From NCBI RefSeq assembly GCF_015555045.1, contig NZ_JADNJQ010000010.1, positions 1-64,000 of the forward strand: 64,000 bases of DNA. Direction: 5' to 3'. This stretch comes from Collinsella aerofaciens (GTDB lineage Bacteria > Actinomycetota > Coriobacteriia > Coriobacteriales > Coriobacteriaceae). Position numbers and translations under genes: made by a program. Below the pieces are notes generated by a model, which was given only the letters and a program-made list of their open reading frames with translations, did no database searches and was not told the origin of the DNA. Position 1 is the first letter of the stretch. Each line of letters opens with the position of its first letter. Below are positions 1 through 64,000 of the stretch, piece after piece.

Positions 1-11
1 GCGGTGTCCCC

Positions 12-52
12 TCCCTTTCAAGAAAGGGAAGAGGCGGGGCATGCCCCGCCTC
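12..52. terminator. Two adjacent hairpins downstream of the nuclease-like gene
   Basis: A small hairpin (arms TCCCTTTC and GAAAGGGA, about 12-29) abuts a perfect 22-bp palindrome centred on GGGGCATGCCCC (31-52). Read on the minus strand the palindrome is followed by TTCCCTTTC, so it may end transcription of the gene whose stop codon is at 210. The rest of 53-209 holds no gene that I can support. Confidence 0.45.
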
Positions 53-209
53 TTACACCACATCTCTGCGCGCTACCATTATCTCTTCGCTGAATCCAGT
101 TTTTCGGCCCAAGTTTCTTTATTTTTGCTGTCACTAATCTAGTAACAGTACTCATATTTGCCGGTTTTTGCACATGGCATATAAACAGACCCCCTATAAA
201 GCCATAGTT

Positions 210-1322
210 TTACGCCGGCTTGAGCCCAAAGCACGCTCGGAGCGTATTCAGCAGAGCATCTTGCCTCTTTCGACGAGCCTCTACACGATTCTGATATCGT
301 TTACCCATACGCTGGTGGATGCGCCATGCGAGCGCTTCCATCGCTTCCATGTCGCAGAGCATCTCGTTGTTGACCGTCGCGACCTCGATTCCCATGGACG
401 CCAAACCCGTATTGCGTTTTTCATCGTGAATGCGCCCGCCGCGAGACGAATGGCCCTGCTCACCGTTGTATTCCAGGTCAAACCGAGCTGCTTCCTGATA
501 GGCATCGCAAACCGCATACGGCATCCCCGAGATCGCCTGCGCACGGTCGTTGAACTCGATCTTGTGGTCGGTCTTAAAGGGACCGCAGGCAAATCCGCCA
601 TAAGAAAACGGAAGCGAAAACATGGCAAGCATGATGCATTCCATGGGTGAGCGCAGGTTTTCCGACAGAAAGGGGCACAGCCGCCGCAGCTGCTTGGCCG
701 CGCTCCCCTTGCATGCCGCAAGGTAATCTGCCAGGCGATCGGGCGTCAGCACTGGCTCGACCTCAAAGTAGCCCACATCTGACGGCTGGTCCTTATCCTT
801 TGCAAGCCTGTTCACGGTAGGCGAGCTGTAAGGGGGCAGATACTGCCCGCGATCGCTCAGCGAAATCTTGGAGCACAGCTCCTGGGCCAGGGCAAATGCC
901 TGGATACAGCCGACTTCGCGCGCAACGGCGGCACAGAGGGCCTCGGGAGACAAGCTGTACACCCCCGGCTCCACCTCCAAAATCGAGGCGTCCGGCAGGT
1001 CTGTAGAACAAACGGACCAGCTTGCACCAGGCATGCGGCGACGCTGCTTCGCCGACCCCACCAGCAGGCACAAGTCTTCTTGGACCTCGCCACTCACGGC
1101 CCCGATCCGCACCAAATCGGGAAGATAGATGTCCTCGGCCGAGGGAGACGATGTATGCAGCACACGGCGCTCTTCATCGGGATAGAGGTCTCTCCAGCTG
1201 ATGTAACCCATTTGTCGGCGCTCGGCGCGCATCATGCGCAGCGCCGAGGCACCGGTCAGGACTACGGAGGCCGCCAGTTGCTCGCTTGTCGGCTCGATGC
1301 GCCGCGCTATCTTCACTGCCAC
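210..1322 (-). CDS. Uncharacterised protein with nuclease-like C-terminal motif
   Basis: I do not recognise the full protein (about 370 aa). Residues roughly 278-325 contain FDLEYNGEQGH, then D and R after about ten residues, then a G-I-E-V-A-T-V strand. This spacing resembles the PD-(D/E)XK-type core of DUF559 and Vsr-like endonucleases. The N-terminal 200 residues look mixed helical and match nothing I know. A longer reading from TTG at 1340 is possible, but GTG at 1322 has a GGGGGTGG ribosome binding site about 5-7 nt upstream, so I chose it. It lies 11 nt after the comF stop, so the two are probably cotranscribed. Nuclease activity is inference from the motif; a structural or AbiEi-like regulatory role is the alternative. 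Confidence 0.7.
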   Translation of the reverse strand: MAVKIARRIEPTSEQLAASVVLTGASALRMMRAERRQMGYISWRDLYPDEERRVLHTSSPSAEDIYLPDLVRIGAVSGEVQEDLCLLVGSAKQRRRMPGASWSVCSTDLPDASILEVEPGVYSLSPEALCAAVAREVGCIQAFALAQELCSKISLSDRGQYLPPYSSPTVNRLAKDKDQPSDVGYFEVEPVLTPDRLADYLAACKGSAAKQLRRLCPFLSENLRSPMECIMLAMFSLPFSYGGFACGPFKTDHKIEFNDRAQAISGMPYAVCDAYQEAARFDLEYNGEQGHSSRGGRIHDEKRNTGLASMGIEVATVNNEMLCDMEAMEALAWRIHQRMGKRYQNRVEARRKRQDALLNTLRACFGLKPA

Positions 1323-1333
1323 AAAGCCACCCC

Positions 1334-2140
1334 CTACCAAACGCGTGCGATAGCGAGGCCATCGACTGCTGCGGCGCCGGCACGCTTGAGCTCCGCCGAG
1401 GCCGCCGCCATGGTCGCGCCCGTGGTAATGACATCATCGATGAGCAGCAGACGGCGGCCGCGCACATCCTCGACCGTCTCGTACATGCCCCAGGCATGCT
1501 CCCGGCGCTCATCGCGACCGAGCTCTCGCTGGTCACCATGACCGTATTTAACCAGGGCGTCCAGCAACGGGACACCCGAAAGATTGCAAAACGAGCGCGC
1601 GATTGCTTCCATATGGTCGAATCCACGCCGCCGAAACGCCGCCGCAGTCGCGGGCACAAATACCACCGCGTCGGCGCCGGACAGCGCACCGCCGTAGCGA
1701 TCGGGGGCTGCCGCCTGGGCATGTAAGACGGTGTCGTAGAGTAGCTCTGCCAGATACGGTGCCAGACGGCGCTCGCCCGCATCCTTGTACGCCTTGATGA
1801 TGCGCGGCAGCGGATGTGCGTAGACGGCACATGCCAGGCAGCGATCGAGCGCCTCGGCCATTGCCGAAGACGCGCCCTCGACCGAGCACTCGGTACACAG
1901 CAAATCCCCAAACGGGGCACCACATCGGATGCAGCTATGGCACGGGTCGATGAGCGCAAACGAGGCCAGACAATCCTGGCAGATCAGCGCACCGGAGCGC
2001 TCGCAGCCGGCGCATCGCGTGGGCGACACCGCCTCGAGCGCCTCGTATGCCACGTGCTCGGCAAGCGGTAGCAATTCGTCCGCAAACGGTAGGGCACCTG
2101 CACCCTGCAAGCGAGTCAATACATTCAAATGTCTCTTCAT
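1334..2140 (-). CDS. comF: ComF family phosphoribosyltransferase-like protein
   Basis: The protein (268 aa) has the ComF layout: a cysteine-rich zinc-binding region at about residues 40-90 (CAGC, CQDC, CIRC, CTEC pairs) and a C-terminal type I phosphoribosyltransferase fold with the PRPP-loop motif LLLIDDVITTGATM. ComF is a cytoplasmic protein needed for uptake of transforming DNA in competent bacteria, although many non-competent species keep it, possibly for other DNA roles. The start is ATG at 2140 with GGGAGGG 7 nt upstream; this ribosome binding site sits inside the 3' arm of a 12-bp hairpin (separate entry). The gene is followed after 11 nt by a nuclease-like gene. No com pilus genes are in this window. 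Confidence 0.93.
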   Translation of the reverse strand: MKRHLNVLTRLQGAGALPFADELLPLAEHVAYEALEAVSPTRCAGCERSGALICQDCLASFALIDPCHSCIRCGAPFGDLLCTECSVEGASSAMAEALDRCLACAVYAHPLPRIIKAYKDAGERRLAPYLAELLYDTVLHAQAAAPDRYGGALSGADAVVFVPATAAAFRRRGFDHMEAIARSFCNLSGVPLLDALVKYGHGDQRELGRDERREHAWGMYETVEDVRGRRLLLIDDVITTGATMAAASAELKRAGAAAVDGLAIARVW

Positions 2141-2143
2141 GAC

Positions 2144-2179
2144 ACAACCCTCCCTACGCGAAGGCGAAGGGAGGGTTGT
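2144..2179 (-). promoter_or_regulatory. Hairpin that sequesters the comF ribosome binding site
   Basis: Arms ACAACCCTCCCT and AGGGAGGGTTGT (12 bp, perfect) enclose a 12-nt loop, ending only 4 nt before the comF ATG. The GGGAGGG ribosome binding site lies in the 3' arm on the minus strand. It could be the ricT terminator, a translational switch, or both. There is no run of T after it, which argues against a simple intrinsic terminator. Confidence 0.6.
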
Positions 2180-2241
2180 CGGTGTAGAGCCATGATATCC
2201 AGAGGTGCTAGGGTCAGGCGGGTTAAATCCGTTTACGGGCG

Positions 2242-3936
2242 CTATTCGCCGGCGGGCGGTTGCGGCGCGGACGAGGTGTGGGTCGAGCCTTCACCACCGT
2301 CCTGGCGCGGCTTGCGGGGGCGACGGCGACGGCGACGCTTTTGACCCTGGTCGGTCGAGCCCTCGCCGCCGCGATCCTCGCGCGGCTCGCGCTCGTCGCG
2401 AGCGCCGCCGTGCGAAGCCTTGGCGGCAGCTCCTCCGCCGTCTCCAGGACGACGGCGCGTGACCTTGACTTCGCCATCCGAAACCTGATCGGCCACAGAA
2501 GGAACCGAGGGCTTCTGCTGCGTGCCCGAGGAATGGCGACGACGCGGACGTGACGCGCGCTCCTCCTCGCCACGCGGCTTGCCAGCCTTGTCGGCAGGCG
2601 CGTCGGAACCCGTGCCACCCTTGGGAGCGGCACCGGCCTCGCGAGCGGCTGCGGCGCGGAAGACATCCTCGCGCTCCTCGCTCGACAGGTGACGGCGGCG
2701 ACGGCGCGTGGGATTCATGCCACCGCCGCGGTTTTGCTGCTGGGGCTGCTGAGCCTCGCGCTCGCGGGAAGCGTTCTTACCCGCGGCCTCGCCGGCATCG
2801 CCCGAACCCGCGCGCTTGCGACGACGACGGCCACCGGCTGCCTCCTCGGCCTCGGGTGCCTCGGCCTTGCCGCGGCCCTTTCCACGGCTACGGCCCTCGC
2901 CCTGGCCCTGAGCAGCGCGAGCATCGGATTCGGCATCGCGACGACGGCGCTTGGGCATCGATGTGCCGGCCAGACGATCGGCACTCGACAGGCCATCGCC
3001 CACGTCGACGCCGTTCTCGCGATCGAGTTCCATGAGCGCCAGGCGCATCTCGGGCGACTCGATGCGCTCGAGCACGTCACGCGTCACGCAGTCGGGGCGG
3101 CAGTTGCAGCCCTGCTCGGCGGCCTTCTTTTTGCAGCCCTCCGAGCACGTCATATCGGCCAAGTTGACCTTAAAGACTTTGCCGTTCTCCAGGCGCAGCA
3201 CCAGCTGCTCGCGCGGCGTGTCATATTCCTGGATACGTGCCTTGCCGAGCGGCGTATCGATGAGCGTCTTCTTTTTGGGCGCACGGCTCTTAAAATCCTT
3301 GTACGCCTCGAACTCATAGCGCAGACAGCACATCAGGCGGCCGCACACGCCGCTGATCTTGGACGAATTGAGCGGCAGGTCCTGCTCTTTTGCCATGCGG
3401 ATCGAGACGGGCTCAAACTGTCCGCCAAAGCGCGTGCAGCAGAGCTCCTGTCCGCATTGGGCATAGCCGCCCACCAGGCGGGTCTCATCGCGCACGCCGA
3501 TCTGACGCATGTCGACGCGAATGTGCAGCGTCGAGGACAGGTCCTTGACGAGCTGACGAAAATCGACGCGCTCCTCGGCCGCAAAGTAGAACACGGCCTT
3601 CTCGCCGCCAAACAGGTATTCGACGCCGACCGGCTTCATCTCGAGGTCGAGCTCTTTGACCAGACGGCGGAAATCGACCATCGCCTCGTCGCCCTGGATG
3701 GCCAGGTCGTCGGCAAGCTGCAGGTCGATGTCGCTCGCCACGCGCAGCACGGGTTTGAGCGGCTGGCCGATCTCATCTTGCGGCACCTCGAAGGGATCGG
3801 CCGTGACCAGACCGATCTCGGTTCCGCGCTCGGTGGAGCAAATGGCATAATCGGCCTCGAGGATATCCAGATCCTGCGGGTCGAACCACAGGTCGCGCGA
3901 GGCGTAGGTAAACTTAACGGGTACGACTAACGGCAT
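2242..3936 (-). CDS. ricT: RicT (YaaT/PSP1 domain) protein with long basic C-terminal tail
   Basis: The first roughly 300 residues match the PSP1/YaaT family, including the signature QDLPLNSSKISGVCGRLMCC and a further cysteine cluster (CSEGCKKK, CNCRPDC). In Bacillus subtilis RicT works with RicA and RicF in a complex carrying 4Fe-4S clusters that adjusts RNase Y processing, sporulation and biofilm formation. Residues about 320-564 are a low-complexity tail rich in R, K, G, E and A (runs such as RRRRRH and KRRRRRRP); this doubles the family's usual length of about 275 aa. The ATG at 3936 has AGGAAGG upstream and overlaps the holB stop by 10 nt, so tmk, holB and ricT form one coupled operon, as the yaaT neighbourhood does in Firmicutes. 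RicA and RicF are not seen here. Confidence 0.93.
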   Translation of the reverse strand: MPLVVPVKFTYASRDLWFDPQDLDILEADYAICSTERGTEIGLVTADPFEVPQDEIGQPLKPVLRVASDIDLQLADDLAIQGDEAMVDFRRLVKELDLEMKPVGVEYLFGGEKAVFYFAAEERVDFRQLVKDLSSTLHIRVDMRQIGVRDETRLVGGYAQCGQELCCTRFGGQFEPVSIRMAKEQDLPLNSSKISGVCGRLMCCLRYEFEAYKDFKSRAPKKKTLIDTPLGKARIQEYDTPREQLVLRLENGKVFKVNLADMTCSEGCKKKAAEQGCNCRPDCVTRDVLERIESPEMRLALMELDRENGVDVGDGLSSADRLAGTSMPKRRRRDAESDARAAQGQGEGRSRGKGRGKAEAPEAEEAAGGRRRRKRAGSGDAGEAAGKNASREREAQQPQQQNRGGGMNPTRRRRRHLSSEEREDVFRAAAAREAGAAPKGGTGSDAPADKAGKPRGEEERASRPRRRHSSGTQQKPSVPSVADQVSDGEVKVTRRRPGDGGGAAAKASHGGARDEREPREDRGGEGSTDQGQKRRRRRRPRKPRQDGGEGSTHTSSAPQPPAGE

Positions 3937-5054
3937 TTCAGTGCCTTCCTGATATCGAACAGCATAACCTCGATGGCCAGCTGGGGAGTAACGTTTCTGG
4001 CGATGTTGCGCTCGGCGGTCGCGACCGCCTCGAGCGCCCGGGTGGCACCCGCAACATTCGTCGCGGCGGCAAGCCGCCCGATCGTGTCGCGCACGTCTTC
4101 GTTCACGACGTCGGCCGCCTCGTCCTGAAGTGTCAGCAGCACGTCGCGCATGAGCGTCCGCGCGCTCGCCAGCGCTTCCATGATACCCGAACGCTCGCGC
4201 GCGTTGAGTTCGCGCTTGTTGCGGTCCTCAAGCTGCTTCAATGCTCCACGCGACAGGTAGTCGGCGTTTTGCTCGAGCACCTTTTCCTGTGTGGACTTGA
4301 CCTCGGCGAGCGGTGCCTTAACGGCGACGATGAGAGACTTGGCGCGGCTGAGCACATCAGCCTCGTCGGCAGCGATGAGCGAATCGATGGCGCGGACCAT
4401 CTGGCGGCGAGCATCCTGGCGCTCGGCACTCTTAAGGAACTCGATGCCGCGCGTGGGGCTCCCCGCCACGGCGACCGCCATGCGGCAACGCGCGAGGTCC
4501 TGACCCGTCGCGCGGCTCACGGCCTGCGCGGCCACGGTGGGCGACACCAGCCGAAACGGCACGCACTGACAGCGGCTCACGATGGTGGGCAGCATCACGT
4601 CTGCCGAGGTGCCCAGCAAAATGAACATAACGCCCTCGGGCGGCTCCTCGAGTGTCTTGAGCAGTGCGTTAGCGGTGTTGGCGCGCAGCTGCTCGGCACG
4701 GTCGATGATGTAGACCTTGGCCTTGGCGCGGATGGGCGCCAGCGGCACGTCGTCGAGCAGCTCGCGGGTCTGAGCAATGAGGTAGCCCGTGGCGCTCTCG
4801 GGCGTGTAATAGTGCACGTCGGGATGCGTGTGCCGAGCAACGCGTACGCAGCTGTCGCATGCGCCGCAACCGTCCTGCTCGCACAGGAAGGCCTGGGCGA
4901 GCGCCCATGCGGCATCGAGCTTGCCGGCGCCGGGAGCGCCCAAAAACAGGTAGGCGTGCGATGCGCGGCCGCTGGCGACGGCGTTGGTCAAAAAATCGCG
5001 CACGCGCTGTTGGGTGTCGAGCTTGGTCAGCAGGCTTGCCTGAGCGGGGGCCAT
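3927..5054 (-). CDS. holB: DNA polymerase III delta' subunit
   Basis: The product (375 aa) is a clamp-loader AAA+ protein: degenerate P-loop GAPGAGK at about residue 40, a four-cysteine zinc module (CEQDGCGACDSC), Walker B-like IIDRAEQL, and the TLEEPPEGVMFIL sensor segment. The P-loop lysine is followed by L instead of S/T, consistent with delta' proteins that do not hydrolyse ATP. It is part of the clamp loader that places the sliding clamp on DNA. An in-frame start further upstream exists inside tmk, but ATG at 5054 lies 1 nt after the tmk stop and has AAGGAGG 9 nt upstream, so I use it. The 3' end overlaps ricT by 10 nt. Confidence 0.95.
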   Translation of the reverse strand: MAPAQASLLTKLDTQQRVRDFLTNAVASGRASHAYLFLGAPGAGKLDAAWALAQAFLCEQDGCGACDSCVRVARHTHPDVHYYTPESATGYLIAQTRELLDDVPLAPIRAKAKVYIIDRAEQLRANTANALLKTLEEPPEGVMFILLGTSADVMLPTIVSRCQCVPFRLVSPTVAAQAVSRATGQDLARCRMAVAVAGSPTRGIEFLKSAERQDARRQMVRAIDSLIAADEADVLSRAKSLIVAVKAPLAEVKSTQEKVLEQNADYLSRGALKQLEDRNKRELNARERSGIMEALASARTLMRDVLLTLQDEAADVVNEDVRDTIGRLAAATNVAGATRALEAVATAERNIARNVTPQLAIEVMLFDIRKALKCR

Positions 5055-5055
5055 G

Positions 5056-5739
5056 TTACTCGGCCTCCTTGGCAAGCGCGGCGGCGACAGCATCTTGCGA
5101 AATGTCGAGACCGTACGCGCGAATCTGCTCGACCGTCTTCTCGAAGACTTCCTCAACAGTCGCAGTGGCGTCGATGAGCTTTACGCGGTTTGGCTCCTCG
5201 GCAGCAATGGCGCAAAATCCCTGGTAAACACGCTCCTGGAATGTCATGCCTTTTGCCTCCATGCGATCTGCCGCGCCACGGGCTGCCATGCGTAGCGCCG
5301 CCTGCTCGGGCGTGATGTGGTAGACGAGCGTGAGCGCCGGGTGTGTTCCCGCGACGGCCAGGTTATTGGCATCGCACACTATCTGGCGATCGAGGCCGTC
5401 GGCAAATGCCTGGTAGCAGGTCGTGGAATCGTAGAAGCGGTCGCACAGGACCACCTTGCCGGCCGCGAGGGCGGGAGCTATGACCTCGTGCACCAACTGA
5501 GCGCGCGCCGCCTCGTAGAGCAGCAACTCGCAGGTGTCGCCCATCGCCGTATTGGCGGGGTCGAGCAGCAGAGCGCGGATCTTTTCGCTGATGGCGGTGC
5601 CGCCCGGCTCGCGCAGGCTCACAACCTGGTAGCCAGCGAGTTCGAGCGCGCGGGCAAGCAGACGCGCCTGCGTGGACTTGCCGGCACCATCGACGCCCTC
5701 GAGCGTGATAAAGCTATGTTGAGCGGGCTCAAAAGCCAT
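5056..5739 (-). CDS. tmk: Thymidylate kinase
   Basis: The 227-aa protein has the dTMP kinase signatures: P-loop EGVDGAGKSTQ at about residue 15, the LREPGGT motif, DRFYDST and a LID region rich in R. It phosphorylates dTMP to dTDP in the cytoplasm, the step joining de novo and salvage routes to dTTP. It is the first gene of the tmk-holB-ricT run, pairing nucleotide supply with replication, which is a common arrangement in Gram-positive bacteria. Length is normal for the family (about 210 aa). Confidence 0.97.
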   Translation of the reverse strand: MAFEPAQHSFITLEGVDGAGKSTQARLLARALELAGYQVVSLREPGGTAISEKIRALLLDPANTAMGDTCELLLYEAARAQLVHEVIAPALAAGKVVLCDRFYDSTTCYQAFADGLDRQIVCDANNLAVAGTHPALTLVYHITPEQAALRMAARGAADRMEAKGMTFQERVYQGFCAIAAEEPNRVKLIDATATVEEVFEKTVEQIRAYGLDISQDAVAAALAKEAE

Positions 5740-5828
5740 GAGCGCAGCCCCTTCCTATAAGGCGCGTAAATGCAGATATATCAACCAAGCCATGATACCC
5801 CAGGGGCAGGCGCGCCCCAAATCGGGCC

Positions 5829-5917
5829 TAGTCATTGGAGACGTTCTAAAGTTGCGGTGAAATAGGGACTGATTGAAGCTCTGAGACCGCCAAACAGTCC
5901 CTATTTCACCGCAACTT
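5829..5917. repeat. GGGAC-type palindromes: CTAG half element plus 23-bp inverted repeat
   Basis: A degenerate half copy of the CTAGTCATT element (5829-5850, containing GGAGACGTTCTAAA) is followed directly by a perfect 23-bp inverted repeat (5849-5871 and 5895-5917). The arm carries AGTTGCGGTGAAATAG and ends in GGGACTG; the loop is 23 nt. The same arm word recurs at 54090-54158. It lies in the spacer between tmk and the divergent zinc-ribbon gene. Confidence 0.85.
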
Positions 5918-5942
5918 ATGATGGGGAATTTTGGACGCTGGG

Positions 5943-5948
5943 TATAAT
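5943..5948 (+). promoter_or_regulatory. Candidate -10 box of the zinc-ribbon gene
   Basis: A perfect TATAAT lies 37 nt before the ATG at 5986. No good -35 hexamer is found at 16-18 nt spacing, so this is a partial promoter call. An AAAGGAG ribosome binding site follows at 5974-5980. Confidence 0.5.
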
Positions 5949-5985
5949 CGTCGTATTGATTTGAAATGTGGCGAAAGGAGTGGCA

Positions 5986-6969
5986 ATGTCTCGGTATTGC
6001 GCCTCGTGCGGCAAACTTCTTGCAGATGATGCCAAGTTCTGCACCTCATGCGGTGCACCCGTTGAGCAGACAACCGCAAGCAATGGCCAACCCGCGTTTG
6101 AGCAGACCGGCTTCCTCGATACGCCGCAAGCTAAGCCGGACGACCCCCTCGCCTATCGCCCCGACCCCGCCGCCAGCCCCGCAGCGGTCGAAACGACGCA
6201 GCGCATACCCGTCGCGGACACCCCGCCCCAACAGCAACCGGCATCTACGTACGCACCTGATTCACCACAGGCCCCCGCCGCCAAAAAGAGCGCTACCAGG
6301 GCGCTTGTCGCCGTTATCGTTGTGCTGTTGGCAATCATCATCGCCTTGGTCATCTTTTTTGTGATCAAGCCGTTCGACAACTCCGCTACGCAGACGACTG
6401 CCGAGGTAGCTAAGCTGCACCATGACGTCGACGACGATGATCTAAAGCCTCTCGGCAATCCCAACAGCCTGTACGACGATGATGACGATGACGACGAGGA
6501 TGGCGGCGAAGCAAGCCTCTCCGAACAGAACCTCTACCGTCGCCTGAGTGAATACTACGACCTGCTGGAAGATCTCGATAGCCAGGTCCGTGCCTGCGCA
6601 GAGACGTTTAATGGCAGCTATCTGGAAGAGGATCGTACCACCCGTCAAAATCTCGCTGACGTCGCCGAGCGCACGGAGGACACCATCGAGCAGTATTACG
6701 ACATTGTCGAGGACCTGGACGTCCCCACAAGCTCTAAGAACTACAGCTCGTGGAAGGACATCATTGCTCTGTACGACGACCTGGATCACCGCATCGATGC
6801 GATCTGCGATGCCTGGGAGATCAGCTTAAAGTACGCAAAGCCCGCGGACCATAAGAACGAGATCGTGGCGCCGCTGTCGCGCGACAACGTGGCGGGCACC
6901 AATGACAATAAGTACCGCCTAGACTTTGAGGAGCGCTATCCCGGCGCCAAACCCGTCGAAGTGAACTAA
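5986..6969 (+). CDS. Zinc-ribbon single-pass membrane protein
   Basis: The 327-aa product begins with a zinc ribbon (CASC at residues 5-8 and CTSC about eleven residues later), followed by a proline-rich linker, one membrane segment at about residues 105-128, an Asp-rich stretch with seven consecutive D, and a mainly helical acidic C-terminal region of about 170 residues. Proteins of this layout (zinc-ribbon domain, linker, TM) are common in Actinomycetota and Firmicutes, but their function is generally unknown. I chose ATG 5986 over an in-frame ATG at 5968 because AAAGGAG lies 5 nt before it. Topology is probably zinc ribbon inside and helical domain outside. The gene is monocistronic, with a shared terminator facing topA. 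Confidence 0.85.
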   Translation: MSRYCASCGKLLADDAKFCTSCGAPVEQTTASNGQPAFEQTGFLDTPQAKPDDPLAYRPDPAASPAAVETTQRIPVADTPPQQQPASTYAPDSPQAPAAKKSATRALVAVIVVLLAIIIALVIFFVIKPFDNSATQTTAEVAKLHHDVDDDDLKPLGNPNSLYDDDDDDDEDGGEASLSEQNLYRRLSEYYDLLEDLDSQVRACAETFNGSYLEEDRTTRQNLADVAERTEDTIEQYYDIVEDLDVPTSSKNYSSWKDIIALYDDLDHRIDAICDAWEISLKYAKPADHKNEIVAPLSRDNVAGTNDNKYRLDFEERYPGAKPVEVN

Positions 6970-6987
6970 CGCCTTGTCGTTTCCGAG

Positions 6988-7074
6988 CCGGCAGTTAGGG
7001 ACGTTCCTAAACTGCCGGCAGAAAAAGGAATGTCCCTAACTGCCGGCAGAAAAAGGAATGTCCCTAACTGCCGG
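6988..7074. repeat. GGGAC-type palindromic array, ACTGCCGG arms, three units
   Basis: Four copies of the word ACTGCCGG or its complement alternate with three cores: one GGGACGTTCCTAA and two identical AAAAAGGAATGTCCC cores in the opposite sense. The last two units form a perfect 28-bp tandem repeat (7013-7040 and 7041-7068). It lies downstream of the zinc-ribbon gene, just before a bidirectional terminator. Confidence 0.9.
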
Positions 7075-7076
7075 TC

Positions 7077-7116
7077 AAAAAACGAGCGAGGATCATGGGA
7101 CCCTCGCTCGTTTTTT
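7077..7116. terminator. Bidirectional terminator between zinc-ribbon gene and topA
   Basis: Stem ACGAGCGAGG/CCTCGCTCGT is flanked by A6 on the left and T6 on the right, giving intrinsic terminators for both converging genes. Confidence 0.9.
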
Positions 7117-7138
7117 GGGCAATGTTTCGACTGCGCCG

Positions 7139-9733
7139 TTACTTGTCGGCGGCTGCTTTCTTGGCAGTCGACTTCTTCGCGGTCGTCTTCTTGGCGGCAG
7201 TGGCTTTCTTAGCCGTCGTCTTCTTCGCAGCCGAGGTCTTCTTCGCCGTGCTCGCCTTGGTCGCAGTCTTGCGGCCGCGGGCGGGCTTCTTCTCCTTGGT
7301 CGGGCAGTCCATGTTGACGCAGATACGCCACGGGCCGCGCGCCGTGTTGACCACCACGATGGGGGCGCCGCACTCGGGACAGGTCTCGCCCGTCGCCTCG
7401 AGCTTGCCACGCGCCGGCAGCGGATAACTCACGCCGCAGTCGTCATAGTTGGTGCAGCGGATAAAGCGCTTGCCGCTCTTCTCGCTCTTGTGCGCGATCA
7501 GATCGCCATGGCGTCCGGCCTCGGCACACACCTTGCACTCGCCCACCTTAAGGTCGGGCTCGTAGTTGGTGGGGCATGTGGGGTTCACGCAAATCTCGAA
7601 GGCCTTCTGGCGGAACGGCTGGCACTTAATGCGCGGCGCACCGCACTCGGGGCACACGGCGGCATCGCCCTCGAGAGGGCTTACCTTGACGCCACTCGGC
7701 ACCGGATAGGTCACGTCGCAGTCGGGCCATCCCATGCAGCCGATAAAGCTGCCGCGGGTCTTGGCGCTCGTCTTCATAACCAGGTCCTTGCCGCACTTGG
7801 GACAGGCGCCCACGCGCGCATCGGCCGTGACGGCGTCGCTGATGGCGTCACCCAGCTCCTGCGTATGCTTGAGCAGCTCGTCGAGCACGCCGGCCAGCAG
7901 CGCACGCGAGTGCGTCACGACATGCTCTTCGGTGTCCTCGCCGCGCTCCACGCGGGTCATGTCGCCGTCGAGCTCACTGGTCATATCGGGGCTCGTGATG
8001 CGCGGGGCAAACTGCGACAGCGCATCGATAATGGCGATACCCAGCTGACTCGGCTCCACGGGATCGTTTTTGAGGTAACGCACGGCGTACAGGCGCTCGA
8101 TGATGCTCGCGCGCGTGGACTTGGTACCCAGGCCGCGCTTTTCCATCTCCTGCACGAGCTTGCCCTGGCTGTAGCGCGCGGGCGGCTCGGTCTGCTTGGC
8201 CTCGAGCTTAATGTCGAACACGTCGACCGTGTCGCCCTGCTCCAGCGGTGGCATCTGCTCGTCGCGCTTGAGTCCATACGGGTATGCCTCGCGGAAACCC
8301 GGGGTCACGAGCACGTCGCCCGAAGCCACGAACGGCTCGCCATTCACATCGAGCTCGAGCTTGGTGTTCTCGATGGTCGCAGGACCCATAAGCGTCGCCA
8401 GGAAGCGGCGGGCGATGAGGTCGTAGAGCTTGCGCTGGCCGCCATCGAGCGTGGACGGATCGCCCTCGCCCGTGGGATAGATAGGCGGGTGGTCGGTGGT
8501 CTCGACTTTGCCCCGCGTGGGCTTCATGGGGCCGGCGAGCACCTTTTTGCATACAGGTGCCAGCGCCGGATTGATCTTTGCCAGGTCGCTCACCACGGCG
8601 CCCAGGTCGAGCGTCGCGGGGTACACGGTGTTGTCGACACGCGGGTAGCTGATGAGGCCCGCCATGTAGAGGGACTCGGCGATGCGCATGGTACGCGCAG
8701 GCGAGATGCCCTCGGCTGCGGCGGCAGCCTGCAGCGAAGTGGTCGCAAACGGCGTGGGCGGCTGCTGCTTGCGCGAACGCTTGGTCACCGCGGCGACGGT
8801 TGCCGTCGCAACGCCGTCAACATGGCCGTACGCCGTCTCGGCAGCATCCTTGTCGGTAAAGCGTGCCGTCTTGTGCGCAATCTTAAAGCGGTCGCCCTCG
8901 GCAGCACCCTGCGCGGCGCCCATGCCACGGATCTGCCAATAGTCCTCGGGCACAAACGCCATGCGCTCGCGCTCGCGCTCGACCACCAGGGCAAGCGTCG
9001 GCGTCTGCACACGGCCGGCAGAGCGCACGTTACCAAAGCCGCCAAACTTGGCGAGCGTCAGGTAGCGCGTGAGCACCGCACCCCAAATGAGGTCGATGTG
9101 CTGGCGGCTCTCGCCGGCGTCGGCCAGATTCTGGTCGAGCGAGACGAGATTATCGAAGGCCTGCGTGATCTCGGCCTTGGTAAACGAAGAGTACTGGGCG
9201 CGGGCAACCGGCAAGTCCGGCGCCACCTCGCGCACCTTGTTGAGGGCGTCCGAACCGATTAGCTCGCCCTCGCGATCGAAGTCCGTGGCGATAATGACGC
9301 TGTCAGACTTTTTAGCGAGGTTCTTGAGCGAACGAATGAGTTCCTTCTCGGCCGGTAGCTTAATGACGGGCGCCCAGGTGAGGTAAGGCAGGCTCTCGAG
9401 TTTCCAGCCCTTGATTGAGATGCCATCGGCAAGAAACGGCTTGCGCTTGGTGTCGTAGGGCGGACGCGCCAGGCCATCGGGTATGTCGGCCGGCAGCATC
9501 TCGCCGTCCTCGGTGACCGAATACCAGCCCAGCTTTTTATCGAACAGCACGCTGTCGCAAAAATCGGGCGCTAGGATGTGACCGGCAAGGCCGATGGTCA
9601 CGCACTCCTCGCCCTTCCACTCAAAACGGTAGATGGCGATGTTGTACACCTTGTCCTTTTTGGGCTTGCCCGTGGACAGACGCTCGGCGATCTGACGCGC
9701 GGCGTCGTTTTTCTCGGCGATGATGAGCTTCAA
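7139..9733 (-). CDS. topA: Type IA DNA topoisomerase I
   Basis: The 864-aa enzyme has an N-terminal TOPRIM domain (residues about 1-160, with IIATDFDREGELIG), the RSAGRVQTPTLALV motif, and the active-site tyrosine segment GLISYPRVDNTVYP. The C-terminal third holds four zinc ribbons (CPKC, CPEC, CKVC and CPEC with matching downstream cysteine pairs) and a Lys/Ala-rich tail like histone H1. It relaxes negative supercoils through a 5'-phosphotyrosine link. The active-site context is SYPRVD rather than the usual TYMRTDS, a variant closer to Topo III or archaeal enzymes. The start is TTG at 9733 with AGGAG 6-8 nt upstream. It ends the tat-hyp-topA run; hypB lies 54 nt upstream. Confidence 0.94.
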   Translation of the reverse strand: MKLIIAEKNDAARQIAERLSTGKPKKDKVYNIAIYRFEWKGEECVTIGLAGHILAPDFCDSVLFDKKLGWYSVTEDGEMLPADIPDGLARPPYDTKRKPFLADGISIKGWKLESLPYLTWAPVIKLPAEKELIRSLKNLAKKSDSVIIATDFDREGELIGSDALNKVREVAPDLPVARAQYSSFTKAEITQAFDNLVSLDQNLADAGESRQHIDLIWGAVLTRYLTLAKFGGFGNVRSAGRVQTPTLALVVERERERMAFVPEDYWQIRGMGAAQGAAEGDRFKIAHKTARFTDKDAAETAYGHVDGVATATVAAVTKRSRKQQPPTPFATTSLQAAAAAEGISPARTMRIAESLYMAGLISYPRVDNTVYPATLDLGAVVSDLAKINPALAPVCKKVLAGPMKPTRGKVETTDHPPIYPTGEGDPSTLDGGQRKLYDLIARRFLATLMGPATIENTKLELDVNGEPFVASGDVLVTPGFREAYPYGLKRDEQMPPLEQGDTVDVFDIKLEAKQTEPPARYSQGKLVQEMEKRGLGTKSTRASIIERLYAVRYLKNDPVEPSQLGIAIIDALSQFAPRITSPDMTSELDGDMTRVERGEDTEEHVVTHSRALLAGVLDELLKHTQELGDAISDAVTADARVGACPKCGKDLVMKTSAKTRGSFIGCMGWPDCDVTYPVPSGVKVSPLEGDAAVCPECGAPRIKCQPFRQKAFEICVNPTCPTNYEPDLKVGECKVCAEAGRHGDLIAHKSEKSGKRFIRCTNYDDCGVSYPLPARGKLEATGETCPECGAPIVVVNTARGPWRICVNMDCPTKEKKPARGRKTATKASTAKKTSAAKKTTAKKATAAKKTTAKKSTAKKAAADK

Positions 9734-9787
9734 AAGAGGCTCCTATCTCGTATCTCTGCGGCTACGCCCGCCCGTATGGCGGCCGAC

Positions 9788-10471
9788 TTACGCCCTTGCT
9801 TGCTCAATCTGCCCGATGAGCCAATCGCACCAGGCATCCATGCCCTCGCCCTTGCGCGCGCTCACGGCAAACCGCGGCGCCTGTGGATTGAGGTCATCGA
9901 GTGTCTTAGTATACCTATCCATGTCAAAATCGAAAGCCGGAGCCACGTCAACCTTGTTGAGCAGCTGCGCGCCGGCGTGTTGGAAGATGCCCGGGTACTT
10001 GATGGGCTTGTCGTCGCCCTCGGGCACCGAGAGGATCATGATGGACAGGTTCTCGCCCAGGTCAAAGTCGACTGGGCAGACCAGGTTACCCACGTTTTCG
10101 ATAAAGATGACGTCGATGTTTTCCAGACCCACAGCCTGGTCGAAGGCGTCAACGGCCTCCATGATCATGTTGCCCTCGAGGTGGCACAGGCCGCCCGTGT
10201 TGATTTGGATGGCGGGCATGCCGGCTTCCTTCATGGTGATGGCGTCGACGTCCGAGGCGATATCGCCCTCGATGACGGCGCAGCGCAAGCCGGCCTTGTC
10301 GCGCAGGCGCTCGTTGGTGCCCAGAATCGTAGTGGTCTTGCCCGAGCCAGGGCTCGACAGCACATTGATCACATAGGTGCCTGTCTCTTTAAATCGCTGC
10401 CGCAGCTGATCTGCCAGGCGCTCATTGCGCGACAGAATTGGCGATGCGATATCAATCGTTTTCTCAGCCAT
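9788..10471 (-). CDS. hypB: Hydrogenase/urease nickel incorporation GTPase HypB
   Basis: The 227-aa SIMIBI GTPase has the P-loop SSPGSGKTT at about residue 40, the nickel/zinc site GGLCHLEGNM, NVGNLVCPVDFDLGE, and the guanine-specificity segment NKVDVAP. It hydrolyses GTP to drive nickel insertion into [NiFe] hydrogenase, with HypA. It lacks the N-terminal His-rich nickel store of some HypBs. An AAGGAG site precedes ATG 10471. It lies 55 nt after hypA in the same operon. No hydrogenase structural gene or HypC-F is in the window. Confidence 0.96.
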   Translation of the reverse strand: MAEKTIDIASPILSRNERLADQLRQRFKETGTYVINVLSSPGSGKTTTILGTNERLRDKAGLRCAVIEGDIASDVDAITMKEAGMPAIQINTGGLCHLEGNMIMEAVDAFDQAVGLENIDVIFIENVGNLVCPVDFDLGENLSIMILSVPEGDDKPIKYPGIFQHAGAQLLNKVDVAPAFDFDMDRYTKTLDDLNPQAPRFAVSARKGEGMDAWCDWLIGQIEQARA

Positions 10472-10526
10472 ACTTAGCGCTCCTTAATTTGGCCCCTTTA
10501 TACCCCATCACCAGATGGCTAGCGGG

Positions 10527-10883
10527 CTAATCGTCGGGGGTTTCGATTTCGATACTTGCGATGTCGAGCTCGCGGCCGTGCAGTAGGCGCACATTGGCGC
10601 CACCGCACTGGGGACAACGGCAATGGAAGCGGTCGTGCTCAAAGACCTCGCCGCAGTCCAGACACTCGCTTTGTGGATGGACTTCCTCTACGGCAAGCTC
10701 GCAGCCGCGCGTGAGCGGGTCCTCGTCGCGAAATGTCTCCCATGCAAAGTCGAGTGCCTCGCGCACGACCTCGGTCATATCCCCGATACGCAGCGTTACC
10801 AAAACGGCGCGCGAGGCCCCCGCCCCACGCGCCGCGCTAATCACTGTATCGAGTATGCCGTTGACAATGCCAACCTCGTGCAT
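10527..10883 (-). CDS. hypA: Nickel metallochaperone HypA
   Basis: The 118-aa protein starts MHEVGIV, giving the N-terminal His-Glu nickel site of the family, and has the structural zinc site CLDC...CPQC at about residues 73-94. It delivers nickel with HypB to the hydrogenase large subunit. Length is typical. It begins 6 nt after tatC with GAGGAG overlapping the tatC end, so translation is probably coupled to tatC. The link to Tat makes sense because uptake hydrogenases are folded in the cytoplasm and exported by Tat. Confidence 0.96.
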   Translation of the reverse strand: MHEVGIVNGILDTVISAARGAGASRAVLVTLRIGDMTEVVREALDFAWETFRDEDPLTRGCELAVEEVHPQSECLDCGEVFEHDRFHCRCPQCGGANVRLLHGRELDIASIEIETPDD

Positions 10884-10889
10884 ACCGAT

Positions 10890-11681
10890 TTACTCCTCGT
10901 CGTCCTCGTCGTCCGAGAACAGGTCCAGACGACTCACGAACAAGCCCTCCTTGCCCTCGCGCGCGGTAATGACCACACGGGCGATGGCAAGCGAAATCTC
11001 GTAGAGCGAGAGCAGGGCACCATACATGAGGCCCAGCGTAACGGGCGAGCCGTCGGGCGTAATCACAGCCGATCCCACAAGCAGGCCAACGTATACATAA
11101 CGCCAGGCACCGCGGAAAGCAGCGTAGGACACGATGTGGAAGACGGACAGGTAGAAGATGATGAGCGGCAGCTCAAACGCCACGCCAAAGCCGATCATAA
11201 AGAGCAGCTCCATGTTGACGTAGTTCTCCAGATCGGGCAGCGCCGTAGCGACGGCCGAGGTCTCGCCGATGAGCCACTCAAAGCCCGCGGGAATGATGAT
11301 GAAGTAGCAGAAAATGGCGCCCAGGAAGAACAGCACCGTCGAGGCGAGCACCGTGGGCACGACCCACTTGCGCTCGTTGGGGCGAAGCGCCGGCAGGAAA
11401 AACGCTAGAATCTGCCAGATGATCATGGGCGTGCACATGACCATGGCCATCTTGATGGCCAGCGAGAAGCGCAAGCCAAAGCCGCCGAGCGTGGTAGTGA
11501 TGTAGAACTTACCGTCCGGCACAAAAGAGCGGATGGGGTCTTCCAGGATATCGAGCACCACGGGCGTGGCAAAATACAGCACGATAGCGGCGGCAAACAC
11601 CGACACGACCACGATGGTCAGACGGCGACGGAGCTCTCCCAGGTGATCGAAGAGCGGCATACGCGCAGGTCCGATAGGCAT
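10890..11681 (-). CDS. tatC: Sec-independent translocase TatC
   Basis: The 263-aa polytopic protein shows the TatC start region MPLFDHLGELRRRL, about six membrane segments, and the FGLRFSLAIKMAMV and FGVAFELPLIIF segments typical of the family. It recognises twin-arginine signal peptides and forms the Tat translocase with TatA/B in the cytoplasmic membrane. Its ATG overlaps the TAA of the upstream tatA/B gene by 1 nt (TAATG). The C-terminus carries an acidic DDEDDEE tail. Confidence 0.97.
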   Translation of the reverse strand: MPIGPARMPLFDHLGELRRRLTIVVVSVFAAAIVLYFATPVVLDILEDPIRSFVPDGKFYITTTLGGFGLRFSLAIKMAMVMCTPMIIWQILAFFLPALRPNERKWVVPTVLASTVLFFLGAIFCYFIIIPAGFEWLIGETSAVATALPDLENYVNMELLFMIGFGVAFELPLIIFYLSVFHIVSYAAFRGAWRYVYVGLLVGSAVITPDGSPVTLGLMYGALLSLYEISLAIARVVITAREGKEGLFVSRLDLFSDDEDDEE

Positions 11682-12271
11682 TACTCATCGCCTCCCTTCG
11701 GGGCGTCGGCGGCAGCGGCGTCGTCCTCGGCCTCGAGCTCGCGAGCGAGCTGGTCGACGACAGCCTTGCGCTTACGGGGACGACGGGCGTAGAGGTCAGC
11801 CGTCGTGGGCTCTGCCGGCTCGGGCTCGGGCTCCGGCTCTGCAGCAGGCTCGGGCTCGGCGACGGCAGCGGCAGGCTCGGCCTTGGCGGACTCGGCGCTC
11901 TCGGCCTCATCAGCAGCGCCTTCGCCCTCGGTGGCACCCTCGCTCGCAGCCTTCTCGGCGGCAAGGCGGGCACGACGCTCGGCAAAGGTCTCCTTCTTGG
12001 CGGGCGCTGCCGTCTCGGCGGCATCCTCATCCGCATCGGAATCGTCGTCGGTTGCAGCAGCCTTCTTGGGCTTGACCGGGGCCGACGCGGCCTCGCTTAC
12101 CGGATCGATAATCTCGGACTGAACAACGGCCGTCATCTTTTCCTGCGTCTCGCGGAACTGACGGATGGCACGGCCGATTGTGCGGCCCATCTGCGGGAGC
12201 TTATCCGGGCCAAACAGCAAAAAGCCGAAGACCACGATGATCGCGAGCTCACCCTCTCCAATACCAAACAC
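11681..12271 (-). CDS. TatA/TatB family twin-arginine translocase subunit
   Basis: The 196-aa protein has a single N-terminal membrane segment (FGIGEGELAIIVVFGFLLFG), the hinge GPDKLPQMGR and an amphipathic helix, as in TatA/TatB. A long acidic Ala/Glu/Pro-rich tail follows, with repeated EPEP, then a basic patch RRPRKRK. Whether it works as TatA or TatB cannot be settled from sequence; only one such gene is seen here, so it may do both jobs or a second copy may lie elsewhere. A longer frame from 12316 lacks a ribosome site; GTG 12271 has GGAGG 5 nt upstream and puts the helix at the very N-terminus. The next gene is tatC, with 1-nt overlap. Confidence 0.92.
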   Translation of the reverse strand: MFGIGEGELAIIVVFGFLLFGPDKLPQMGRTIGRAIRQFRETQEKMTAVVQSEIIDPVSEAASAPVKPKKAAATDDDSDADEDAAETAAPAKKETFAERRARLAAEKAASEGATEGEGAADEAESAESAKAEPAAAVAEPEPAAEPEPEPEPAEPTTADLYARRPRKRKAVVDQLARELEAEDDAAAADAPKGGDE

Positions 12272-12424
12272 ACATACCTCCAAGGCTCGATGTGAGTCGA
12301 GCCCGCACCGCGCCATTCGGCCGGAACTCGTCTATTCATTCGGTCAAGTATAGCGCCCGGACGCCAAAACGTCCGAGCGCATCACAAACATATGCCAAAC
12401 GGCACGCCCCTTTTGGGGCAGGGC

Positions 12425-12739
12425 TTATGCCGCCGTGATCGAGATCTCCTGGTCGACGCCCAGCAGCTGAACCACGCGCATCACCGGGGGCTGCACATTG
12501 GTGCAGCTAAAGCGCTTGCCGTGGTCGACCGCGTGGTGCGCGGCGCCCACGAGCACGCCAATGCCCGTCGAATCAATGTAGCTCACCTGGGCAAAGTCGA
12601 GCTCAACGGCCTCGGTGGGCTGCTCGAGCGCCAAGTCGATGGCGTTGCGCAGACTATCGGCATTGGAGATATCAATCTCGCCGGTTACCTTAATGGTATA
12701 GAGCTCTGGCGTGGGGTTGGTGGAAATACCCAAATCCAT
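12425..12739 (-). CDS. STAS domain anti-anti-sigma factor
   Basis: The 104-aa protein is a single STAS domain of the SpoIIAA/RsbV type. The phosphoacceptor serine is in FAQVSYIDSTGIGVLVGA at about residue 57. Unphosphorylated proteins of this type bind an anti-sigma kinase and free its sigma factor. No anti-sigma kinase (RsbW/SpoIIAB type), phosphatase or sigma factor lies nearby, so its partners are unknown. AAAGGAG precedes the ATG at 12739. It is followed by a small GCCCC-AAAA-GGGGC hairpin. Confidence 0.9.
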   Translation of the reverse strand: MDLGISTNPTPELYTIKVTGEIDISNADSLRNAIDLALEQPTEAVELDFAQVSYIDSTGIGVLVGAAHHAVDHGKRFSCTNVQPPVMRVVQLLGVDQEISITAA

Positions 12740-12790
12740 GTATACGCTCCTTTACGTATCGAAAGTGCGGATAGTACGGGAAGCCGCGCG

Positions 12791-14095
12791 TTAGGCGCGC
12801 TCGGCACGCGCAAGCTCGGCAGCGACCAGCTTCACAGCCAGCACCAGCACATCGAGCGCGGCCTCCAGGTCCTCGACTGTGGGATAGCTCGGCGCGATGC
12901 GGATGTTGGTGTCGCGCGGGTCCTTGCCATAGGGCCAGGTAGCACCGGCCGGCGTGAGCTTGACGCCCAGGTCGGCGCAAAGCGCGGCGACCTTCTGGGC
13001 CGAGCCCTCGGGACCATCGAAGCTTACAAAGTAGCCGCCGCGGGGGTGCGTCCAGGTGGCACAGTCTGTGTCGCCCAAGCCCTCGGTGAGCTTGCGCTCG
13101 ACGGCCTCAAAGCGCGGACGCAGGAACTCGGCATGCTTTTTCATGTGCTCCTTGACCGCCTCGATGGTGGGAAGGAAGCGTACGTGGCGCAGCTGGTTGA
13201 GCTTGTCGGCGCTGATAAGGCCGGCCTTCAGGCGCTTGGAGAACTCCGCGATAACCGCGGGGCTCGCACCGATAAAGCCGATGCCGGCGCCCGGGAAGGT
13301 GATCTTGGACGTCGATGCAAAGGCCACCACGCGGTCCTCGGTGCCCGCCGCGCGAGCGAGGTCAAAGATGTTGGCGAGCTCGTCGGTCTCGTCGTACAGG
13401 TCGTGCACGCAGTAGGCGTTGTCCCAGAAGATGCGGAAATCGGGCGCGGCCGCGGGCATCTCGACCAGGCGACGCACGGTGTCCTCGCTAAAGGTGATGC
13501 CCGTGGGGTTGGAATACTTGGGCACGCACCAGATGCCCTTGATGGAGTCGTCGGCGGCAACCAAGCGCTCGATCTCGTCCATGTCGGGGCCGTTGTCGGT
13601 CATCGCGACGGGGACATTCTCGATACCCAAGTCGGCAGTGATGCCAAAGTGGCGGTCGTAGCCGGGAACAGGGCACAAGAACTTGACCTTCTTGCCGTCA
13701 TGCGCGGCCTCGTAAGCCTCCCAGGGCTCGCTGCCGCACGAGCCGCAGCGCCAGAACATGCCAGCGATATCGTGCTCGATCAGCAGGCTCGACGAACCCA
13801 GTACGAGCGTCTGCTCGGCGGGGCAACCCAGGAACTCCCCCGCCAGCTTGCGTGCCGAGGGAATACCCTCAAAGCAACCGTAGTTGGAACAATCGACGTT
13901 GCCGTCGTGCAGATCGGCATCGGCATTGAGGATATCGAGCATGGGGCGCGAGATGTCCACCTGGGAGGGCGACGGCTTGCCGCGGGCCATGTCGAGCGCC
14001 AGGCCCTTGGCCTTGACCTCGGCGACCTCGGTTTTGAGTGCCTCGATGGCGGCATCGAGTTCGGTGGTTTCCATCTTCTGGTAGATCGTCTGCAT
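12791..14095 (-). CDS. PLP-dependent aspartate aminotransferase, AspT-like subgroup
   Basis: The 434-aa fold-type I enzyme carries the PLP lysine in AFASTSKITFPGAG, the N-terminal motif RGKPSPSQVDISRPML, and the DNAYCVHDL segment. These match the subgroup that includes Corynebacterium glutamicum AspT (Pfam Asp_aminotransf) rather than classical AspC. It would interconvert aspartate and oxaloacetate with glutamate/2-oxoglutarate. The ATG at 14095 has AAAGG upstream. It is alone between an STAS gene and a divergent small gene. Confidence 0.9.
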   Translation of the reverse strand: MQTIYQKMETTELDAAIEALKTEVAEVKAKGLALDMARGKPSPSQVDISRPMLDILNADADLHDGNVDCSNYGCFEGIPSARKLAGEFLGCPAEQTLVLGSSSLLIEHDIAGMFWRCGSCGSEPWEAYEAAHDGKKVKFLCPVPGYDRHFGITADLGIENVPVAMTDNGPDMDEIERLVAADDSIKGIWCVPKYSNPTGITFSEDTVRRLVEMPAAAPDFRIFWDNAYCVHDLYDETDELANIFDLARAAGTEDRVVAFASTSKITFPGAGIGFIGASPAVIAEFSKRLKAGLISADKLNQLRHVRFLPTIEAVKEHMKKHAEFLRPRFEAVERKLTEGLGDTDCATWTHPRGGYFVSFDGPEGSAQKVAALCADLGVKLTPAGATWPYGKDPRDTNIRIAPSYPTVEDLEAALDVLVLAVKLVAAELARAERA

Positions 14096-14244
14096 GGGTG
14101 CGACCTTTCGCGAAGCGGGACGTTGCAGTTCGTCTAAGTATAGACCGCCACCGCCGCAACGGTATGAAGCCGTGATAGATTAAGTCCATCGCAATAAATT
14201 ACGAATCGCCGCGCATGCCGGCGTGAGGCGCCCAAGGAGGCACT

Positions 14245-14499
14245 ATGGAGTACGGATCGTTCCAGGCCGAGGAATTCGGCGACCTGCAGCGCCTGGTCGA
14301 CGGACTGTTTTATGACCGCCGCGCCATCGACCGCCTGGATCTCATCGTGCAGGCCGAGATCTTGGACCTCGCGCCCGACCTCATGGAAATCGTCAACCTT
14401 TTGCCGCCCGGCTACTACGACCGCCAATCGCTTTGCGACCAGCTCAACTCCGCCTTGGCCGCCCACGGCTGGGGCGCCGTCTACGGCACCGTGGAATAA
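14245..14499 (+). CDS. Small acidic protein of unknown function
   Basis: I do not recognise this 84-aa protein. It has no signal peptide, membrane segment or cysteine motif and looks helical and acidic (for example LIVQAEILDLAPDLMEIVNLLPPGYYDRQSL). It is supported as real by a strong AAGGAGG 5 nt before the ATG and by a GGGAC-type palindrome plus terminator right after it. An antisense frame over the same region has no ribosome site. The segment LPPGYYDRQSLCDQLN could be a folded motif. No function is inferred. Confidence 0.75.
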   Translation: MEYGSFQAEEFGDLQRLVDGLFYDRRAIDRLDLIVQAEILDLAPDLMEIVNLLPPGYYDRQSLCDQLNSALAAHGWGAVYGTVE

Positions 14500-14501
14500 A
14501 C

Positions 14502-14531
14502 CTAGTCATTTAAGAACGTCCCCATTGACTA
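14502..14531. repeat. GGGAC-type palindrome, CTAGTCATT arms
   Basis: Arms CTAGTCATT and ATTGACTA enclose TAAGAACGTCCCC. It is the same element as 38454-38484 and 60790-60822, placed a few bases after the small gene. Confidence 0.85.
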
Positions 14532-14568
14532 AAACGCCGCTTGTGATGGTGTCCACAGGCGGCGTTTT
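14531..14568. terminator. Bidirectional terminator between the small gene and nhaA
   Basis: AAAACGCCGC and GCGGCGTTTT form a stem with CTTGTG/CACAG extending it; A4 on one side and T4 on the other serve both strands. Confidence 0.85.
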
Positions 14569-14585
14569 CAAACTTGTATATGCTT

Positions 14586-15944
14586 TTACTTGTCTTTGGG
14601 CGCGGGGTGTTTGCAGACCACACTCATGTAGATCATACCGAGCACGGCAGCGGTGACCGAACCGGCAAGGATGGCGGCCTTGGCGGCCAGGACCTCAAAC
14701 TGGGCCGTCGGGAAGGCAAGGCCGCTGATGAGGATCGACATGGTGAAGCCGATGCCGCCCAGAATGCCCACACCGGCAATCATGTGCCAGTTAACGTTAT
14801 GCGGCAGCTCGCAGACCCTAAACTTAACCAGGGCAAACGTCATGCCAAAGATACCAATCGGCTTGCCCAGCAGCATGCCAAAGTACACGCCGAGCGTCAC
14901 CGGATCGGTGAGCAGCGTGCTCATGTCCACGCCCACTAGGCGAACCTGTGCGTTCACGAACGCAAAGATCGGCAGAATCACAAAGTTGACCGGCGTGGAG
15001 ATCAGACGCTCCATGCGGATGAGCGGCGGGGTCACGCGGTGCATGACGCGCTCGACCCTGGTGGTCGAGACGGTAAAGTCATGCTGGCCCAGGATGTGTG
15101 CCTCGTCGTCGTAGCGGTCATCAAGCAGCGGCAGGCACTCGCCCAACCAATCGGTGAGGCTATCGAGCTTGACGCCGCACTTGGCCGGGATGGTAAAGGC
15201 CAAGATGACGCCGGCGAGCGTGGCATGTACGCCGCTCTTGAACATGCAGAACCACAGCAGCAGACCCAGTACCGAATACGGGGCAAGGCGGTAATGCTGC
15301 GTCTTGTTGAGCCACACGAGCGCGCAGGTCACAAGCGCAGCGGCGCCCAACCAAAACGGATTGGGGCTCTGACCGTAGAAGATGGCGATGGCGGCGATGG
15401 AGATAAGGTCGTCGGCGATGGCGAGCGTCGAGAAGAACACGCGCACGCCGTTGGGCACGCGGTTGCCCAAAAGCGACAGCACGCCCAGCGCAAAGGCAAT
15501 ATCGGTTGCCATGGGGATGGCCCAACCGTTGCGGGCGCCGGCATGGTTAAAGATCAGGTAGATGCAGGCGGGAACGACGACGCCGCCCACGGCCGCCAGC
15601 ATGGGAAGCATGGCCTGACGCGGATTCTTGAGCTCGCCGACCGTCATCTCGTACTTAAGCTCAATGCCCACCAACAAAAAGAAAATCGCCATGAGGAAGT
15701 CGTTGACGAAAAGTTCAACGGTAAGACCGGCCGTAAGGTTGCCCAGACCCACATACAGCGGGGTCTCCAAAAAGTGATGGATGGCCTCGTAGGCATCGGT
15801 ATTGGCGCAAATGACGGCGGCGATGGCGGCGATGACCATAACCGCGGCGGAAATCGTGCCGTTCTCGGCGATGCGCTCCCAAATGTCGTGGCGTTCAAAG
15901 CGCTTGCGCTCACGGACGTTGAACAGCTGCTCGGTTGCTGCCAT
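14586..15944 (-). CDS. nhaA: Na+/H+ antiporter NhaA
   Basis: The 452-aa protein has the NhaA hallmarks: MATDIAFALGVLSLLGNRVPNG and the adjacent Asp pair in LAIADDLISIAAIAIFY that binds Na+ and protons, plus about twelve membrane segments. It exports sodium in exchange for protons for pH and salt homeostasis. It is longer than E. coli NhaA (388 aa), with extra N-terminal cytoplasmic residues and a loop near residues 255-290. AAAGGAG precedes the ATG. The gene stands alone. Confidence 0.96.
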   Translation of the reverse strand: MAATEQLFNVRERKRFERHDIWERIAENGTISAAVMVIAAIAAVICANTDAYEAIHHFLETPLYVGLGNLTAGLTVELFVNDFLMAIFFLLVGIELKYEMTVGELKNPRQAMLPMLAAVGGVVVPACIYLIFNHAGARNGWAIPMATDIAFALGVLSLLGNRVPNGVRVFFSTLAIADDLISIAAIAIFYGQSPNPFWLGAAALVTCALVWLNKTQHYRLAPYSVLGLLLWFCMFKSGVHATLAGVILAFTIPAKCGVKLDSLTDWLGECLPLLDDRYDDEAHILGQHDFTVSTTRVERVMHRVTPPLIRMERLISTPVNFVILPIFAFVNAQVRLVGVDMSTLLTDPVTLGVYFGMLLGKPIGIFGMTFALVKFRVCELPHNVNWHMIAGVGILGGIGFTMSILISGLAFPTAQFEVLAAKAAILAGSVTAAVLGMIYMSVVCKHPAPKDK

Positions 15945-16151
15945 GGGCGGCTCCTTTCACGGGAAGGCTCCCGTCTTAAAAAAGCACGGCCCGCCCAAGT
16001 GGCGGCGCCGCGCTCTAACGTATTACGCTTGCATCTAGCCTACCCTGCACGACAAGCACGCAGGCGTGGCCGAAAAGCGGAACCACAGGTTGAACATTAT
16101 TTGCTCAACGGCACGGGCACGCCTGTCCAAGAGACGACGCGGCGCATGCAC

Positions 16152-16191
16152 AAAAAACGACCGGAGCGCGGGGCGTCCGCGATCCGGTCGT
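16152..16191 (-). terminator. Terminator of ppaC
   Basis: Stem ACGACCGGA/TCCGGTCGT followed by T6 on the minus strand, 20 nt after the pyrophosphatase stop. Confidence 0.9.
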
Positions 16192-16210
16192 GGCGTTTGG
16201 TCAACTAAAC

Positions 16211-17134
16211 CTAGCAGGCGGCCATGATGGGGGCAGCGACCTGCTTCTTACGGGAGAGGACGCCCGGCATCCAGACGCCGTCGTGCTCGTCGGCAATGCC
16301 CAGGCCCTTCTGAGCAGCCTCGGTCTCGCCCTCGAGCAGGACCTGCGAGCCCTCCTCCATGATGTCGGTGATGCACAGGACAATGCCGTCGGCACCCTTC
16401 TCGGCGGCGTAGGCGCGCATGGCCTCGCGGATCTCGTCGATCATGCCAAGCGCACGGCTCTTGTCGACGGTCTCGTACTGGCCGATGAGCAGCTTCTTGC
16501 CGGCGGGCTCGAACATCTTGATGTCGTTGCCGACCATCTCGGCAGCGGTGAAGGAGCCGGACGGGCGGGTAAGGAAGACCTCCATGCCAAACTTGACCGG
16601 GTCGACGCCCACCTGCTCGCCGAGCTTGGCGGCGACGGCGCGGTCGACATCGGTGGTGGTGGGGCTCTTGAGCATGAGCGTGTCGGTCATCATGGCCGAA
16701 AGCAGCAGCTTGGCCTGGACGTCGGAAAGCTCAACGCCGAGCACGCCGGCGAGCTTGGTGACGATGGTGCAGCTGGAGCCCCAGGGCAGGCAGATGTAGT
16801 GCAGCGGGCCGGCGGTCTCGAAGTCGCCGATGCGGTGATGGTCGACAACGCCAAAGACCGTGGCGTCCTTAAGGCCGGCGACGGACTGGGCGGACTCGTT
16901 GTGGTCGGTGAGGACGACGAGCTGACCGGCCTCGACGGACTCGATCACGCGAGGCTCGGCAATGCCGGCGTCGGCGAGCAGCTTGGCGGACTCTGCCGGA
17001 AGCTGACCAAGGGCGCAGGCCTCGTAGGTGTTGCCGGCATACTCAACCTGGTTGAGCAGCTGGGACAGGACGACGGCGCTCATGATGGCGTCGTTATCGG
17101 GGTTCTGGTGACCAAAGACAAGAACGTTTGCCAT
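16211..17134 (-). CDS. ppaC: Manganese-dependent inorganic pyrophosphatase, family II
   Basis: The 307-aa protein has the DHH-family motifs of family II enzymes: GHQNPDNDAI near the start, LTDHNE, VVDHHRIGDF, and the DHHA2-domain phosphate-binding basic residues late in the protein. It hydrolyses pyrophosphate to two phosphates, pulling biosynthetic reactions forward. Length is typical (about 310 aa) and there are no CBS domains, so it is the unregulated form. GGAGG precedes the ATG at 17134. It is monocistronic with its own terminator. Confidence 0.96.
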   Translation of the reverse strand: MANVLVFGHQNPDNDAIMSAVVLSQLLNQVEYAGNTYEACALGQLPAESAKLLADAGIAEPRVIESVEAGQLVVLTDHNESAQSVAGLKDATVFGVVDHHRIGDFETAGPLHYICLPWGSSCTIVTKLAGVLGVELSDVQAKLLLSAMMTDTLMLKSPTTTDVDRAVAAKLGEQVGVDPVKFGMEVFLTRPSGSFTAAEMVGNDIKMFEPAGKKLLIGQYETVDKSRALGMIDEIREAMRAYAAEKGADGIVLCITDIMEEGSQVLLEGETEAAQKGLGIADEHDGVWMPGVLSRKKQVAAPIMAAC

Positions 17135-17245
17135 GGATATCCTCCACTTGATATGTGTACTTGGACGTAGCTATGGTAGCACGCCGATGCCGAGCCTTCG
17201 CAGACGGAAGGGCCACGGCATGTTTTGGGGCAGGCACGGGGGCCA

Positions 17246-17295
17246 AGGCTGTCCCTTTTGCACCATGTTGGTGCAAAGCCTGTCCCCCTTGCACC
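17246..17295. repeat. GGGAC-type palindromes, TTGCACC arms
   Basis: Three copies of TTGCACC or its complement GGTGCAA alternate with GTCCC cores (CTGTCCC at about 17249 and CTGTCCCCC at about 17280). The element sits between ppaC and the glucokinase stop. Confidence 0.8.
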
Positions 17296-17297
17296 GA

Positions 17298-18251
17298 CTA
17301 TTTACCGGCGGCGCGCAGGGCTACGTAGGCGGCACCGATGATGCCGGCGTCGTTTCCGAGCGAAGCGACCTTAATGGGCGTCTCGCGCGAGGCGGAGAGC
17401 GCGTAGCGCTGGAAGTGCTCGCGAACTGCATCGAGGTAGACATCGGCCGAAGCGGACGCGCCGCCACCGATCAGGAACATCTCGGGGTCGACCACGTTGG
17501 CGATAAGCGCCAGGGCGCGGCCGAGGTAGTCGGCCATGGTGTCGGCCGCGGCAAGCGCGAGCTTGTCGCCCTCGCGGCAGGCCTGGAACACGTCCTTGGA
17601 ATCGGAGGGGCCGGTGAGCTCGATGGGCTCGACGCCCGCCTTCTTGCACTCGGCAAGGTAGTTGCTCACCACGCCGGTGGCGCTGGAATACTGCTCCAGA
17701 TGGCCATGGCCGCCACAGCCGCAGGTGCGCTCCTCGGCCGGGTTCAGGCACATGTGGCCAATCTCGCCGCCGGCGCCCACAACGCCCGATACCACGTCGC
17801 CGTTAACGATAACGCCGCCGCCCACGCCGGTACCGATGGTGACCATCACCACGTTCTGCACACCCTTGGCAGAGCCGAGCCAGGCCTCGCCCATGGCAGC
17901 GGCGTTGGCATCGTTTTCATACTTAACGACCGCATCGGGGCAGTGCTTCTGAATGGCGACCCTCAGCTCGGGCAGGTTAATGGCAATGTTGGCCTTGACC
18001 TTGGCATCGCCCGACGCCGGGATGGGGCACGGAACGGCCAGGCCAATGCCCGCCACAAAGGCACGCGGAATCTGTGCCTTGGCGACCACCTGGTCGATAG
18101 CCTCGGTCACCGCGGCAAAGCCTGCGGCGTCAACGATAGGAGGCGTGGGCACGCTGGCCTTGGCAAGCAGGTTGCCGTCCTCGTCGAACAGGCCCTCCTT
18201 AACCGAAGTGCCGCCGACGTCGATGCCGATGTAGTACTGCTTAGGTTCCAT
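17298..18251 (-). CDS. glk: ROK family glucokinase
   Basis: The 317-aa ROK kinase has the ATP-binding motif GIDVGGTSVKEGLFDEDG at the N-terminus, VENDANAAA-like KYENDANAAAMGE, and GTGVGGGVIVNG. It phosphorylates glucose with ATP. The zinc motif reads RTCGCGGHGHLEQ, so the last of the three conserved cysteines (GC in CxCGxxGC) is His. An in-frame extension to 18317 lacks support; ATG 18251 has AAAGGTGG upstream. It lies downstream of the beta-glucoside PTS genes after a terminator. There it would trap the free glucose released when the imported phospho-disaccharide is split. Confidence 0.94.
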   Translation of the reverse strand: MEPKQYYIGIDVGGTSVKEGLFDEDGNLLAKASVPTPPIVDAAGFAAVTEAIDQVVAKAQIPRAFVAGIGLAVPCPIPASGDAKVKANIAINLPELRVAIQKHCPDAVVKYENDANAAAMGEAWLGSAKGVQNVVMVTIGTGVGGGVIVNGDVVSGVVGAGGEIGHMCLNPAEERTCGCGGHGHLEQYSSATGVVSNYLAECKKAGVEPIELTGPSDSKDVFQACREGDKLALAAADTMADYLGRALALIANVVDPEMFLIGGGASASADVYLDAVREHFQRYALSASRETPIKVASLGNDAGIIGAAYVALRAAGK

Positions 18252-18305
18252 GGGAGCCCACCTTTCTCGTTTAAACATTGCCTGTATGGTACCGCTCTCA
18301 AGGCA

Positions 18306-18346
18306 AAAACCTACCAAAAAGGGACAGGTTTGTTTTGGCAGGTTTT
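18306..18346. repeat. GGGAC-type palindrome, TTTTGGCAGGTTTT arms
   Basis: Arms of 14 nt (18306-18319 and 18333-18346, one mismatch) enclose the core GGGACAGGTTTG. The arm word recurs in the elements at 22193-22290 and 63910-63932. Confidence 0.8.
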
Positions 18347-18394
18347 ATCTGGGGTAACGCAATTGGCTGCCCAACAGGCCGCGCAAGACCATCC

Positions 18395-18433
18395 CCAAAA
18401 ATAAAGGCGCCGGGAGGCGGAGGCTCCCGGCGC
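18395..18433 (-). terminator. Terminator of the beta-glucoside PTS operon
   Basis: Stem GGCGCCGGGAG/CTCCCGGCGCC followed on the minus strand by TTTATTTTTGG. It separates the IIA gene from glucokinase. Confidence 0.9.
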
Positions 18434-18492
18434 CCGTCAAAGGGACTATGTTGTCTGTTGGACCGCACGGTCCGTCGCGGCGATAACGCCGA

Positions 18493-18825
18493 CTAGGCCT
18501 GAAGTGCCTGCAGCTGCTTGTGAACCTCGATGAGCTCCGTCGCCATGACGCGCATGGTCTCGGTGCCGGCCATCTGGTCCTCGGCATGCAGCAAAATCAA
18601 CGGGGCCTCGCCGTTACGTTCGCCGTTGGCCTCCTTCTTCAGAAGCCCCATGTGAACATCGTGGCCACCGTTATAGGCCTCGTCGCCCTGCTTGATAAGC
18701 TCCTCGGCGGCGTCAAAATCGCCCTCCTTGGCCTTTTGCACGGCATTGATGTACATGCTCTTGGCGGTACCGACGTAGCTGATGATCTCAAAGCAGGTCA
18801 TCTGCAGTTCGTTCATATCCTCCAT
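18493..18825 (-). CDS. celC: PTS lactose/cellobiose-type IIA component
   Basis: The roughly 110-aa helical protein matches LacF/CelC IIA. The phosphorylated histidine is in ILLHAEDQMAG at about residue 75. It takes phosphate from HPr and passes it to the IIB cysteine. A frame opening with GTG at 18834 directly after the IIB stop is possible; I favour ATG 18825, which has TAGGTG 6 nt upstream, while ATG 18816 (MNELQM) is too close to GGAGG. It is the last gene of the cellobiose operon. Confidence 0.93.
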   Translation of the reverse strand: MEDMNELQMTCFEIISYVGTAKSMYINAVQKAKEGDFDAAEELIKQGDEAYNGGHDVHMGLLKKEANGERNGEAPLILLHAEDQMAGTETMRVMATELIEVHKQLQALQA

Positions 18826-18834
18826 GCAGAGCAC

Positions 18835-19137
18835 CTAGCCCATCACGCTGACGCAGTGGTCGATGATGCCGGCAGCGTTCATGCGGCCGTAGTCGACCAT
18901 GTTGATGACCTCGACCGGAAAACGACCGGCGGCCTCCTTCTCAAAATCGCCCTTGGTGTAGCCGATCTGCGGACCAAGCAGCAACATGTCGCACTCGTCC
19001 AGGTGATCGTGGGCCTCGTTCATGGGACGAGCCTCGACCTCAATATCCAGACCACGGTTTGCAACCTCGGCCTGCATCTTCTGGACCAGCAGGCTCGTGG
19101 ACATACCGGCATTGCAGCAGAGCATGATCTTCTTCAT
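18835..19137 (-). CDS. celA: PTS lactose/cellobiose-type IIB component
   Basis: The 100-aa protein shows the cellobiose IIB start with the phosphocysteine in MLCCNAGMSTSLLV (residues 5-18). It receives phosphate from IIA and phosphorylates the sugar carried by IIC. Which of the two adjacent cysteines is modified cannot be certain; by family position it is C8. AAGGAGG precedes the ATG. It sits between IIC and IIA, in operon order. Confidence 0.95.
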   Translation of the reverse strand: MKKIMLCCNAGMSTSLLVQKMQAEVANRGLDIEVEARPMNEAHDHLDECDMLLLGPQIGYTKGDFEKEAAGRFPVEVINMVDYGRMNAAGIIDHCVSVMG

Positions 19138-19298
19138 GGTTTCCTCCTTATAACTGCGCGGCGCGCAGACGACAACTGGTTTTATTCCTTGCGGCTATTG
19201 TGCCCACCCCCCTGCATCTTTACACAAGGGAGAGAGCTGCGGGCACCGGCGCCGCGTACCGGCGCCCGCAAAGGTGAAAGGGACGAACGTTAGGCGTT

Positions 19299-20642
19299 CT
19301 ACTCGGCGAGAGCCTCCTGCTTGGCGATTGCCTTCTCGGAAATCTTCATAAAGGGCAGGTAGACGGCCATGCCAATGACAATCTCGATAGCCTGCCACAC
19401 GCCAGCGCGCCAGTCAAAGCCCGTAGCGAGCAGGGCATTGATGACGGGAGGCATGGTCCAGGGCACCTGGGCGATGCAGGGGCTGATGATGCCTGCGCAG
19501 GTAAGGCCATAGGTGATGCCGATGAACAGGTCGGGAAGGAGGACAAACGGAATCATGAGCGGCAGGTTGTACACGATGGGGTAACCGTAGATAACCGGCT
19601 CGTTGATGTTGAACAGACCAGGCAGGATAGCCATCTTGGAAACGGTCTCGGAAGCCTTGTTTTTGGAGAACAGGAGCGTGTCGAGCAGGAGCATGAGGGT
19701 GCAGCCCGAGCCGCCGATGAGGGCGAAGCTGTTAACGATCTGCATGTTCATGTAGTGATCGGGCTGGATGGTGCCACCGGCGGCAAAGGTAGCCATGTTG
19801 TCGACGATGAGCATGGTCAGGATCGGCTCGACGGTAGCGCCAGAGATGGTGGACTGGTGAATACCGACGCAGAACAGCAGGTTAGCAAGGGTGTAGATGA
19901 GGATAACAGCCCACGGACCAGCGTTCATGATGCTCTTGAGCGGGTTGGAGATGCACGTGGAGATGATGGTGCACAGATCGGTGCCGGCGCACACGGCGAG
20001 CAGGGCTGCGGCAAGAGCGAAGACCGCGAGGTTAAGCAGCATCGGAATCATGACGTTGAAGGAGTTGGAGACCGCGGGAGGCACGCCCTCGCCCAGCTTA
20101 ACCTTGAGCTTCTCGACGCCAGAAATCTTGATGAAGAGCGAGACGGAAAGCAGGGCGATGATAATAGCCGAGAACAGACCGTTGGTGCCGGTGTTGGCAG
20201 TCGAAAGGGCGCCCGTGACCTCGGCGGAGGTGATCTTGTCGGTGAGCAGTGGGCTCGTGGCGGCAAGCGTGGCGGTGATCTGCTGCGGCATCATGATGAC
20301 GAAGGCAGAGATAGCGACGACCATGCAAGCAAGCGGATTATCGAAGCGCTTGTTCTTAGCGAGGCTGTAGCCAATCAATCCGGCCAAGATAATGGCAGAG
20401 ACGTTGAGGGTGCCCAGCGTAATCGCCGAACCCCACGTCTGAAGGTTGGCAAGGCCCGCCGCATCGAGCGGGAACAGAGGGAACACGACGTTGTTAATAA
20501 GAACCGCGATACCCGCAAGGATATAGAGCGGCGTGATGGTCGCGAAGGCGTCACGCAGGGAACGCAGGTGAACCTGGTTTCCCACCTTCGCAGAGACCTC
20601 GGCAAACTTGTCGAGGAAGCTCTTTCCGTTGTCACTGGCCAT
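19299..20642 (-). CDS. celB: PTS cellobiose-type IIC permease
   Basis: The 447-aa membrane protein has about ten hydrophobic segments and the IIC motif region FNINEPVIYGYPIVYN, typical of the lactose/diacetylchitobiose/cellobiose family. It forms the sugar channel. TTAGGAG precedes ATG 20642. The 161-nt gap to IIB contains a GC-rich hairpin (near 19237-19270) that could lower or stabilise expression of the soluble subunits. Confidence 0.95.
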   Translation of the reverse strand: MASDNGKSFLDKFAEVSAKVGNQVHLRSLRDAFATITPLYILAGIAVLINNVVFPLFPLDAAGLANLQTWGSAITLGTLNVSAIILAGLIGYSLAKNKRFDNPLACMVVAISAFVIMMPQQITATLAATSPLLTDKITSAEVTGALSTANTGTNGLFSAIIIALLSVSLFIKISGVEKLKVKLGEGVPPAVSNSFNVMIPMLLNLAVFALAAALLAVCAGTDLCTIISTCISNPLKSIMNAGPWAVILIYTLANLLFCVGIHQSTISGATVEPILTMLIVDNMATFAAGGTIQPDHYMNMQIVNSFALIGGSGCTLMLLLDTLLFSKNKASETVSKMAILPGLFNINEPVIYGYPIVYNLPLMIPFVLLPDLFIGITYGLTCAGIISPCIAQVPWTMPPVINALLATGFDWRAGVWQAIEIVIGMAVYLPFMKISEKAIAKQEALAE

Positions 20643-20761
20643 GATTGCTCCTAACTTTCAAATCCGGCCTTTCCTATGCGCACGGTGGTCTGTCGCCCTC
20701 TGCCACCAGATGTGCCATGTGTTGCGCGCGGCGGCGCGCGGTCTGGACGTTCGTCCGGTCG

Positions 20762-22162
20762 CTAATCAACCACGTGGGTCGTGGCGACCTGTTTGAGCCA
20801 GGCCGCCGACTTCTTAAGACGGCGCTTATAGCCATCCATCAGATCGACCTCGACAAAGCCATAGCGATTCTTAAAGGCATTGGCCCAAGACCAGTTATCG
20901 ATGACGGCCCAATAATGGTATCCGCGGCACTTGGCGCCCTCGTCGATGGCCTTGGCCACCCACTCCAGGTGCTGACGTACAAAGTCGACGCGGTAGTCAT
21001 CCTGGATGGTTCCTTCGGCGTCACGGTTCTTGTATTCGTCCATGATGCCGATGCCGTTCTCGGAAACGAACCACTCAAGATCGGGGTAGTTCTTAGCGCA
21101 GTCCATGCCAAAGTCGTAGAGGCCCTGCGGGTAGATCTCCCAGCCGCGGCTCTCGTTCATAACGGCGTCGGGCCATACGTACTCGTCGGCAAAGTGCGGC
21201 AGGCCGTACTGGTCGACCTTGCTCGCCGGCGCCTGAACACGCGTGGGGTGGTAGTAGTTGCAGCCTAGCCAGTCGACAACACCCTGCTTGAGGATCTCTT
21301 GGTCGCCGGCGCGGAACGGGAGCTTAACGCCGCCCTCGGCCAGGCTGTCGAGCACGTCGGCAGGAAGCTCGCCCTTGGTGATGAGGTCGAGCCACCAGCG
21401 GTTGTTGATGCCGCTGGTCATGCGCACGGCCTCGAGGTCCGCCTCGCTGGGGTTCTCCTTGGTGTAGACCGGGGTAAAGCAGTTGATCATGCCGATCTTG
21501 GCATCGGCGCGAATAGCGCCCTCGTCATAGGCGCGACGATAGTTGGCCACGGCCAGCGCGTGCGCCAGCGAGATGTGATACTGCACGGTGCGGGCGCGGT
21601 TGAAGTCGTGGAGCTGCGGGAACCACACGCCCTCCTGATAGCGCTGCTCGGGCTCGACGATGGGCTCGTTAAAGGTGAACCAGTACTTAATCTCCTGGCC
21701 AAACTCGTGGAAGGCGACGTCGGCGTAATGTGCGTAAGCCTCGACAACCTCACGGCTCTCCCAGCCGCCACGGTTAAAGAGGTAGGTGGGCATGTCAAAG
21801 TGGTACAAGTTGACAAACGGCTCCAAGCCGGCTTCGCGAGAGGCGCGGAACAACTCGTGATACCACGCGGCACCTTCCTCGTTGAGGTTGCCGTCGGCAT
21901 CGAGCAGACGGCTCCACTGGATGGAAGTGCGATAGGTATCCAGACCCAAGTCCTTCAAAATGCGAAGGTCTTCCTGGTACTTGGCCATAAAGTCATTGCC
22001 GGCGTAAGAGCCAACGCGGTTGTAGAACGAACCCAGATCCTGGATGGACCAGGTGTCCCACAGGTTCTCGAGCTTGCCGCCCTGGTTCCACTGACCCTCA
22101 GTCTGCGGGCCGGACATAGCAGCGCCAAAGAAGAAGTCGTTGGGCAGCTGATACTGTGCCAT
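20762..22162 (-). CDS. GH1 (6-phospho-)beta-glucosidase
   Basis: The 466-aa enzyme is glycoside hydrolase family 1: acid/base Glu in YWFTFNEPIV and nucleophile Glu in WFVSENGIGIM. Next to a cellobiose PTS it should split a 6-phospho-disaccharide into glucose-6-phosphate and glucose. The late segment NWSWANAFKNRYGF has the Ser and Tyr used by 6-phospho-glycosidases to bind phosphate, where plain beta-glucosidases have Glu, but the usual Lys position is Asn with a Lys one residue earlier. The start is ATG 22162 with GAGGA upstream (a TTG directly before is less likely). It heads the operon GH1-IIC-IIB-IIA. Confidence 0.93.
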   Translation of the reverse strand: MAQYQLPNDFFFGAAMSGPQTEGQWNQGGKLENLWDTWSIQDLGSFYNRVGSYAGNDFMAKYQEDLRILKDLGLDTYRTSIQWSRLLDADGNLNEEGAAWYHELFRASREAGLEPFVNLYHFDMPTYLFNRGGWESREVVEAYAHYADVAFHEFGQEIKYWFTFNEPIVEPEQRYQEGVWFPQLHDFNRARTVQYHISLAHALAVANYRRAYDEGAIRADAKIGMINCFTPVYTKENPSEADLEAVRMTSGINNRWWLDLITKGELPADVLDSLAEGGVKLPFRAGDQEILKQGVVDWLGCNYYHPTRVQAPASKVDQYGLPHFADEYVWPDAVMNESRGWEIYPQGLYDFGMDCAKNYPDLEWFVSENGIGIMDEYKNRDAEGTIQDDYRVDFVRQHLEWVAKAIDEGAKCRGYHYWAVIDNWSWANAFKNRYGFVEVDLMDGYKRRLKKSAAWLKQVATTHVVD

Positions 22163-22192
22163 CAAAGTCCTCGCTTTCGTGTTCTAGAGCTT

Positions 22193-22290
22193 CCGGTTGG
22201 AGACGGGTTTGCTTTGGCAGGTTATCCGGCGCGGGCGCGCACCGGCCATACCGATATCCAACCCGCCAAAACAAAACCGTCCCCAAACGG
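22193..22290. repeat. GGGAC-type imperfect palindrome, TTTTGGC-GGGTTGG arms
   Basis: Two imperfect arms of about 33 nt face each other. The left carries GAGACGGGTTTGCTTTGGC, and the right, read in reverse, GGGGACGGTTTTGTTTTGGC. Between them is a GC-rich hairpin. It lies in the leader of the GH1 operon, between promoter and gene. Confidence 0.8.
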
Positions 22291-22329
22291 TCGATCCTGT
22301 TGTGCGGAAGGATTCCGTTCGTTGCTTAA

Positions 22330-22357
22330 ACTATAGCGCTCTAATTTTAAAAGTAAA
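22330..22357 (-). promoter_or_regulatory. Candidate promoter of the GH1-PTS operon
   Basis: On the minus strand TTTACT (22352-22357) and TATAGT (22330-22335) are 16 nt apart. The -35 overlaps the left AAAAGTAA motif, as expected for repression by the divergent GntR protein. Confidence 0.55.
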
Positions 22358-22436
22358 GCGTCTTTTTCTTTTTTCTTTCTCGAACTTCTTAGATAAAAGT
22401 AATATGGATGCCCTGTTGAGGGTTATACTTACTTTT
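22349..22436. promoter_or_regulatory. Three AAAAGTAA motifs, candidate GntR operators
   Basis: AAAAGTAA occurs at 22349-22356 and 22395-22402, and inverted at 22429-22436. The first overlaps the GH1 promoter -35 and the last lies in the spacer of a gntR promoter candidate (TTGAGG 22416-22421, TATTCA 22439-22444). The region is AT-rich, so chance copies are possible. Confidence 0.45.
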
Positions 22437-22466
22437 TGTATTCATATATGTCGGAAAGGAGGTTCC

Positions 22467-23186
22467 ATGATTCCCAAATACGAGGCGATAGCTGCAGATA
22501 TTCGTCGAAGTATCGAGGATGGCGCTCTTAAACCGGGCGACAAGCTTCCCACCGTCGTTGAGTTCTGTGAGCTCTATAGCGTTTCCAAAATCACCGTCAA
22601 ACGAGCTATCGAGCAAATCACCGAGGAAGGTCTTATTACCAGCCGGCGCGGATCGGGCACCTACGTTAAGGACACGGCGGGACTTCCCGGCCAGGCGTTT
22701 TTCCAGGGCAAAAACGACCGTGCCCAGGGCTTTTCGTATGAGCACCGCGGGGAAAAGGTGACCTCGGTGGTCTACGATTTCTCGATTGTTAATCCACCAG
22801 CGGACATCGCAGCCCAGCTGGGAATTGCCGAGGATGACTTTGCCTATCACGTCGTGCGCGTGCGTCAGGCCGATGGGAAGCCCATCGTTATCGAGTACAC
22901 CTACATGCCCCTCGAGCTGATTCCGGGGCTGAAAAAGAAGGACCTGTACGGATCGGTCTACCATTTCATCCGCGAGCAATGCGGGCTGAAAATTTCGAGC
23001 TTCCACCGTACCATTCGCGCCGTGGCAGCAACCGAGGAAGAAGCCGAGCGCCTGGACACCAAGCCTGGCTCTCCCCTGCTCGAGCTCACCCAGATTGGCT
23101 TTTTGGACAGCGGCGCCGCCTTTGAGTATTCGGTCTCGCGCAACGTTGGCGACCGCTTTGAGTTGCACAACGTAACGTTGGCATAG
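22467..23186 (+). CDS. GntR/HutC family regulator with UTRA domain
   Basis: The 239-aa protein has an N-terminal winged helix of GntR type (residues 1-70, with GDKLPTVVEFCELYSVSKIT and GLITSRRGSGTYV) and a UTRA ligand domain (about 90-235). UTRA regulators usually sense phosphorylated sugars. Divergent placement points to control of the GH1-PTS operon, probably with a phospho-disaccharide or glucose-6-phosphate as inducer (inference). The start is ATG 22467 with AAAGGAGG 6 nt upstream; a much longer frame from 22197 has no such site. manA follows in the same direction after about 70 nt. Confidence 0.93.
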   Translation: MIPKYEAIAADIRRSIEDGALKPGDKLPTVVEFCELYSVSKITVKRAIEQITEEGLITSRRGSGTYVKDTAGLPGQAFFQGKNDRAQGFSYEHRGEKVTSVVYDFSIVNPPADIAAQLGIAEDDFAYHVVRVRQADGKPIVIEYTYMPLELIPGLKKKDLYGSVYHFIREQCGLKISSFHRTIRAVAATEEEAERLDTKPGSPLLELTQIGFLDSGAAFEYSVSRNVGDRFELHNVTLA

Positions 23187-23259
23187 GTTTTTGCAGTCAT
23201 GCGGGCGCTCGTTTTGAACAGTTTTACGCAGCGCCCGCGCAACACAATGAGGTATGAAT

Positions 23260-24192
23260 ATGTCCGATTTGATTAAACTGACGCCGATCTTCCACGAGAA
23301 GATCTGGGGCGGTCGCCAGCTCGAAACCGTATTTGGCTACGACATTCCCGATGGCCCCATCGGTGAGTGCTGGGCCATCTCGGCCCACCCCAACGGCGAC
23401 TGCCAGATTGCGGAGGGCCCGTATGCCGGCCACACGCTGTCGTGGCTGTGGGCCGAGCATCGCGAGCTCTTTGGCAACTGCGAGGGCAAGGAGTTCCCGC
23501 TGCTCATTAAGATTCTGGACGCCAAGGACGACCTTTCGATCCAGATTCATCCCAACGACGAGTACGCTGCCGAGCACGAGAACGGTAGCCTGGGCAAAAC
23601 CGAGTGTTGGTATGTGCTGGACTGCGAGCCCGACGCCACGATCATCGTCGGCCAGCGTGCCAAGGACCGCGCCGAGGCCGCACAAATGATCGAGGAAGGA
23701 CGTTGGGACGACATGCTCAACGTGTTGCCGATTCACAAGGGCGACTTTTTCCAGATTGATTCCGGTACCGTGCACGCCATCAAGACCGGCACGCTCATTT
23801 TGGAGACGCAGCAGTCGAGCGACGTGACGTATCGTCTGTACGACTACGACCGTCCCGGCACTGACGGCAACCTGCGCCCGCTGCACATTGAGCAGAGCCT
23901 CGACTGCATCGACTTTGATGCTCAGGCTCCGACCGACGGCACGGTGACCGCGCCCGAGGTGGACGGCGTGACCGAGCTCGAGTCCAACCCCTGCTACACC
24001 GTCGATCGCGTGCGCGTCAACGGCAGCAAGACCCTCGACCAGCGCTGGCCCTTCATGTGCCTGTCGGTCATCGACGGCGAAGGCACCGTCTGCGGCGACC
24101 CCGTCCACAAGGGAAGCCACCTGTTGGCCCCGAGCACCGTCAGCTCCATCGACCTCGAAGGCAAGATGGAACTGATCATCAGCCACCTGTAG
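23260..24192 (+). CDS. manA: Mannose-6-phosphate isomerase, class I
   Basis: The 310-aa zinc enzyme has the cupin metal site residues in LSIQIHPNDEYA, GKTECWYVL and DSGTVHAIKTG, as in short bacterial ManA/PMI proteins. It interconverts mannose-6-phosphate and fructose-6-phosphate. ATG 23254 is in frame two codons earlier, but GAGGT is 6 nt before ATG 23260, so I prefer the latter. It follows gntR and may share its transcript, which would add mannose use to the sugar locus. The nested palindromic element begins 17 nt after its stop. Confidence 0.94.
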   Translation: MSDLIKLTPIFHEKIWGGRQLETVFGYDIPDGPIGECWAISAHPNGDCQIAEGPYAGHTLSWLWAEHRELFGNCEGKEFPLLIKILDAKDDLSIQIHPNDEYAAEHENGSLGKTECWYVLDCEPDATIIVGQRAKDRAEAAQMIEEGRWDDMLNVLPIHKGDFFQIDSGTVHAIKTGTLILETQQSSDVTYRLYDYDRPGTDGNLRPLHIEQSLDCIDFDAQAPTDGTVTAPEVDGVTELESNPCYTVDRVRVNGSKTLDQRWPFMCLSVIDGEGTVCGDPVHKGSHLLAPSTVSSIDLEGKMELIISHL

Positions 24193-24209
24193 GTCACCGG
24201 TCCCCAAGC

Positions 24210-24340
24210 GCTCGCCGGGACGGGGCGCGGGGTTTGGTCGCCTGCTCGGACAGTCCTGCTCGCACGGAGAGCACATTAAGTGCTCTCCGGCTCGTGCGGA
24301 ACTCGCGATCGACCAAACCCCGCATCCCATCCCGGCGAGC
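24210..24340 (+). repeat. Nested palindromic element, copy 1 (after manA)
   Basis: Outer arms 24210-24240 and 24310-24340 pair over 31 nt with a few mismatches, some of which are G-T pairs. The 69-nt core holds CCTGCTCGGACAGTCCTGC, an inner 9-bp stem GGAGAGCAC/GTGCTCTCC with loop ATTAA (24266-24288), and GTGCGGAACTCGCGAT. The core is shared, in reverse orientation on the map, with 26440-26569, where inner stem pairs differ compensatorily and the outer arms are unrelated. In both cases the element has the same orientation relative to the gene ending just before it (manA, pcrA). Confidence 0.9.
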
Positions 24341-24360
24341 CTCTGGCTAGTAACGACAAT

Positions 24361-24412
24361 CAAAACGCAACAAGGGGCTCCCCCGCTCATCAAACGGGAG
24401 AGCCCCTCACCA
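24361..24412 (-). terminator. Hairpin terminator of the AbiE-like cassette
   Basis: GGGGCTCCCCCG pairs with CGGGAGAGCCCC (one mismatch). On the minus strand the stem is followed by TTGTTGCGTTTTGA. The first 25 bp (24361-24385) are identical to 26309-26333. Confidence 0.8.
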
Positions 24413-24432
24413 TACATAACGAATCAAGGTGC

Positions 24433-25200
24433 CTATAGGTAGACCTTTTCGAGAAACGATAATGTGTCCTGAAGACGCGCTCTCTCTTTACGATCGGTCT
24501 GCCGATTTACATAAGAAGAAAAGTCCGCAAAGAAGTCTCCGGCATCAGCCCTCATTTGCTCTATTAGCTCCAAGCGAGCCGAAGGCGGCAACAAACCCGC
24601 AAGTCGAACAATATCCGAGCGATGCTTTCGTCGATCTTTATCGTTGCAATGGCGCCCTTCTTCATAGCTCCTATTGATATCAATGTGTGCACGCATCTTG
24701 AGGGGAATGATATGGAGCGCATCGAGCAACGTAATGCCCTCTACGTTCGTTGCGTTGTCGCGAATAAATTCGTAGTAGCCATCGTCGAGAATAATTGCCG
24801 AAAGACTTGATACGGCCTCGTCAAAGGAAAGAGGTGCCACTTCGCTCGTTTCATCTTCGAGCACAAAATCAGGATGTCGGGCAAATAGCTCAATTTGGCC
24901 GGGATAGTCTAGGACTTGCCTTGATCCTTCGGGCAAACAGAACCGATAGTAAGTGCACCTTCCATCGCCGACCTTTCCAGTCTCATATCCGGCAGCTTTG
25001 ATAAATGCCCACAATGCAGTGGCGAATTCAACGCCTTTCCCATCAACAATTACGACGACATCCAAGTCTTCAGTAGCTCTAAACGAATCGCCCTCATTGT
25101 CAAATAGAACGCTGCAGGCCCCTCCACCAATAAGGACGTAACCGCCTTTACAGCCGCTCATGGCATCGGCAAATCGCTCTATTCCCCTCACTTTTGACAT
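24433..25200 (-). CDS. Nucleotidyltransferase-fold protein, AbiEii-like
   Basis: The 255-aa protein has features of the polymerase-beta nucleotidyltransferase superfamily: YVLIGGGACSVLFDNEG and RATEDLDVVV (the D-x-D metal motif), and a later conserved LDALHIIPLKMRAHID that resembles the K-x-R/H segment of AbiEii/MenT proteins. Such proteins act as toxins that modify tRNA or nucleotides. The start is ATG 25200 with AGGAGG upstream; it overlaps the preceding wHTH gene by 13 nt, the usual layout for AbiE pairs. Base composition is lower in GC than neighbouring housekeeping genes, suggesting transfer. Toxicity is not shown by sequence. Confidence 0.8.
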   Translation of the reverse strand: MSKVRGIERFADAMSGCKGGYVLIGGGACSVLFDNEGDSFRATEDLDVVVIVDGKGVEFATALWAFIKAAGYETGKVGDGRCTYYRFCLPEGSRQVLDYPGQIELFARHPDFVLEDETSEVAPLSFDEAVSSLSAIILDDGYYEFIRDNATNVEGITLLDALHIIPLKMRAHIDINRSYEEGRHCNDKDRRKHRSDIVRLAGLLPPSARLELIEQMRADAGDFFADFSSYVNRQTDRKERARLQDTLSFLEKVYL

Positions 25201-26210
25201 ATCGTCCTCCTGAGCTGTTCGACCGCGTCGAGCAGACGATCTTCTTTGTAATCTGCTTTTGCGCAAGCAACGTATAAGGAAAACGGGTCGACACACTGCA
25301 AACCCGTCGCGTCAAAACTAATATCGGACGGCGCGTCCACGGGATACGACCAGACCTCAATCACAACTGCCGCCGGTTCGTACCACTGAGCCTCCAGCCA
25401 TCTGTCGCCCATATGCTCTTTCAAGGCCTCTAGCTGATATTTTTCGAGAGCAATGGTTGGAGCAGAGTCTTCATGGGCAAGGTCGGACATATAGCTAAGG
25501 GCAGACACACCGGAAAGCAGCGCATCAACGGCACGTAGCTCTGTTCTCTCGATAACCTTCTTGAGCCGGATTCGCTCTAAAACTGGCGTGCGAAGATAGT
25601 CCTCAAACCCATCTAGCAACGTCTCGGTCGACAGCCCGGCGTCACACAATATACGCTTTTTGCCGTCCCGCATAATCAACCCAGGAGCTATAGCGGCGAT
25701 TTCCGAAAGATAGCCGCTGACGCTAGCCGCGCTTTTGCCACACAGACGCGCTAGGTCGCCGGCGGAGCAGTCAACCCATCGTCCCGCAATGAGATTTAGG
25801 ACGATTCGTTGAGATTGGGACGAAAGCGGAGCAGCGGGAGAAGCACCCAGCACTTCATCGGAAATAACGGCTCCGATAAACGGCAGGAACGCATTTCGCT
25901 CATCTCGGATATATGCGATTCCCTCCGAAGAAAGCGCGCGCATAAAACCTAAATCCATAGCATCCCAGCAAATTGCCACCGGACGAGCATCTAACGTACG
26001 CACTGCATTGACGAGATTTCGCGCCGAAATGACACTGGGCGGTTCTTTAGGTTCCGCAACAATAAAACGGCCCTGCTCAGACATGCCGAGCCGTGCCAAG
26101 CGAAGCGAATACCGCTCAAGATACATGCGAGGAATCTGCATCTCAACTGGCTCCGGGTCGATAGCGAGCTCTAAAGAGAAGAGTCTTTTTGGGAGGCAGT
26201 TTATCAGCAT
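25188..26210 (-). CDS. Winged-helix AbiEi-like antitoxin/regulator candidate
   Basis: The 340-aa protein has a probable helix-turn-helix at about residues 145-200 (VDCSAGDLARLCGKSAASVSGYL-like spacing of helices) and a C-terminal region ending DPFSLYVACAKADYKEDRLL, where AbiE-type proteins contact their partner. The overlap with a nucleotidyltransferase gene fits a type IV toxin-antitoxin pair; the antitoxin would also repress its own promoter, which carries a matching palindrome. ATG 26210 is preferred to TTG 26216. The family assignment rests on layout more than on a strong motif, so a plain transcription factor remains possible. Confidence 0.65.
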   Translation of the reverse strand: MLINCLPKRLFSLELAIDPEPVEMQIPRMYLERYSLRLARLGMSEQGRFIVAEPKEPPSVISARNLVNAVRTLDARPVAICWDAMDLGFMRALSSEGIAYIRDERNAFLPFIGAVISDEVLGASPAAPLSSQSQRIVLNLIAGRWVDCSAGDLARLCGKSAASVSGYLSEIAAIAPGLIMRDGKKRILCDAGLSTETLLDGFEDYLRTPVLERIRLKKVIERTELRAVDALLSGVSALSYMSDLAHEDSAPTIALEKYQLEALKEHMGDRWLEAQWYEPAAVVIEVWSYPVDAPSDISFDATGLQCVDPFSLYVACAKADYKEDRLLDAVEQLRRTICQK

Positions 26211-26257
26211 GTACAATCACCGTTTTCATTTCGGTTATATTTTAGCGTCTATCTGAA

Positions 26258-26285
26258 ATTATACTGAATCGTATAAAATCATCAA
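26258..26285 (-). promoter_or_regulatory. Promoter and palindromic operator of the AbiE-like cassette
   Basis: Minus-strand TTGATG (26280-26285) and TATAAT (26258-26263) are 16 nt apart. TTATAC and GTATAA (26259-26276, 6-nt spacer) form a perfect inverted repeat over the -10, a natural autoregulation site. Confidence 0.7.
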
Positions 26286-26308
26286 TCATCAAAGCCAAGC
26301 GCAACATT

Positions 26309-26356
26309 CAAAACGCAACAAGGGGCTCCCCCGTTCTTTAACGGGGGAGCCCCTTG
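26309..26356 (-). terminator. Terminator hairpin downstream of pcrA
   Basis: AAGGGGCTCCCCCGTT pairs perfectly with AACGGGGGAGCCCCTT; on the minus strand TTGTTGCGTTTTGA follows, the same tail as at 24361. It lies between the nested element after pcrA and the cassette promoter. Confidence 0.8.
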
Positions 26357-26439
26357 CCATGTCTAAGTATTCAGCCCACCCGGTTCTCCAGATCAAAAAG
26401 CGAGAGGCAAAGCGACGTTCGTCTAGCAACGTTACCCAA

Positions 26440-26569
26440 GGACCTGGGCGGGCGTATGGGGCAACATCGATCGCGAGTTCCGCACGCAAAGGAGGCCACT
26501 TAATGTGGCCTCCGTCTTGCGCAGGACTGCCCGAGCAGGCGATGTTGCCCCATACGCCCGCCCAGGTCC
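26440..26569 (-). repeat. Nested palindromic element, copy 2 (after pcrA)
   Basis: Outer arms 26440-26469 and 26540-26569 are perfect 30-bp inverted repeats. The 70-nt core matches copy 1 in reverse: CCTGCTCGGGCAGTCCTGC, inner stem GGAGGCCAC/GTGGCCTCC (26491-26513) and GTGCGGAACTCGCGAT on the minus strand. The element ends 8 nt from the pcrA stop codon. Confidence 0.92.
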
Positions 26570-26576
26570 GCCGGGA

Positions 26577-29471
26577 TTACGACAGCTTGACGATCGGTGC
26601 AAAGCCCTTCATTAGCTTTTTGGTCTGGCCGGTCTTTTCGAATTGGACCTCGATCATGTCTCCAGCGACCGAGATCACGGTACCCGTGCCAAAGGTCTTG
26701 TGGCTCACGGTATCGCCCGCGGCAAAGTCCTGCGATGCGCTGGCGCGATCGACCTTGCGCTCCACCGTCGGCGACACCTTGGACGACGGTTTTTTGGCTC
26801 GCGACGCACCCGAGCCAAAGGTCGAGGCAACACGGCCGGCGTCGGGCGAAACCCCACGATGGCGCTCGGTTCCGTAGCTACTGCCGCCAAAGAAGTCGTC
26901 AAAGCTCGATCCGCCGCGCGAACCGGAACCGCCGGTCGAGCGCGTATGCGAACCGAACACCTTGCCGCCATACATATCCGAGCCCATGCCCGAGCCAAAA
27001 GTGCCGTGACGGTCGCCGCGCTTCTCCCAGCCCGTGCCCTCAAAACCGGCAGAACCGATACCGCTAAACTCGATGTCCTCAAACGGAATCTCGTTGAGGA
27101 AGCGCGAGCGCGGGTTGGCAGAGGTCGAGCCGTAGGTGCGACGCGTCGCAGCATAGGTCAGGAACAGGCGCTTGCGGGCACGCGTGATAGCGACATAGGC
27201 CAGGCGACGCTCCTCCTCGAGCTTACCTGGATCATCGCTGCCGGCAAAATCGTGCACGTGCGGGAAGATGCCCTCCTCCATGCCGGCCACGAATACCGCC
27301 GGGAACTCCAGGCCCTTGGCGGAGTGGATGGTCATCATGGTGATGGCATGCGTCTCGCCGGCCAGGGAATCCAAGTCGGAGCGCAGGGCAAGCCACTCCA
27401 TGAGTGCCGGCAGCGCCTTACAGGTAAGCGGACCGTAGGTGCGCTCGATCTCGTCGGCATGCACGGCACCGGCGGGCAGCTCCGTCGGCGCGGCATAGGC
27501 GTTGCCAGCGATGGCGGCGGCCAGGGCATCCTGCGGAGAAAGCGCCGGGGCGGCTAGGCTATCGAGCGGATTGGAGCCCGCGGCGTCACGAGCGCCGATG
27601 AGCGCCTCAAACGAGGATGCCGGGGCAAATGGCCCCGGTTCGGGCGCGGGCGCGCTCACCACGACGGGCTCGGCGCCGGCAGGCACGTCGGCAACGCCGG
27701 CTGCGCGCAGCTCTTCCAAGCTCTCGAGCGTACCCTCGATATCCTCGTGCGTCTCCTCAAATTCGGCGGCGACGCCCAGGAATTCCTGAATGTTCTCGGC
27801 GCGGCTCTCGGACTCCATGGTGCCCTCGGCGCGAAACGCCTGCAGCAAGCCCGTCTTATCGACGATCATCTCGACAACGTCCTTGAGCTCGCCGTCCATG
27901 CGGCGGCCCTCGCGCACCAGCGACACAAAGCTCGACAGGCCGTTGCGCACCTTGGCACTAAACATGCCCGTCTCGGCGCACGCGATCTCGCAAGCCTGGA
28001 AGAACGAGCAACGGTTGTCGCGCGCCAGCTGCTCGATCTTTTGGATCGAGGTGGAGCCGATGCCGCGGCGCGGCGTGTTGATGACGCGCTTGACGCTCAT
28101 CTCGTCGGCCGGGTTCACGATCATCTTAAGGTAGGCCATGACGTCGCGGATCTCGGCACGGTCGAAGAATCGCGTGCCGCCCACGATCTTGTAGGGCACG
28201 CCCGCGCGCAGAAACATATCTTCGAGAATACGCGACTGGGCGTTGGTGCGGTAGAACACGGCGATGTCGTCGTAACTCGTGCCCTTGGCATGCAGCTTTT
28301 CGATCTCGCCGGCAATCCAGCGACCCTCGTCGCGCTCATCGCTTGCCTGGAAGGCCTGGATCTTCTCGCCGTCGCCCTCGGCCGTAAACAGGCGCTTGTC
28401 CTTGCGCTGCGAGTTGTGACGTACCACGGCGTTGGCGGCGTTCAGGATATGACCCGTAGAGCGGTAGTTCTGCTCCAGCTTGACGGTCTTGCAGTCTTTA
28501 AAGTCCTTCTCAAAGTCCAGGATATTGGTGATGTCGGCGCCACGCCAGCTATAAATGGACTGATCGTCGTCGCCCACGACCATGAGGTTTTGGTACTTGG
28601 CGGCCAGCAGGTTGGCGATCTCGTACTGGACGTGGTTGGTGTCCTGATACTCGTCGACGCTAATGTAGCGGAAGCGCTCCTGATACTTGTCGAGCACCTC
28701 GGGGCGGGTGCGCAGCAGCTCGAGCGTGCGCACGAGCAGGTCGTCGAAGTCCATCGCGTTGGCGGCGCGCAGGCGGCGCTCCAGCTCCAGGTAGACTTGC
28801 GCGGCCTTTTTGTCATTGGGGCTGTCGGCGGATTTGAGCATGTCCTCGGGGCCGATCATGGCGTTTTTGGCCGAGCTAATCTTGCTGCGGATCATGTTGA
28901 TGGGGAACTGCTTTTGCTCGATGCCGAGCGCCTGCATAATGTCGCGCACCATGCGCTTTGAGTCATCGTCATCGTAGATGGTGAACTGACCGGTGTAGCC
29001 CAACAGGTCGGCGTCCTCGCGCAGCATGCGCACGCACATGGCATGGAAGGTGCACACCCACATGCCACGGGTGCCGCTGGGAATGAGTGCCGCCAGACGC
29101 TCGCGCATCTCTGCCGCGGCCTTGTTGGTAAACGTGATGGCAAGAACCTGCCAAGGTTTAACACCCAGGTCGCCGAGCATATGTGCGATGCGGAAGGTCA
29201 AGACGCGGGTCTTGCCCGAGCCGGCGCCGGCGAGCACCAGCAACGGGCCCTCGGTGGACAGGACAGCCTCGCGCTGGGCGGGATTAAGGCTGTCAATGTC
29301 GACGAGCGGCTTGGCGGGCTTGGGCGCCGGCGCGGGAGCGTCGTAAATGTCGAGCGGGACGAGCTCGGGCTCCGGCGCAGCAGGAGCGGTGTATGCATCG
29401 AGCGGCACGGGTTCCGGCGCGGGCGGCACGGATACCGCGGCGTTCTTTTCCCAGGGCAAGGGCTGGGTCAT
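26577..29471 (-). CDS. pcrA: UvrD/PcrA family 3'-5' DNA helicase
   Basis: The 964-aa superfamily 1A helicase has the P-loop AGAGSGKTR, Walker B SVDEYQDTNHVQYE, motif III GDDDQSIYSWRGAD, motif IV region QNYRSTGHIL, motif V TIHSAKGLEFPAVF and motif VI YVAITRARKRLFL. A C-terminal Tudor-like RNA polymerase-binding domain (DFAAGDTVSHKTFGTGTV) is present. It unwinds DNA in repair and replication-transcription conflicts. Two oddities: a proline-rich N-terminal extension of about 60 residues with repeated PLDAY/PLDIY, and an Ala/Pro-rich insertion of about 100 residues before motif V. ATG 29471 has GAGGAG 7 nt upstream. It is monocistronic. Confidence 0.96.
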   Translation of the reverse strand: MTQPLPWEKNAAVSVPPAPEPVPLDAYTAPAAPEPELVPLDIYDAPAPAPKPAKPLVDIDSLNPAQREAVLSTEGPLLVLAGAGSGKTRVLTFRIAHMLGDLGVKPWQVLAITFTNKAAAEMRERLAALIPSGTRGMWVCTFHAMCVRMLREDADLLGYTGQFTIYDDDDSKRMVRDIMQALGIEQKQFPINMIRSKISSAKNAMIGPEDMLKSADSPNDKKAAQVYLELERRLRAANAMDFDDLLVRTLELLRTRPEVLDKYQERFRYISVDEYQDTNHVQYEIANLLAAKYQNLMVVGDDDQSIYSWRGADITNILDFEKDFKDCKTVKLEQNYRSTGHILNAANAVVRHNSQRKDKRLFTAEGDGEKIQAFQASDERDEGRWIAGEIEKLHAKGTSYDDIAVFYRTNAQSRILEDMFLRAGVPYKIVGGTRFFDRAEIRDVMAYLKMIVNPADEMSVKRVINTPRRGIGSTSIQKIEQLARDNRCSFFQACEIACAETGMFSAKVRNGLSSFVSLVREGRRMDGELKDVVEMIVDKTGLLQAFRAEGTMESESRAENIQEFLGVAAEFEETHEDIEGTLESLEELRAAGVADVPAGAEPVVVSAPAPEPGPFAPASSFEALIGARDAAGSNPLDSLAAPALSPQDALAAAIAGNAYAAPTELPAGAVHADEIERTYGPLTCKALPALMEWLALRSDLDSLAGETHAITMMTIHSAKGLEFPAVFVAGMEEGIFPHVHDFAGSDDPGKLEEERRLAYVAITRARKRLFLTYAATRRTYGSTSANPRSRFLNEIPFEDIEFSGIGSAGFEGTGWEKRGDRHGTFGSGMGSDMYGGKVFGSHTRSTGGSGSRGGSSFDDFFGGSSYGTERHRGVSPDAGRVASTFGSGASRAKKPSSKVSPTVERKVDRASASQDFAAGDTVSHKTFGTGTVISVAGDMIEVQFEKTGQTKKLMKGFAPIVKLS

Positions 29472-29802
29472 GGGCGACTCCTCATCTGACGGACGGCGCG
29501 CCTGCGGGCGGCGCCATAGTTTGAGCCGTACCAGTATACCGAGCCGCGCGGACACCGACGCAAATCACACCACGACTCCGTGCGTCACCGTCAGGCCGCC
29601 CCAGCGAATTTGGCGCAATGGGGTCAGGTTGGTCTGCACCAATCAATTGACAATCACGAAACCGCCGATGTCATGGCAGCAGCAGCGAGCGGTGGCCAGG
29701 GCGAACAAATTGGCATGAAAAGGGGCGGCATAGACCTTCTGGTCATGCCGCCCCCTTTGAATGACAAGTTGTCGCCCCGGCCGCCGCGCAGCGTCGACCA
29801 AG
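29472..29802. other. 331-nt spacer upstream of pcrA
   Basis: No gene. It contains a candidate minus-strand -10 (TATACT, 29533-29538) for pcrA with no clear -35 and, at 29718-29758, the uppP terminator. The rest shows no pattern I can name. Confidence 0.6.
29718..29758 (-). terminator. Terminator of uppP
   Basis: GGGGCGGCAT pairs with ATGCCGCCCC, extended by GACC/GGTC in the loop, with TTTT following on the minus strand. Confidence 0.9.
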
Positions 29803-30777
29803 TTACAGGCCGAGCATAGGCTCCAGGACAAAGAAGTACGCGAGCACCACGATGCCCAGGATGATGCGGTAGACGCCGAAGCACTTAAAGTCGTGACGGC
29901 GCACGAAGCCCATAAGCCACTTGATGGCAATGAGCGACACCACAAAGGCGACGACGCAGCCCACGCCCAGGATGGCGATTTCGTTGGTGCCGAACGTGCC
30001 GCCCTTAATAAAGTACTTGACCAGCTTGAGCGCGCTCGCGCCAAACATAACGGGAATAGCCAGGAAGAACGTGAACTTAGACGCCACCGAGCGCGTGCAG
30101 CCCAGCAGCAGGCCGCCGATGATCGTGGAGCCGGAGCGCGATGTGCCCGGAATCAGCGAAAGCACCTGGAAGCAACCGATACCCAGCGCGGTCTTCCAGC
30201 TCAGATCCTCGAGCGTAGTGATGGAGCCAAAGTCCAGGTTATCGTCATCGTCTGAAGCGGCAGCCGCAGCGGGAGTGGCAAAATGCGCACCAGCGGGGCG
30301 TCCGCCCGCCACCACGGCACGCGAACCAAACGAACCGGCAAGAGCGGCCTGGTCGCGCTTGTTCGCGCGCCAGTTCTCGATCACGATAAACAGCACGCCG
30401 TACACAATGAGCGCCAGCGCCACGACGGGAGCATTGTAGAAATGCTCCTCCATCCAGTCGTTAAGCGGCAGACCGATCGCCGCGGCGGGAATGCAGCCGA
30501 GCACAATCTTGCCCCACAGCACCCAGGTGTCGCGACGACCCTCCTTGCCTTTGCTGGGAGAAAACGGGTTGAGGTCGTAAAAGAACAGGACGCAGACGGC
30601 CAAAATGGCGCCAAGCTGAATCACGACCAGGAACATATTCCAGAACGTCTCGCTCACGTTCATCTTGACGAACTCGTCCACCAAGATCATGTGACCGGTC
30701 GACGAAACAGGCAGCCATTCGGTGATGCCCTCGACCAGGCCCATGAAGGCAGATTTTAGAAGCTCAATGATATCCAA
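29803..30777 (-). CDS. uppP: Undecaprenyl-diphosphatase (BacA/UppP)
   Basis: The 324-aa membrane enzyme has both active-site motifs: GLVEGITEWLPVSSTGH near the N-terminus and PGTSRSGSTIIGG in the middle. It dephosphorylates undecaprenyl pyrophosphate to recycle the lipid carrier for cell-wall synthesis and gives bacitracin resistance. The start is TTG 30777 with GAGGGGG upstream, placing the first motif at the usual distance; a much longer frame from 31026 adds residues not seen in the family. An insertion of about 50 residues (RAVVAGGRPAGAHFATPA and an Asp run) lies just before the second motif, making it longer than the usual 270 aa. Confidence 0.94.
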   Translation of the reverse strand: MDIIELLKSAFMGLVEGITEWLPVSSTGHMILVDEFVKMNVSETFWNMFLVVIQLGAILAVCVLFFYDLNPFSPSKGKEGRRDTWVLWGKIVLGCIPAAAIGLPLNDWMEEHFYNAPVVALALIVYGVLFIVIENWRANKRDQAALAGSFGSRAVVAGGRPAGAHFATPAAAAASDDDDNLDFGSITTLEDLSWKTALGIGCFQVLSLIPGTSRSGSTIIGGLLLGCTRSVASKFTFFLAIPVMFGASALKLVKYFIKGGTFGTNEIAILGVGCVVAFVVSLIAIKWLMGFVRRHDFKCFGVYRIILGIVVLAYFFVLEPMLGL

Positions 30778-31024
30778 AGGGACCCCCTCGTTAGACACCC
30801 GCCGATATTGTTCTGCGGACGGTTGCGGGCGATGTCCCATTATCAACCGTTCGGCCGCGACCGCGCCCACCCTTACCAAAAAACTCGCCCGTTCACAGAA
30901 TTGCGAGCGGTCAAACCCAAATCCTTGGGTATAACTGCAACAAGATAAAGTGTCCGGCGGCCACGCATCCGCGCCCGCCCGATGCACGAGCCCCACGCCC
31001 GTGCGATAGACCAAGGAGGAAACC

Positions 31025-31462
31025 ATGAACGAGGGCTACACCAAGGTATTTGTTTCACTCGACGGTACTGAGCAGCAGGATTTTGTGCTCGCACGCGCCA
31101 TCAAGGTCGCCGCGAACAACGGCGCCAAGCTGATTATCGGCCACGTTATCGATTCCACGGCACTCGAGAGCGCCGGTTCCTATCCGGTCGATCTGGTCAA
31201 CGGCCTAGAGGAGGCATTTAAGAACTCCATCGCCAAGCAGCTCGAAGAGGCCAAGGCCAATCCCGACATTCCCGAGGTCGAGGTCATGATTCGCGCCGGC
31301 CGCATTCGCGAGACGCTCAAAGACGAGATGCTCGACGTGGTCAAGCCCGACCTGGTGCTCTGCGGCGCTCGTGGCCTGTCCTCGATCAAGTATGCACTCC
31401 TGGGTTCAATTTCGACGTTCCTGCTGCGCAACACCGACTGCGACATCTTGGTCGTGAAGTAG
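31025..31462 (+). CDS. Universal stress protein, UspA family
   Basis: The 145-aa protein has the Usp fold with VFVSLDGTEQQDF at the start and the C-terminal LCGARGLSSIKYALLGSIS that forms the nucleotide-binding loop (G-x2-G-x9-G-S pattern). Such proteins help survival under stress; the exact role here is unknown. AAGGAGG lies 5 nt before the ATG. It is divergent from uppP and ends at a bidirectional terminator. Confidence 0.93.
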   Translation: MNEGYTKVFVSLDGTEQQDFVLARAIKVAANNGAKLIIGHVIDSTALESAGSYPVDLVNGLEEAFKNSIAKQLEEAKANPDIPEVEVMIRAGRIRETLKDEMLDVVKPDLVLCGARGLSSIKYALLGSISTFLLRNTDCDILVVK

Positions 31463-31516
31463 CAAACGTACGCCTAACGCATCGCGGAGCGCAAGCCCAC
31501 GTGCCCAAGTCTTCCA

Positions 31517-31552
31517 AGAGCGGGACCACCATTACGGTGGCCCCGCTTTGCT
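31517..31552. terminator. Bidirectional terminator between usp and hipA
   Basis: AGCGGG-CCACC pairs with GGTGG-CCCGCT, followed on the plus strand by TTGCTTT. It lies directly at the hipA stop. Confidence 0.8.
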
Positions 31553-32842
31553 TTAGGCTGAGAATTGCTCCAGAACCCTCATTCTCTCAACGGAATCCGT
31601 CTGAATTTTCAGAGCGACCCGACCCAAATCTCCGGTTGCAGAGGCAAGTTCTGCAAGCTGGGCAGACACCTCTTCAGCCACTTCCGCCGCGATGTTCTTG
31701 ATCATCTTGAGTGGCAGATGCAAATCTTGAGACATGAATTCGAAATCTTCAGGAGTCACCCCATCGATCACCCGGTGATCCCCAATATCAATCCCAAGAT
31801 TATGGTCGTATCCCATTATCGTCGTGCAAACAATATCGTATGCAGGGGCCAACCTCTTTTCCCGCCAACTCGGACTATAAAGAAACGAATGGTTCTTGAG
31901 ATGCGAGTCGCAATTCCCCAACGCATAATCGACCATTACCTGACGAGCGAACATTTGAGTATCAGCAATTACGTTAGACGATTGCTCTCTTATCAATCGG
32001 CCGCAAAGAGCCATATAGCAGCTATCGGGACGTGTCTCGTATTTCATATACGAAGGCCAGCCAACCGCTTGGCAAAAATCCTCCTGATGCAGCCTCAGAG
32101 GCACATCGAATCCGCTCATCGACGGCGGCTCATTGCTCCAGATTCTGTCATAACGCTCGGAAAAGAACGCACCAGGAATCGTATCCGAAGCTTCTGAACG
32201 GGCAATTTCAAGCCCAGCAGCAGACGCTGCCGTCATGCAAATTAATTCGTTGAACGGCAAATCCGGATGTTTAGTTGAAGCAATCTTGACTATGTGAGTC
32301 GAGGGGGCAGAGCCGAGCGGCAGCATCCAATCCCCCGACCCGGCCTTTTTTGCATCTTTACCGCGCGGTAAAAACCAACCGGTTTTAGACTGAGCGCCCG
32401 CCAACGACAGCCTCGAATCCTGCATATCATTTGCAATCTCAAACACTTCCGCCTTAGAAAGTGCCTCAAAATCCTCGTCTTGCAGAGGACGATAGCCCGG
32501 ATCGTAGCTCGATTTCTCATCGCCGAGAAACCTCAAGGCACCAACGCACTCATCGCCCAAACGCTCGAGCATCGATAAATAGTCTGACTGGGGGATTTGA
32601 AAACGCATCGACAGCTCATGCCGAACCGGGCCCTCGGGAAGCATGCCCGAAAAGAAGGCCGAAAACTCATTGCTGGCATATGGCTCATGTCGCAAGGGAA
32701 GAGAAGCTGAGAGTGCGGCAGCATCGTCGCGTTCAAGATATCCCTCATCATATGCAAACGTCTCGTTTACGGGGTCGGCCCTCTCAAATTCTCCGACCAG
32801 CTCAAACGTTCCCCGATACTCACGATAAACCTTTAATGCCAT
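31553..32842 (-). CDS. hipA: HipA-like serine/threonine kinase toxin
   Basis: The 429-aa protein aligns with HipA: N-subdomain at residues 1-120, the ATP/regulatory segment SLAGAQSKTGWFLP, STHIVKIAS, the catalytic loop LGNCDSHLKNHSFLY with the conserved Asp, and the metal motif PAYDIVCT. E. coli HipA phosphorylates glutamyl-tRNA synthetase and causes persistence. It overlaps the hipB-like gene by 10 nt. GC content is lower than neighbours, in keeping with horizontal gain. Confidence 0.94.
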   Translation of the reverse strand: MALKVYREYRGTFELVGEFERADPVNETFAYDEGYLERDDAAALSASLPLRHEPYASNEFSAFFSGMLPEGPVRHELSMRFQIPQSDYLSMLERLGDECVGALRFLGDEKSSYDPGYRPLQDEDFEALSKAEVFEIANDMQDSRLSLAGAQSKTGWFLPRGKDAKKAGSGDWMLPLGSAPSTHIVKIASTKHPDLPFNELICMTAASAAGLEIARSEASDTIPGAFFSERYDRIWSNEPPSMSGFDVPLRLHQEDFCQAVGWPSYMKYETRPDSCYMALCGRLIREQSSNVIADTQMFARQVMVDYALGNCDSHLKNHSFLYSPSWREKRLAPAYDIVCTTIMGYDHNLGIDIGDHRVIDGVTPEDFEFMSQDLHLPLKMIKNIAAEVAEEVSAQLAELASATGDLGRVALKIQTDSVERMRVLEQFSA

Positions 32843-33078
32843 GAGCCGTCGCCCCTCTCCCTCAGGATCAAATCGACCCCCAAGCTGTTAGCGATTTGAA
32901 GGGTTTGGCGAAGATTGGCACCCGCCTTTCCACGCTCAAGCTCGCTCACAAAGCGCAAACTGCACTGGTTGAAATCAGCCACATCGCGTTGGGTATAACC
33001 GAGCTTCTTCCGGCGCTCACGCAAATATGCACCGAGTTCAGCTGGGTCAAAAATCGTTCGCTCATTCCAGTCTTGCAT
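32833..33078 (-). CDS. hipB: HipB-like helix-turn-helix antitoxin
   Basis: The 81-aa XRE-type protein has a helix-turn-helix at about residues 25-65 (GYTQRDVADFNQCSLRFVSE) and a short C-terminal tail. It should bind HipA and repress the operon. Two palindromes with TATCC/GGATA half-sites stand upstream, close to those of E. coli HipB. AGGGGA precedes the ATG. Translation is coupled to hipA by overlap. Confidence 0.94.
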   Translation of the reverse strand: MQDWNERTIFDPAELGAYLRERRKKLGYTQRDVADFNQCSLRFVSELERGKAGANLRQTLQIANSLGVDLILRERGDGSWH

Positions 33079-33087
33079 GCTAATCCC

Positions 33088-33117
33088 CTATGATTATCCC
33101 AAACGGGATAATCATAG
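33088..33117. promoter_or_regulatory. HipB operator O1
   Basis: A perfect 30-bp palindrome: 13-nt arms ending TTATCCC and GGGATAA around AAAC. Its core TATCC-N6-GGATA resembles the E. coli HipB site TATCC-N8-GGATA. Confidence 0.85.
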
Positions 33118-33130
33118 CACATCATGATGG

Positions 33131-33152
33131 AATTATCCCGTTTGGGATAATT
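33131..33152. promoter_or_regulatory. HipB operator O2
   Basis: AATTATCCC and GGGATAATT around GTTT, inverted in the centre relative to O1, 39 bp centre to centre from it. Confidence 0.85.
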
Positions 33153-33194
33153 GTCTTAACGTGAATGACGCTCCGGGACGTTACACCGCGACGA

Positions 33195-34238
33195 CTACTC
33201 AAAGTATTGAAACTTGTTGGTCGAGAAGGCAAACGTGACGACAAAGCCTTTGCCGGGCTCGGATGCCGCGGTGACGTCGATGCCCATCTTGGAGCAGAGG
33301 CGCGCCACCAGGTAGAGGCCGATGCCCGTTGCGCGCTTGGTGGTGCGGCCGTTGTCGCCGGTAAAGCCCTTCTCGAACACGCGCGGCAGGTCGGCCGCGC
33401 TCACGCCGCAGCCGTTGTCCGCGACAGTGAGCTCGATGCGTTCGCTCGCCAGGCCCTCGTCCAGCAACGCGCCCGAAAACACGATCTTCGCGCCGTCCTC
33501 GCGCGCATATTTAATACTGTTCTGAATAAGCTGGCCCAGAATAAACTCGAGCCACTTCTCGTCGGTAAAGACCTCGAAGTCGAGGTTCTCGCACACCGGG
33601 GCCACGTGCGCCGCGATGAGCTCACGCGCGTTGGCCTTAATCGCGCCCGTCACCAAGGTCTTGAGATCCCAACGGCGAATCAGGTAGTCGCGCTCCACGA
33701 CTTCCGAGCGCGCGTAGTACAGCGCCTGGTCGATATAGCGCTCCACGCGAGCCAGCTCACGGCCCAGGTCATCCACGCGCGACAGGTCGTCTTCGCTGCC
33801 ATCCAGGTTTTCCAAAATCAGATGAGCCGCCGCCAGGGGCAGTTTGGCCTCGTGGACCCAGCTCTCGATATAGTCGCGATAGTCATCGGTCTGACGCCGG
33901 CCTTCGGCAACCTCGTCGCAAGCGGCTTTGCCCACCCGGCGCAAGACCTCGTACTCGAGCTCGCCCTCGGCATAGGTCGGGCATTGCACCATCTCCTGCA
34001 CCCATGCGGGGCTCTCGAGCTCCTCTGCCGCGCGCTCCAGCTGACGCAGAAAACGGCGGCGACGCGCGTACTCGACCACGATGCCGAGCATACCAAAGAT
34101 AAAGGAAACGCCGACCGCCACGACCACAATAGAAACGGGTGCACCGGCGACCGTCAGCACAAAGCAGCTCAGCAGCACGCCGCACGTCCACACGGCGACG
34201 GGAAGCAGCGCATCTTTAAAGAACTTGCCAAACGACAT
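33195..34238 (-). CDS. Intramembrane-sensing histidine kinase, BceS-like
   Basis: The 347-aa kinase has two membrane helices within residues 10-55 with almost no external loop, a coiled region, the phosphorylated His in ESWVHEAKLPLAA (about H129), an N box in QLIQNSIKYA and G boxes DNGCGV and GIGLYLVARLC. This layout matches BceS/GraS kinases that respond to cell-wall antibiotics, normally through a partner ABC transporter. No such transporter is next to it. It lies 9 nt after the response regulator gene. An AGGGG site precedes the ATG. Confidence 0.92.
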   Translation of the reverse strand: MSFGKFFKDALLPVAVWTCGVLLSCFVLTVAGAPVSIVVVAVGVSFIFGMLGIVVEYARRRRFLRQLERAAEELESPAWVQEMVQCPTYAEGELEYEVLRRVGKAACDEVAEGRRQTDDYRDYIESWVHEAKLPLAAAHLILENLDGSEDDLSRVDDLGRELARVERYIDQALYYARSEVVERDYLIRRWDLKTLVTGAIKANARELIAAHVAPVCENLDFEVFTDEKWLEFILGQLIQNSIKYAREDGAKIVFSGALLDEGLASERIELTVADNGCGVSAADLPRVFEKGFTGDNGRTTKRATGIGLYLVARLCSKMGIDVTAASEPGKGFVVTFAFSTNKFQYFE

Positions 34239-34247
34239 AGCCGGCCC

Positions 34248-34919
34248 CTAGACCGAATAGCCTTGGCCGCGATGCGTAGTCAAATACCCCTTGATGCCGA
34301 TTTTTTCGAGCGTGGTGCGCAGGCGGTTGATGTTGACAGTGAGCGTATTGTCGTCCACGAAGGCGTCGGAGTCCCACAGGTCCTGCATGATAGCCGAGCG
34401 CGAAACGATCTTGCCCGCGCGGCTCAGAAGCAGCGAGAGGATACGCAGCTCGTTTTTGGTGAGCTCGGTGCTGGTGCCCGTTTGCGTGTTGGTGACCATG
34501 GAGCGTGCGAGGTCGAGCTCCAGTCCCTTGTGGACGAGCGTGCTGCGCTCGCCCGCCGCCGCGGTGCGACGCAGCAGTGCGTTGATGCGCGCCACAAGCA
34601 CGCGCGCGCTATAGGGCTTGGGAACAAAGTCGTCCGCGCCGAGCGTCATGGCCATGACCTCGTCGATCTCGGTCGTGCGCGACGTGAGAACGATGATGGG
34701 GACCTCGGATTCGCGACGGACCTCATGGCAGATGTGCTGGCCGTCTTTGACAGGGAGTGTGAGATCGAGCAGCACCAGGTCGGGCGCGGCGGCGAGAATA
34801 TCGCGCGAGACATGCTCAAACGATTCGCAGGCCTCGATTTCAAACCCGGCGCGGGCAAGGATGTCGACAAGCTCACGACGAATGGGCTCGTCGTCCTCAA
34901 CGACATAAATCAGCGCCAT
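34248..34919 (-). CDS. OmpR-family response regulator, BceR-like
   Basis: The 223-aa protein has a receiver domain (acidic pocket E8-D9-D10, phosphorylated D52 in LLDLTLP, K101 in PKPYS) and a C-terminal winged helix (LTKNELRILSLLLSRAGKIV, TVNINRLRTTLEKIG, HRGQGYSV). It pairs with the kinase just downstream. Frames extending upstream to 35558 are not real; ATG 34919 has GGGGAG upstream. Confidence 0.95.
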   Translation of the reverse strand: MALIYVVEDDEPIRRELVDILARAGFEIEACESFEHVSRDILAAAPDLVLLDLTLPVKDGQHICHEVRRESEVPIIVLTSRTTEIDEVMAMTLGADDFVPKPYSARVLVARINALLRRTAAAGERSTLVHKGLELDLARSMVTNTQTGTSTELTKNELRILSLLLSRAGKIVSRSAIMQDLWDSDAFVDDNTLTVNINRLRTTLEKIGIKGYLTTHRGQGYSV

Positions 34920-35055
34920 GGATTTCGCTCCCCTCTTGGTTGTCTTGCCACCATTATGGCTGCGAAACTGCAGGTGCGCACCGCGCGCGGTACCAAGGTG
35001 ACAGAACTGTTCGCGAGCGGGGGCGTTTTGTCCGCCTCGCACTCGCAGCGGCGGC

Positions 35056-35100
35056 GGGGACCAAAATGATTCTTTAATCCCCGTCCCAGAAAAATCATTT
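35056..35100. repeat. GGGAC-type palindrome, AATGATT arms
   Basis: AAATGATT and AATCATTT (about 35064-35071 and 35093-35100) enclose CTTTAATCCCCGTCCC. The right arm overlaps the TTA that is the stop codon of the next gene. Confidence 0.75.
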
Positions 35101-35806
35101 AGCGGCGGGCACGGAGCTTTTCGTAGCCTTCGGCGAAGAAGGCGACCGTGGCGGCGTCGGCCTCGGCGGCGTTCGTCTCGGTCGCGGGGACCACGCCGTG
35201 CTCGTCGCTCACTAGGAACAGCGCACCCTTGAGCTGCGCGGGAATGTCTACGCGCGTGACCGGGATTCCCTTGGTCTGGGCCAGCTGCTCGATGAGCGTC
35301 GCCGTGCCACACAGACACTCGTCCGCTGGCACCACAAAGGCGAGCTCGCCGTTGTTGACGGCGGCGAGCAGCTCGGGCGCCACGCCGGTTTCGTCGGCCT
35401 CGGAGCGGGCCTCTGCGGAACGGGCACGCAGCGCCTTGGCCGACGTATCGGCGAGCGGCTCGTACTCCCCCACCGTCATGGCGGCGTTGCCGTTGATGTC
35501 GATCACCAGCATGAGCACGCCGTCGCGTGCGGTGTAATCGCCCTCGGCAAGCGACCACTCAACGTGCTGTTTGGCCCAGCTGAGCATGTTATGGGTGAGT
35601 GGCTCGCCCTGCACCAAGCGCTCGGACAGTGCGCGAATGTGGCGGTTGAGCATGGGTACCTTTTTGTTGGACATGCGCCAACGGCAGACAAGCGCGGGCT
35701 TGTCGAGCGTAAACTTCTCGACCGCCTCCTGATTGGCGCAAAAGTCCTCGTACGCACGCTGATCCTCGGCATTGCCAAACAGCTCGGCATCATCAATCTG
35801 GGGCAT
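35099..35806 (-). CDS. Conserved hypothetical protein
   Basis: I do not recognise this 235-aa protein. It is soluble, acidic, without signal peptide. Visible segments include CRWRMSNKKVPMLNRHI, GVLMLVIDINGNAAMTVGEY (a beta hairpin) and FVVPADECLCGTATLIEQL. The last looks like a turn with cysteines. ATG 35806 is preferred to ATGs three and eight codons earlier because AAAGG stands 7 nt before it. It follows purH after a terminator and precedes the two-component system. No function inferred. Confidence 0.75.
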   Translation of the reverse strand: MPQIDDAELFGNAEDQRAYEDFCANQEAVEKFTLDKPALVCRWRMSNKKVPMLNRHIRALSERLVQGEPLTHNMLSWAKQHVEWSLAEGDYTARDGVLMLVIDINGNAAMTVGEYEPLADTSAKALRARSAEARSEADETGVAPELLAAVNNGELAFVVPADECLCGTATLIEQLAQTKGIPVTRVDIPAQLKGALFLVSDEHGVVPATETNAAEADAATVAFFAEGYEKLRARR

Positions 35807-35846
35807 GGTCATACCTTTCGTGTTAGTCATTCCGTCCTCTTATACC

Positions 35847-35882
35847 AAAAAGACGGCCCTCCAAACGGAGCGACCGTCTTTT
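35847..35882 (-). terminator. Terminator of purH
   Basis: AAAGACGG pairs with CCGTCTTT, extended by CGCTCC/GGAG with mismatches; T5 follows on the minus strand. Confidence 0.9.
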
Positions 35883-35911
35883 GCGGAGATTATTTTGTCC
35901 CGGGGCGAAAC

Positions 35912-37519
35912 TTAGTGCCTAAAATGCCTGGCCCCTGTGAAGACCATCGCAATACCATGCTCGTTGCAGGCCTGGACGCTCTCGTCGTCGCGCTTGGAGC
36001 CGCCAGGCTGGATGATGCAGGTCACGCCGTGCGCGGCAAGCACGTCGACGTTGTCGCGGAACGGGAAGAACGCGTCGCTTGCACAGGCAAAGCCGCCCTT
36101 CTCCACGCCCTCGCGCTCGCAGAAGTCCTCGGCGCGCTCGCAGGCAAGCAGTGCAGAGTCAACGCGGTTGGGCTGACCCGGGCCCATGCCAATGCCGGCC
36201 TTACCCTTGGAGACCAGGATGGCGTTGGACTTGACGCCCTTGCAGACCTTCCAGGCAAACTCGAGCTCGGCCATCTCGGCGTCGGTGGGCTTGCGGTCGG
36301 TGGGGAACGTAAAGGTCGCAGGATCCTCGGTCACGTGGTCGACCTCCTGCACCAGCATGCCGCCGTCGACGGAGCGCAGCTCCACCTGGGCGCCGTGGTC
36401 CACGCCGCCGGTGGCCAGCACGCGCAGGTTGGGGCGCTTGGCCATGCGCTCGAGCGCCTCGGCAGTGTAGCTCGGGGCGATGATAACCTCGACGAACTGC
36501 TTGTTCTGATCGGCAAAGTGCTCAACCAGCTCATAGGGAACCTCGCGGTTGCAGGCGATGATGCCGCCGAAGGCGCTCTTGGGATCGCAGGCGAAGGCGC
36601 GGTCGTAGGCGGCCGTGATGTCCTCGGCCACGGCGGAGCCGCAGGGGTTCTGATGCTTGAGGATCACGCAGGCCGGCTCGTCGAACTCGCGGACCAGGTT
36701 CCAAGCGGCGTCGGCATCCAGATAGTTGTTGTAGCTGAGCGGCTTGCCCTGGATCTGCTCGGAGCCCACGAGCGGGAACTGCGAGCTCGCGGTATTCTCG
36801 CAGCCCTCGGCAAAGCGATAGACCGTGGCCTTTTGCTGCGGGTTCTCGCCATAGCGCAGGTCGTCGACCTTCTCCAGCGAGATCTCGAGCTTGGCAGAGG
36901 TGTCCGCCACGTCGCTTGCCTGGGCGGCAAGCCAACGGGAGATAGCCGTGTCGTAGGCGGCGGTGGTCTGGTAGACCTTCACCTGCAGGCGACGACGGGT
37001 GGAAAGCGTGGTGCAGCCACCGGTCTCGCGCATCTCGGCCAGGACGGCATCATAGTCGGCCGGGTCGGAGATGACGGTAACGCTCGCGGCGTTCTTGGCG
37101 GCAGAGCGCAGCATGGAGGGGCCACCGATGTCGATGTGCTCGATGGCGTCCGCGAAGGTGACCTCGGGGTTGGCGACGGTCTTCTCGAACTCGTACAGGT
37201 TGACGACGACCAGGTCGATCAGCTTAATGCCGTGCTGAGCAGCCTCCTGCATGTGCTGCTCGGAATCGCGGCGGGCCAGCAGCGCGCCGTGAACCTTGGG
37301 GTGCAGGGTCTTAACGCGGCCGTCCATCATCTCGGGATAGCCCGTGAACTCCTCGATGGGGGTTACGGGGACGCCCGCGTCCTCGATGGCACGAGCCGTG
37401 CCGCCCGTAGAGATGATCTCGACGCCAAAGTCATCGACCAGCGTCCGTGCGAAATCGACGACGCCCGTCTTATCGGTAACCGAGATCAACGCGCGTGCGA
37501 TCTTCACATCAGATCCCAT
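35912..37519 (-). CDS. purH: Bifunctional AICAR transformylase/IMP cyclohydrolase
   Basis: The 535-aa protein has the N-terminal MGS-like IMP cyclohydrolase domain (ALISVTDKTGVVDFARTL, STGGTARAIEDAGV) and the C-terminal transformylase domain (KHQNPCGSAVAED, AFGGIIACNREV). It makes the last two steps of purine synthesis, AICAR to IMP, using 10-formyl-THF. Length is normal. AGGAGG precedes ATG 37519. No other pur genes are near. No purine riboswitch is visible in the 277-nt leader region. Confidence 0.97.
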   Translation of the reverse strand: MGSDVKIARALISVTDKTGVVDFARTLVDDFGVEIISTGGTARAIEDAGVPVTPIEEFTGYPEMMDGRVKTLHPKVHGALLARRDSEQHMQEAAQHGIKLIDLVVVNLYEFEKTVANPEVTFADAIEHIDIGGPSMLRSAAKNAASVTVISDPADYDAVLAEMRETGGCTTLSTRRRLQVKVYQTTAAYDTAISRWLAAQASDVADTSAKLEISLEKVDDLRYGENPQQKATVYRFAEGCENTASSQFPLVGSEQIQGKPLSYNNYLDADAAWNLVREFDEPACVILKHQNPCGSAVAEDITAAYDRAFACDPKSAFGGIIACNREVPYELVEHFADQNKQFVEVIIAPSYTAEALERMAKRPNLRVLATGGVDHGAQVELRSVDGGMLVQEVDHVTEDPATFTFPTDRKPTDAEMAELEFAWKVCKGVKSNAILVSKGKAGIGMGPGQPNRVDSALLACERAEDFCEREGVEKGGFACASDAFFPFRDNVDVLAAHGVTCIIQPGGSKRDDESVQACNEHGIAMVFTGARHFRH

Positions 37520-37796
37520 GCAGTCCTCCTGTCTGGTACGCCGCCGTGCTCTGTGAGCCGGTGATACGTCGATCTGCAGCGCTCGCGCAGCGGCATTGAA
37601 AATACTGATTCAATGTAGCGCATCGAGCGCATCGATGCACCCCGCAACGGGCGCATATGCAGAAAAAGTTTGCGAGCGGAGGGGATGGGCACGGCACCGG
37701 GCACGGTGAGTTCATGGAACACAGGGGCACCATAATTAGATGCCAATAGCGTGGTAGAATTGTGCTCGATATGCATCCGCAAAAGAAAGAGGCACC

Positions 37797-38438
37797 ATGG
37801 TCTCGCGGGTTCTCTGCCGACCGTTTGATACCGAAGACTTCGACGCCATCGCGTTGATTCTGCAGCAGCTTTGGCATAACAATTCGGATAACGATGAGTA
37901 CAACCGCCTCGAGGCCGCGTGCGACCTCGCCTATTGCCTTTCGTCTTCGACGTTTTCGCAGGTTGCCGTAATCGACGGTCAGGCGCGCGGCATTGCGCTC
38001 GCGCGTGCGGGACAGAGCTCCGGCGCCACCGTTAAGGAACATTGGCTGGATACCGAACGCGCACTGCTATCGCAAATGCGCGAGCTGGAGCCCGATGCCT
38101 GCGCCGAGTATCTCTCGTTTGTGCGCGCAACCATCCGAACCAACAACCGCCTGCTCGAAAGCAGCCCGTTACCACACGACAACGAGGTCACGCTGCTTGC
38201 CGTAGATCGCGACGTCCATGGCCTGGGCGTTGGCTCGGTGTTGCTCGACGCCGCAGTCTCGTACCTGTCCTCGCGCGGGGCGACGAGGGCGCACCTGTAC
38301 ACCGACTCCAACTGCTCGTGGAAGTTCTACGAACTGCACGGCTTTAAGCGCACGGCCACGCACCGCGCCAACCGCGAAGAGCGCCGTCACGAAATGCCGC
38401 GCGAAAGCTTCCTCTACGAACTCGACCTAACAGCCTAG
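37797..38438 (+). CDS. GNAT family N-acetyltransferase
   Basis: The 213-aa protein has the acetyl-CoA binding motif DRDVHGLGVGSVLLDAA at about residues 137-153 and the late SNCSWKFYELHGFKR strand-helix typical of GNATs. The substrate is unknown. The N-terminal 110 residues are helical and may form the acceptor site. AAGAGG precedes the ATG; TAGAAT at about 37756 could be its -10. It is divergent from purH and ends at a GGGAC-type palindrome. Confidence 0.9.
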   Translation: MVSRVLCRPFDTEDFDAIALILQQLWHNNSDNDEYNRLEAACDLAYCLSSSTFSQVAVIDGQARGIALARAGQSSGATVKEHWLDTERALLSQMRELEPDACAEYLSFVRATIRTNNRLLESSPLPHDNEVTLLAVDRDVHGLGVGSVLLDAAVSYLSSRGATRAHLYTDSNCSWKFYELHGFKRTATHRANREERRHEMPRESFLYELDLTA

Positions 38439-38453
38439 GCCCAGCAGCCATAC

Positions 38454-38484
38454 CTAGTCATTTAGGAACGTCCCCAGTGACTAG
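38454..38484. repeat. GGGAC-type palindrome, CTAGTCA arms
   Basis: CTAGTCA and TGACTAG enclose TTTAGGAACGTCCCCAG. A second GGGGACA follows at about 38490. Confidence 0.85.
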
Positions 38485-38515
38485 TCGTTGGGGACAGTCT
38501 TCGTAGGTAGCGCAT

Positions 38516-38562
38516 AAAAAGGGATGGGCTTTCCCCGACGGCTGTCGAGAAAAGCCCATCCC
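38516..38562 (-). terminator. Terminator of the DUF2207 gene
   Basis: GGGATGGGCTTT pairs with AAAGCCCATCCC; T5 follows on the minus strand. Confidence 0.92.
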
Positions 38563-38576
38563 ATAGCTTACGACCG

Positions 38577-40520
38577 TTAGAACGTTCCGCCGCCGCCTCC
38601 GCCGACGCCGCCGCCTCCGCCGCCCGAGAAGCCGCCGCCTCCGCCGCCGCCCGAGCTGTCCGAGCTCGACGCGAGCTCACGGATGCTCTCGTGATACACG
38701 CCGTCGAACGAATCGAGCGGCGACTCGGTACCGTAATGATGGTAGTACCACCAGTAGCAGGGGTAATTGTCGTAGAAACCGTCGGCCTCGCGCACCTCGG
38801 GAGGAACAGCCTCGGCAAGCTGACGCAGGACTTCCTTCGAAACACCCAGCGCCGCACCCATCACCAGAAGTTTATTCCACAGGACCAGATCGCCGGGGAC
38901 GGCTTCCTTTAGACGCGTGAAATCCTCAAGCCAATGCTTGAGCGCCTTGCAGCGAGCCGCCACCTCGGCGCCCTCCGGCGTAAAGCGGCGGAACGTAAGG
39001 CCCACGCCAATACCCACCAGCACAATCGGCACCGAGATAACCGCGGCGATAATGTTCGCCTGTGCGCCGTCGGTAAAGAAGATGGATCCCGCGGGAATAC
39101 AGGCGATCAGAATACCAAGAACCAGGCAAAACACCATTGCGACAATGCCGTCCGAGGCAATGTACTCGCTATCGGCCAGCTTGCCCTTAACGGTGTTCTG
39201 ATAGTCCTCGAGCTTGTCGCCCACGGGTGTAGCGTGCTGCTTGACGTAGTGCTGCAGCTCGTCGAACGTGCGCGAGCGATCGCCGTTCTCGTCGGGCTTA
39301 GCACCGGCAAAGAAGACCTTGAGCACCATGTGGTCAATGCCCTTGGCCGACTTCCAGCCCGCATCACTCACCGTCACGCGATACGTCTGCTCTTCTTTTT
39401 CACGCCCCAACAGACCCTTCTTAGCCTTAGTCACGGTCGCCTGCTCCAGCTTAATCACACGGTCGTCAGTGAGCTTCATGAGCGTGGCGATATATGCCTG
39501 ATCGGGCACCTCGTTCCAGCTCATGAGGGCCGAAAGCACAGCGGGATGGTCGGCCGAAGGCACATCGCGGAAATATTCGTCCTGGAAAAGCGGCTTGGGC
39601 TTGCGGCGGCGCAGCTTGAGCACAACGATTGTGCCGGTAAAGGCCACCGCCGCGACAACACTTAGTACGGCAAGTACATTGGCAATCATGCGAGCGTGAG
39701 CGCGGCGGGCGTTAGCCTCGTCGGCCCATGCCTTCTCCTCGCTCAGGATTGTCGGCATGCGCTCCTCGCTCGAAGCGGAAAGCCAAGGCACCCAATCGCT
39801 GGGGAAGGTGATGCGCGCCTCGGCGAATTCGCCCTGATGCACGCAGGGAATGGTATAGGTGACCATGGGTTCATCCGCATCGAGCGATACGTCGCCCGTC
39901 AGCGGGCCGTGGCCCCATGCGCGGAAGTTATCGCCCTTGACGGCCGCCGTCCCGGCGGCGGCATTTGCGAAGCACACTTCCATCTCGACATCATCGGAAT
40001 CCGCAGACCAGCCGTCGCCCACAAACTTCCAGTAGAGCTCGGCGGTATCGGACCAGTTCATAACCGCACCGGTCATGGTGTAACTCACGTAATAGATCGC
40101 GCTGTCGCCGCTCTCGTGGGGGCTGAACACCTTGATTCTTACGCCGCTGTCGGACTGCTCAACCGTATAAACGCCGTTGTCGCCTTTGTTTGCGCTGTCG
40201 ACCTTGTTAAACGCGGTGTCGTCTTCCTCGACGCTCAGCACATTGACGCCCGCCGCGCCGCCCTGCTGGTTAGAGCCTGTATTGATCTCCCAAAACACGC
40301 CGTTGATGTCGTCATCGAAATCAAACTGGCGTCCCTCGACAACGGTCAGCGAGCCGTCGGCCTCGACCGTGGCACCGATATAGGTTTGGGTCATGGAGTA
40401 GCCGTCGGCACGCGCAACGGCGGGCAACAGCAGCAGTGCGCACGCGACGAGCGCGCAAATGGAAACAAATCGCGCAAACGGGCGGCGCTGCCGGCTGACT
40501 TTGGCGGCGAGGGTGTTCAT
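38577..40520 (-). CDS. DUF2207 domain membrane protein with glycine-rich C-terminus
   Basis: The 647-aa protein has a signal peptide (SICALVACALLLLPAVARA), an external beta-rich DUF2207 domain (DGYSMTQTYIGATVEADGSL onward, to about residue 260), one membrane helix, a cytoplasmic region and two further helices near residues 460-520. It ends in a Gly-rich tail (SSGGGGGGGFSGG and on). Such proteins are widespread and of unknown function. An in-frame start at 40580 lacks a ribosome site; ATG 40520 has AAGGA. It is monocistronic. Confidence 0.9.
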   Translation of the reverse strand: MNTLAAKVSRQRRPFARFVSICALVACALLLLPAVARADGYSMTQTYIGATVEADGSLTVVEGRQFDFDDDINGVFWEINTGSNQQGGAAGVNVLSVEEDDTAFNKVDSANKGDNGVYTVEQSDSGVRIKVFSPHESGDSAIYYVSYTMTGAVMNWSDTAELYWKFVGDGWSADSDDVEMEVCFANAAAGTAAVKGDNFRAWGHGPLTGDVSLDADEPMVTYTIPCVHQGEFAEARITFPSDWVPWLSASSEERMPTILSEEKAWADEANARRAHARMIANVLAVLSVVAAVAFTGTIVVLKLRRRKPKPLFQDEYFRDVPSADHPAVLSALMSWNEVPDQAYIATLMKLTDDRVIKLEQATVTKAKKGLLGREKEEQTYRVTVSDAGWKSAKGIDHMVLKVFFAGAKPDENGDRSRTFDELQHYVKQHATPVGDKLEDYQNTVKGKLADSEYIASDGIVAMVFCLVLGILIACIPAGSIFFTDGAQANIIAAVISVPIVLVGIGVGLTFRRFTPEGAEVAARCKALKHWLEDFTRLKEAVPGDLVLWNKLLVMGAALGVSKEVLRQLAEAVPPEVREADGFYDNYPCYWWYYHHYGTESPLDSFDGVYHESIRELASSSDSSGGGGGGGFSGGGGGGVGGGGGGTF

Positions 40521-40647
40521 AGGCACATCCTTTGTCTGTAAAACCAACAGCGCCATTGTCCCACGTTTGCGGGTACGCATGACGAATATCTAGGCGACCG
40601 GAGCGCCAAACGGGATGAAAGTCACGCCCGCACCCCGGCACTTGGAA

Positions 40648-40682
40648 AATGATCCATTGGGGACGGAGGAAAACGGATCATT
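40648..40682. repeat. GGGAC-type palindrome, AATGATCC arms
   Basis: AATGATCC and GGATCATT enclose ATTGGGGACGGAGGAAAAC. The core matches the element at 43904-43934. Confidence 0.85.
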
Positions 40683-40906
40683 GGGTTGAATCGACAGACA
40701 GCAACAAATTTGTCGTTTGGGACGCTCTTTGGCCGAGTCCTGCGCCAGCAATAGATACCACTTCACAGCTCCGTCACAGGTGTAGCGGCTTTGTGTGGGC
40801 GCGGCATACGCTGATTGAGCCGCCAGTCGAGGGGCATAAAACAATTGAGCGAAAACGGTTTGCCCCTTTGCCGTTCGCTCGAGGATCATGTCCCCCTTTT
40901 CCGCGG

Positions 40907-40940
40907 AAACCCCGGCAGTTGCGAAGAGCTGCCGGGGTTT
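40907..40940. terminator. Strong hairpin with no assigned gene
   Basis: AAACCCCGGCAG pairs perfectly with CTGCCGGGGTTT around a 10-nt loop. It could terminate a short unrecognised transcript starting between 40690 and 40900, or attenuate gluQ read-through. Confidence 0.75.
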
Positions 40941-41065
40941 CTGTCGTTTGTGAGGCCGAGTCGGCGTACGGCGATCGAGACGTTGGGCCGCAGACCCACC
41001 GTGCGCAATGCGCAGCGCCGCCAACTTGCGAGCCACGGAAACGCCTTCCCTACCGTGCCCCGCGC

Positions 41066-41071
41066 TATACT
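41066..41071 (+). promoter_or_regulatory. gluQ -10 box, leaderless start
   Basis: TATACT ends 7 nt before the ATG at 41079, so transcription should begin at or near the A of the start codon. No ribosome binding site and no good -35 are present. Confidence 0.55.
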
Positions 41072-41078
41072 CGTCCGC

Positions 41079-42089
41079 ATGGATATCAAAACACGCAACA
41101 TAGTAACGCCCGCCGCGGATGCACCAACGTCGCAACCCGCCTCCGTTCCCGCACCTGTCGTGGGCCGTTTTGCCCCGTCGCCCTCGGGCCGCATGCACCT
41201 GGGCAACGTGTTCAGTTGCCTGTGCTCGTGGCTTTCGGCCCGCAGCCAGGGCGGCAACATCGTGCTGCGCATCGAGGACCTGGACGATCGCTGCAAGCGC
41301 CCCGAGCTTGCCGCTCAGCTGATTGACGATCTGGCCTGGCTAGGGCTTCAGTGGGACGAAGGCCCCTACTACCAGCACGATCGCCTCGACCTGTACGAGA
41401 GCGCCTTGCACCAGCTGCAAGACGCCGGCCTCACCTATCCCTGCTTTTGCACGCGCGCCGAGCTCCACGCCGCCAGCGCGCCGCACGCCAGCGACGGCAC
41501 GCCCATCTACCGCGGCGCCTGCCGAGGCCTTTCGGCCGAAGAGGTCGCCCGCCGCAGTGCCCTGCGCGCCCCGGCCACGCGCCTACGCGTGCCCGACATC
41601 GACGACCTCGCAGGCGACGTGATCGAATTCGTGGACCGCACGTACGGGGCCCAATGCGAGGCACTCGCCACCGAGTGCGGCGATTTTTTGGTGCGCCGCA
41701 GCGACGGCGTTTTTGCCTATCAGCTAGCCGTGGTGGTCGACGACGCTGCCATGGGCGTCACCGAGGTCGTGCGCGGATGCGACCTGCTGGGCTCCACGCC
41801 GCGCCAAATCTACCTGCAGCATCTGCTGGGACTTCCCACGCCGCACTACGCACATATTCCGCTGCTCATGTCACCGGATGGCCGCCGCCTTTCCAAGCGC
41901 GACCGCGATCTGGACCTGGGCGAGCTCCGCGCCCGCTTTGGCACGCCCGAGGCGCTGCTGGGCTGGCTCGCCGGGCAAACAGGCATCGCGCCGGACGCCA
42001 CGCCACGCTCTGCCGAGCAGCTGGTCGAGCACTTTAGCTGGGATGTCATCCGCGCGCACAGGGAGAACATCACCGTAACGGCCGAGTAG
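41079..42089 (+). CDS. gluQ: Glutamyl-Q tRNA(Asp) synthetase-like protein
   Basis: The 336-aa protein is the catalytic half of a glutamyl-tRNA synthetase: FAPSPSGRMHLGNVFSCL (HIGH region), VLRIEDLDDR, the zinc site YPCFC...YRGAC, and LSKRDRD (KMSKS-like). It lacks the anticodon-binding domain. GluQ enzymes attach glutamate to queuosine in tRNA(Asp). The start MDIKTRN is chosen because frames further upstream run through non-homologous sequence. The gene seems to be translated from a leaderless mRNA. Confidence 0.93.
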   Translation: MDIKTRNIVTPAADAPTSQPASVPAPVVGRFAPSPSGRMHLGNVFSCLCSWLSARSQGGNIVLRIEDLDDRCKRPELAAQLIDDLAWLGLQWDEGPYYQHDRLDLYESALHQLQDAGLTYPCFCTRAELHAASAPHASDGTPIYRGACRGLSAEEVARRSALRAPATRLRVPDIDDLAGDVIEFVDRTYGAQCEALATECGDFLVRRSDGVFAYQLAVVVDDAAMGVTEVVRGCDLLGSTPRQIYLQHLLGLPTPHYAHIPLLMSPDGRRLSKRDRDLDLGELRARFGTPEALLGWLAGQTGIAPDATPRSAEQLVEHFSWDVIRAHRENITVTAE

Positions 42090-42104
42090 CCAAACGCCCC
42101 GCCC

Positions 42105-42830
42105 CTACGCAATGTCCCAGGGTTGGAGTTCGTCACCCAGGTGGATGATGCAGTCGTAGAGTACGGTGTGGCGCTCGGCCGGATTGGCATCGCGATGAAA
42201 ATGCCCGTAGTACCAGCGCTTGTAGTCCAAGCGATCTTCCAACTCGTCAAAAAAAGCCGTGAGCCGATCGACATCGGGTCGGGTCCAGCCGGGCGCCGGA
42301 TAGAGCGTGGGCGAAAGCAAGCGCGTGGAGCAGGTATGGGTGATCACGTAGTCGACCTTCCAGTCCACACTATCGAGCTTTGCCCGCGCCTCCTCAAAGT
42401 TGCGCTCGTCCGGCAGCTCCTGCGGCCACCAGCTGGAATACGGAATGCGGTATTCCTTATCCACGCTCGTGGCACCGCCCATGGTAAAGATTGTTGAATC
42501 GTCAAGCTCAAAAACCTCGCCACGCGTCAGGCGCCGTATGGGCGAGGTGTCCGACAGGCGCTGCGTCAGACCACCATGCCACAGCTCCATAGGGCGCTCC
42601 GCCCAATGGTCGAAGCGTTCGTGGTTGCCGTCGACGAACAACACGGTATAGGGACGCGATTCCAGCCAGGCGATATCGGCGCACTCCTCGGCAGAGAAAT
42701 CCCAGGGAAAGCCAAAGTCGCCCGCAACAATCAGATAGTCGTCACTCGTCAGACTATCCCCAAGATCCCAGTCGCGCAGCTTTTGCATGTCGACGCCACC
42801 GTGAATGTCGCCCGTCACATAGACCGTCAT
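42105..42830 (-). CDS. Calcineurin-like metallophosphoesterase
   Basis: The 241-aa protein carries the five metal-binding motifs in order: GDIHGG, AGDFGFPW, DGNHERFD, ITHTCS and YGHFH. The substrate is unknown. Its ATG overlaps the stop of the upstream phosphoesterase gene by 4 nt (ATGA). It forms an operon with that gene and a small membrane protein. The plus-strand gluQ gene converges 16 nt away. Confidence 0.93.
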   Translation of the reverse strand: MTVYVTGDIHGGVDMQKLRDWDLGDSLTSDDYLIVAGDFGFPWDFSAEECADIAWLESRPYTVLFVDGNHERFDHWAERPMELWHGGLTQRLSDTSPIRRLTRGEVFELDDSTIFTMGGATSVDKEYRIPYSSWWPQELPDERNFEEARAKLDSVDWKVDYVITHTCSTRLLSPTLYPAPGWTRPDVDRLTAFFDELEDRLDYKRWYYGHFHRDANPAERHTVLYDCIIHLGDELQPWDIA

Positions 42831-43465
42831 CGGATCACCACTTCCCTCTTATAGGTTTCGAGATCGTGCTCGATCTGCTCGTTGCCCGTGGCGTTGACCC
42901 ACCACGGCCACTTGACGCAGCTCACCGGCTCGTCTACCTGCACAAACCACGACTTGAGCTCCTCCAGGCTCACCGGGGCGTAGCTGTTAGCGTCCGCGCC
43001 CACGTCATAGCGCAGCAGCCCCTGTCTGAGGTTGAACTTGTTGTACGCGTCGCCACAGCTGTGGATATGCCCGTGCAGATGCCAGCTACCGTGCGACATG
43101 CCCTGCCAGTCGACCATGGGATAGTGGCTCAGCACGATTTTTTGGCGGTCAATCTTGAGCACGCAAATGGGCGGCTCGACGATAAAAGCATCCGCTACGG
43201 CAGGCTGCGTCCAGTCTTTGTCGTGGTTGCCGGGCAGTAGGTGGACGCGCTTACATGAAATGCTTTTGCGCAGCTCATAGGCGTCTTGGACCGTCATCTT
43301 AAAGCTGAAGTCGCCCAAGATGTAGAGCTCGTCATCCGCAGCAACCTTGCTGTTAATGTTGGCGACCATGGCGTCGTTCATCTGCGCAACAGCCGACCAA
43401 GGCCTATCGCTAAGCCGTAGCATGTTCTCGTGTCCAAAATGAGTATCGCTGGTAAACCAGATCAC
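42827..43465 (-). CDS. Metallophosphoesterase, YfcE/MJ0936-like outlier
   Basis: The 212-aa protein has SDTHFGHEN, LGDFSFK, LPGNHDKDW, VLSHYPM and LHGHIHS, the motif set of small phosphoesterases found in phages and bacteria (the SDTHFGH form). Substrate unknown. GTG 43465 has AGGAGG 5 nt upstream; an ATG ten codons earlier lacks one. It overlaps the next phosphoesterase gene by 4 nt, giving two paralogous but clearly different enzymes in tandem. Confidence 0.92.
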   Translation of the reverse strand: MIWFTSDTHFGHENMLRLSDRPWSAVAQMNDAMVANINSKVAADDELYILGDFSFKMTVQDAYELRKSISCKRVHLLPGNHDKDWTQPAVADAFIVEPPICVLKIDRQKIVLSHYPMVDWQGMSHGSWHLHGHIHSCGDAYNKFNLRQGLLRYDVGADANSYAPVSLEELKSWFVQVDEPVSCVKWPWWVNATGNEQIEHDLETYKREVVIR

Positions 43466-43505
43466 GGGGACCTCCTGTTGCTGCGGGGCATCCATCCCTT
43501 AGGGC

Positions 43506-43745
43506 TTACCCTTCATTTTTCCATCCAAACGGGTCAAGCACCCAAAAAATCAGATCGAGCACGCCGCCGGTTATCATGGCGCCGGCAAGGGCCATGCAAA
43601 CGTGCAGAGAGCTGACACTTCGGAGCACGTCGAACGGCCCCAGAACAGCCAGCAGCGCGACCGCTGCGCCGGCAAGGCACAACGCGAGGCACGGCCCCGC
43701 GTCCTTGACGCATTTCTTTGCGAGATGCTTGGTGTTGTCACTCAT
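43506..43745 (-). CDS. Small two-helix membrane protein
   Basis: The 79-aa product has two hydrophobic segments (CLALCLAGAAVALLAVLG and MALAGAMITGGVLDLIFWVL) joined by a short loop. ATG 43745 has AAGGAG about 10 nt upstream; a longer frame to 43886 lacks support. It precedes the two phosphoesterases by 40 nt. No function is recognised; it could be an inner-membrane accessory or holin-like protein. Confidence 0.65.
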   Translation of the reverse strand: MSDNTKHLAKKCVKDAGPCLALCLAGAAVALLAVLGPFDVLRSVSSLHVCMALAGAMITGGVLDLIFWVLDPFGWKNEG

Positions 43746-43852
43746 CAAAATCGAACTCCTTAGAGGGTCGTTGTTCAGGTACATGCCGCCGCGGCAGAGC
43801 AGGGCGACAGGGTAAGTGTCACATGTCGTGCGGACACAGCTGAAAGCCCCCG

Positions 43853-43897
43853 CGCAAAAAACAGCGCGCCGCAGGATTCGTATCACCTGCGGCGCAC
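43853..43897 (-). terminator. Terminator of the DUF4143 ATPase gene
   Basis: GCGCCGCAGG pairs with CCTGCGGCGC; on the minus strand GCTGTTTTTTG follows. Confidence 0.85.
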
Positions 43898-43903
43898 CGA
43901 AAA

Positions 43904-43934
43904 TAATCCGCTTTCCTCCGTCCCCAACGGATCA
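43904..43934. repeat. GGGAC-type palindrome, CGGATCA arms
   Basis: TAATCCG and CGGATCA enclose CTTTCCTCCGTCCCCAA; the core is the reverse complement of that at 40648-40682. Confidence 0.75.
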
Positions 43935-44031
43935 GCTGAGTTGGCGCCGCTTGACGGAAAGGAAGGAGCCGGCGGCGTCACGAGCTGCGGCAATGTCGCT
44001 AGGCATAGGAAACAGACGTGCTCCAAACGCT

Positions 44032-45327
44032 CTAAGCCCCAAGCCTACCCATTAAGAAATCGACTGCGGAAACGATTTTGATGCCGTCAATGTCGGTCGG
44101 ATGGCTTCCCCGGCGAACAATGATGATCTTCTCGTAACCGCCGGTGATCTTCTCGAGCGACCTGAGCTCAAATGGACGCAATTCACGCTTGCGCGTCGCC
44201 TCCTCGTCAATCGACTCCGTGACCTGAATAAACTTACGATCCGAGCCGTCGCCGATCGCAACAAAGTCGATTTCAGCATCTCGAAGATGACCCGTGAAGA
44301 CCTGGTATCCGTCATAGACAAGGCGATTGTAAATGGCATTTTCGAGAACACGCCCACTGTCGCTGCCGCGATACCCATCCAAGAAGGCTCGAAGTCCCAG
44401 ATCCTCAATGTAGAACTTGCCGCCGGTCTTCAAAATATCCCGACCCTTAATATCAAATCGGCGCGCGTGCGAAAAGATATAGGTCTCCTCAAGGGCGGAC
44501 ACACAAGTGTCCACGACGCCGTGTGAGGATTTCGCCCCGTTCTCTGCCAGCGTTCCAACGATCTTATTAATTGATGTCGGGTTTGAAATGTTATCAGCCA
44601 AGTAGGAAGTGACGCGATCGAGCACACTCCTGCTCGTCACCGACCGTCTGCCCCGACGGGCTTCGCGAGCCAAAATATCGCGCCCGACGATTGTCTGGTA
44701 TGTGCTCCAGATATAGTCCCTCATTTCCTGCTCCGGCAGCTTTGAAGCAGCGAGGAACGGCAGGCCTCCAAACGTCAGATAGCGGTCAAGAAGATCGTCG
44801 AGTGCAACAATATCCTCCCGGCCAAAAACAGCAAGCCTATTCGTGACGTCAGTCGGACCAAGAAAGTCGACATATTCCGAAAAAGCGAGCGGATGCATCC
44901 GAATCTCGACATACCTGCCCGAGATTAAGGTCGCAATCTCTGACGAGAGGAGAAAAGCATTCGAACCCGTAACATATATATCGCAGTCCCGGTCGACACG
45001 AAGTGCGTTAATCGCCTTCTCCCATCCGGCAACCTCCTGAAGCTCGTCGAAGAAGAGATAGCACCTCTTGCCCGCAGGCATTAGGCCGTCGACGTGGCGG
45101 TAAAGCTCTCGCCAATCACGCACGCCCTCCAGCTCAAATGACTCCATCTTAAAGGTCAAAAGGCACTCGGATGGAACGCCGTTATCCTCCAAATGTTTCC
45201 GCATCATGTCCAGAAGTGTCGACTTGCCACAACGACGCATACCCGTTACGACCTTGATGACATCCGTGTCACGGAAGGCGATTAACTTCTCGAGATATCG
45301 ATTTCTGGGAACCATCCGTTTATCCAT
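44032..45327 (-). CDS. AAA ATPase with DUF4143 domain
   Basis: The 431-aa protein has an N-terminal AAA domain (P-loop TGMRRCGKSTLL at about residue 30, Walker B YLFFDELQEV) and a C-terminal DUF4143 nuclease-like domain (ENAIYNRLVYDG, EIDFVAIGDG, VTESID). These ATPases are frequent in anaerobes, often present as many paralogues and linked to mobile or defence regions; their job is unknown. The start is ATG 45327, with a weak ribosome site; ATG four codons later is possible. A tandem 40-bp repeat lies at its promoter. GC content is lower than neighbours. Confidence 0.88.
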   Translation of the reverse strand: MDKRMVPRNRYLEKLIAFRDTDVIKVVTGMRRCGKSTLLDMMRKHLEDNGVPSECLLTFKMESFELEGVRDWRELYRHVDGLMPAGKRCYLFFDELQEVAGWEKAINALRVDRDCDIYVTGSNAFLLSSEIATLISGRYVEIRMHPLAFSEYVDFLGPTDVTNRLAVFGREDIVALDDLLDRYLTFGGLPFLAASKLPEQEMRDYIWSTYQTIVGRDILAREARRGRRSVTSRSVLDRVTSYLADNISNPTSINKIVGTLAENGAKSSHGVVDTCVSALEETYIFSHARRFDIKGRDILKTGGKFYIEDLGLRAFLDGYRGSDSGRVLENAIYNRLVYDGYQVFTGHLRDAEIDFVAIGDGSDRKFIQVTESIDEEATRKRELRPFELRSLEKITGGYEKIIIVRRGSHPTDIDGIKIVSAVDFLMGRLGA

Positions 45328-45708
45328 CGCTCGCCCCAATCTGCAAGTTTTTCTCACAGAATGACAAGAACTTGCGAATTTTGCAAGTTTTTCTCACGTA
45401 GCGACAAGAACCTGCATATCCGTCCGTGGCCATTTGCAGTCGGATTCCGGCGAGGCCATGACAAGCAGCTTGCCACATGGCCGACACGGAGCCATGGCAT
45501 GCGCGGAATCTTGGGGGCAGGACTTCTCCCAGCAACCTATAAGACAAAAACACATACACATAGATAGAGAGAAGCCCGGCAAGACACGGCGCCAAGGCCG
45601 CAGCCACAAACTTGAGTAGCCGATAGTCTAAAAATCACATGCGCTCAAAACACGAACGATCGATCTGTTATCCTGGCGCCAACATAGTCTTTCGAAAGGT
45701 TTGCCGGG
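45328..45708. other. 381-nt divergent spacer
   Basis: No gene is supported. The part next to the ATPase gene holds a tandem palindromic repeat (45342-45420); the rest is mixed and contains no clear promoter for the helicase gene. Confidence 0.5.
45342..45420. repeat. Tandem 40-bp palindromic repeat upstream of the DUF4143 ATPase
   Basis: Two units (45342-45380 and 45382-45420) share TGCAAGTTTTTCTCAC and GACAAGAAC-TGC. Each is an imperfect inverted repeat (GCAAGTTTTT and AAGAACTTGC). The position 15-90 nt before the start suggests an operator. Confidence 0.8.
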
Positions 45709-48585
45709 ATGACTACGCAGCGACAGATTGATATTGAATTCGACTCGCTTACACGCGAGAACGATTCACCCAAGCTCATCGCCAACTCGAAGGCGGCAGG
45801 CGGAACACTACTATCCGTTATCAAGGAGCAGCTCTCAGCCTGCGGCTCTTTTGACTTTTGCGTAGCGTTTGTTGCAGACGGCGGCCTTCAAATCCTGGTC
45901 GAGACGTTCCAGGAGCTCAAGCAGCGTGGCATTAAGGGCAGGCTGCTCACGTCCACCTATCTCAACTTCAACTCACCCGATGTCTTTCGCAAGCTCCTGG
46001 AATACGACAACATGGAAGTTCGCGTATTCCAGGGTAATTTGCATGCCAAGGGATACATTTTTGATAAGGGCGAAACCAGCACGGTCATCGTCGGCAGCTC
46101 CAACATGACGCAGACCGCTCTCACCTGCAATAAAGAATGGAATGTGCTGTACCAGACTGTCGAGAACAGCCGCCTACTCAACGAACTGAGGGGCGAGTTC
46201 AATTCGTTGTGGAACGATACCTCAACCGTTTTGCTTTCCCAAGACTGGATTGAGAACTATGCCGCATATCGATCGGCACGTCCGCCAAAGCCCAAATCGA
46301 AACCGACATTCAAATCTGCGGAAATGCCGGCGCAGAATGACCTCGAAGAAATCAAGCCCAATAAAATGCAGCAGCGCGCCCTTGAGGCGCTCGGTGTAAT
46401 CCACCGCAAGGGCGAGACCCGCGCCCTGTTGGTCTCGGCAACCGGCACCGGCAAGACCTTCCTTTCGGCGTTCGACGTGCTCGCAACTAAACCCCGGCGC
46501 GTCCTCTTTCTTGCGCACCGCCGGCGCATTATCGACGCCTCCCGTGCAAGCTACGAACGCCTCTTAGGTAGTAACTATACGTTCGACACCTATCAAACTG
46601 GCAAGAATATAAGCAATGCTACCTGCGTGTTTGCCATGTGTTCTTCGGTCGCCAAACATCTGAGCGATTTCCGTCCCGATGAGTTCGACTACATCGTCAT
46701 CGACGAGGCCCACCGCACGGGATCCCAGGGTTACCAATCCATCATGTCGCACTTCACGCCTCGGTTTTATCTGGGCATGACCGCTACGCCTAATCGCACC
46801 GACGGCTACGACGTCTTTGCCCTTTTCAATCACGTCATCGCGTTCCAGATCACACTGCAGGACGCTTTGGCCGAGGAGATGCTAGCCCCCTTTCATTATT
46901 TTGGCATTCACGATCTGGAGATCGACGACGAAACGGTCGAAGATACCGCCTTGTTCGGACGCCTAACATCCGACGAGCGCGTGCGTCATATCACCGAGAA
47001 GATCGAAGAATATAGCGTCACCAAAAGCAACCGCAGGGGCTTAATTTTCTGCAATCGAAACGCCGAGGCCAAAGAACTGTCACACAAATTCAACGCTTTC
47101 GGATATCGAACGACTGCGATTAGCGGTCAAGATCCCGATGAAGTCCGCGATGCCGCTATCAGCCGGCTTGAAGCCGGCGAGCTCGAGTACATCTTCTCGG
47201 TCGATATCATGAACGAAGGCGTCGACATCCCCTCGCTCAATCAGATCATCATGCTTCGACGCACCGACTCCGCAATCATCTTTATTCAACAGCTCGGACG
47301 AGGTTTGCGCCTGAATGATGGCAAGGAATACGCTCTGGTACTCGACTTTATTGGCAATTACCAGAGCAACTTCCTGGTGCCCATCGCACTTTCGGGTGAC
47401 AAGACATACAACAAAGATCGCCTGCGTCGTCTCGTCCAAGAGGGCGATTCGGCGATACCCGGATGCTCGACCGTGAGCTTCGATCGTATTTCTGAGGCAC
47501 GCATTTACAAGGCCATCGACGGCGGCGATTTCACCTCCGTCAGGTTTTTGAAAAACGAATATCTCGACTTGCGCCAAAAACTCGGCAAGATTCCCTCGCT
47601 GCTCGAATTTGATCGTAACGGCTCCATCGATCCACTGCTTATCTTCAAGAATAGCGGCCTGGGGTCCTACCACGCATTTCTTTCCAAATACGAGCCGGAC
47701 TACACGGTTCAATTTACCTCTGATCAGACCAAGATTCTCAAATTTATTTCTCAAAAACTTGCCGCGGGCAAGCGATTCGAAGACCTCTATTTGCTTCAAA
47801 CGCTCGTCGAAGCCGGACACGAGGGCTACTGGCATATGCGCGAGGCTGCGCTTAGGAACTACCGCGCACAGCTTAAGGACAGCGCCGTTAGGTCGGCAAT
47901 CGCAGTCCTTAAGGGCGACTTTGCCACTCCTAAGGATTTCGTTTCCCTGCTTATTGACGATGGATGCGGACCTCGTCTGACCGAAGCGTTTGCGACCGCC
48001 CTGCGCAACGCAGAGTTCAAGCGTCAGATTCTCGAGGTGCTGGATTTTGGTATTGAGCGCAACCGACTCGACTATGCCGAGACGTACGAAAACACAAATT
48101 TCGTTCTCAACGCCAAGTACACGTACGAGGAGGTTTGCCGTCTGATGAACTGGCAAAAGAACATCAACGGCCAAAACCTTGGCGGATACTTCTACGATGA
48201 GAAGACCAATACATTCCCCGTGTTTATTAACTATGACAAGGCTCCCGACATTAGTGAGTCAATTCAGTATGAAGACCGCTTTGTTTCGCCGAGCAAGCTC
48301 ATCGCAATCTCGAAGGGCAACCGCACGCTCAACTCCCCCGAGATTTTGCGACTGCAGGCATGGCCGGGAAACGGCCTGAAGACGTATTTGTTTATGCGAA
48401 AGAACAAGGACGATAAGGGCGGTAAGGAGTTCTATTTCTTAGGCGAAATGCATCCGACCGGCGAGTTCGAAGCTATTAAAACTAAGAGCGGCGACAACGC
48501 CGTCGAAATCGAATATGAGCTCAATGCACCCGTGAGGCAAGACATTTACGAGTTTATGCTCAGCGATTTGAGCGAAGCCGAGTAA
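45709..48585 (+). CDS. PLD-nuclease/DEAD-box helicase/DUF3427 fusion
   Basis: The 958-aa protein begins with a phospholipase-D-type domain (NLHAKGYIFDKG at about 109 and VIVGSSNMTQTAL at about 128). It continues with a superfamily 2 helicase (P-loop LLVSATGTGKTF at about 244, YIVIDEAHRTG at about 329, MTATPNRTDGYD, motif VI QLGRGLRLNDG at about 528). The last part is DUF3427 (NLGGYFYDEKTNTFPVFINY). The combination looks like an anti-invader or repair nuclease-helicase. It is convergent with a NUDIX gene and divergent from a DUF4143 ATPase. An AAAGG site lies about 9 nt before ATG. Function beyond the domains is inference. Confidence 0.93.
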   Translation: MTTQRQIDIEFDSLTRENDSPKLIANSKAAGGTLLSVIKEQLSACGSFDFCVAFVADGGLQILVETFQELKQRGIKGRLLTSTYLNFNSPDVFRKLLEYDNMEVRVFQGNLHAKGYIFDKGETSTVIVGSSNMTQTALTCNKEWNVLYQTVENSRLLNELRGEFNSLWNDTSTVLLSQDWIENYAAYRSARPPKPKSKPTFKSAEMPAQNDLEEIKPNKMQQRALEALGVIHRKGETRALLVSATGTGKTFLSAFDVLATKPRRVLFLAHRRRIIDASRASYERLLGSNYTFDTYQTGKNISNATCVFAMCSSVAKHLSDFRPDEFDYIVIDEAHRTGSQGYQSIMSHFTPRFYLGMTATPNRTDGYDVFALFNHVIAFQITLQDALAEEMLAPFHYFGIHDLEIDDETVEDTALFGRLTSDERVRHITEKIEEYSVTKSNRRGLIFCNRNAEAKELSHKFNAFGYRTTAISGQDPDEVRDAAISRLEAGELEYIFSVDIMNEGVDIPSLNQIIMLRRTDSAIIFIQQLGRGLRLNDGKEYALVLDFIGNYQSNFLVPIALSGDKTYNKDRLRRLVQEGDSAIPGCSTVSFDRISEARIYKAIDGGDFTSVRFLKNEYLDLRQKLGKIPSLLEFDRNGSIDPLLIFKNSGLGSYHAFLSKYEPDYTVQFTSDQTKILKFISQKLAAGKRFEDLYLLQTLVEAGHEGYWHMREAALRNYRAQLKDSAVRSAIAVLKGDFATPKDFVSLLIDDGCGPRLTEAFATALRNAEFKRQILEVLDFGIERNRLDYAETYENTNFVLNAKYTYEEVCRLMNWQKNINGQNLGGYFYDEKTNTFPVFINYDKAPDISESIQYEDRFVSPSKLIAISKGNRTLNSPEILRLQAWPGNGLKTYLFMRKNKDDKGGKEFYFLGEMHPTGEFEAIKTKSGDNAVEIEYELNAPVRQDIYEFMLSDLSEAE

Positions 48586-48624
48586 CAAATAGGAGCGGGC
48601 CGCCATGTGACGCCCGCCCCTTTC

Positions 48625-49020
48625 TTACTTAAGCCCGAGTTTCTTTTCGAGCTCCCTAACGACTTTAACGTCTGCCGGAAGCCAATCGACATCCCACAGG
48701 TTATTGGTATCAAGCCATTTCATATCCTCGTGAGCGTGCTCTTTGAACTCCCCCGAAAGGATGTTAGCTAGATAGCACTGCATCGACAGGTGAAACGTCG
48801 CGTAATCATGCTCGACCGTGCAAAGATAGTCGAGGTTACCGATCGTGACCTCGAGCTCTTCTTGAATCTCGCGCACGATTGCCTGCTCGCCGGTCTCGCC
48901 CGGCTCGAGCTTGCCACCCGGAAATTCCCAGCCGTCTTTAAACTCACCATAGCCGCGCTGGCAGCTCAGGATTTTTCCGTCCTTCTGAATAATCGCTGCT
49001 GCAACATTGATTGATTTCAT
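48625..49020 (-). CDS. NUDIX hydrolase, MutT-like
   Basis: The 131-aa protein has the NUDIX box GGKLEPGETGEQ followed by AIVREIQEELEV (GX5EX7REUXEEXGU, with the late G replaced by E). The start MKSINVAAAIIQKDGKIL and the SCQRGYGEFKDGWEFPGG context are typical of 8-oxo-dGTP diphosphatases of the CTP/dNTP pyrophosphatase branch. It ends 40 nt from the helicase stop, facing it. Confidence 0.92.
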   Translation of the reverse strand: MKSINVAAAIIQKDGKILSCQRGYGEFKDGWEFPGGKLEPGETGEQAIVREIQEELEVTIGNLDYLCTVEHDYATFHLSMQCYLANILSGEFKEHAHEDMKWLDTNNLWDVDWLPADVKVVRELEKKLGLK

Positions 49021-49546
49021 AACTAGTTATCACCTCTCCAGTTGAGCCCAACCAGTATAGGCGATCGGCCGCCCGCCATGTCCCAGTCGCCTGAAAACCG
49101 CCTGCTCGACCAACCCTTGACGCCGACTTGCTACCGGCTCACCATCCCTCGCTATCGAGGTCTAATACTTTTCCGCGAAGTGAACGTCTGTTTTAGGACC
49201 CCTGAAGCATCCACATTTTTCGTCGGCAAGATCGCAGGATTCCAGTATCGAAACCGCAGGAAACGATGTCCTTAAAGTGTCGATGCTTCGGGGGTCCGTT
49301 TTAGCTCGTTCACTTCTCGGAAAAGTATTAGACCTCGCTGCTAGCTACCCAGAAGGACACCTCTTCCTTCCCCACTGCCACCCAAAAACTCATCCAACAT
49401 TAATCTTGGCTCAAGAATCGCTTAATCTATAACCTGCACTATAGAGTTCGACCAAGGGCGGGGCGGCGCAACGCAGACCGCCGAACGCAACGCTCGCGCC
49501 CGGGCAGATCGCCCGGCGTCGCGCCCATCGAACGAAAGGACAGGTC
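49021..49546. other. 526-nt spacer with long foldback
   Basis: No gene. The central 181 bp form a long inverted repeat (separate entry). The last 100 nt before the DUF4342 gene are ordinary leader sequence. Confidence 0.6.
49156..49336. repeat. Long foldback element
   Basis: The ends are perfect over 20 nt (CGAGGTCTAATACTTTTCCG and its complement), then GAAGTGAACG, GGACCCC and GAAGCATC also pair, for arms of about 60 nt with 49-64 nt between. In the middle of the arms GTTTTAG occurs on the same strand in both arms, so it cannot pair and would form a symmetric internal loop. No similar copy exists in the window. Confidence 0.85.
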
Positions 49547-50089
49547 ATGGACGACCTCGAAAAAGTTGAAACCATCCGCACCAAGTGCAACGTGAGCTAC
49601 ACCGATGCCAAGGCCGCGCTCGACGCCGCCGACGGCAACGTTTTGGACGCCATCATTTGGCTCGAGTCGCAGGGCAAGACGCAGACCACGTCGGCGCACG
49701 CCGCCACCGAGTCCGCGCCAGTCGATGAGCCCTCAGCCGAGATGGTCGCCGCGCAGGCCGCCTACGAGAAGTCGAGCGAAAAGACCGACTTCTCCAAGAA
49801 GATGGACGGCGTGTGGGAGTACCTCAAAAAGCTCTTCCGCCTGAGCCTGGACACCAAGTTTATCGCCACGCGCCGCGATGCGATCATCCTCAACATTCCC
49901 ATCCTGATCCCCATCGTCGCGCTGTTTGCCTGGGGCGCCACGATATGGCTGATGTTGATTGGCCTGTTCTTTGGCATGCGCTACCGCATCGACAGCGACG
50001 GAGACGTGCCCGGCAGCATCAACAACCTTATGGATCACGCCGCCGACGCCGCGGACGACATCAAGCAAAATCTCAACGACGACAAGTAA
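49547..50089 (+). CDS. DUF4342 protein with UBA-like N-terminus
   Basis: The 180-aa protein has an N-terminal UBA/EF-Ts-like helical domain (VETIRTKCNVSYTDAKAALD) as in DUF4342 proteins, a flexible linker, and a hydrophobic hairpin (IPILIPIVALFAWGATIWL then MLIGLFFGM) near residues 112-148. The tail is acidic. Function is unknown. AAGGA precedes the ATG. It is 18 nt before a two-component system and may be cotranscribed with it. Confidence 0.88.
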   Translation: MDDLEKVETIRTKCNVSYTDAKAALDAADGNVLDAIIWLESQGKTQTTSAHAATESAPVDEPSAEMVAAQAAYEKSSEKTDFSKKMDGVWEYLKKLFRLSLDTKFIATRRDAIILNIPILIPIVALFAWGATIWLMLIGLFFGMRYRIDSDGDVPGSINNLMDHAADAADDIKQNLNDDK

Positions 50090-50107
50090 TCGCAGACGGG
50101 GGCACGT

Positions 50108-50893
50108 ATGGCACGAATCCTGATCGTAGAGGACGAGGAGAAAATCGCCCGCTTTGTGACGCTCGAGCTGGAGCACGAGGGCTACCAGGTGGAGCACGCC
50201 GCCGACGGCCGCACCGCCGTAGACCTGGCGCTGGAGCGCGACTACGATCTGATTCTGCTCGACGTGCTGCTGCCGCAGCTCAACGGCATGGAGGTGCTGC
50301 GGCGCGTGCGCAAGCACAAGGATGTGCCGGTGATCATGGTCACCGCGCGCGATGCCGTGATGGATAAGGTTGCCGGGCTCGATGCCGGCGCCGACGATTA
50401 CCTGACCAAGCCATTCGCGATCGAGGAGCTGTTCGCACGGATCCGCGTGGCGCTGAAGCGCTCGGAGGCCGCGCGGGCGGCTTCGGGCGTTGGCAGCGCC
50501 GGTGCCGGGGCTGGCGTAGCGATCGGCACGGCCGCCGGTATCGCCGCAATGTCCCCGGCAACCGACACGGCCCAGACCGCTGCCACGCCCTCCCCCGCCG
50601 CGCTTACCGTTGACTCGGTTGCGCTCGATCCCGACCGCCGCGAAGTCACGGTCGGCGGCTCGCCCATCGCACTCACGGCCCGCGAGTTCGACGTCCTCGC
50701 CCTGCTTATGACGCATGCCGAGACCGTGCTCACACGCGAGCGCATCGCGCACGAGGCGCTGGGCTACGAATACGTGGGCGACACCAACAACGTCGACGTG
50801 CACATCGCGCATCTGCGCGCCAAGATCGAAGACGCCGGTGGCGCCCGCATCATCCAGACCGTGCGCGGGGTGGGCTATGTCTGCCGCGCGTAA
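50108..50893 (+). CDS. OmpR-family response regulator
   Basis: The 261-aa protein has a receiver domain (E9-D10-E11 region VEDEEKIAR, phosphorylated D52 in LLDVLLPQ, K in LTKPFAIEE) and a winged-helix output domain (LTAREFDVLALLMTHAETVL, HIAHLRAKIED, VRGVGYVCRA). The two are joined by an unusually long linker of about 50 residues rich in A and G (residues 125-175). Its end overlaps the sensor kinase gene by 17 nt. Confidence 0.95.
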   Translation: MARILIVEDEEKIARFVTLELEHEGYQVEHAADGRTAVDLALERDYDLILLDVLLPQLNGMEVLRRVRKHKDVPVIMVTARDAVMDKVAGLDAGADDYLTKPFAIEELFARIRVALKRSEAARAASGVGSAGAGAGVAIGTAAGIAAMSPATDTAQTAATPSPAALTVDSVALDPDRREVTVGGSPIALTAREFDVLALLMTHAETVLTRERIAHEALGYEYVGDTNNVDVHIAHLRAKIEDAGGARIIQTVRGVGYVCRA

Positions 50894-52172
50894 CGCCGAG
50901 GCCAAGCGCGTCACCTCCATCGCCCGTGCCATCAACTGGAGCTATATGTGGCGCCGCCTGATGGGCTACGTCTGGCTCGATCTGCTGCTGATGGTGATTG
51001 CGGCGGCGATCCTCGTCTATGGATACAACCAGACGCTGCCCGACGACGCGTTTACCGCAGGCTGGATTCCCGGCGCCACCGTTCGCGGCATGTCGCTGAC
51101 GCCCGCGCGCGGCTGGGACCTGGCAACGCTCACCTATACCGTCGAGCTTGCGCGCACCAGCAAGACCTTCCCCCTCGCGCAGGACCTCGTCACGCTATGG
51201 CCTCTCTACCTTGTCGTTGTGGGTTGGCAGGTCATCAGCGTGCTCAACATGCTCGGCGGCGCGAGGCGCGTGCGCCGCACCATGGCGCCGCTCAACGACC
51301 TGGCCTTGCGCGTGGACGAGCTCGGCCGCATGCAGCTCTCCGGCGGCAAGATGGAAACGCTGGAGCAGGCCATCGAGCGCGCAAGCGTCGACTCGCCGAG
51401 CGTCACCACCGGCGACGCCGACCTGGCAAGCATCGAGGTCGCACTCAACCGCCTGCTGCGCCAGATGCAAGAGGCCAAGCTGCAGCAGATGCGCTTTGTC
51501 AACGATGCAAGCCACGAGCTGCGCACGCCCATCGCGGTGATTCAGGGCTACGTAAACATGCTCGACCGCTGGGGCAAAGACGACCCGGACGTGCTGACGG
51601 AATCCATCGCGTCCCTTAAAGCCGAAAGCGAGCACATGCAGGAGCTCGTGGAGCAGCTGCTGTTTTTGGCGCGCGGCGATGCCGGGCGCACGGTCCTGCG
51701 GCGCGCGAATACCAACCTGGCCGCATTGGTCGGCGAGGTATGCGAGGAATCGCAGATGATCGATACCGAGCACACGTATCGGCTGGCGTACGACACCACG
51801 CTTGCCAACGACCCGCGCTGCGACGCATCTGTCGACGTGGCGCTCGTGAAGCAGGCTCTGCGCGTGATCGTGCAAAACGCTGCCAAGTACTCGGGTGCGG
51901 GAACGACCGTCACGTTTGGCATAACGCCCGATGCGGGCACGGGTGCGATCGACATAAGTGTTGAGGACGAGGGCATCGGCATGAACCAGGAATCCGCAGC
52001 CCACGCGTTCGAGCGGTTCTACCGCGCCGACAACGCGCGCGATGCCGGCGCGCAGGGCTCGGGTCTGGGGCTTGCCATTGCCAAGTGGATCGTCGATAGC
52101 CATGGCGGTGTCATTGGCGTGACCTCGGTCGAGGGTGTCGGCAGCCGCTTTACGATTCGCCTGCCACGGTAG
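50877..52172 (+). CDS. Sensor histidine kinase
   Basis: The 431-aa kinase has two membrane helices (about 30-50 and 106-126) enclosing a 55-residue external loop, a HAMP-like region, the phosphorylated His in NDASHELRTPIAVI (about H213), an N box (VIVQNAAKYSG), and G boxes (DEGIGMN, GSGLGLAIAKWIVDSHGG). It is the partner of the regulator just upstream. ATG 50877 has GGGGTGGG upstream. The signal is unknown. Confidence 0.94.
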   Translation: MSAARNAEAKRVTSIARAINWSYMWRRLMGYVWLDLLLMVIAAAILVYGYNQTLPDDAFTAGWIPGATVRGMSLTPARGWDLATLTYTVELARTSKTFPLAQDLVTLWPLYLVVVGWQVISVLNMLGGARRVRRTMAPLNDLALRVDELGRMQLSGGKMETLEQAIERASVDSPSVTTGDADLASIEVALNRLLRQMQEAKLQQMRFVNDASHELRTPIAVIQGYVNMLDRWGKDDPDVLTESIASLKAESEHMQELVEQLLFLARGDAGRTVLRRANTNLAALVGEVCEESQMIDTEHTYRLAYDTTLANDPRCDASVDVALVKQALRVIVQNAAKYSGAGTTVTFGITPDAGTGAIDISVEDEGIGMNQESAAHAFERFYRADNARDAGAQGSGLGLAIAKWIVDSHGGVIGVTSVEGVGSRFTIRLPR

Positions 52173-52191
52173 GAAGCCCCTCGGCATAAAT

Positions 52192-52225
52192 AAAGGGATA
52201 GGGCCACGCGGCTCTATCCCTTTTT
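52192..52225. terminator. Bidirectional terminator after the histidine kinase gene
   Basis: AAAGGGATAG-GCC pairs with GGC-CTATCCCTTT around ACGC; T5 on the plus strand. It serves both converging genes. Confidence 0.92.
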
Positions 52226-52247
52226 GTTAGCTATAGCAGCTTGTGCG

Positions 52248-52622
52248 CTACTCGCGGCACAGGTGCACGGCGAAGCCGGCGAACTCGCGCTTAAAGTACA
52301 CGAGTTTGGTGCCGCCGTCGGGCAGCAGCACGCGCGACTCCTCGTTGACCTCGAGCCCGCGCTCGGCAAACCACTTCTCGGCCGCATCGATGTCGTTGAC
52401 GGCAAAGCCGATGTGGCCCTTAGCGCCTCGACCGTTCTGCTTCATGACCTCGACCAGCGAATCATTGAAGTACGAAACCGGGGTCTCGATGACGGGCAGG
52501 CCCATCATCGTCGAGAACAGCTCCGCGATCTCCAAGGCGTCTGCCGGGTCGGTGGCGTTAATGCCCACATGGGCAACGCGCATGCCAAAGAGCTCGACCG
52601 GATTGGCGTTCTGCTCACTCAT
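52248..52622 (-). CDS. VOC family protein (glyoxalase fold)
   Basis: The 124-aa protein shows the vicinal-oxygen-chelate fold: MRVAHVGINATDPADALEIA at the start with the metal His, KGHIGFAVNDIDAAEKWFAERG and KLVYFKREFAGFAVHLC at the end. The function could be dioxygenase, isomerase or binding protein. It lies 11 nt after an orphan PTS IIB gene, probably in one operon, an unusual pair. Confidence 0.88.
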   Translation of the reverse strand: MSEQNANPVELFGMRVAHVGINATDPADALEIAELFSTMMGLPVIETPVSYFNDSLVEVMKQNGRGAKGHIGFAVNDIDAAEKWFAERGLEVNEESRVLLPDGGTKLVYFKREFAGFAVHLCRE

Positions 52623-52633
52623 GCAGTCAGCGC

Positions 52634-52921
52634 CTACTGAGCCATGACGCCGAGGACGGCCTTCTCGGCAGCGACGCGGTTCATGCCGGTCATGAAGGGC
52701 ACGCCGCTCACGTACGGGCAGGTGAGACCCTCGGGGGCAACGGTGGTGGCGATCAGCAGGTCAGCGCCCTCGTCGCAGTAATCCTTGGCCTCGGAGATGG
52801 CGCACTGCACGATCTCATACTTGCCGGCATAACCGTTGGCGTCGAGCAGGGTGGCGACCTTCTGGGCAACGAGCGTGGAAGTAGCAGCGCCAGCACCGCA
52901 AGCCAAAACGATCTTCTTCAT
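52634..52921 (-). CDS. Orphan PTS galactitol-type IIB component
   Basis: The 95-aa protein has the phosphocysteine motif VLACGAGAATSTLVAQKV of GatB-like IIB proteins. No IIA or IIC gene is near, so the permease must be elsewhere or the protein has a regulatory role. GGGAG precedes the ATG. It shares a transcript with a VOC gene. Confidence 0.9.
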   Translation of the reverse strand: MKKIVLACGAGAATSTLVAQKVATLLDANGYAGKYEIVQCAISEAKDYCDEGADLLIATTVAPEGLTCPYVSGVPFMTGMNRVAAEKAVLGVMAQ

Positions 52922-53084
52922 AGGTAATGTCTCCCTTCATGGTTTACTTTAGGTAAGTGTACCGCAGCGAGCGATGTCACTCGGCCTCGATGAGCTTTTA
53001 TGCCAGTTTGCTTGCGCGCTGCGTATAATACATCCAGTACGTGTTGTCATACCGCTCGCTTTATGAGCGACTAAGGACCCTAAT

Positions 53085-53708
53085 ATGCCCGATTCCCGCA
53101 CACTCTGGACCGCCGTCGTTATCATCTGCATCGCCGTGTCGGTGTTCTTTAGCGTCAAAAAACGCACCACGTTTAAGCGCCTGCAGCAGCTCATGGCCGC
53201 CAAGCAGTGGGACGAGTTCGATCGTTTGCTCGACGGCAAACTCACCAGCATGCTGTACCCGCGCTACAACCGCGACTACCTGCGCCTGAACTCCTATCTG
53301 CTGCGCGAGGACCACGAGCGCGCCAGCGAGATGTTCGACCTGCTGCTGGGACTCAACCTGCCCAAGATGCAGCGCGTCGACCTGGTCATTAAGGCCTTTA
53401 ACTACTACGTTGGCCAGGAGGACCGCAAAAAGTCCAAGGAGCTCCTGCACGAGATCAAGGGCTTTGAGGGCGGTCAGGCCGAGGCAGTCGCGCACGAGTG
53501 CCAGCTGATGTACGACACGATGATCCTCAAGCGCCACAACGACATTCCCGAGCTGGAGCGCATGCTCGAGGAGGCCGGCGACGATAAGGTTAAGAGTTGC
53601 CGCTTGGAGTACCTGTTGGCCCTGCAGTACAAGAACAAAGGCGACGAAGCCAAGTTCCAGGAGTTCCTGGAGAAGTCGGGCCAACACTCGATGGCCGTCA
53701 ACGCGTAA
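53085..53708 (+). CDS. Membrane-anchored TPR-like protein of unknown function
   Basis: The 207-aa protein has one N-terminal membrane helix (TAVVIICIAVSVFFSVKK) followed by an all-helical region with tetratricopeptide-like repeats (RLLDGKLTSML, YLLREDHERASEMFDLLLGL, FNYYVGQEDRKKSKELLHEI, LALQYKNKGDEAKFQEFL). It likely faces the cytoplasm and binds a partner. I recognise no named family. AAGGA precedes the ATG. tRNA-Leu follows 31 nt downstream. Confidence 0.8.
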   Translation: MPDSRTLWTAVVIICIAVSVFFSVKKRTTFKRLQQLMAAKQWDEFDRLLDGKLTSMLYPRYNRDYLRLNSYLLREDHERASEMFDLLLGLNLPKMQRVDLVIKAFNYYVGQEDRKKSKELLHEIKGFEGGQAEAVAHECQLMYDTMILKRHNDIPELERMLEEAGDDKVKSCRLEYLLALQYKNKGDEAKFQEFLEKSGQHSMAVNA

Positions 53709-53739
53709 CGGACGGCTTGTGCTAGACTTCTAGTCTCAC

Positions 53740-53824
53740 GGGGGCGTGGCGGAATTGGCATACGCAGGAGACTTAAAATCTCTCGCCGCAAGGATTGTGG
53801 GTTCGAGTCCCACCGCCCCTACCA
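53740..53824 (+). tRNA. tRNA-Leu (TAA anticodon)
   Basis: The acceptor stem GGGGGCG/CGCCCCT (first pair G-T), D arm with GGCGGAATTGGCA, anticodon loop CTTAAAA (anticodon TAA at 53774-53776), a long variable arm as in class II tRNAs, T arm with GGTTCGAGTCC and an encoded CCA end. It stands in one copy; its last 18 nt are repeated at 54004-54021. Confidence 0.96.
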
Positions 53825-53892
53825 TGTGATTGCTTGCGAGCCCGTGTTCCCCAGGGATGCGGGCTCGCTTCTTTTAGATGCCGGTGGGACTC
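53807..53892 (+). repeat. tRNA-Leu 3' end plus terminator, copy A
   Basis: GTCCCACCGCCCCTACCAT (53807-53825) and the following terminator, up to GGTGGGACTC, recur at 54004-54088 with about 80 per cent identity. The part GGTGGGACTCGAACCC (53883-53898) is the reverse complement of the tRNA T arm. Confidence 0.85.
53836..53875 (+). terminator. Terminator of tRNA-Leu
   Basis: GCGAGCCCG pairs with CGGGCTCGC, followed by TTCTTTT. Confidence 0.9.
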
Positions 53893-54003
53893 GAACCCGC
53901 GAGGGGGCGAGCGTTAAGCGGACGCGCAGCGTCCGTAGCGAGCCGGCGAGGGCGCCGACAGGCGGCCGAAGCCGGTGCGTATTTGCGCAGCAAATGCGCG
54001 GAC

Positions 54004-54088
54004 GTCCCACCGCCCCTACCATATGGAGCTTTCGAGCCTGTGTCCCCAAGGGATGCGGGCTCGTTTCTTTTAGATGCCGGTGGGACTC
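54004..54088 (+). repeat. tRNA-Leu 3' end plus terminator, copy B
   Basis: The first 19 nt are identical to copy A; the terminator stem CGAGCCTG/CGGGCTCG is followed by TTTCTTTT. It has no tRNA 5' part, as expected for an attachment-site-like remnant or a local duplication. Confidence 0.85.
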
Positions 54089-54089
54089 T

Positions 54090-54158
54090 AAGCTGCGGTG
54101 GAATAGATCCTGTTTATACCGTTTACCGGCCCATTTAGGAACTATTTCACCGCAACTT
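54090..54158. repeat. GGTGAAATAG palindrome, degenerate copy
   Basis: Arms AAGCTGCGGTGGAATAG and CTATTTCACCGCAACTT pair with two mismatches. The arm word is that of 5849-5917, but the GGGAC core is eroded (GATCC on one side, GGAAC on the other). Confidence 0.75.
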
Positions 54159-54160
54159 AT

Positions 54161-55162
54161 TTAGAGGGTACTGAGCTCTGGGGTCCAGCCGATGGTGGGG
54201 GCGGCGCCGTCGAGAGTCTCGTTGATGGTGGCGGCCATGCCGGCGAGTAAGCTGTTCTCGCTTACAGTGAGCGTCTTGTAGCCGCCGGCACGCATGAGCT
54301 CGCGAATTACCACGGCGCCAGCCAAGATCACGCCCGCGCGTTTGGGCTGCACACCCGGTAGCGCGGCGATGCTGTCCGCGTCCAGCGTGGACATGCGCTC
54401 GATAGCGGCCGAGACCCGCTCCAGCGAAAGCTCGCGCAGGTGCACGAAGCTCGAATCATACGGCTCCAGCTCGTGGACCAGAGCCACCAGCGTAGTCACC
54501 GTGCCGCCCACTGCGACCAAGCGTTCGGCGCGCTCAAAGTCGACAGGCAGACTCTCAAAGTAGCCCGCAAACTGCTCGTTTGCCCATGCGGCAGCGGCAG
54601 CAAGCTCGCCGTCCGCAGGCGGCAGCGCCGAGAAAAACCGCTCCGTCACACGGCGGCAGCCAATGTCCAGCGAGCGCGTCCCTTCTAGCGCAAAGACGCC
54701 ACGCTCCGGCGCATAGACGCCCGTCGCGAGCTCCGTGGATCCGCCACCCGAATCGGCAACAATAATGCGCTCGCCGGCAAAGTCGTGCGCCACGCCAAAA
54801 AACGTCAGGCGTGCCTCGACCTCGCCCGGAATCACCTGCGGTTCGAGCCCCAGCTCACGCAGGCCGTCCAGCAGCAGGGCGGCATTGGACGCATCGCGCG
54901 CGGCGCTCGTGCACGTGGTGCAGATGCACACGGCCCCAAAGGCACGGGCCTCGTCCACAAACATCCGGCACGCAGCGAGCACGCGCTCGACAGCCGCCTC
55001 GCAAAAGCGACCTGTCGCGTCGACGCCCTCGCCCAGATCGGTAATCTCGGTATGCTTGGACGATTCCACGATCGCCCCGCCCTCGACCTGGGCCAACACC
55101 AGTCGCGACGACACCGTTCCCAGGTCGATCGCGGCTACCTTATAGCGTTTGCAATCTGCCAT
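54161..55162 (-). CDS. ppx: Exopolyphosphatase, Ppx/GppA family
   Basis: The 333-aa ASKHA-fold protein has AAIDLGTVSSRLVLAQ, CTTCTSAARDASN, VADSGGGSTELATG and the later VAVGGTVTTLVAL. Only the Ppx-GppA domain is present, without the HD domain found in long forms. It would degrade polyphosphate or pppGpp. The usual DIGTNS is DLGTVS here. GGAGGGG precedes ATG 55162. It starts 20 nt after the FtsB-like gene and likely shares its transcript. Confidence 0.93.
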   Translation of the reverse strand: MADCKRYKVAAIDLGTVSSRLVLAQVEGGAIVESSKHTEITDLGEGVDATGRFCEAAVERVLAACRMFVDEARAFGAVCICTTCTSAARDASNAALLLDGLRELGLEPQVIPGEVEARLTFFGVAHDFAGERIIVADSGGGSTELATGVYAPERGVFALEGTRSLDIGCRRVTERFFSALPPADGELAAAAAWANEQFAGYFESLPVDFERAERLVAVGGTVTTLVALVHELEPYDSSFVHLRELSLERVSAAIERMSTLDADSIAALPGVQPKRAGVILAGAVVIRELMRAGGYKTLTVSENSLLAGMAATINETLDGAAPTIGWTPELSTL

Positions 55163-55182
55163 TGCAGGCTCCCCTCCGGGCG

Positions 55183-55944
55183 CTATTTGCCGTTGGACAC
55201 GACCGTCTGGCCCTCGACACCGTTAAACCCAAACAGCATGTCGAGCGCCTGGATGTACCACGGGGCGTCCTTACCGACTTCTTCGATTTCCTTGGCAACT
55301 TCGCTGGCCTTCTTGGCGTTCGACGACTTCTTGCTCGAAGACGAATCCGAATCGTCGTCCAGGCCCTGCACTTCAATCCTCTTCTCGCCGGGCATCACCA
55401 GGCCCAAGTCCTCGGATGCCGCGTCCTTGATACCCTCCTCCGAGAGCAGCTTGTCGACGCTTTTTTGCAGCTCATCATTGTATTGCTGACGAATCTCGAC
55501 CTGCTTGGCCAAGATATCGCTCGAACGCTTTGCCACATACAGGTCGCGCACGGGGAAATACAGGCTCACGAGCACCAGGGCAACGACAATGCCGATGAAT
55601 AGCCCTCGCTGGGGACCGTGGGTAAAGTCGTAGATTGCCTTGATCACCGCGTTGTCGTTGGCGTAGTGCATAAAGTCCGAACCCGAAAGACGGCTTGAGG
55701 GACGGCGCGGCTTGTCGGACGCCTGGGTCGAAGGGCGCGACGCATGCGCGGAACGCGATGGGCGCACCGGACTATCCGAGGAACTATTTGGCTGAACATT
55801 GGGATGCGAAGTCGCCGGCGAGCTATACCTGGAGCGATCAGCACCAGCATAACCAGACCCGCCAAGCTGCGCGGTACGCGCACGACGAGGCGACGGCTCA
55901 CGCGAACCGGCGGAATAGTACCTGTTATCGTAAATCTGATCCAT
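55183..55944 (-). CDS. Septum formation initiator (FtsB/DivIC)-like protein
   Basis: The 253-aa protein has a long disordered basic/Ser-rich N-terminus (1-90), one membrane helix (about 114-131), then a coiled coil (about 138-168) of the DivIC/FtsB type. The C-terminal part has an acidic Ser run. Such proteins help assemble the division machinery. ATG 55944 has AAGG upstream. Order eno, ftsB-like, ppx is common in Actinomycetota, which supports the call. Confidence 0.88.
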   Translation of the reverse strand: MDQIYDNRYYSAGSREPSPRRARTAQLGGSGYAGADRSRYSSPATSHPNVQPNSSSDSPVRPSRSAHASRPSTQASDKPRRPSSRLSGSDFMHYANDNAVIKAIYDFTHGPQRGLFIGIVVALVLVSLYFPVRDLYVAKRSSDILAKQVEIRQQYNDELQKSVDKLLSEEGIKDAASEDLGLVMPGEKRIEVQGLDDDSDSSSSKKSSNAKKASEVAKEIEEVGKDAPWYIQALDMLFGFNGVEGQTVVSNGK

Positions 55945-56035
55945 GTGCGCCTTGTGCGGTTGAGGTTTGTTTGCGCTAAGTCCTTTAGTTATAGCACGAG
56001 CGCGCGCAACGCCTTCGGCGGCCCTTGCTCGACAT

Positions 56036-56067
56036 AAAAAAGGCGCTGAGCCATATGGCCCAGCGCC
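56036..56067 (-). terminator. Terminator of eno
   Basis: GGCGCTG-GCCAT pairs with ATGGC-CAGCGCC, with T6 following on the minus strand. Confidence 0.93.
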
Positions 56068-56140
56068 CAATGGTGCTCAACAGTGCCCGGCGGAAGCGAG
56101 GCGAATCCGAGTCAGCCCCGCCCCCGCGAGCACCACTTGT

Positions 56141-57442
<1,302 letters not shown>

Positions 57443-57532
57443 TCACTTGGAAACGGATTGAATGCTTGGCGACACGGCTTGCACGCTGCAGCGGCGCGCA
57501 GGTTCATAAGTTAGCCTTGTCGCACTTTTTGC

Positions 57533-57562
57533 ATTATGCCCTAAGTTAGCCAAGGGATACAA
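57533..57562 (-). promoter_or_regulatory. Candidate eno promoter
   Basis: Minus-strand TTGTAT (57557-57562) and CATAAT (57533-57538), 18 nt apart, about 100 nt before the start. Confidence 0.5.
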
Positions 57563-57564
57563 TC

Positions 57565-57614
57565 TTTTTATAAAAATAATGGGAGCAATGGGACAAGTCC
57601 GTCCCGTCGCTCCC
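57565..57614 (-). terminator. Terminator of mazG
   Basis: GGGAGC-GGGAC pairs with GTCCC-GCTCCC around AAGTCC, with ATTATTTTTAT following on the minus strand, just before the eno promoter. Confidence 0.85.
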
Positions 57615-57621
57615 GCGGTTA

Positions 57622-58482
57622 TTACTCCCCTGCCTTTGCGACATCCCAGAGGTCGTTGAGGCCATGGGTCGAAAGCTCGGCAAGATCCACGTGGGCATCG
57701 GCCGCCATCTGCTCCATTGCGGCCCAGCGGCGACGGAACTTGGCCGTGCTCGCGCGCAGGGCGCTCTCGGCGTCAATCCCCTCTTTGCGCGCAACGTTGA
57801 CTAGGGCAAAGAGCAAGTCGCCAAACTCCATCTCGCGCTCGGGCGAGCCGGGCTCCTCGGCCTCAAACTCGGCACGCTCCTCTGCTACCTCGTCCCACAC
57901 ATCCTGGACCGTCTCCCATTCAAAGCCCACGGCAGCCGCCTTGCGCGACACCTTCTGCGCCTGCATCAGCGCCGGCAGATGCGTGGGCACGCCGTCGAGC
58001 AGGCCCTCGGGCGCAGCCTCGCCTGCTGCCACGGCCTTGTCCTTGGCAGCCTTCTCGGCAAGCTTAACCTCGTCCCAGATCTTGAGCACCTCGTCGGAGT
58101 TATCGGCGTCCGCATCGCCAAACACGTGTGGGTGGCGGCGAATGAGCTTGGCGTCGATATCGCGCGCCACATCGGCCAGCGTAAACTCACCGGCGTCCGC
58201 CGCAATCTGCGCATGCAGCACCACCTGCATGAGCACGTCGCCCAGCTCCTCGCGCAGATGCGCGGCATCATCGGCCTCGATGCAATCGAGCGCCTCGTAG
58301 GCTTCCTCAATCATGTTCTTGCCGATGCTCTGATGCGTCTGTTCGCGGTCCCACGGGCAGCCGTCGGGCTGACGCAGGCGCCAAATGGTCTGCACCAGAT
58401 GCTGCAGCTCGGCCGATGCATCCACCAGCGTGGACAGATCGCGCGAGCCCTCGGCATTTTGCTGAGCCATGTGCTGCGCCAT
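57622..58482 (-). CDS. mazG: Nucleoside triphosphate pyrophosphohydrolase MazG
   Basis: The 286-aa protein has two MazG domains: the first with PDGCPWDREQTHQSIG and EEAYEALDCIE...LREELGDVLMQVVLHAQ (EExxE and ExxD metal motifs), the second with EERAEFEAEEP and EMEFGDLLFALVNVAR. It hydrolyses NTPs to NMP and pyrophosphate, cleaning the pool and tuning ppGpp. Ser/Glu-rich loop between domains. ATG 58482 has GGAGGAGG and lies 3 nt after the yfcE stop, so the genes are cotranscribed. Confidence 0.95.
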   Translation of the reverse strand: MAQHMAQQNAEGSRDLSTLVDASAELQHLVQTIWRLRQPDGCPWDREQTHQSIGKNMIEEAYEALDCIEADDAAHLREELGDVLMQVVLHAQIAADAGEFTLADVARDIDAKLIRRHPHVFGDADADNSDEVLKIWDEVKLAEKAAKDKAVAAGEAAPEGLLDGVPTHLPALMQAQKVSRKAAAVGFEWETVQDVWDEVAEERAEFEAEEPGSPEREMEFGDLLFALVNVARKEGIDAESALRASTAKFRRRWAAMEQMAADAHVDLAELSTHGLNDLWDVAKAGE

Positions 58483-58484
58483 GG

Positions 58485-59033
58485 TTAGTCCTCCTCCATG
58501 ATCACGTGGCGGAACGCGCCGCCCTCGTAGATGCCGTAGCTGTGCGAGCCGTCCTTGGGAATGCTCACGCTGCCGGGGTTGAAGAGCCGCAGGCCCGGGT
58601 GCGCGGCGCTCTCCTCGTTGACCTTGATGTGCGTGTGGCCGTAGACGAGCGCGGAGCCCTCGGGCAGCGCGGGCGCGTGGTCGACGCTGTTGTGCATGCC
58701 GGCGCCAAAGACGTGGCCGTGCGTCAGGAACAGCTCGCGACCGGTCTCGTCGAACAGCGTGGCGTAGTCGGCCATGAGGGGGAAGTCGAGGACCATCTGG
58801 TCGACCTCGGCATCGCAGTTGCCGCGGACGGCGATGATGCGGTCGGCCAGGGCGTTGAGCAGCGGGATTACGCGCTTGGGGGCGTAGTCGCGCGGCAGGT
58901 CGTTGCGCGGACCGTGATAGAGCAGGTCGCCCAGCAGGACGATGCGGTCGGGCTGCTCGGACTCGATGGCGGCGACCAGGCGCTCAGTCCAATATGCCGA
59001 ACCGTGGATGTCGGAAGCGATAAGGTATTTCAT
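58485..59033 (-). CDS. yfcE: YfcE-like phosphodiesterase
   Basis: The 182-aa phosphoesterase has SDIHGSAYW, LLGDLLYHGPRN, AVRGNCDAEVD, FLTHGHVFG and VYGHTHI. YfcE hydrolyses phosphodiester model substrates; its physiological substrate is unknown. ATG 59033 has AAGGAA upstream; a frame from 59099 adds non-conserved residues. It is followed at once by mazG. Confidence 0.93.
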   Translation of the reverse strand: MKYLIASDIHGSAYWTERLVAAIESEQPDRIVLLGDLLYHGPRNDLPRDYAPKRVIPLLNALADRIIAVRGNCDAEVDQMVLDFPLMADYATLFDETGRELFLTHGHVFGAGMHNSVDHAPALPEGSALVYGHTHIKVNEESAAHPGLRLFNPGSVSIPKDGSHSYGIYEGGAFRHVIMEED

Positions 59034-59091
59034 GGGAAGTTCCTTTCGGATGGGGTTGATGTGGCCGGGCGCGGCGCGTCGCTCGGCCGTG

Positions 59092-59577
59092 TTACTCAAA
59101 TCGCAGTGCCACGGCTTGTGCCGCCTGCATCACGCGCTGGAGCGGCACGTTATGCTCGCGAGCGAGGCGGGAGCAGTCTTCGTACTCGGGCGCCGCACGC
59201 TCACTACCGTCGGGCAGGGTCGCCACCTTGACGGACACCTCGCCCCATGGCGTTGTTACGCGCTCAAAGCGGCGTGGTAGGCAAACGCGCTCCATAACCT
59301 GGCGGCGGATGCCATTGGTCGTGGTTTCCAAAAAGATAATCGTCTGTAGGCGCTCGATATCCTCGTGGGTACAGATTACCTGCAGCTGCCAGCCGGGACG
59401 GCCCTTCTTGCAATAGAGGGGCAGCCAGTGCACCTCGCGCGCACCGGCCTCGCGCAGGCGGTCGGCGGCGTAGGCGAGCACCTCGGGCGACGCGTCGTCG
59501 ATATCGCATTCCAGCTTGACGATGGTCTCGGGCGCATCGGTCTCGCGGGACAGCGGAGATTTGCTATCGCATGGCAT
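59092..59577 (-). CDS. LarC C-terminal domain (LarC2-like) nickel insertion protein
   Basis: The 161-aa protein matches the C-terminal half of LarC: KLECDIDDASPEVLAYAADRL, the GAREVHWLPLYCKKGRPG strand and ERVTTPWGEVSVKVA. LarC loads nickel into the pincer cofactor of lactate racemase. In many bacteria the two halves are on one frame or joined by frameshift; here the N-terminal half is absent. ATG 59577 has AAAGGAG 8 nt upstream, so it is a stand-alone gene. No larA, larB or larE lies near. Confidence 0.85.
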   Translation of the reverse strand: MPCDSKSPLSRETDAPETIVKLECDIDDASPEVLAYAADRLREAGAREVHWLPLYCKKGRPGWQLQVICTHEDIERLQTIIFLETTTNGIRRQVMERVCLPRRFERVTTPWGEVSVKVATLPDGSERAAPEYEDCSRLAREHNVPLQRVMQAAQAVALRFE

Positions 59578-59683
59578 ACGGTCCGACTCCTTTCCGCACG
59601 GGCTCGTTTTGTTCATCCAAACGCTAGCACATCGGACGTGGCACAGGCGTGACTTTCGTCCGTCGCCGCCCTCGCCCCTATCC

Positions 59684-59748
59684 AAACATGTACATCAGCC
59701 TCCAAACATGTCATTTTCTGCAGCTTTTGGAGGCTGATGTACATGTTT
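59684..59748. repeat. Perfect 23-bp hairpin
   Basis: Arms 59684-59706 and 59726-59748 are exact complements (word AAACATGTACATCAGCCTCC at the start) around a 19-nt loop. The loop repeats part of the arm (CATGT). It lies between the LarC2-like gene and the divergent histidinol phosphatase, nearer the former. It has no terminator T run on the gene's downstream side, as it is upstream of both genes. Confidence 0.9.
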
Positions 59749-59878
59749 TGAGAGCGCAAGCGAGGCCGCGCCGCGCACCGCACAGCCTTTCCAATCGATT
59801 TCGAGCTCCGGCGTGCCCGGCGTGTTAAAAGCTACACCATTACAATGGAGCGGATTCGCTTGACGCAAAGGAGCTGCC

Positions 59879-60790
59879 ATGTCTGCTTGCCCGATGGTCG
59901 ATTGCCATACCCACACCTCGTTTTCGGACGGACATGCCTCGTTTGAGGACAACGTTCGCGCCGCTGCTGCGGCCAGCTGCCGCGTCATGGTCTCGACCGA
60001 CCATCTCACCCTGCCCGCCAGCATGGATGCCAACTGCGAAGTGCAGGTTACTGAGGGCGACCTGCCGGTACATCGTCTGGCTTTTGAGGATGCTCGCAAG
60101 CTTGCCGCGCAGATTGTGCCGGAGCTCAGCTTTATCTATGGCTTTGAATGCGATTGGTACGAGGGCTGCGAGCCTTTGGTTGAGCGCTGGTCCCAGGGCG
60201 CCGTCGTACGCCTGGGCAGCGTGCATTGGATTGGCAACCCGGGAGATATTGCGGCAGGCGCCGCGGGGACGGCGGGGACGGAGGACGTCGCTCGTCCCGA
60301 TACGCCCGATTCGCGCTGCGGCTGGATCGACGATGACACCGACCTGCATGTTTGGGATAACTTAGGCGCGCGCGGCGTGTGGGAGCGCTATGTCGATGAC
60401 TGGTGCCGCGCCTGCGAGAGCCCGCTCAACTTTGATGTGATGGCTCACCCCGACCTGGTCATGCGCTTTTCGAAGGAAGGCTTTGCGCCCGACTTTGACC
60501 CCGCACCGTTTTGGCAGCAGATGGCCGAGTGCGCGCACGATACGGGCCGCCGCGTTGAGGTCTCGACCGCCGCACCGCGCAAGGGCCTCGACGACTACTA
60601 TCCCGCGACCGGATTGCTGCGTTGCTTTGCCCACGCCGAGGTGCCGATCACTTTTGGCTCGGACGCACACCGCGCCTGCGACATCTGCTGGAACATCCGT
60701 GAGGCCCAGGCACACGCCTACGACTGTGGCTACCGAACCTTCGACGTCCCCCACGCCACCGGCGAATGGGAATCCACACCCCTCGCCTAA
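59879..60790 (+). CDS. hisK: Histidinol phosphatase, PHP family
   Basis: The 303-aa protein has PHP-domain motifs: MVDCHTHTSFSDG (metal His pair), VSTDHLTLP, YGFECDWYEG, GSVHWI, FDVMAHPDL and the final FGSDAHRACD. HisK-type enzymes remove phosphate from L-histidinol phosphate, the penultimate branch step of histidine synthesis. Convergent position facing the his operon supports this, though related PHP enzymes of other function exist. AAAGGAG precedes the ATG. Confidence 0.92.
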   Translation: MSACPMVDCHTHTSFSDGHASFEDNVRAAAAASCRVMVSTDHLTLPASMDANCEVQVTEGDLPVHRLAFEDARKLAAQIVPELSFIYGFECDWYEGCEPLVERWSQGAVVRLGSVHWIGNPGDIAAGAAGTAGTEDVARPDTPDSRCGWIDDDTDLHVWDNLGARGVWERYVDDWCRACESPLNFDVMAHPDLVMRFSKEGFAPDFDPAPFWQQMAECAHDTGRRVEVSTAAPRKGLDDYYPATGLLRCFAHAEVPITFGSDAHRACDICWNIREAQAHAYDCGYRTFDVPHATGEWESTPLA

Positions 60791-60822
60791 CTAGTCGTTT
60801 AAGAACGTCCCCAATGACTAGT
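60790..60822. repeat. GGGAC-type palindrome, ACTAGTC arms
   Basis: ACTAGTC and TGACTAGT enclose GTTTAAGAACGTCCCCAA. It lies exactly between hisK and hisE; the TAG stop of hisE (60818-60820) is part of the right arm. Confidence 0.88.
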
Positions 60823-61135
60823 GGCGGCGGGCGTTGAGTTCGCCAGCCAGCTCGTCGAGGGTGATGCCGTAGCGCTCAAGCGTCACGAGCAGGTGGTAGA
60901 CCAGGTCGCCGGCCTCGTAGCGGATGTGGTCGTGATCGTTATCCTTGCAGGCCATGATCACCTCGCTCGACTCCTCGGCAAGCTTCTTGAGCAGCTCATC
61001 CTCGACGTCGGTCAGCAGACGCGCGGTATAGCTCTCCTGCGGCGATGCATCACGACGACCGTGAATCACCTCGGCCAGACCTGTCAACGTCTCTCCGATA
61101 TTTCCATCCTGAACGTTTGCGGTGCGCACACCCAT
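60818..61135 (-). CDS. hisE: Phosphoribosyl-ATP diphosphatase
   Basis: The 105-aa protein has the MazG-like motif pattern of HisE: LLKKLAEESSEVIMA and YEAGDLVYHLLVTLE with EExxE/ExxD residues. It removes pyrophosphate from phosphoribosyl-ATP in step 2 of histidine synthesis. It is last in the his operon; AAAGGA precedes ATG 61135. Its stop codon lies inside a palindromic element. Confidence 0.95.
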   Translation of the reverse strand: MGVRTANVQDGNIGETLTGLAEVIHGRRDASPQESYTARLLTDVEDELLKKLAEESSEVIMACKDNDHDHIRYEAGDLVYHLLVTLERYGITLDELAGELNARRH

Positions 61136-61181
61136 AGTTCAATCCTTTCTGGTTGGCCAAGCGCCTAGTCGAGCGCCCGTC

Positions 61182-61511
61182 CTACGCGAGTTTCTTAAAG
61201 AAGCAGGTACGGTTGCCGGTGTGGCAGGCCGGACCCGGCGAGTCGACCTTGACCAGCAGCGTATCGCTATCGCAGTCGGCCCAGAGCTCCTTGACCACTT
61301 GCATATTGCCGCTCGTCGCGCCCTTGTTCCAGAGCTCCTGGCGACTGCGGCTCCAAAACCACGTGGTACCGGTCTTGAGCGTCAGCCCCACCGATTCCTC
61401 GTTCATCCAAGCAACCATAAGCACCTCGCCGGTGTCATACTGCTGAACCACACAAGGAATCAGCCCGCGGGCGTCGTATTTAAGATCAGACGCTTCTATT
61501 ACCTCAGTCAT
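61182..61511 (-). CDS. hisI: Phosphoribosyl-AMP cyclohydrolase
   Basis: The 109-aa protein has the HisI signature: [53 protein letters not shown] and [13 protein letters not shown] with zinc cysteines. It opens the adenine ring in step 3. ATG 61511 has GGGAG 5 nt upstream (ATG 61514 is too close). A 147-nt gap with a structured element separates it from hisF. Confidence 0.96.
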
Positions 61512-61554
61512 CATTTCTCCCAAGTCATAAACGAAACCCCACAGGTCGGCGAGG

Positions 61555-61648
61555 GTTCTCCAGGTGCCGCAGGTTGCCGCGAAAGAGGAGCGACGCGTAC
61601 TTTGGTACGCGAGCGACGGTTTGAGCGGCAAGATGCGGTACCTGGACA
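61555..61648. repeat. Nested hairpin in the hisF-hisI gap
   Basis: Outer arms of about 25 nt (near 61556-61580 and 61624-61648, with CCAGGT, CCGCA and TTGCCGC pairing with mismatches) enclose a second stem ACGCGTAC/GTACGCG at 61593-61611. On the minus strand it follows the hisF stop by about 10 nt, inside the operon. GAGCGACG repeats on both sides of the inner stem. Confidence 0.75.
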
Positions 61649-61658
61649 AGCCGCAGCA

Positions 61659-62441
<783 letters not shown>

Positions 62442-62444
62442 GGG

Positions 62445-63188
62445 CTATTCCTCCCCTCGAGCGGCGGCCAGCGCCTGGGCCAACGTAAAGTTGCCCTCGT
62501 AGAGCGCACGACCGGTAATGGCACCTTCAATCGCGCCCTCACCCACCGCGGCCAGTGCGCGGATGTCGTCGAGCGCCGAGATGCCGCCCGAAGCCACGAC
62601 GGGAAAACCCGCGACCTCGGCCACATGGCGATACGCCGCCACATCGATGCCCGTCTGCATGCCATCGCGCGCGATGTCGGTATACACCAGATGCTTAAAG
62701 CCCAGCTCGGAAAGCTGTGCCACGGCATCGTCGAGTGCCACGCCCGCGCCATCACGCCAGCCGTTCACCTTGACCTGGCCGTCGCGCGCGGCAATATCTG
62801 CCACCAACAGCTCGCCAAAGCCTTGGGCCGCCACCTCGGCAAAACCCGGCTCGGTCACGAGCACCGTGCCCAGCGCAATGCGACGCGCACCGTAGCCGGC
62901 CAACTCGTCGATGCGCGCGAGCGAGCGGACGCCGCCGCCCACGTCCACAGACAGACCGTCGACGCCGCAGATGGCCTTAATCGCCGCCGAGTTAGCAGCG
63001 CGCGCGTCCTCGTCCTCGCCAAAGGCGGCGGACAGGTCGACGACGTGCACCCAGCTCGCACCCTGCTCGGCAAACGAGCGGGCGACTGCCACGGGGTCGT
63101 CGGAATATACCTTGCAGCGGCTGCGGTCGCCGCGCTCCAGGCGCACGACCTTGCCGCCGATCAGATCGATTGCGGGAAACAGGATCAT
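62445..63188 (-). CDS. hisA: ProFAR isomerase HisA
   Basis: The 247-aa TIM barrel has the starting motif ILFPAIDLIGGKVVRLERGD, VDVGGGVRS and YTDIARDGMQTGID (catalytic Asp pair). It isomerises ProFAR to PRFAR. In some actinobacteria HisA is replaced by the bifunctional PriA, which also acts in tryptophan synthesis; sequence alone does not rule this out. It overlaps hisH by 4 nt. Confidence 0.96.
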   Translation of the reverse strand: MILFPAIDLIGGKVVRLERGDRSRCKVYSDDPVAVARSFAEQGASWVHVVDLSAAFGEDEDARAANSAAIKAICGVDGLSVDVGGGVRSLARIDELAGYGARRIALGTVLVTEPGFAEVAAQGFGELLVADIAARDGQVKVNGWRDGAGVALDDAVAQLSELGFKHLVYTDIARDGMQTGIDVAAYRHVAEVAGFPVVASGGISALDDIRALAAVGEGAIEGAITGRALYEGNFTLAQALAAARGEE

Positions 63189-63886
63189 CGGCCAACCTCC
63201 TCGACGATGTTGACGAAGTTCTTAAGGATACGCTGCCCCAGCGCGGAGGATTTCTCGGGATGGAACTGACAACCCCACACGTTGCCGTGGCGCACGATGC
63301 ACGGGAAGCTCCGCGTATAGTGCGTGCGCGCCAGCACATCGGCGGCATCGGCATCGTCGGCCACCGCGTAGCTGTGGGTGAAGTACATGTTGGCACCCTC
63401 GGCAAAACCAGTAAGCAGCGGATCGGCCGCACCGGCGGGCGTCATGTGCACCTGGTCCCAGCCCACGTGCGGCACCTTCAGGCGACTCGATTCCAAGCGC
63501 GTGCACGAGCCACGCATAATACCCAGGCCATCGACCCAGGGACCGCCAGCCTGCTCGGGGGTGTTGCCATCGGCAACCGCGCCCTCGTCCGCAGGCACGC
63601 CCTCGTTGCCGCGCTCAAAAAATAGCTGAAGGCCCAGGCAGATACCGAGCAGCGGAGTTCCGGCGGCGACGGCATCGAGCACCGCGTCCGCCTCGCCGCT
63701 CTGGCGCATAAAGGCGATCGCGTCACAGAACGCGCCCACGCCCGGGATGACCAGGCCGTCGGCGCGGCGGATCTGCTCCGGGTCGTCCGATGTGCAGGCG
63801 GCGGCACCGGCGCGCGCAAGCCCGCGCACAACACTCGATAAGTTGCCCTTGTGGTAGTCGACCACCACGATCTTCGGTTCGCCCAC
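63185..63886 (-). CDS. hisH: Imidazole glycerol phosphate synthase subunit HisH
   Basis: The 233-aa glutamine amidotransferase has the nucleophile motif LLGICLGLQLFFERG, VPHVGWDQVH, HSYAVADD and the triad residues H and E in VWGCQFHPEKSS. It supplies ammonia to HisF. GTG 63886 has AGGGAGG 5 nt before it; an ATG eight codons upstream has no such site. Confidence 0.96.
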   Translation of the reverse strand: MGEPKIVVVDYHKGNLSSVVRGLARAGAAACTSDDPEQIRRADGLVIPGVGAFCDAIAFMRQSGEADAVLDAVAAGTPLLGICLGLQLFFERGNEGVPADEGAVADGNTPEQAGGPWVDGLGIMRGSCTRLESSRLKVPHVGWDQVHMTPAGAADPLLTGFAEGANMYFTHSYAVADDADAADVLARTHYTRSFPCIVRHGNVWGCQFHPEKSSALGQRILKNFVNIVEEVGR

Positions 63887-63909
63887 GCGACCCTCCCTTA
63901 TCTCATTCA

Positions 63910-63932
63910 AAACCTGTCTTTTTTGGCAGGTT
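63910..63932. repeat. AACCTG/CAGGTT palindrome between hisB and hisH
   Basis: AACCTG-TC and GG-CAGGTT around TTTTTT; the arm word is that of the elements at 18306 and 22193, but no GGGAC core remains. It overlaps the hisB stop codon. Confidence 0.6.
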
Positions 63933-64000
63933 ACAGTGAGCCCTTGGTGCTGGGGATGCCCTGCACGCGGGGATCGAGCTCGCAGGCGTGGCGCATCGTG
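63931..64000 (-). CDS. hisB: Imidazoleglycerol-phosphate dehydratase, C-terminal fragment
   Basis: Only the last 22 codons are in the window. They read RHACELDPRVQGIPSTKGSL before the TAA stop, matching the C-terminus of HisB (family ending PSTKG-x-L). The rest lies beyond the right edge. It heads the visible his operon order hisB-hisH-hisA-hisF-hisI-hisE. Confidence 0.85.
   Translation of the reverse strand, partial: TMRHACELDPRVQGIPSTKGSL

Follow-up and report, generated by a model that had tools for sequence, protein, structure and literature searches.

A SauUSI-type restriction enzyme gene and its linked NUDIX gene in Collinsella aerofaciens: a candidate two-gene type IV restriction module

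Gene content of the locus

Within the 64,000-nucleotide stretch of Collinsella aerofaciens DNA analyzed here (hereafter "the window"; contig NZ_JADNJQ010000010.1, positions 1 to 64,000), a gene encoding a 958-aa nuclease-helicase protein is flanked by a gene for a DUF4143 ATPase and by a convergent NUDIX gene (Table 1). A preliminary description of this region had listed these three genes along with a 40-bp-spaced repeat and a foldback, and all of these features are indeed present. The inverted repeat between the two convergent genes may be a terminator shared by both.

The listed GTG start of the DUF4143 gene (45357) falls within the repeat, and an ATG at 45327 is more likely to be the true start. 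The repeat consists of two 34-nt units (45342-45375 and 45382-45415) that are 85% identical, and two occurrences of its 15-mer core were found across the window, vs 0.08 expected. In relatives that carry the DUF4143 gene, the dyads (GCAAGTTTTT...AAAAACTTGC) are closer to perfect than in the window, and we consider the repeat a probable operator of the DUF4143 gene. The foldback is an approximately 180-bp near-palindrome, either a MITE-like element or a structured RNA; complementarity is 97% between its outer arms and 88% between its inner arms (z = -11.4 for the RNA fold). Five copies were found in the genome, i.e., the one in the window, three on contig C11, and one on contig C19. At one related locus (L012), most of the corresponding copy is deleted, and since the apparent empty site keeps 18 nt of the element, this reflects a deletion there and is not proof of insertion. 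An Rfam search returned tRNA only. Elsewhere in the window, a 28-bp unit is present in 2.6 tandem copies at 7010-7082.

Table 1 Features of the locus, with positions in the window
Feature	Position	Strand	Basis
AAA_14/DUF4143 ATPase gene (PADLOC PDC-S01), neighbor	44032..45357	-	Pfam, PADLOC
Pair of 34-bp dyads with 40-bp spacing, immediately 5' of likely DUF4143 start	45342..45415	.	Sequence and relatives
SauUSI-type type IV restriction enzyme gene (958 aa; predicted activity)	45709..48585	+	Pfam, phmmer, PADLOC, residue mapping
HxK catalytic motif of PLD nuclease (H112, K114 = SauUSI H119, K121)	46042..46050	+	Mapped residues
Walker A SATGTGKT (residues 243-250)	46435..46458	+	Invariant in homologue alignment
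DEAH box (residues 332-335)	46702-46713	+	Mapped residues
DUF3427 region (residues 679-949)	47743..48555	+	Pfam and residue mapping
Inverted repeat GCGGGC...GCCCGC between convergent genes	48595..48617	.	Seen in sequence
NUDIX partner gene, NudG/MutT2-like (131 aa)	48625..49020	-	Pfam NUDIX 2e-17; genomic linkage; AlphaFold2/Foldseek
Asp117 codon, at E. coli MutT Asn119 position	48670..48672	-	Alignment of linked NUDIX
Nudix box (residues 36-58), GKLEPGETGEQAIVREIQEELEV	48847..48915	-	Sequence
Foldback, outside system	49156..49337	.	RNA fold and genome copies

A predicted 5-methylcytosine-dependent restriction enzyme

The 958-aa protein includes PLDc_2, ResIII, Helicase_C, and DUF3427 domains, in this order, as expected from the preliminary description in which a PLD nuclease was joined to a helicase. 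Its residues 17-950 align with residues 25-951 of SauUSI (PDB 7clg; phmmer E 3e-186), and the 953-position PADLOC model mREase_IV matches it with an E-value of 4e-190. The structure of SauUSI includes a dimeric PLD nuclease bearing HxK motifs, a DNA-translocating SF2 ATPase, a coupler, and an SRA-fold target recognition domain (TRD) modeled as flipping 5-methylcytosine (5mC; PMC7913695). The same single-chain layout (PLD nuclease, SF2 ATPase/translocase, coupler, and SRA-like TRD) is found over the whole length of the window protein, its DUF3427 region corresponding to the coupler and the SRA-like TRD. The histidine and the lysine of the HxK motif are each kept in 85/86 homologues, and four of the five 5mC pocket residues of SauUSI (Y831, F841, I842, D858, W868) are retained as Y829, F839, I840, and D856. 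The fifth, W868, is replaced by A866; because alanine is found at this position in 72/86 homologues, the replacement is the family norm, and we rejected its reading as a quirk of this protein. Based on the full-length match to SauUSI and the conserved catalytic and pocket residues, we classify the protein as a SauUSI-type type IV restriction enzyme with a predicted 5mC-dependent activity. The anti-phage or genome-protection role that the preliminary description had given to the gene grouping thus holds insofar as the locus is a predicted defense locus, while the SauUSI-type identity of its nuclease had been missed.

No cognate methyltransferase was found among the nine proteins scanned around the locus. 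A C5-methyltransferase gene split into two reading frames is present elsewhere in the same genome (C11:30451-31562; L145), surrounded by small prophage-like genes. The host is a Collinsella near C. aerofaciens, and the loci closest to the window (L065 and L066) encode enzymes 97% identical to that of the window. Across 65 genomes of the window's family, the distribution of the SauUSI-type gene is patchy, with 11 intact copies, one shortened by an internal deletion, and one decayed. The NUDIX gene is intact next to a broken nuclease gene in one of these genomes (G019), and in another (G036) a single deletion removed the nuclease C-terminus and the NUDIX gene together.

Linkage of NUDIX genes to SauUSI-type enzymes

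We then clustered all ORFs neighboring 80 SauUSI-type loci from GTDB genomes and 6 plasmid loci. NUDIX was by far the commonest neighbor cluster, and its density within 1.5 kb of SauUSI-type genes was 86 times that of farther flanks. When three loci with contigs ending too early (L096, L114, L139) were set aside, a NUDIX gene was detected within 2 kb of the enzyme gene in 79 of the 83 informative loci, i.e., the association seen in the window is conserved in other genomes. Four informative loci lack one (L102, L122, L123, and L155) and count against the functional model proposed below. At the Bacteroidales locus L122, a C5-methyltransferase gene (5694-7079) stands instead near the enzyme gene (8001-10841).

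Of the 79 NUDIX genes, 48 lie downstream and 21 upstream of the enzyme gene on its strand, and 10 are convergent with it; at least eight changes between these arrangements were required on the enzyme tree. This pairing has therefore survived repeated rearrangement, and plain inheritance of gene order is not the explanation. A NUDIX neighbor was found at 0/20 loci of the sister DUF3427-helicase subfamily from Actinomycetota, at 0/20 McrC (McrBC) loci, and at 0/20 HsdR loci. The contrast between SauUSI-type loci and controls yielded Fisher p values of 1e-17 and 4e-28, which treat loci as independent when they are not, so that the rearrangement count is the sounder argument. The NUDIX tree contains too few columns to date recruitments, and its supported branches separate three subtypes. 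At one locus (L092), a second, generic downstream NUDIX was automatically picked as the partner, and the upstream NUDIX is the likely partner.

The same pairing involves SauUSI itself. The SauUSI match in a Staphylococcus aureus plasmid record is immediately preceded, on its own strand, by a NUDIX gene whose product is identical over 124/124 residues to PDB 5x1x, annotated as "Mutator mutT protein".

Other neighbors were less frequent. A DCTPP1/MazG-like pyrophosphohydrolase was the joint-second commonest (8/86 loci); in five loci (L086, L107, L127, L136, L153) its gene directly adjoins a large helicase-type gene near the SauUSI-type locus, and may thus belong to a separate module. A protein family of about 370-395 aa recurs beside SauUSI-type enzymes in six Clostridia loci (L088, L098, L107, L124, L127, L136), paired in four of them with a SAM-dependent methyltransferase-like gene. 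At L227, a Pfam Schlafen group 3 helicase is encoded next to a NUDIX gene.

Likely substrate of the NUDIX hydrolase

The window NUDIX includes a canonical Nudix box (GX5EX7REUXEE), the catalytic R/E/E residues of which are invariant in 75 linked NUDIX proteins. Asn119 of E. coli MutT is the residue reading 8-oxoguanine; at this position, all 74 linked NUDIX proteins that extend far enough to be scored (out of 75) encode Asp, as do NudG (2rrk), 3gwy, and 5x1x. Since Asp is also found there in the uncharacterized "MutT" proteins 3r03 and 3hhj, this residue is not diagnostic by itself. The closest PDB sequence to the window NUDIX is 3gwy, a CTP pyrophosphohydrolase. Among NCBIfam models, the NudG-type PRK10546 scored 90.1 bits, below its 156-bit cut-off, for which reason the window NUDIX is not filed as a NudG orthologue; MutT TIGR00586 scored 91.2 bits, also below cut-off (97.9 bits), and Asp117 is found in place of Asn.

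The AlphaFold2 model of the window NUDIX (pLDDT 93.7) had MutT2 in complex with 5mdCTP (5zro) as its best Foldseek match. MutT2, RppH-like, NudG, and MutT structures were nearly tied when compared to this model (VIA Z 20.6 to 18.4), so that the fold leaves the substrate undecided. The PADLOC model PDC-S07 matches the window NUDIX with an E-value of 2e-48, although this model is not specific since it also matches E. coli MutT and NudG. For comparison, the kcat/Km on 5-methyl-dCTP was reported as 1.3e6 M-1 s-1 for NudG (PMC5158307) and 2.8e3 M-1 s-1 for MutT (PMC3744803). Taken together, the linkage to SauUSI-type loci and the Asp signature suggest that the window NUDIX is probably a pyrophosphohydrolase of 5-methyl-dCTP or another modified dCTP, in line with the action on modified nucleotides suggested in the preliminary description. 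The near-tie between folds, the sub-cut-off NCBIfam scores, and the Asp of 3r03 and 3hhj all count against a NudG-type substrate.

NUDIX paralogues associated with methylcytosine

Vsr repairs T:G mismatches arising from 5mC deamination. On contig C5 of the same genome (about 6778-7767; L245:5001-5990), a paralogue of the window NUDIX carries a fused Vsr domain (Pfam PF03852, E 4.5e-17). This NUDIX-Vsr fusion was detected in 21/24 sampled loci of the window's family and in 21/38 sampled NUDIX loci overall; the loci carrying it include L238, L243, L399-L412, and L414-L417. Judging by titles and abstracts, none of the papers found to mention both domains seems to describe this fusion. Overlap between a C5-methyltransferase gene and a gene of this NUDIX family was seen in two further cases (L253:4989-8237 and L234:3715-5384); at L253, the pair is followed by a gene for a MutH/Sau3AI-type nuclease. 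A single NUDIX family thus occurs beside 5mC-repair, 5mC-cutting, and 5mC-making enzymes. A general NUDIX-C5-methyltransferase linkage was rejected, as it is limited to L253 and L234, and no NUDIX gene was found within 1.5 kb of a C5-methyltransferase gene at the 30 top loci (0/30). Related NUDIX genes are also found free-standing among housekeeping genes, and both this and the 0/30 result count against the functional model proposed below.

A possible self-protection role and its alternatives

The homology, the pocket residues, a linkage conserved through repeated rearrangement, the Asp signature, and a Vsr-fused paralogue are all observed, and from them we infer both the substrate of the NUDIX and its purpose in self-protection. 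Specifically, we propose, with a probability of roughly 55%, that the two genes form a type IV module in which the NUDIX hydrolyzes 5-methyl-dCTP so that the nuclease spares host DNA. By homology to SauUSI, for which these steps have been shown, the SRA-like domain would recognize 5-methyl- or 5-hydroxymethylcytosine in incoming DNA, and ATP-driven translocation would be followed by DNA shredding by the dimeric PLD nuclease. Shredded methylated DNA would release 5-methyl-dCMP, which could be rephosphorylated and enter host DNA, where the resulting 5mC would be cut by the same nuclease. The NUDIX would interrupt this loop by cleaving 5-methyl-dCTP, or another 5-modified dCTP, down to its monophosphate, a role that may be likened to the self-protection provided by the methyltransferase of an ordinary restriction-modification system. 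DNA polymerase incorporates 5-methyl-dCTP about as readily as dCTP, and the breakdown of methylated DNA has been named as the likely source of this nucleotide (PMC10742078). No dNK-family deoxynucleoside kinase was found above cut-off in 197 Coriobacteriia genomes, which does not support external 5-methyl-deoxycytidine taken up via such kinases as a source in this class; with dNK salvage unlikely here, a monophosphate would have to be the form in which the modified nucleotide first appears, and this counts against the model. The G019 genome, with its intact NUDIX and broken nuclease genes, fits with the NUDIX breaking the loop.

The main evidence against this self-protection reading is that McrBC, which is also 5mC-dependent, is found without a NUDIX neighbor. 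5mC-dependent cutting does not generally demand a NUDIX, and this control lends no support to the idea that enzymes of this kind are usually accompanied by one. The NUDIX-Vsr fusion encoded in the same genome might also do the same job as the window NUDIX, which counts against the model. A broader formulation, in which SauUSI-type restriction is two-component, with an immunity factor acting on the nucleotide pool and not on DNA, and in which the same NUDIX family performs 5mC hygiene elsewhere (Vsr fusion, C5-methyltransferase operons), is plausible but tentative.

An offensive role for the NUDIX appears unlikely. Beside a nuclease cutting modified phage DNA, it would form a second layer by destroying modified dNTPs needed by phages, e.g., 5-hydroxymethyl-dCTP, which would be compatible with the same linkage and modified-pyrimidine signature, and a 2025 review suggests that defenses could sense the conversion of the nucleotide pool to 5hmdCTP (PMC12707154). 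However, the depletion of modified dNTPs would favor phage DNA without modifications, on which the nuclease does not act, and the two activities would then be partly opposed; a housekeeping function is also suggested by the paralogues that are fused to Vsr or free-standing. Somewhat less likely still, the NUDIX could be a general sanitizer of oxidized nucleotides (MutT-like, acting on 8-oxo-dGTP) or a generic repair gene without special ties to methylcytosine. The similar NCBIfam MutT and NudG-type scores (91 and 90 bits, both below cut-off), the match of PDC-S07 to E. coli MutT, the nearly tied folds, and the existence of free-standing paralogues would all be consistent with such a function, whereas the specificity of the linkage, which none of the sampled McrBC, HsdR, or sister DUF3427 loci shows, the Asp replacing the 8-oxoG-binding Asn in every scorable linked NUDIX, and the fusion of a paralogue to Vsr argue against it.

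A direct regulation of the nuclease by the NUDIX, through binding or a local change in ATP or dATP instead of pool cleaning, is very improbable: SauUSI requires ATP or dATP and the two genes are often adjacent on the same strand, but the enzyme is paired with varied NUDIX subtypes, in some cases convergently, i.e., co-translation is not conserved, and no NUDIX-nuclease fusion was found among the 86 SauUSI-type loci. Finally, the single defense island initially suggested, with the DUF4143 ATPase as a functional part alongside the odd spacers, is hardly credible despite the physical adjacency of the three genes and the status of DUF4143 ATPases as PADLOC candidate PDC-S01, since L065, with an enzyme/NUDIX region 94% identical to the window, has neither the DUF4143 gene nor the repeat at this site, DUF4143-type genes are near only 3/86 SauUSI-type loci, and the foldback belongs to a dispersed family, which led us to reject the ATPase as a part of the system and the foldback as a regulatory part of the locus.

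Relation to known systems

The pairing itself is already known in passing, and its role is unexplained in the Streptococcus reports: MutT homologues are drawn beside SauUSI homologues in Streptococcus in a figure legend (PMC7641849), and a 2026 study of S. suis found PDC-S07 and type IV enzymes co-localized in 23/23 cases, with no explanation given (PMC12813430). Our search of the open-access literature returned no paper naming both type IV restriction and a Nudix hydrolase. Within this literature, our analysis adds the breadth of the association, its persistence through rearrangement, the identity of the S. aureus partner, the Asp signature, and the link to Vsr. Published descriptions portray type IV enzymes as having no protective partner. 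Should SauUSI-type enzymes indeed travel with a pool sanitizer, this would suggest a new form of self/non-self protection, provide the S. aureus "MutT" of PDB 5x1x with a function, and place PDC-S07, a PADLOC candidate, within a known system.

Among known systems, SauUSI shares with the window enzyme its domain order, HxK, Walker A, and DEAH motifs, most of the 5mC pocket, and, in S. aureus, a NUDIX neighbor. The two enzymes differ in sequence (about 36% identity), in the position of the NUDIX gene, which is convergent and downstream in the window and upstream in S. aureus, and in the alanine found here at W868. McrBC is likewise an ATP-dependent restriction system dependent on modified cytosine, but is built from other proteins, with no NUDIX neighbor in the 20 loci. 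For the NUDIX, E. coli NudG/Orf135 (2rrk) and Mycobacterium smegmatis MutT2 (5zro), both of which act on 5-methyl-dCTP, share the Nudix box and the fold, and NudG also has Asp at the Asn119 position; the window NUDIX differs in scoring below the NCBIfam NudG-type cut-off, in adjoining a restriction enzyme gene, and in that its substrate is a predicted one. The Vsr endonuclease is fused to a paralogue of the window NUDIX in Collinsella and its family, but lies outside the window, as a separate gene on another contig. In PADLOC, the models mREase_IV and PDC-S07 match the nuclease and the NUDIX of the window, respectively, and whereas PDC-S07 is treated there as a separate single-gene system, we read it here as the probable partner of the enzyme.
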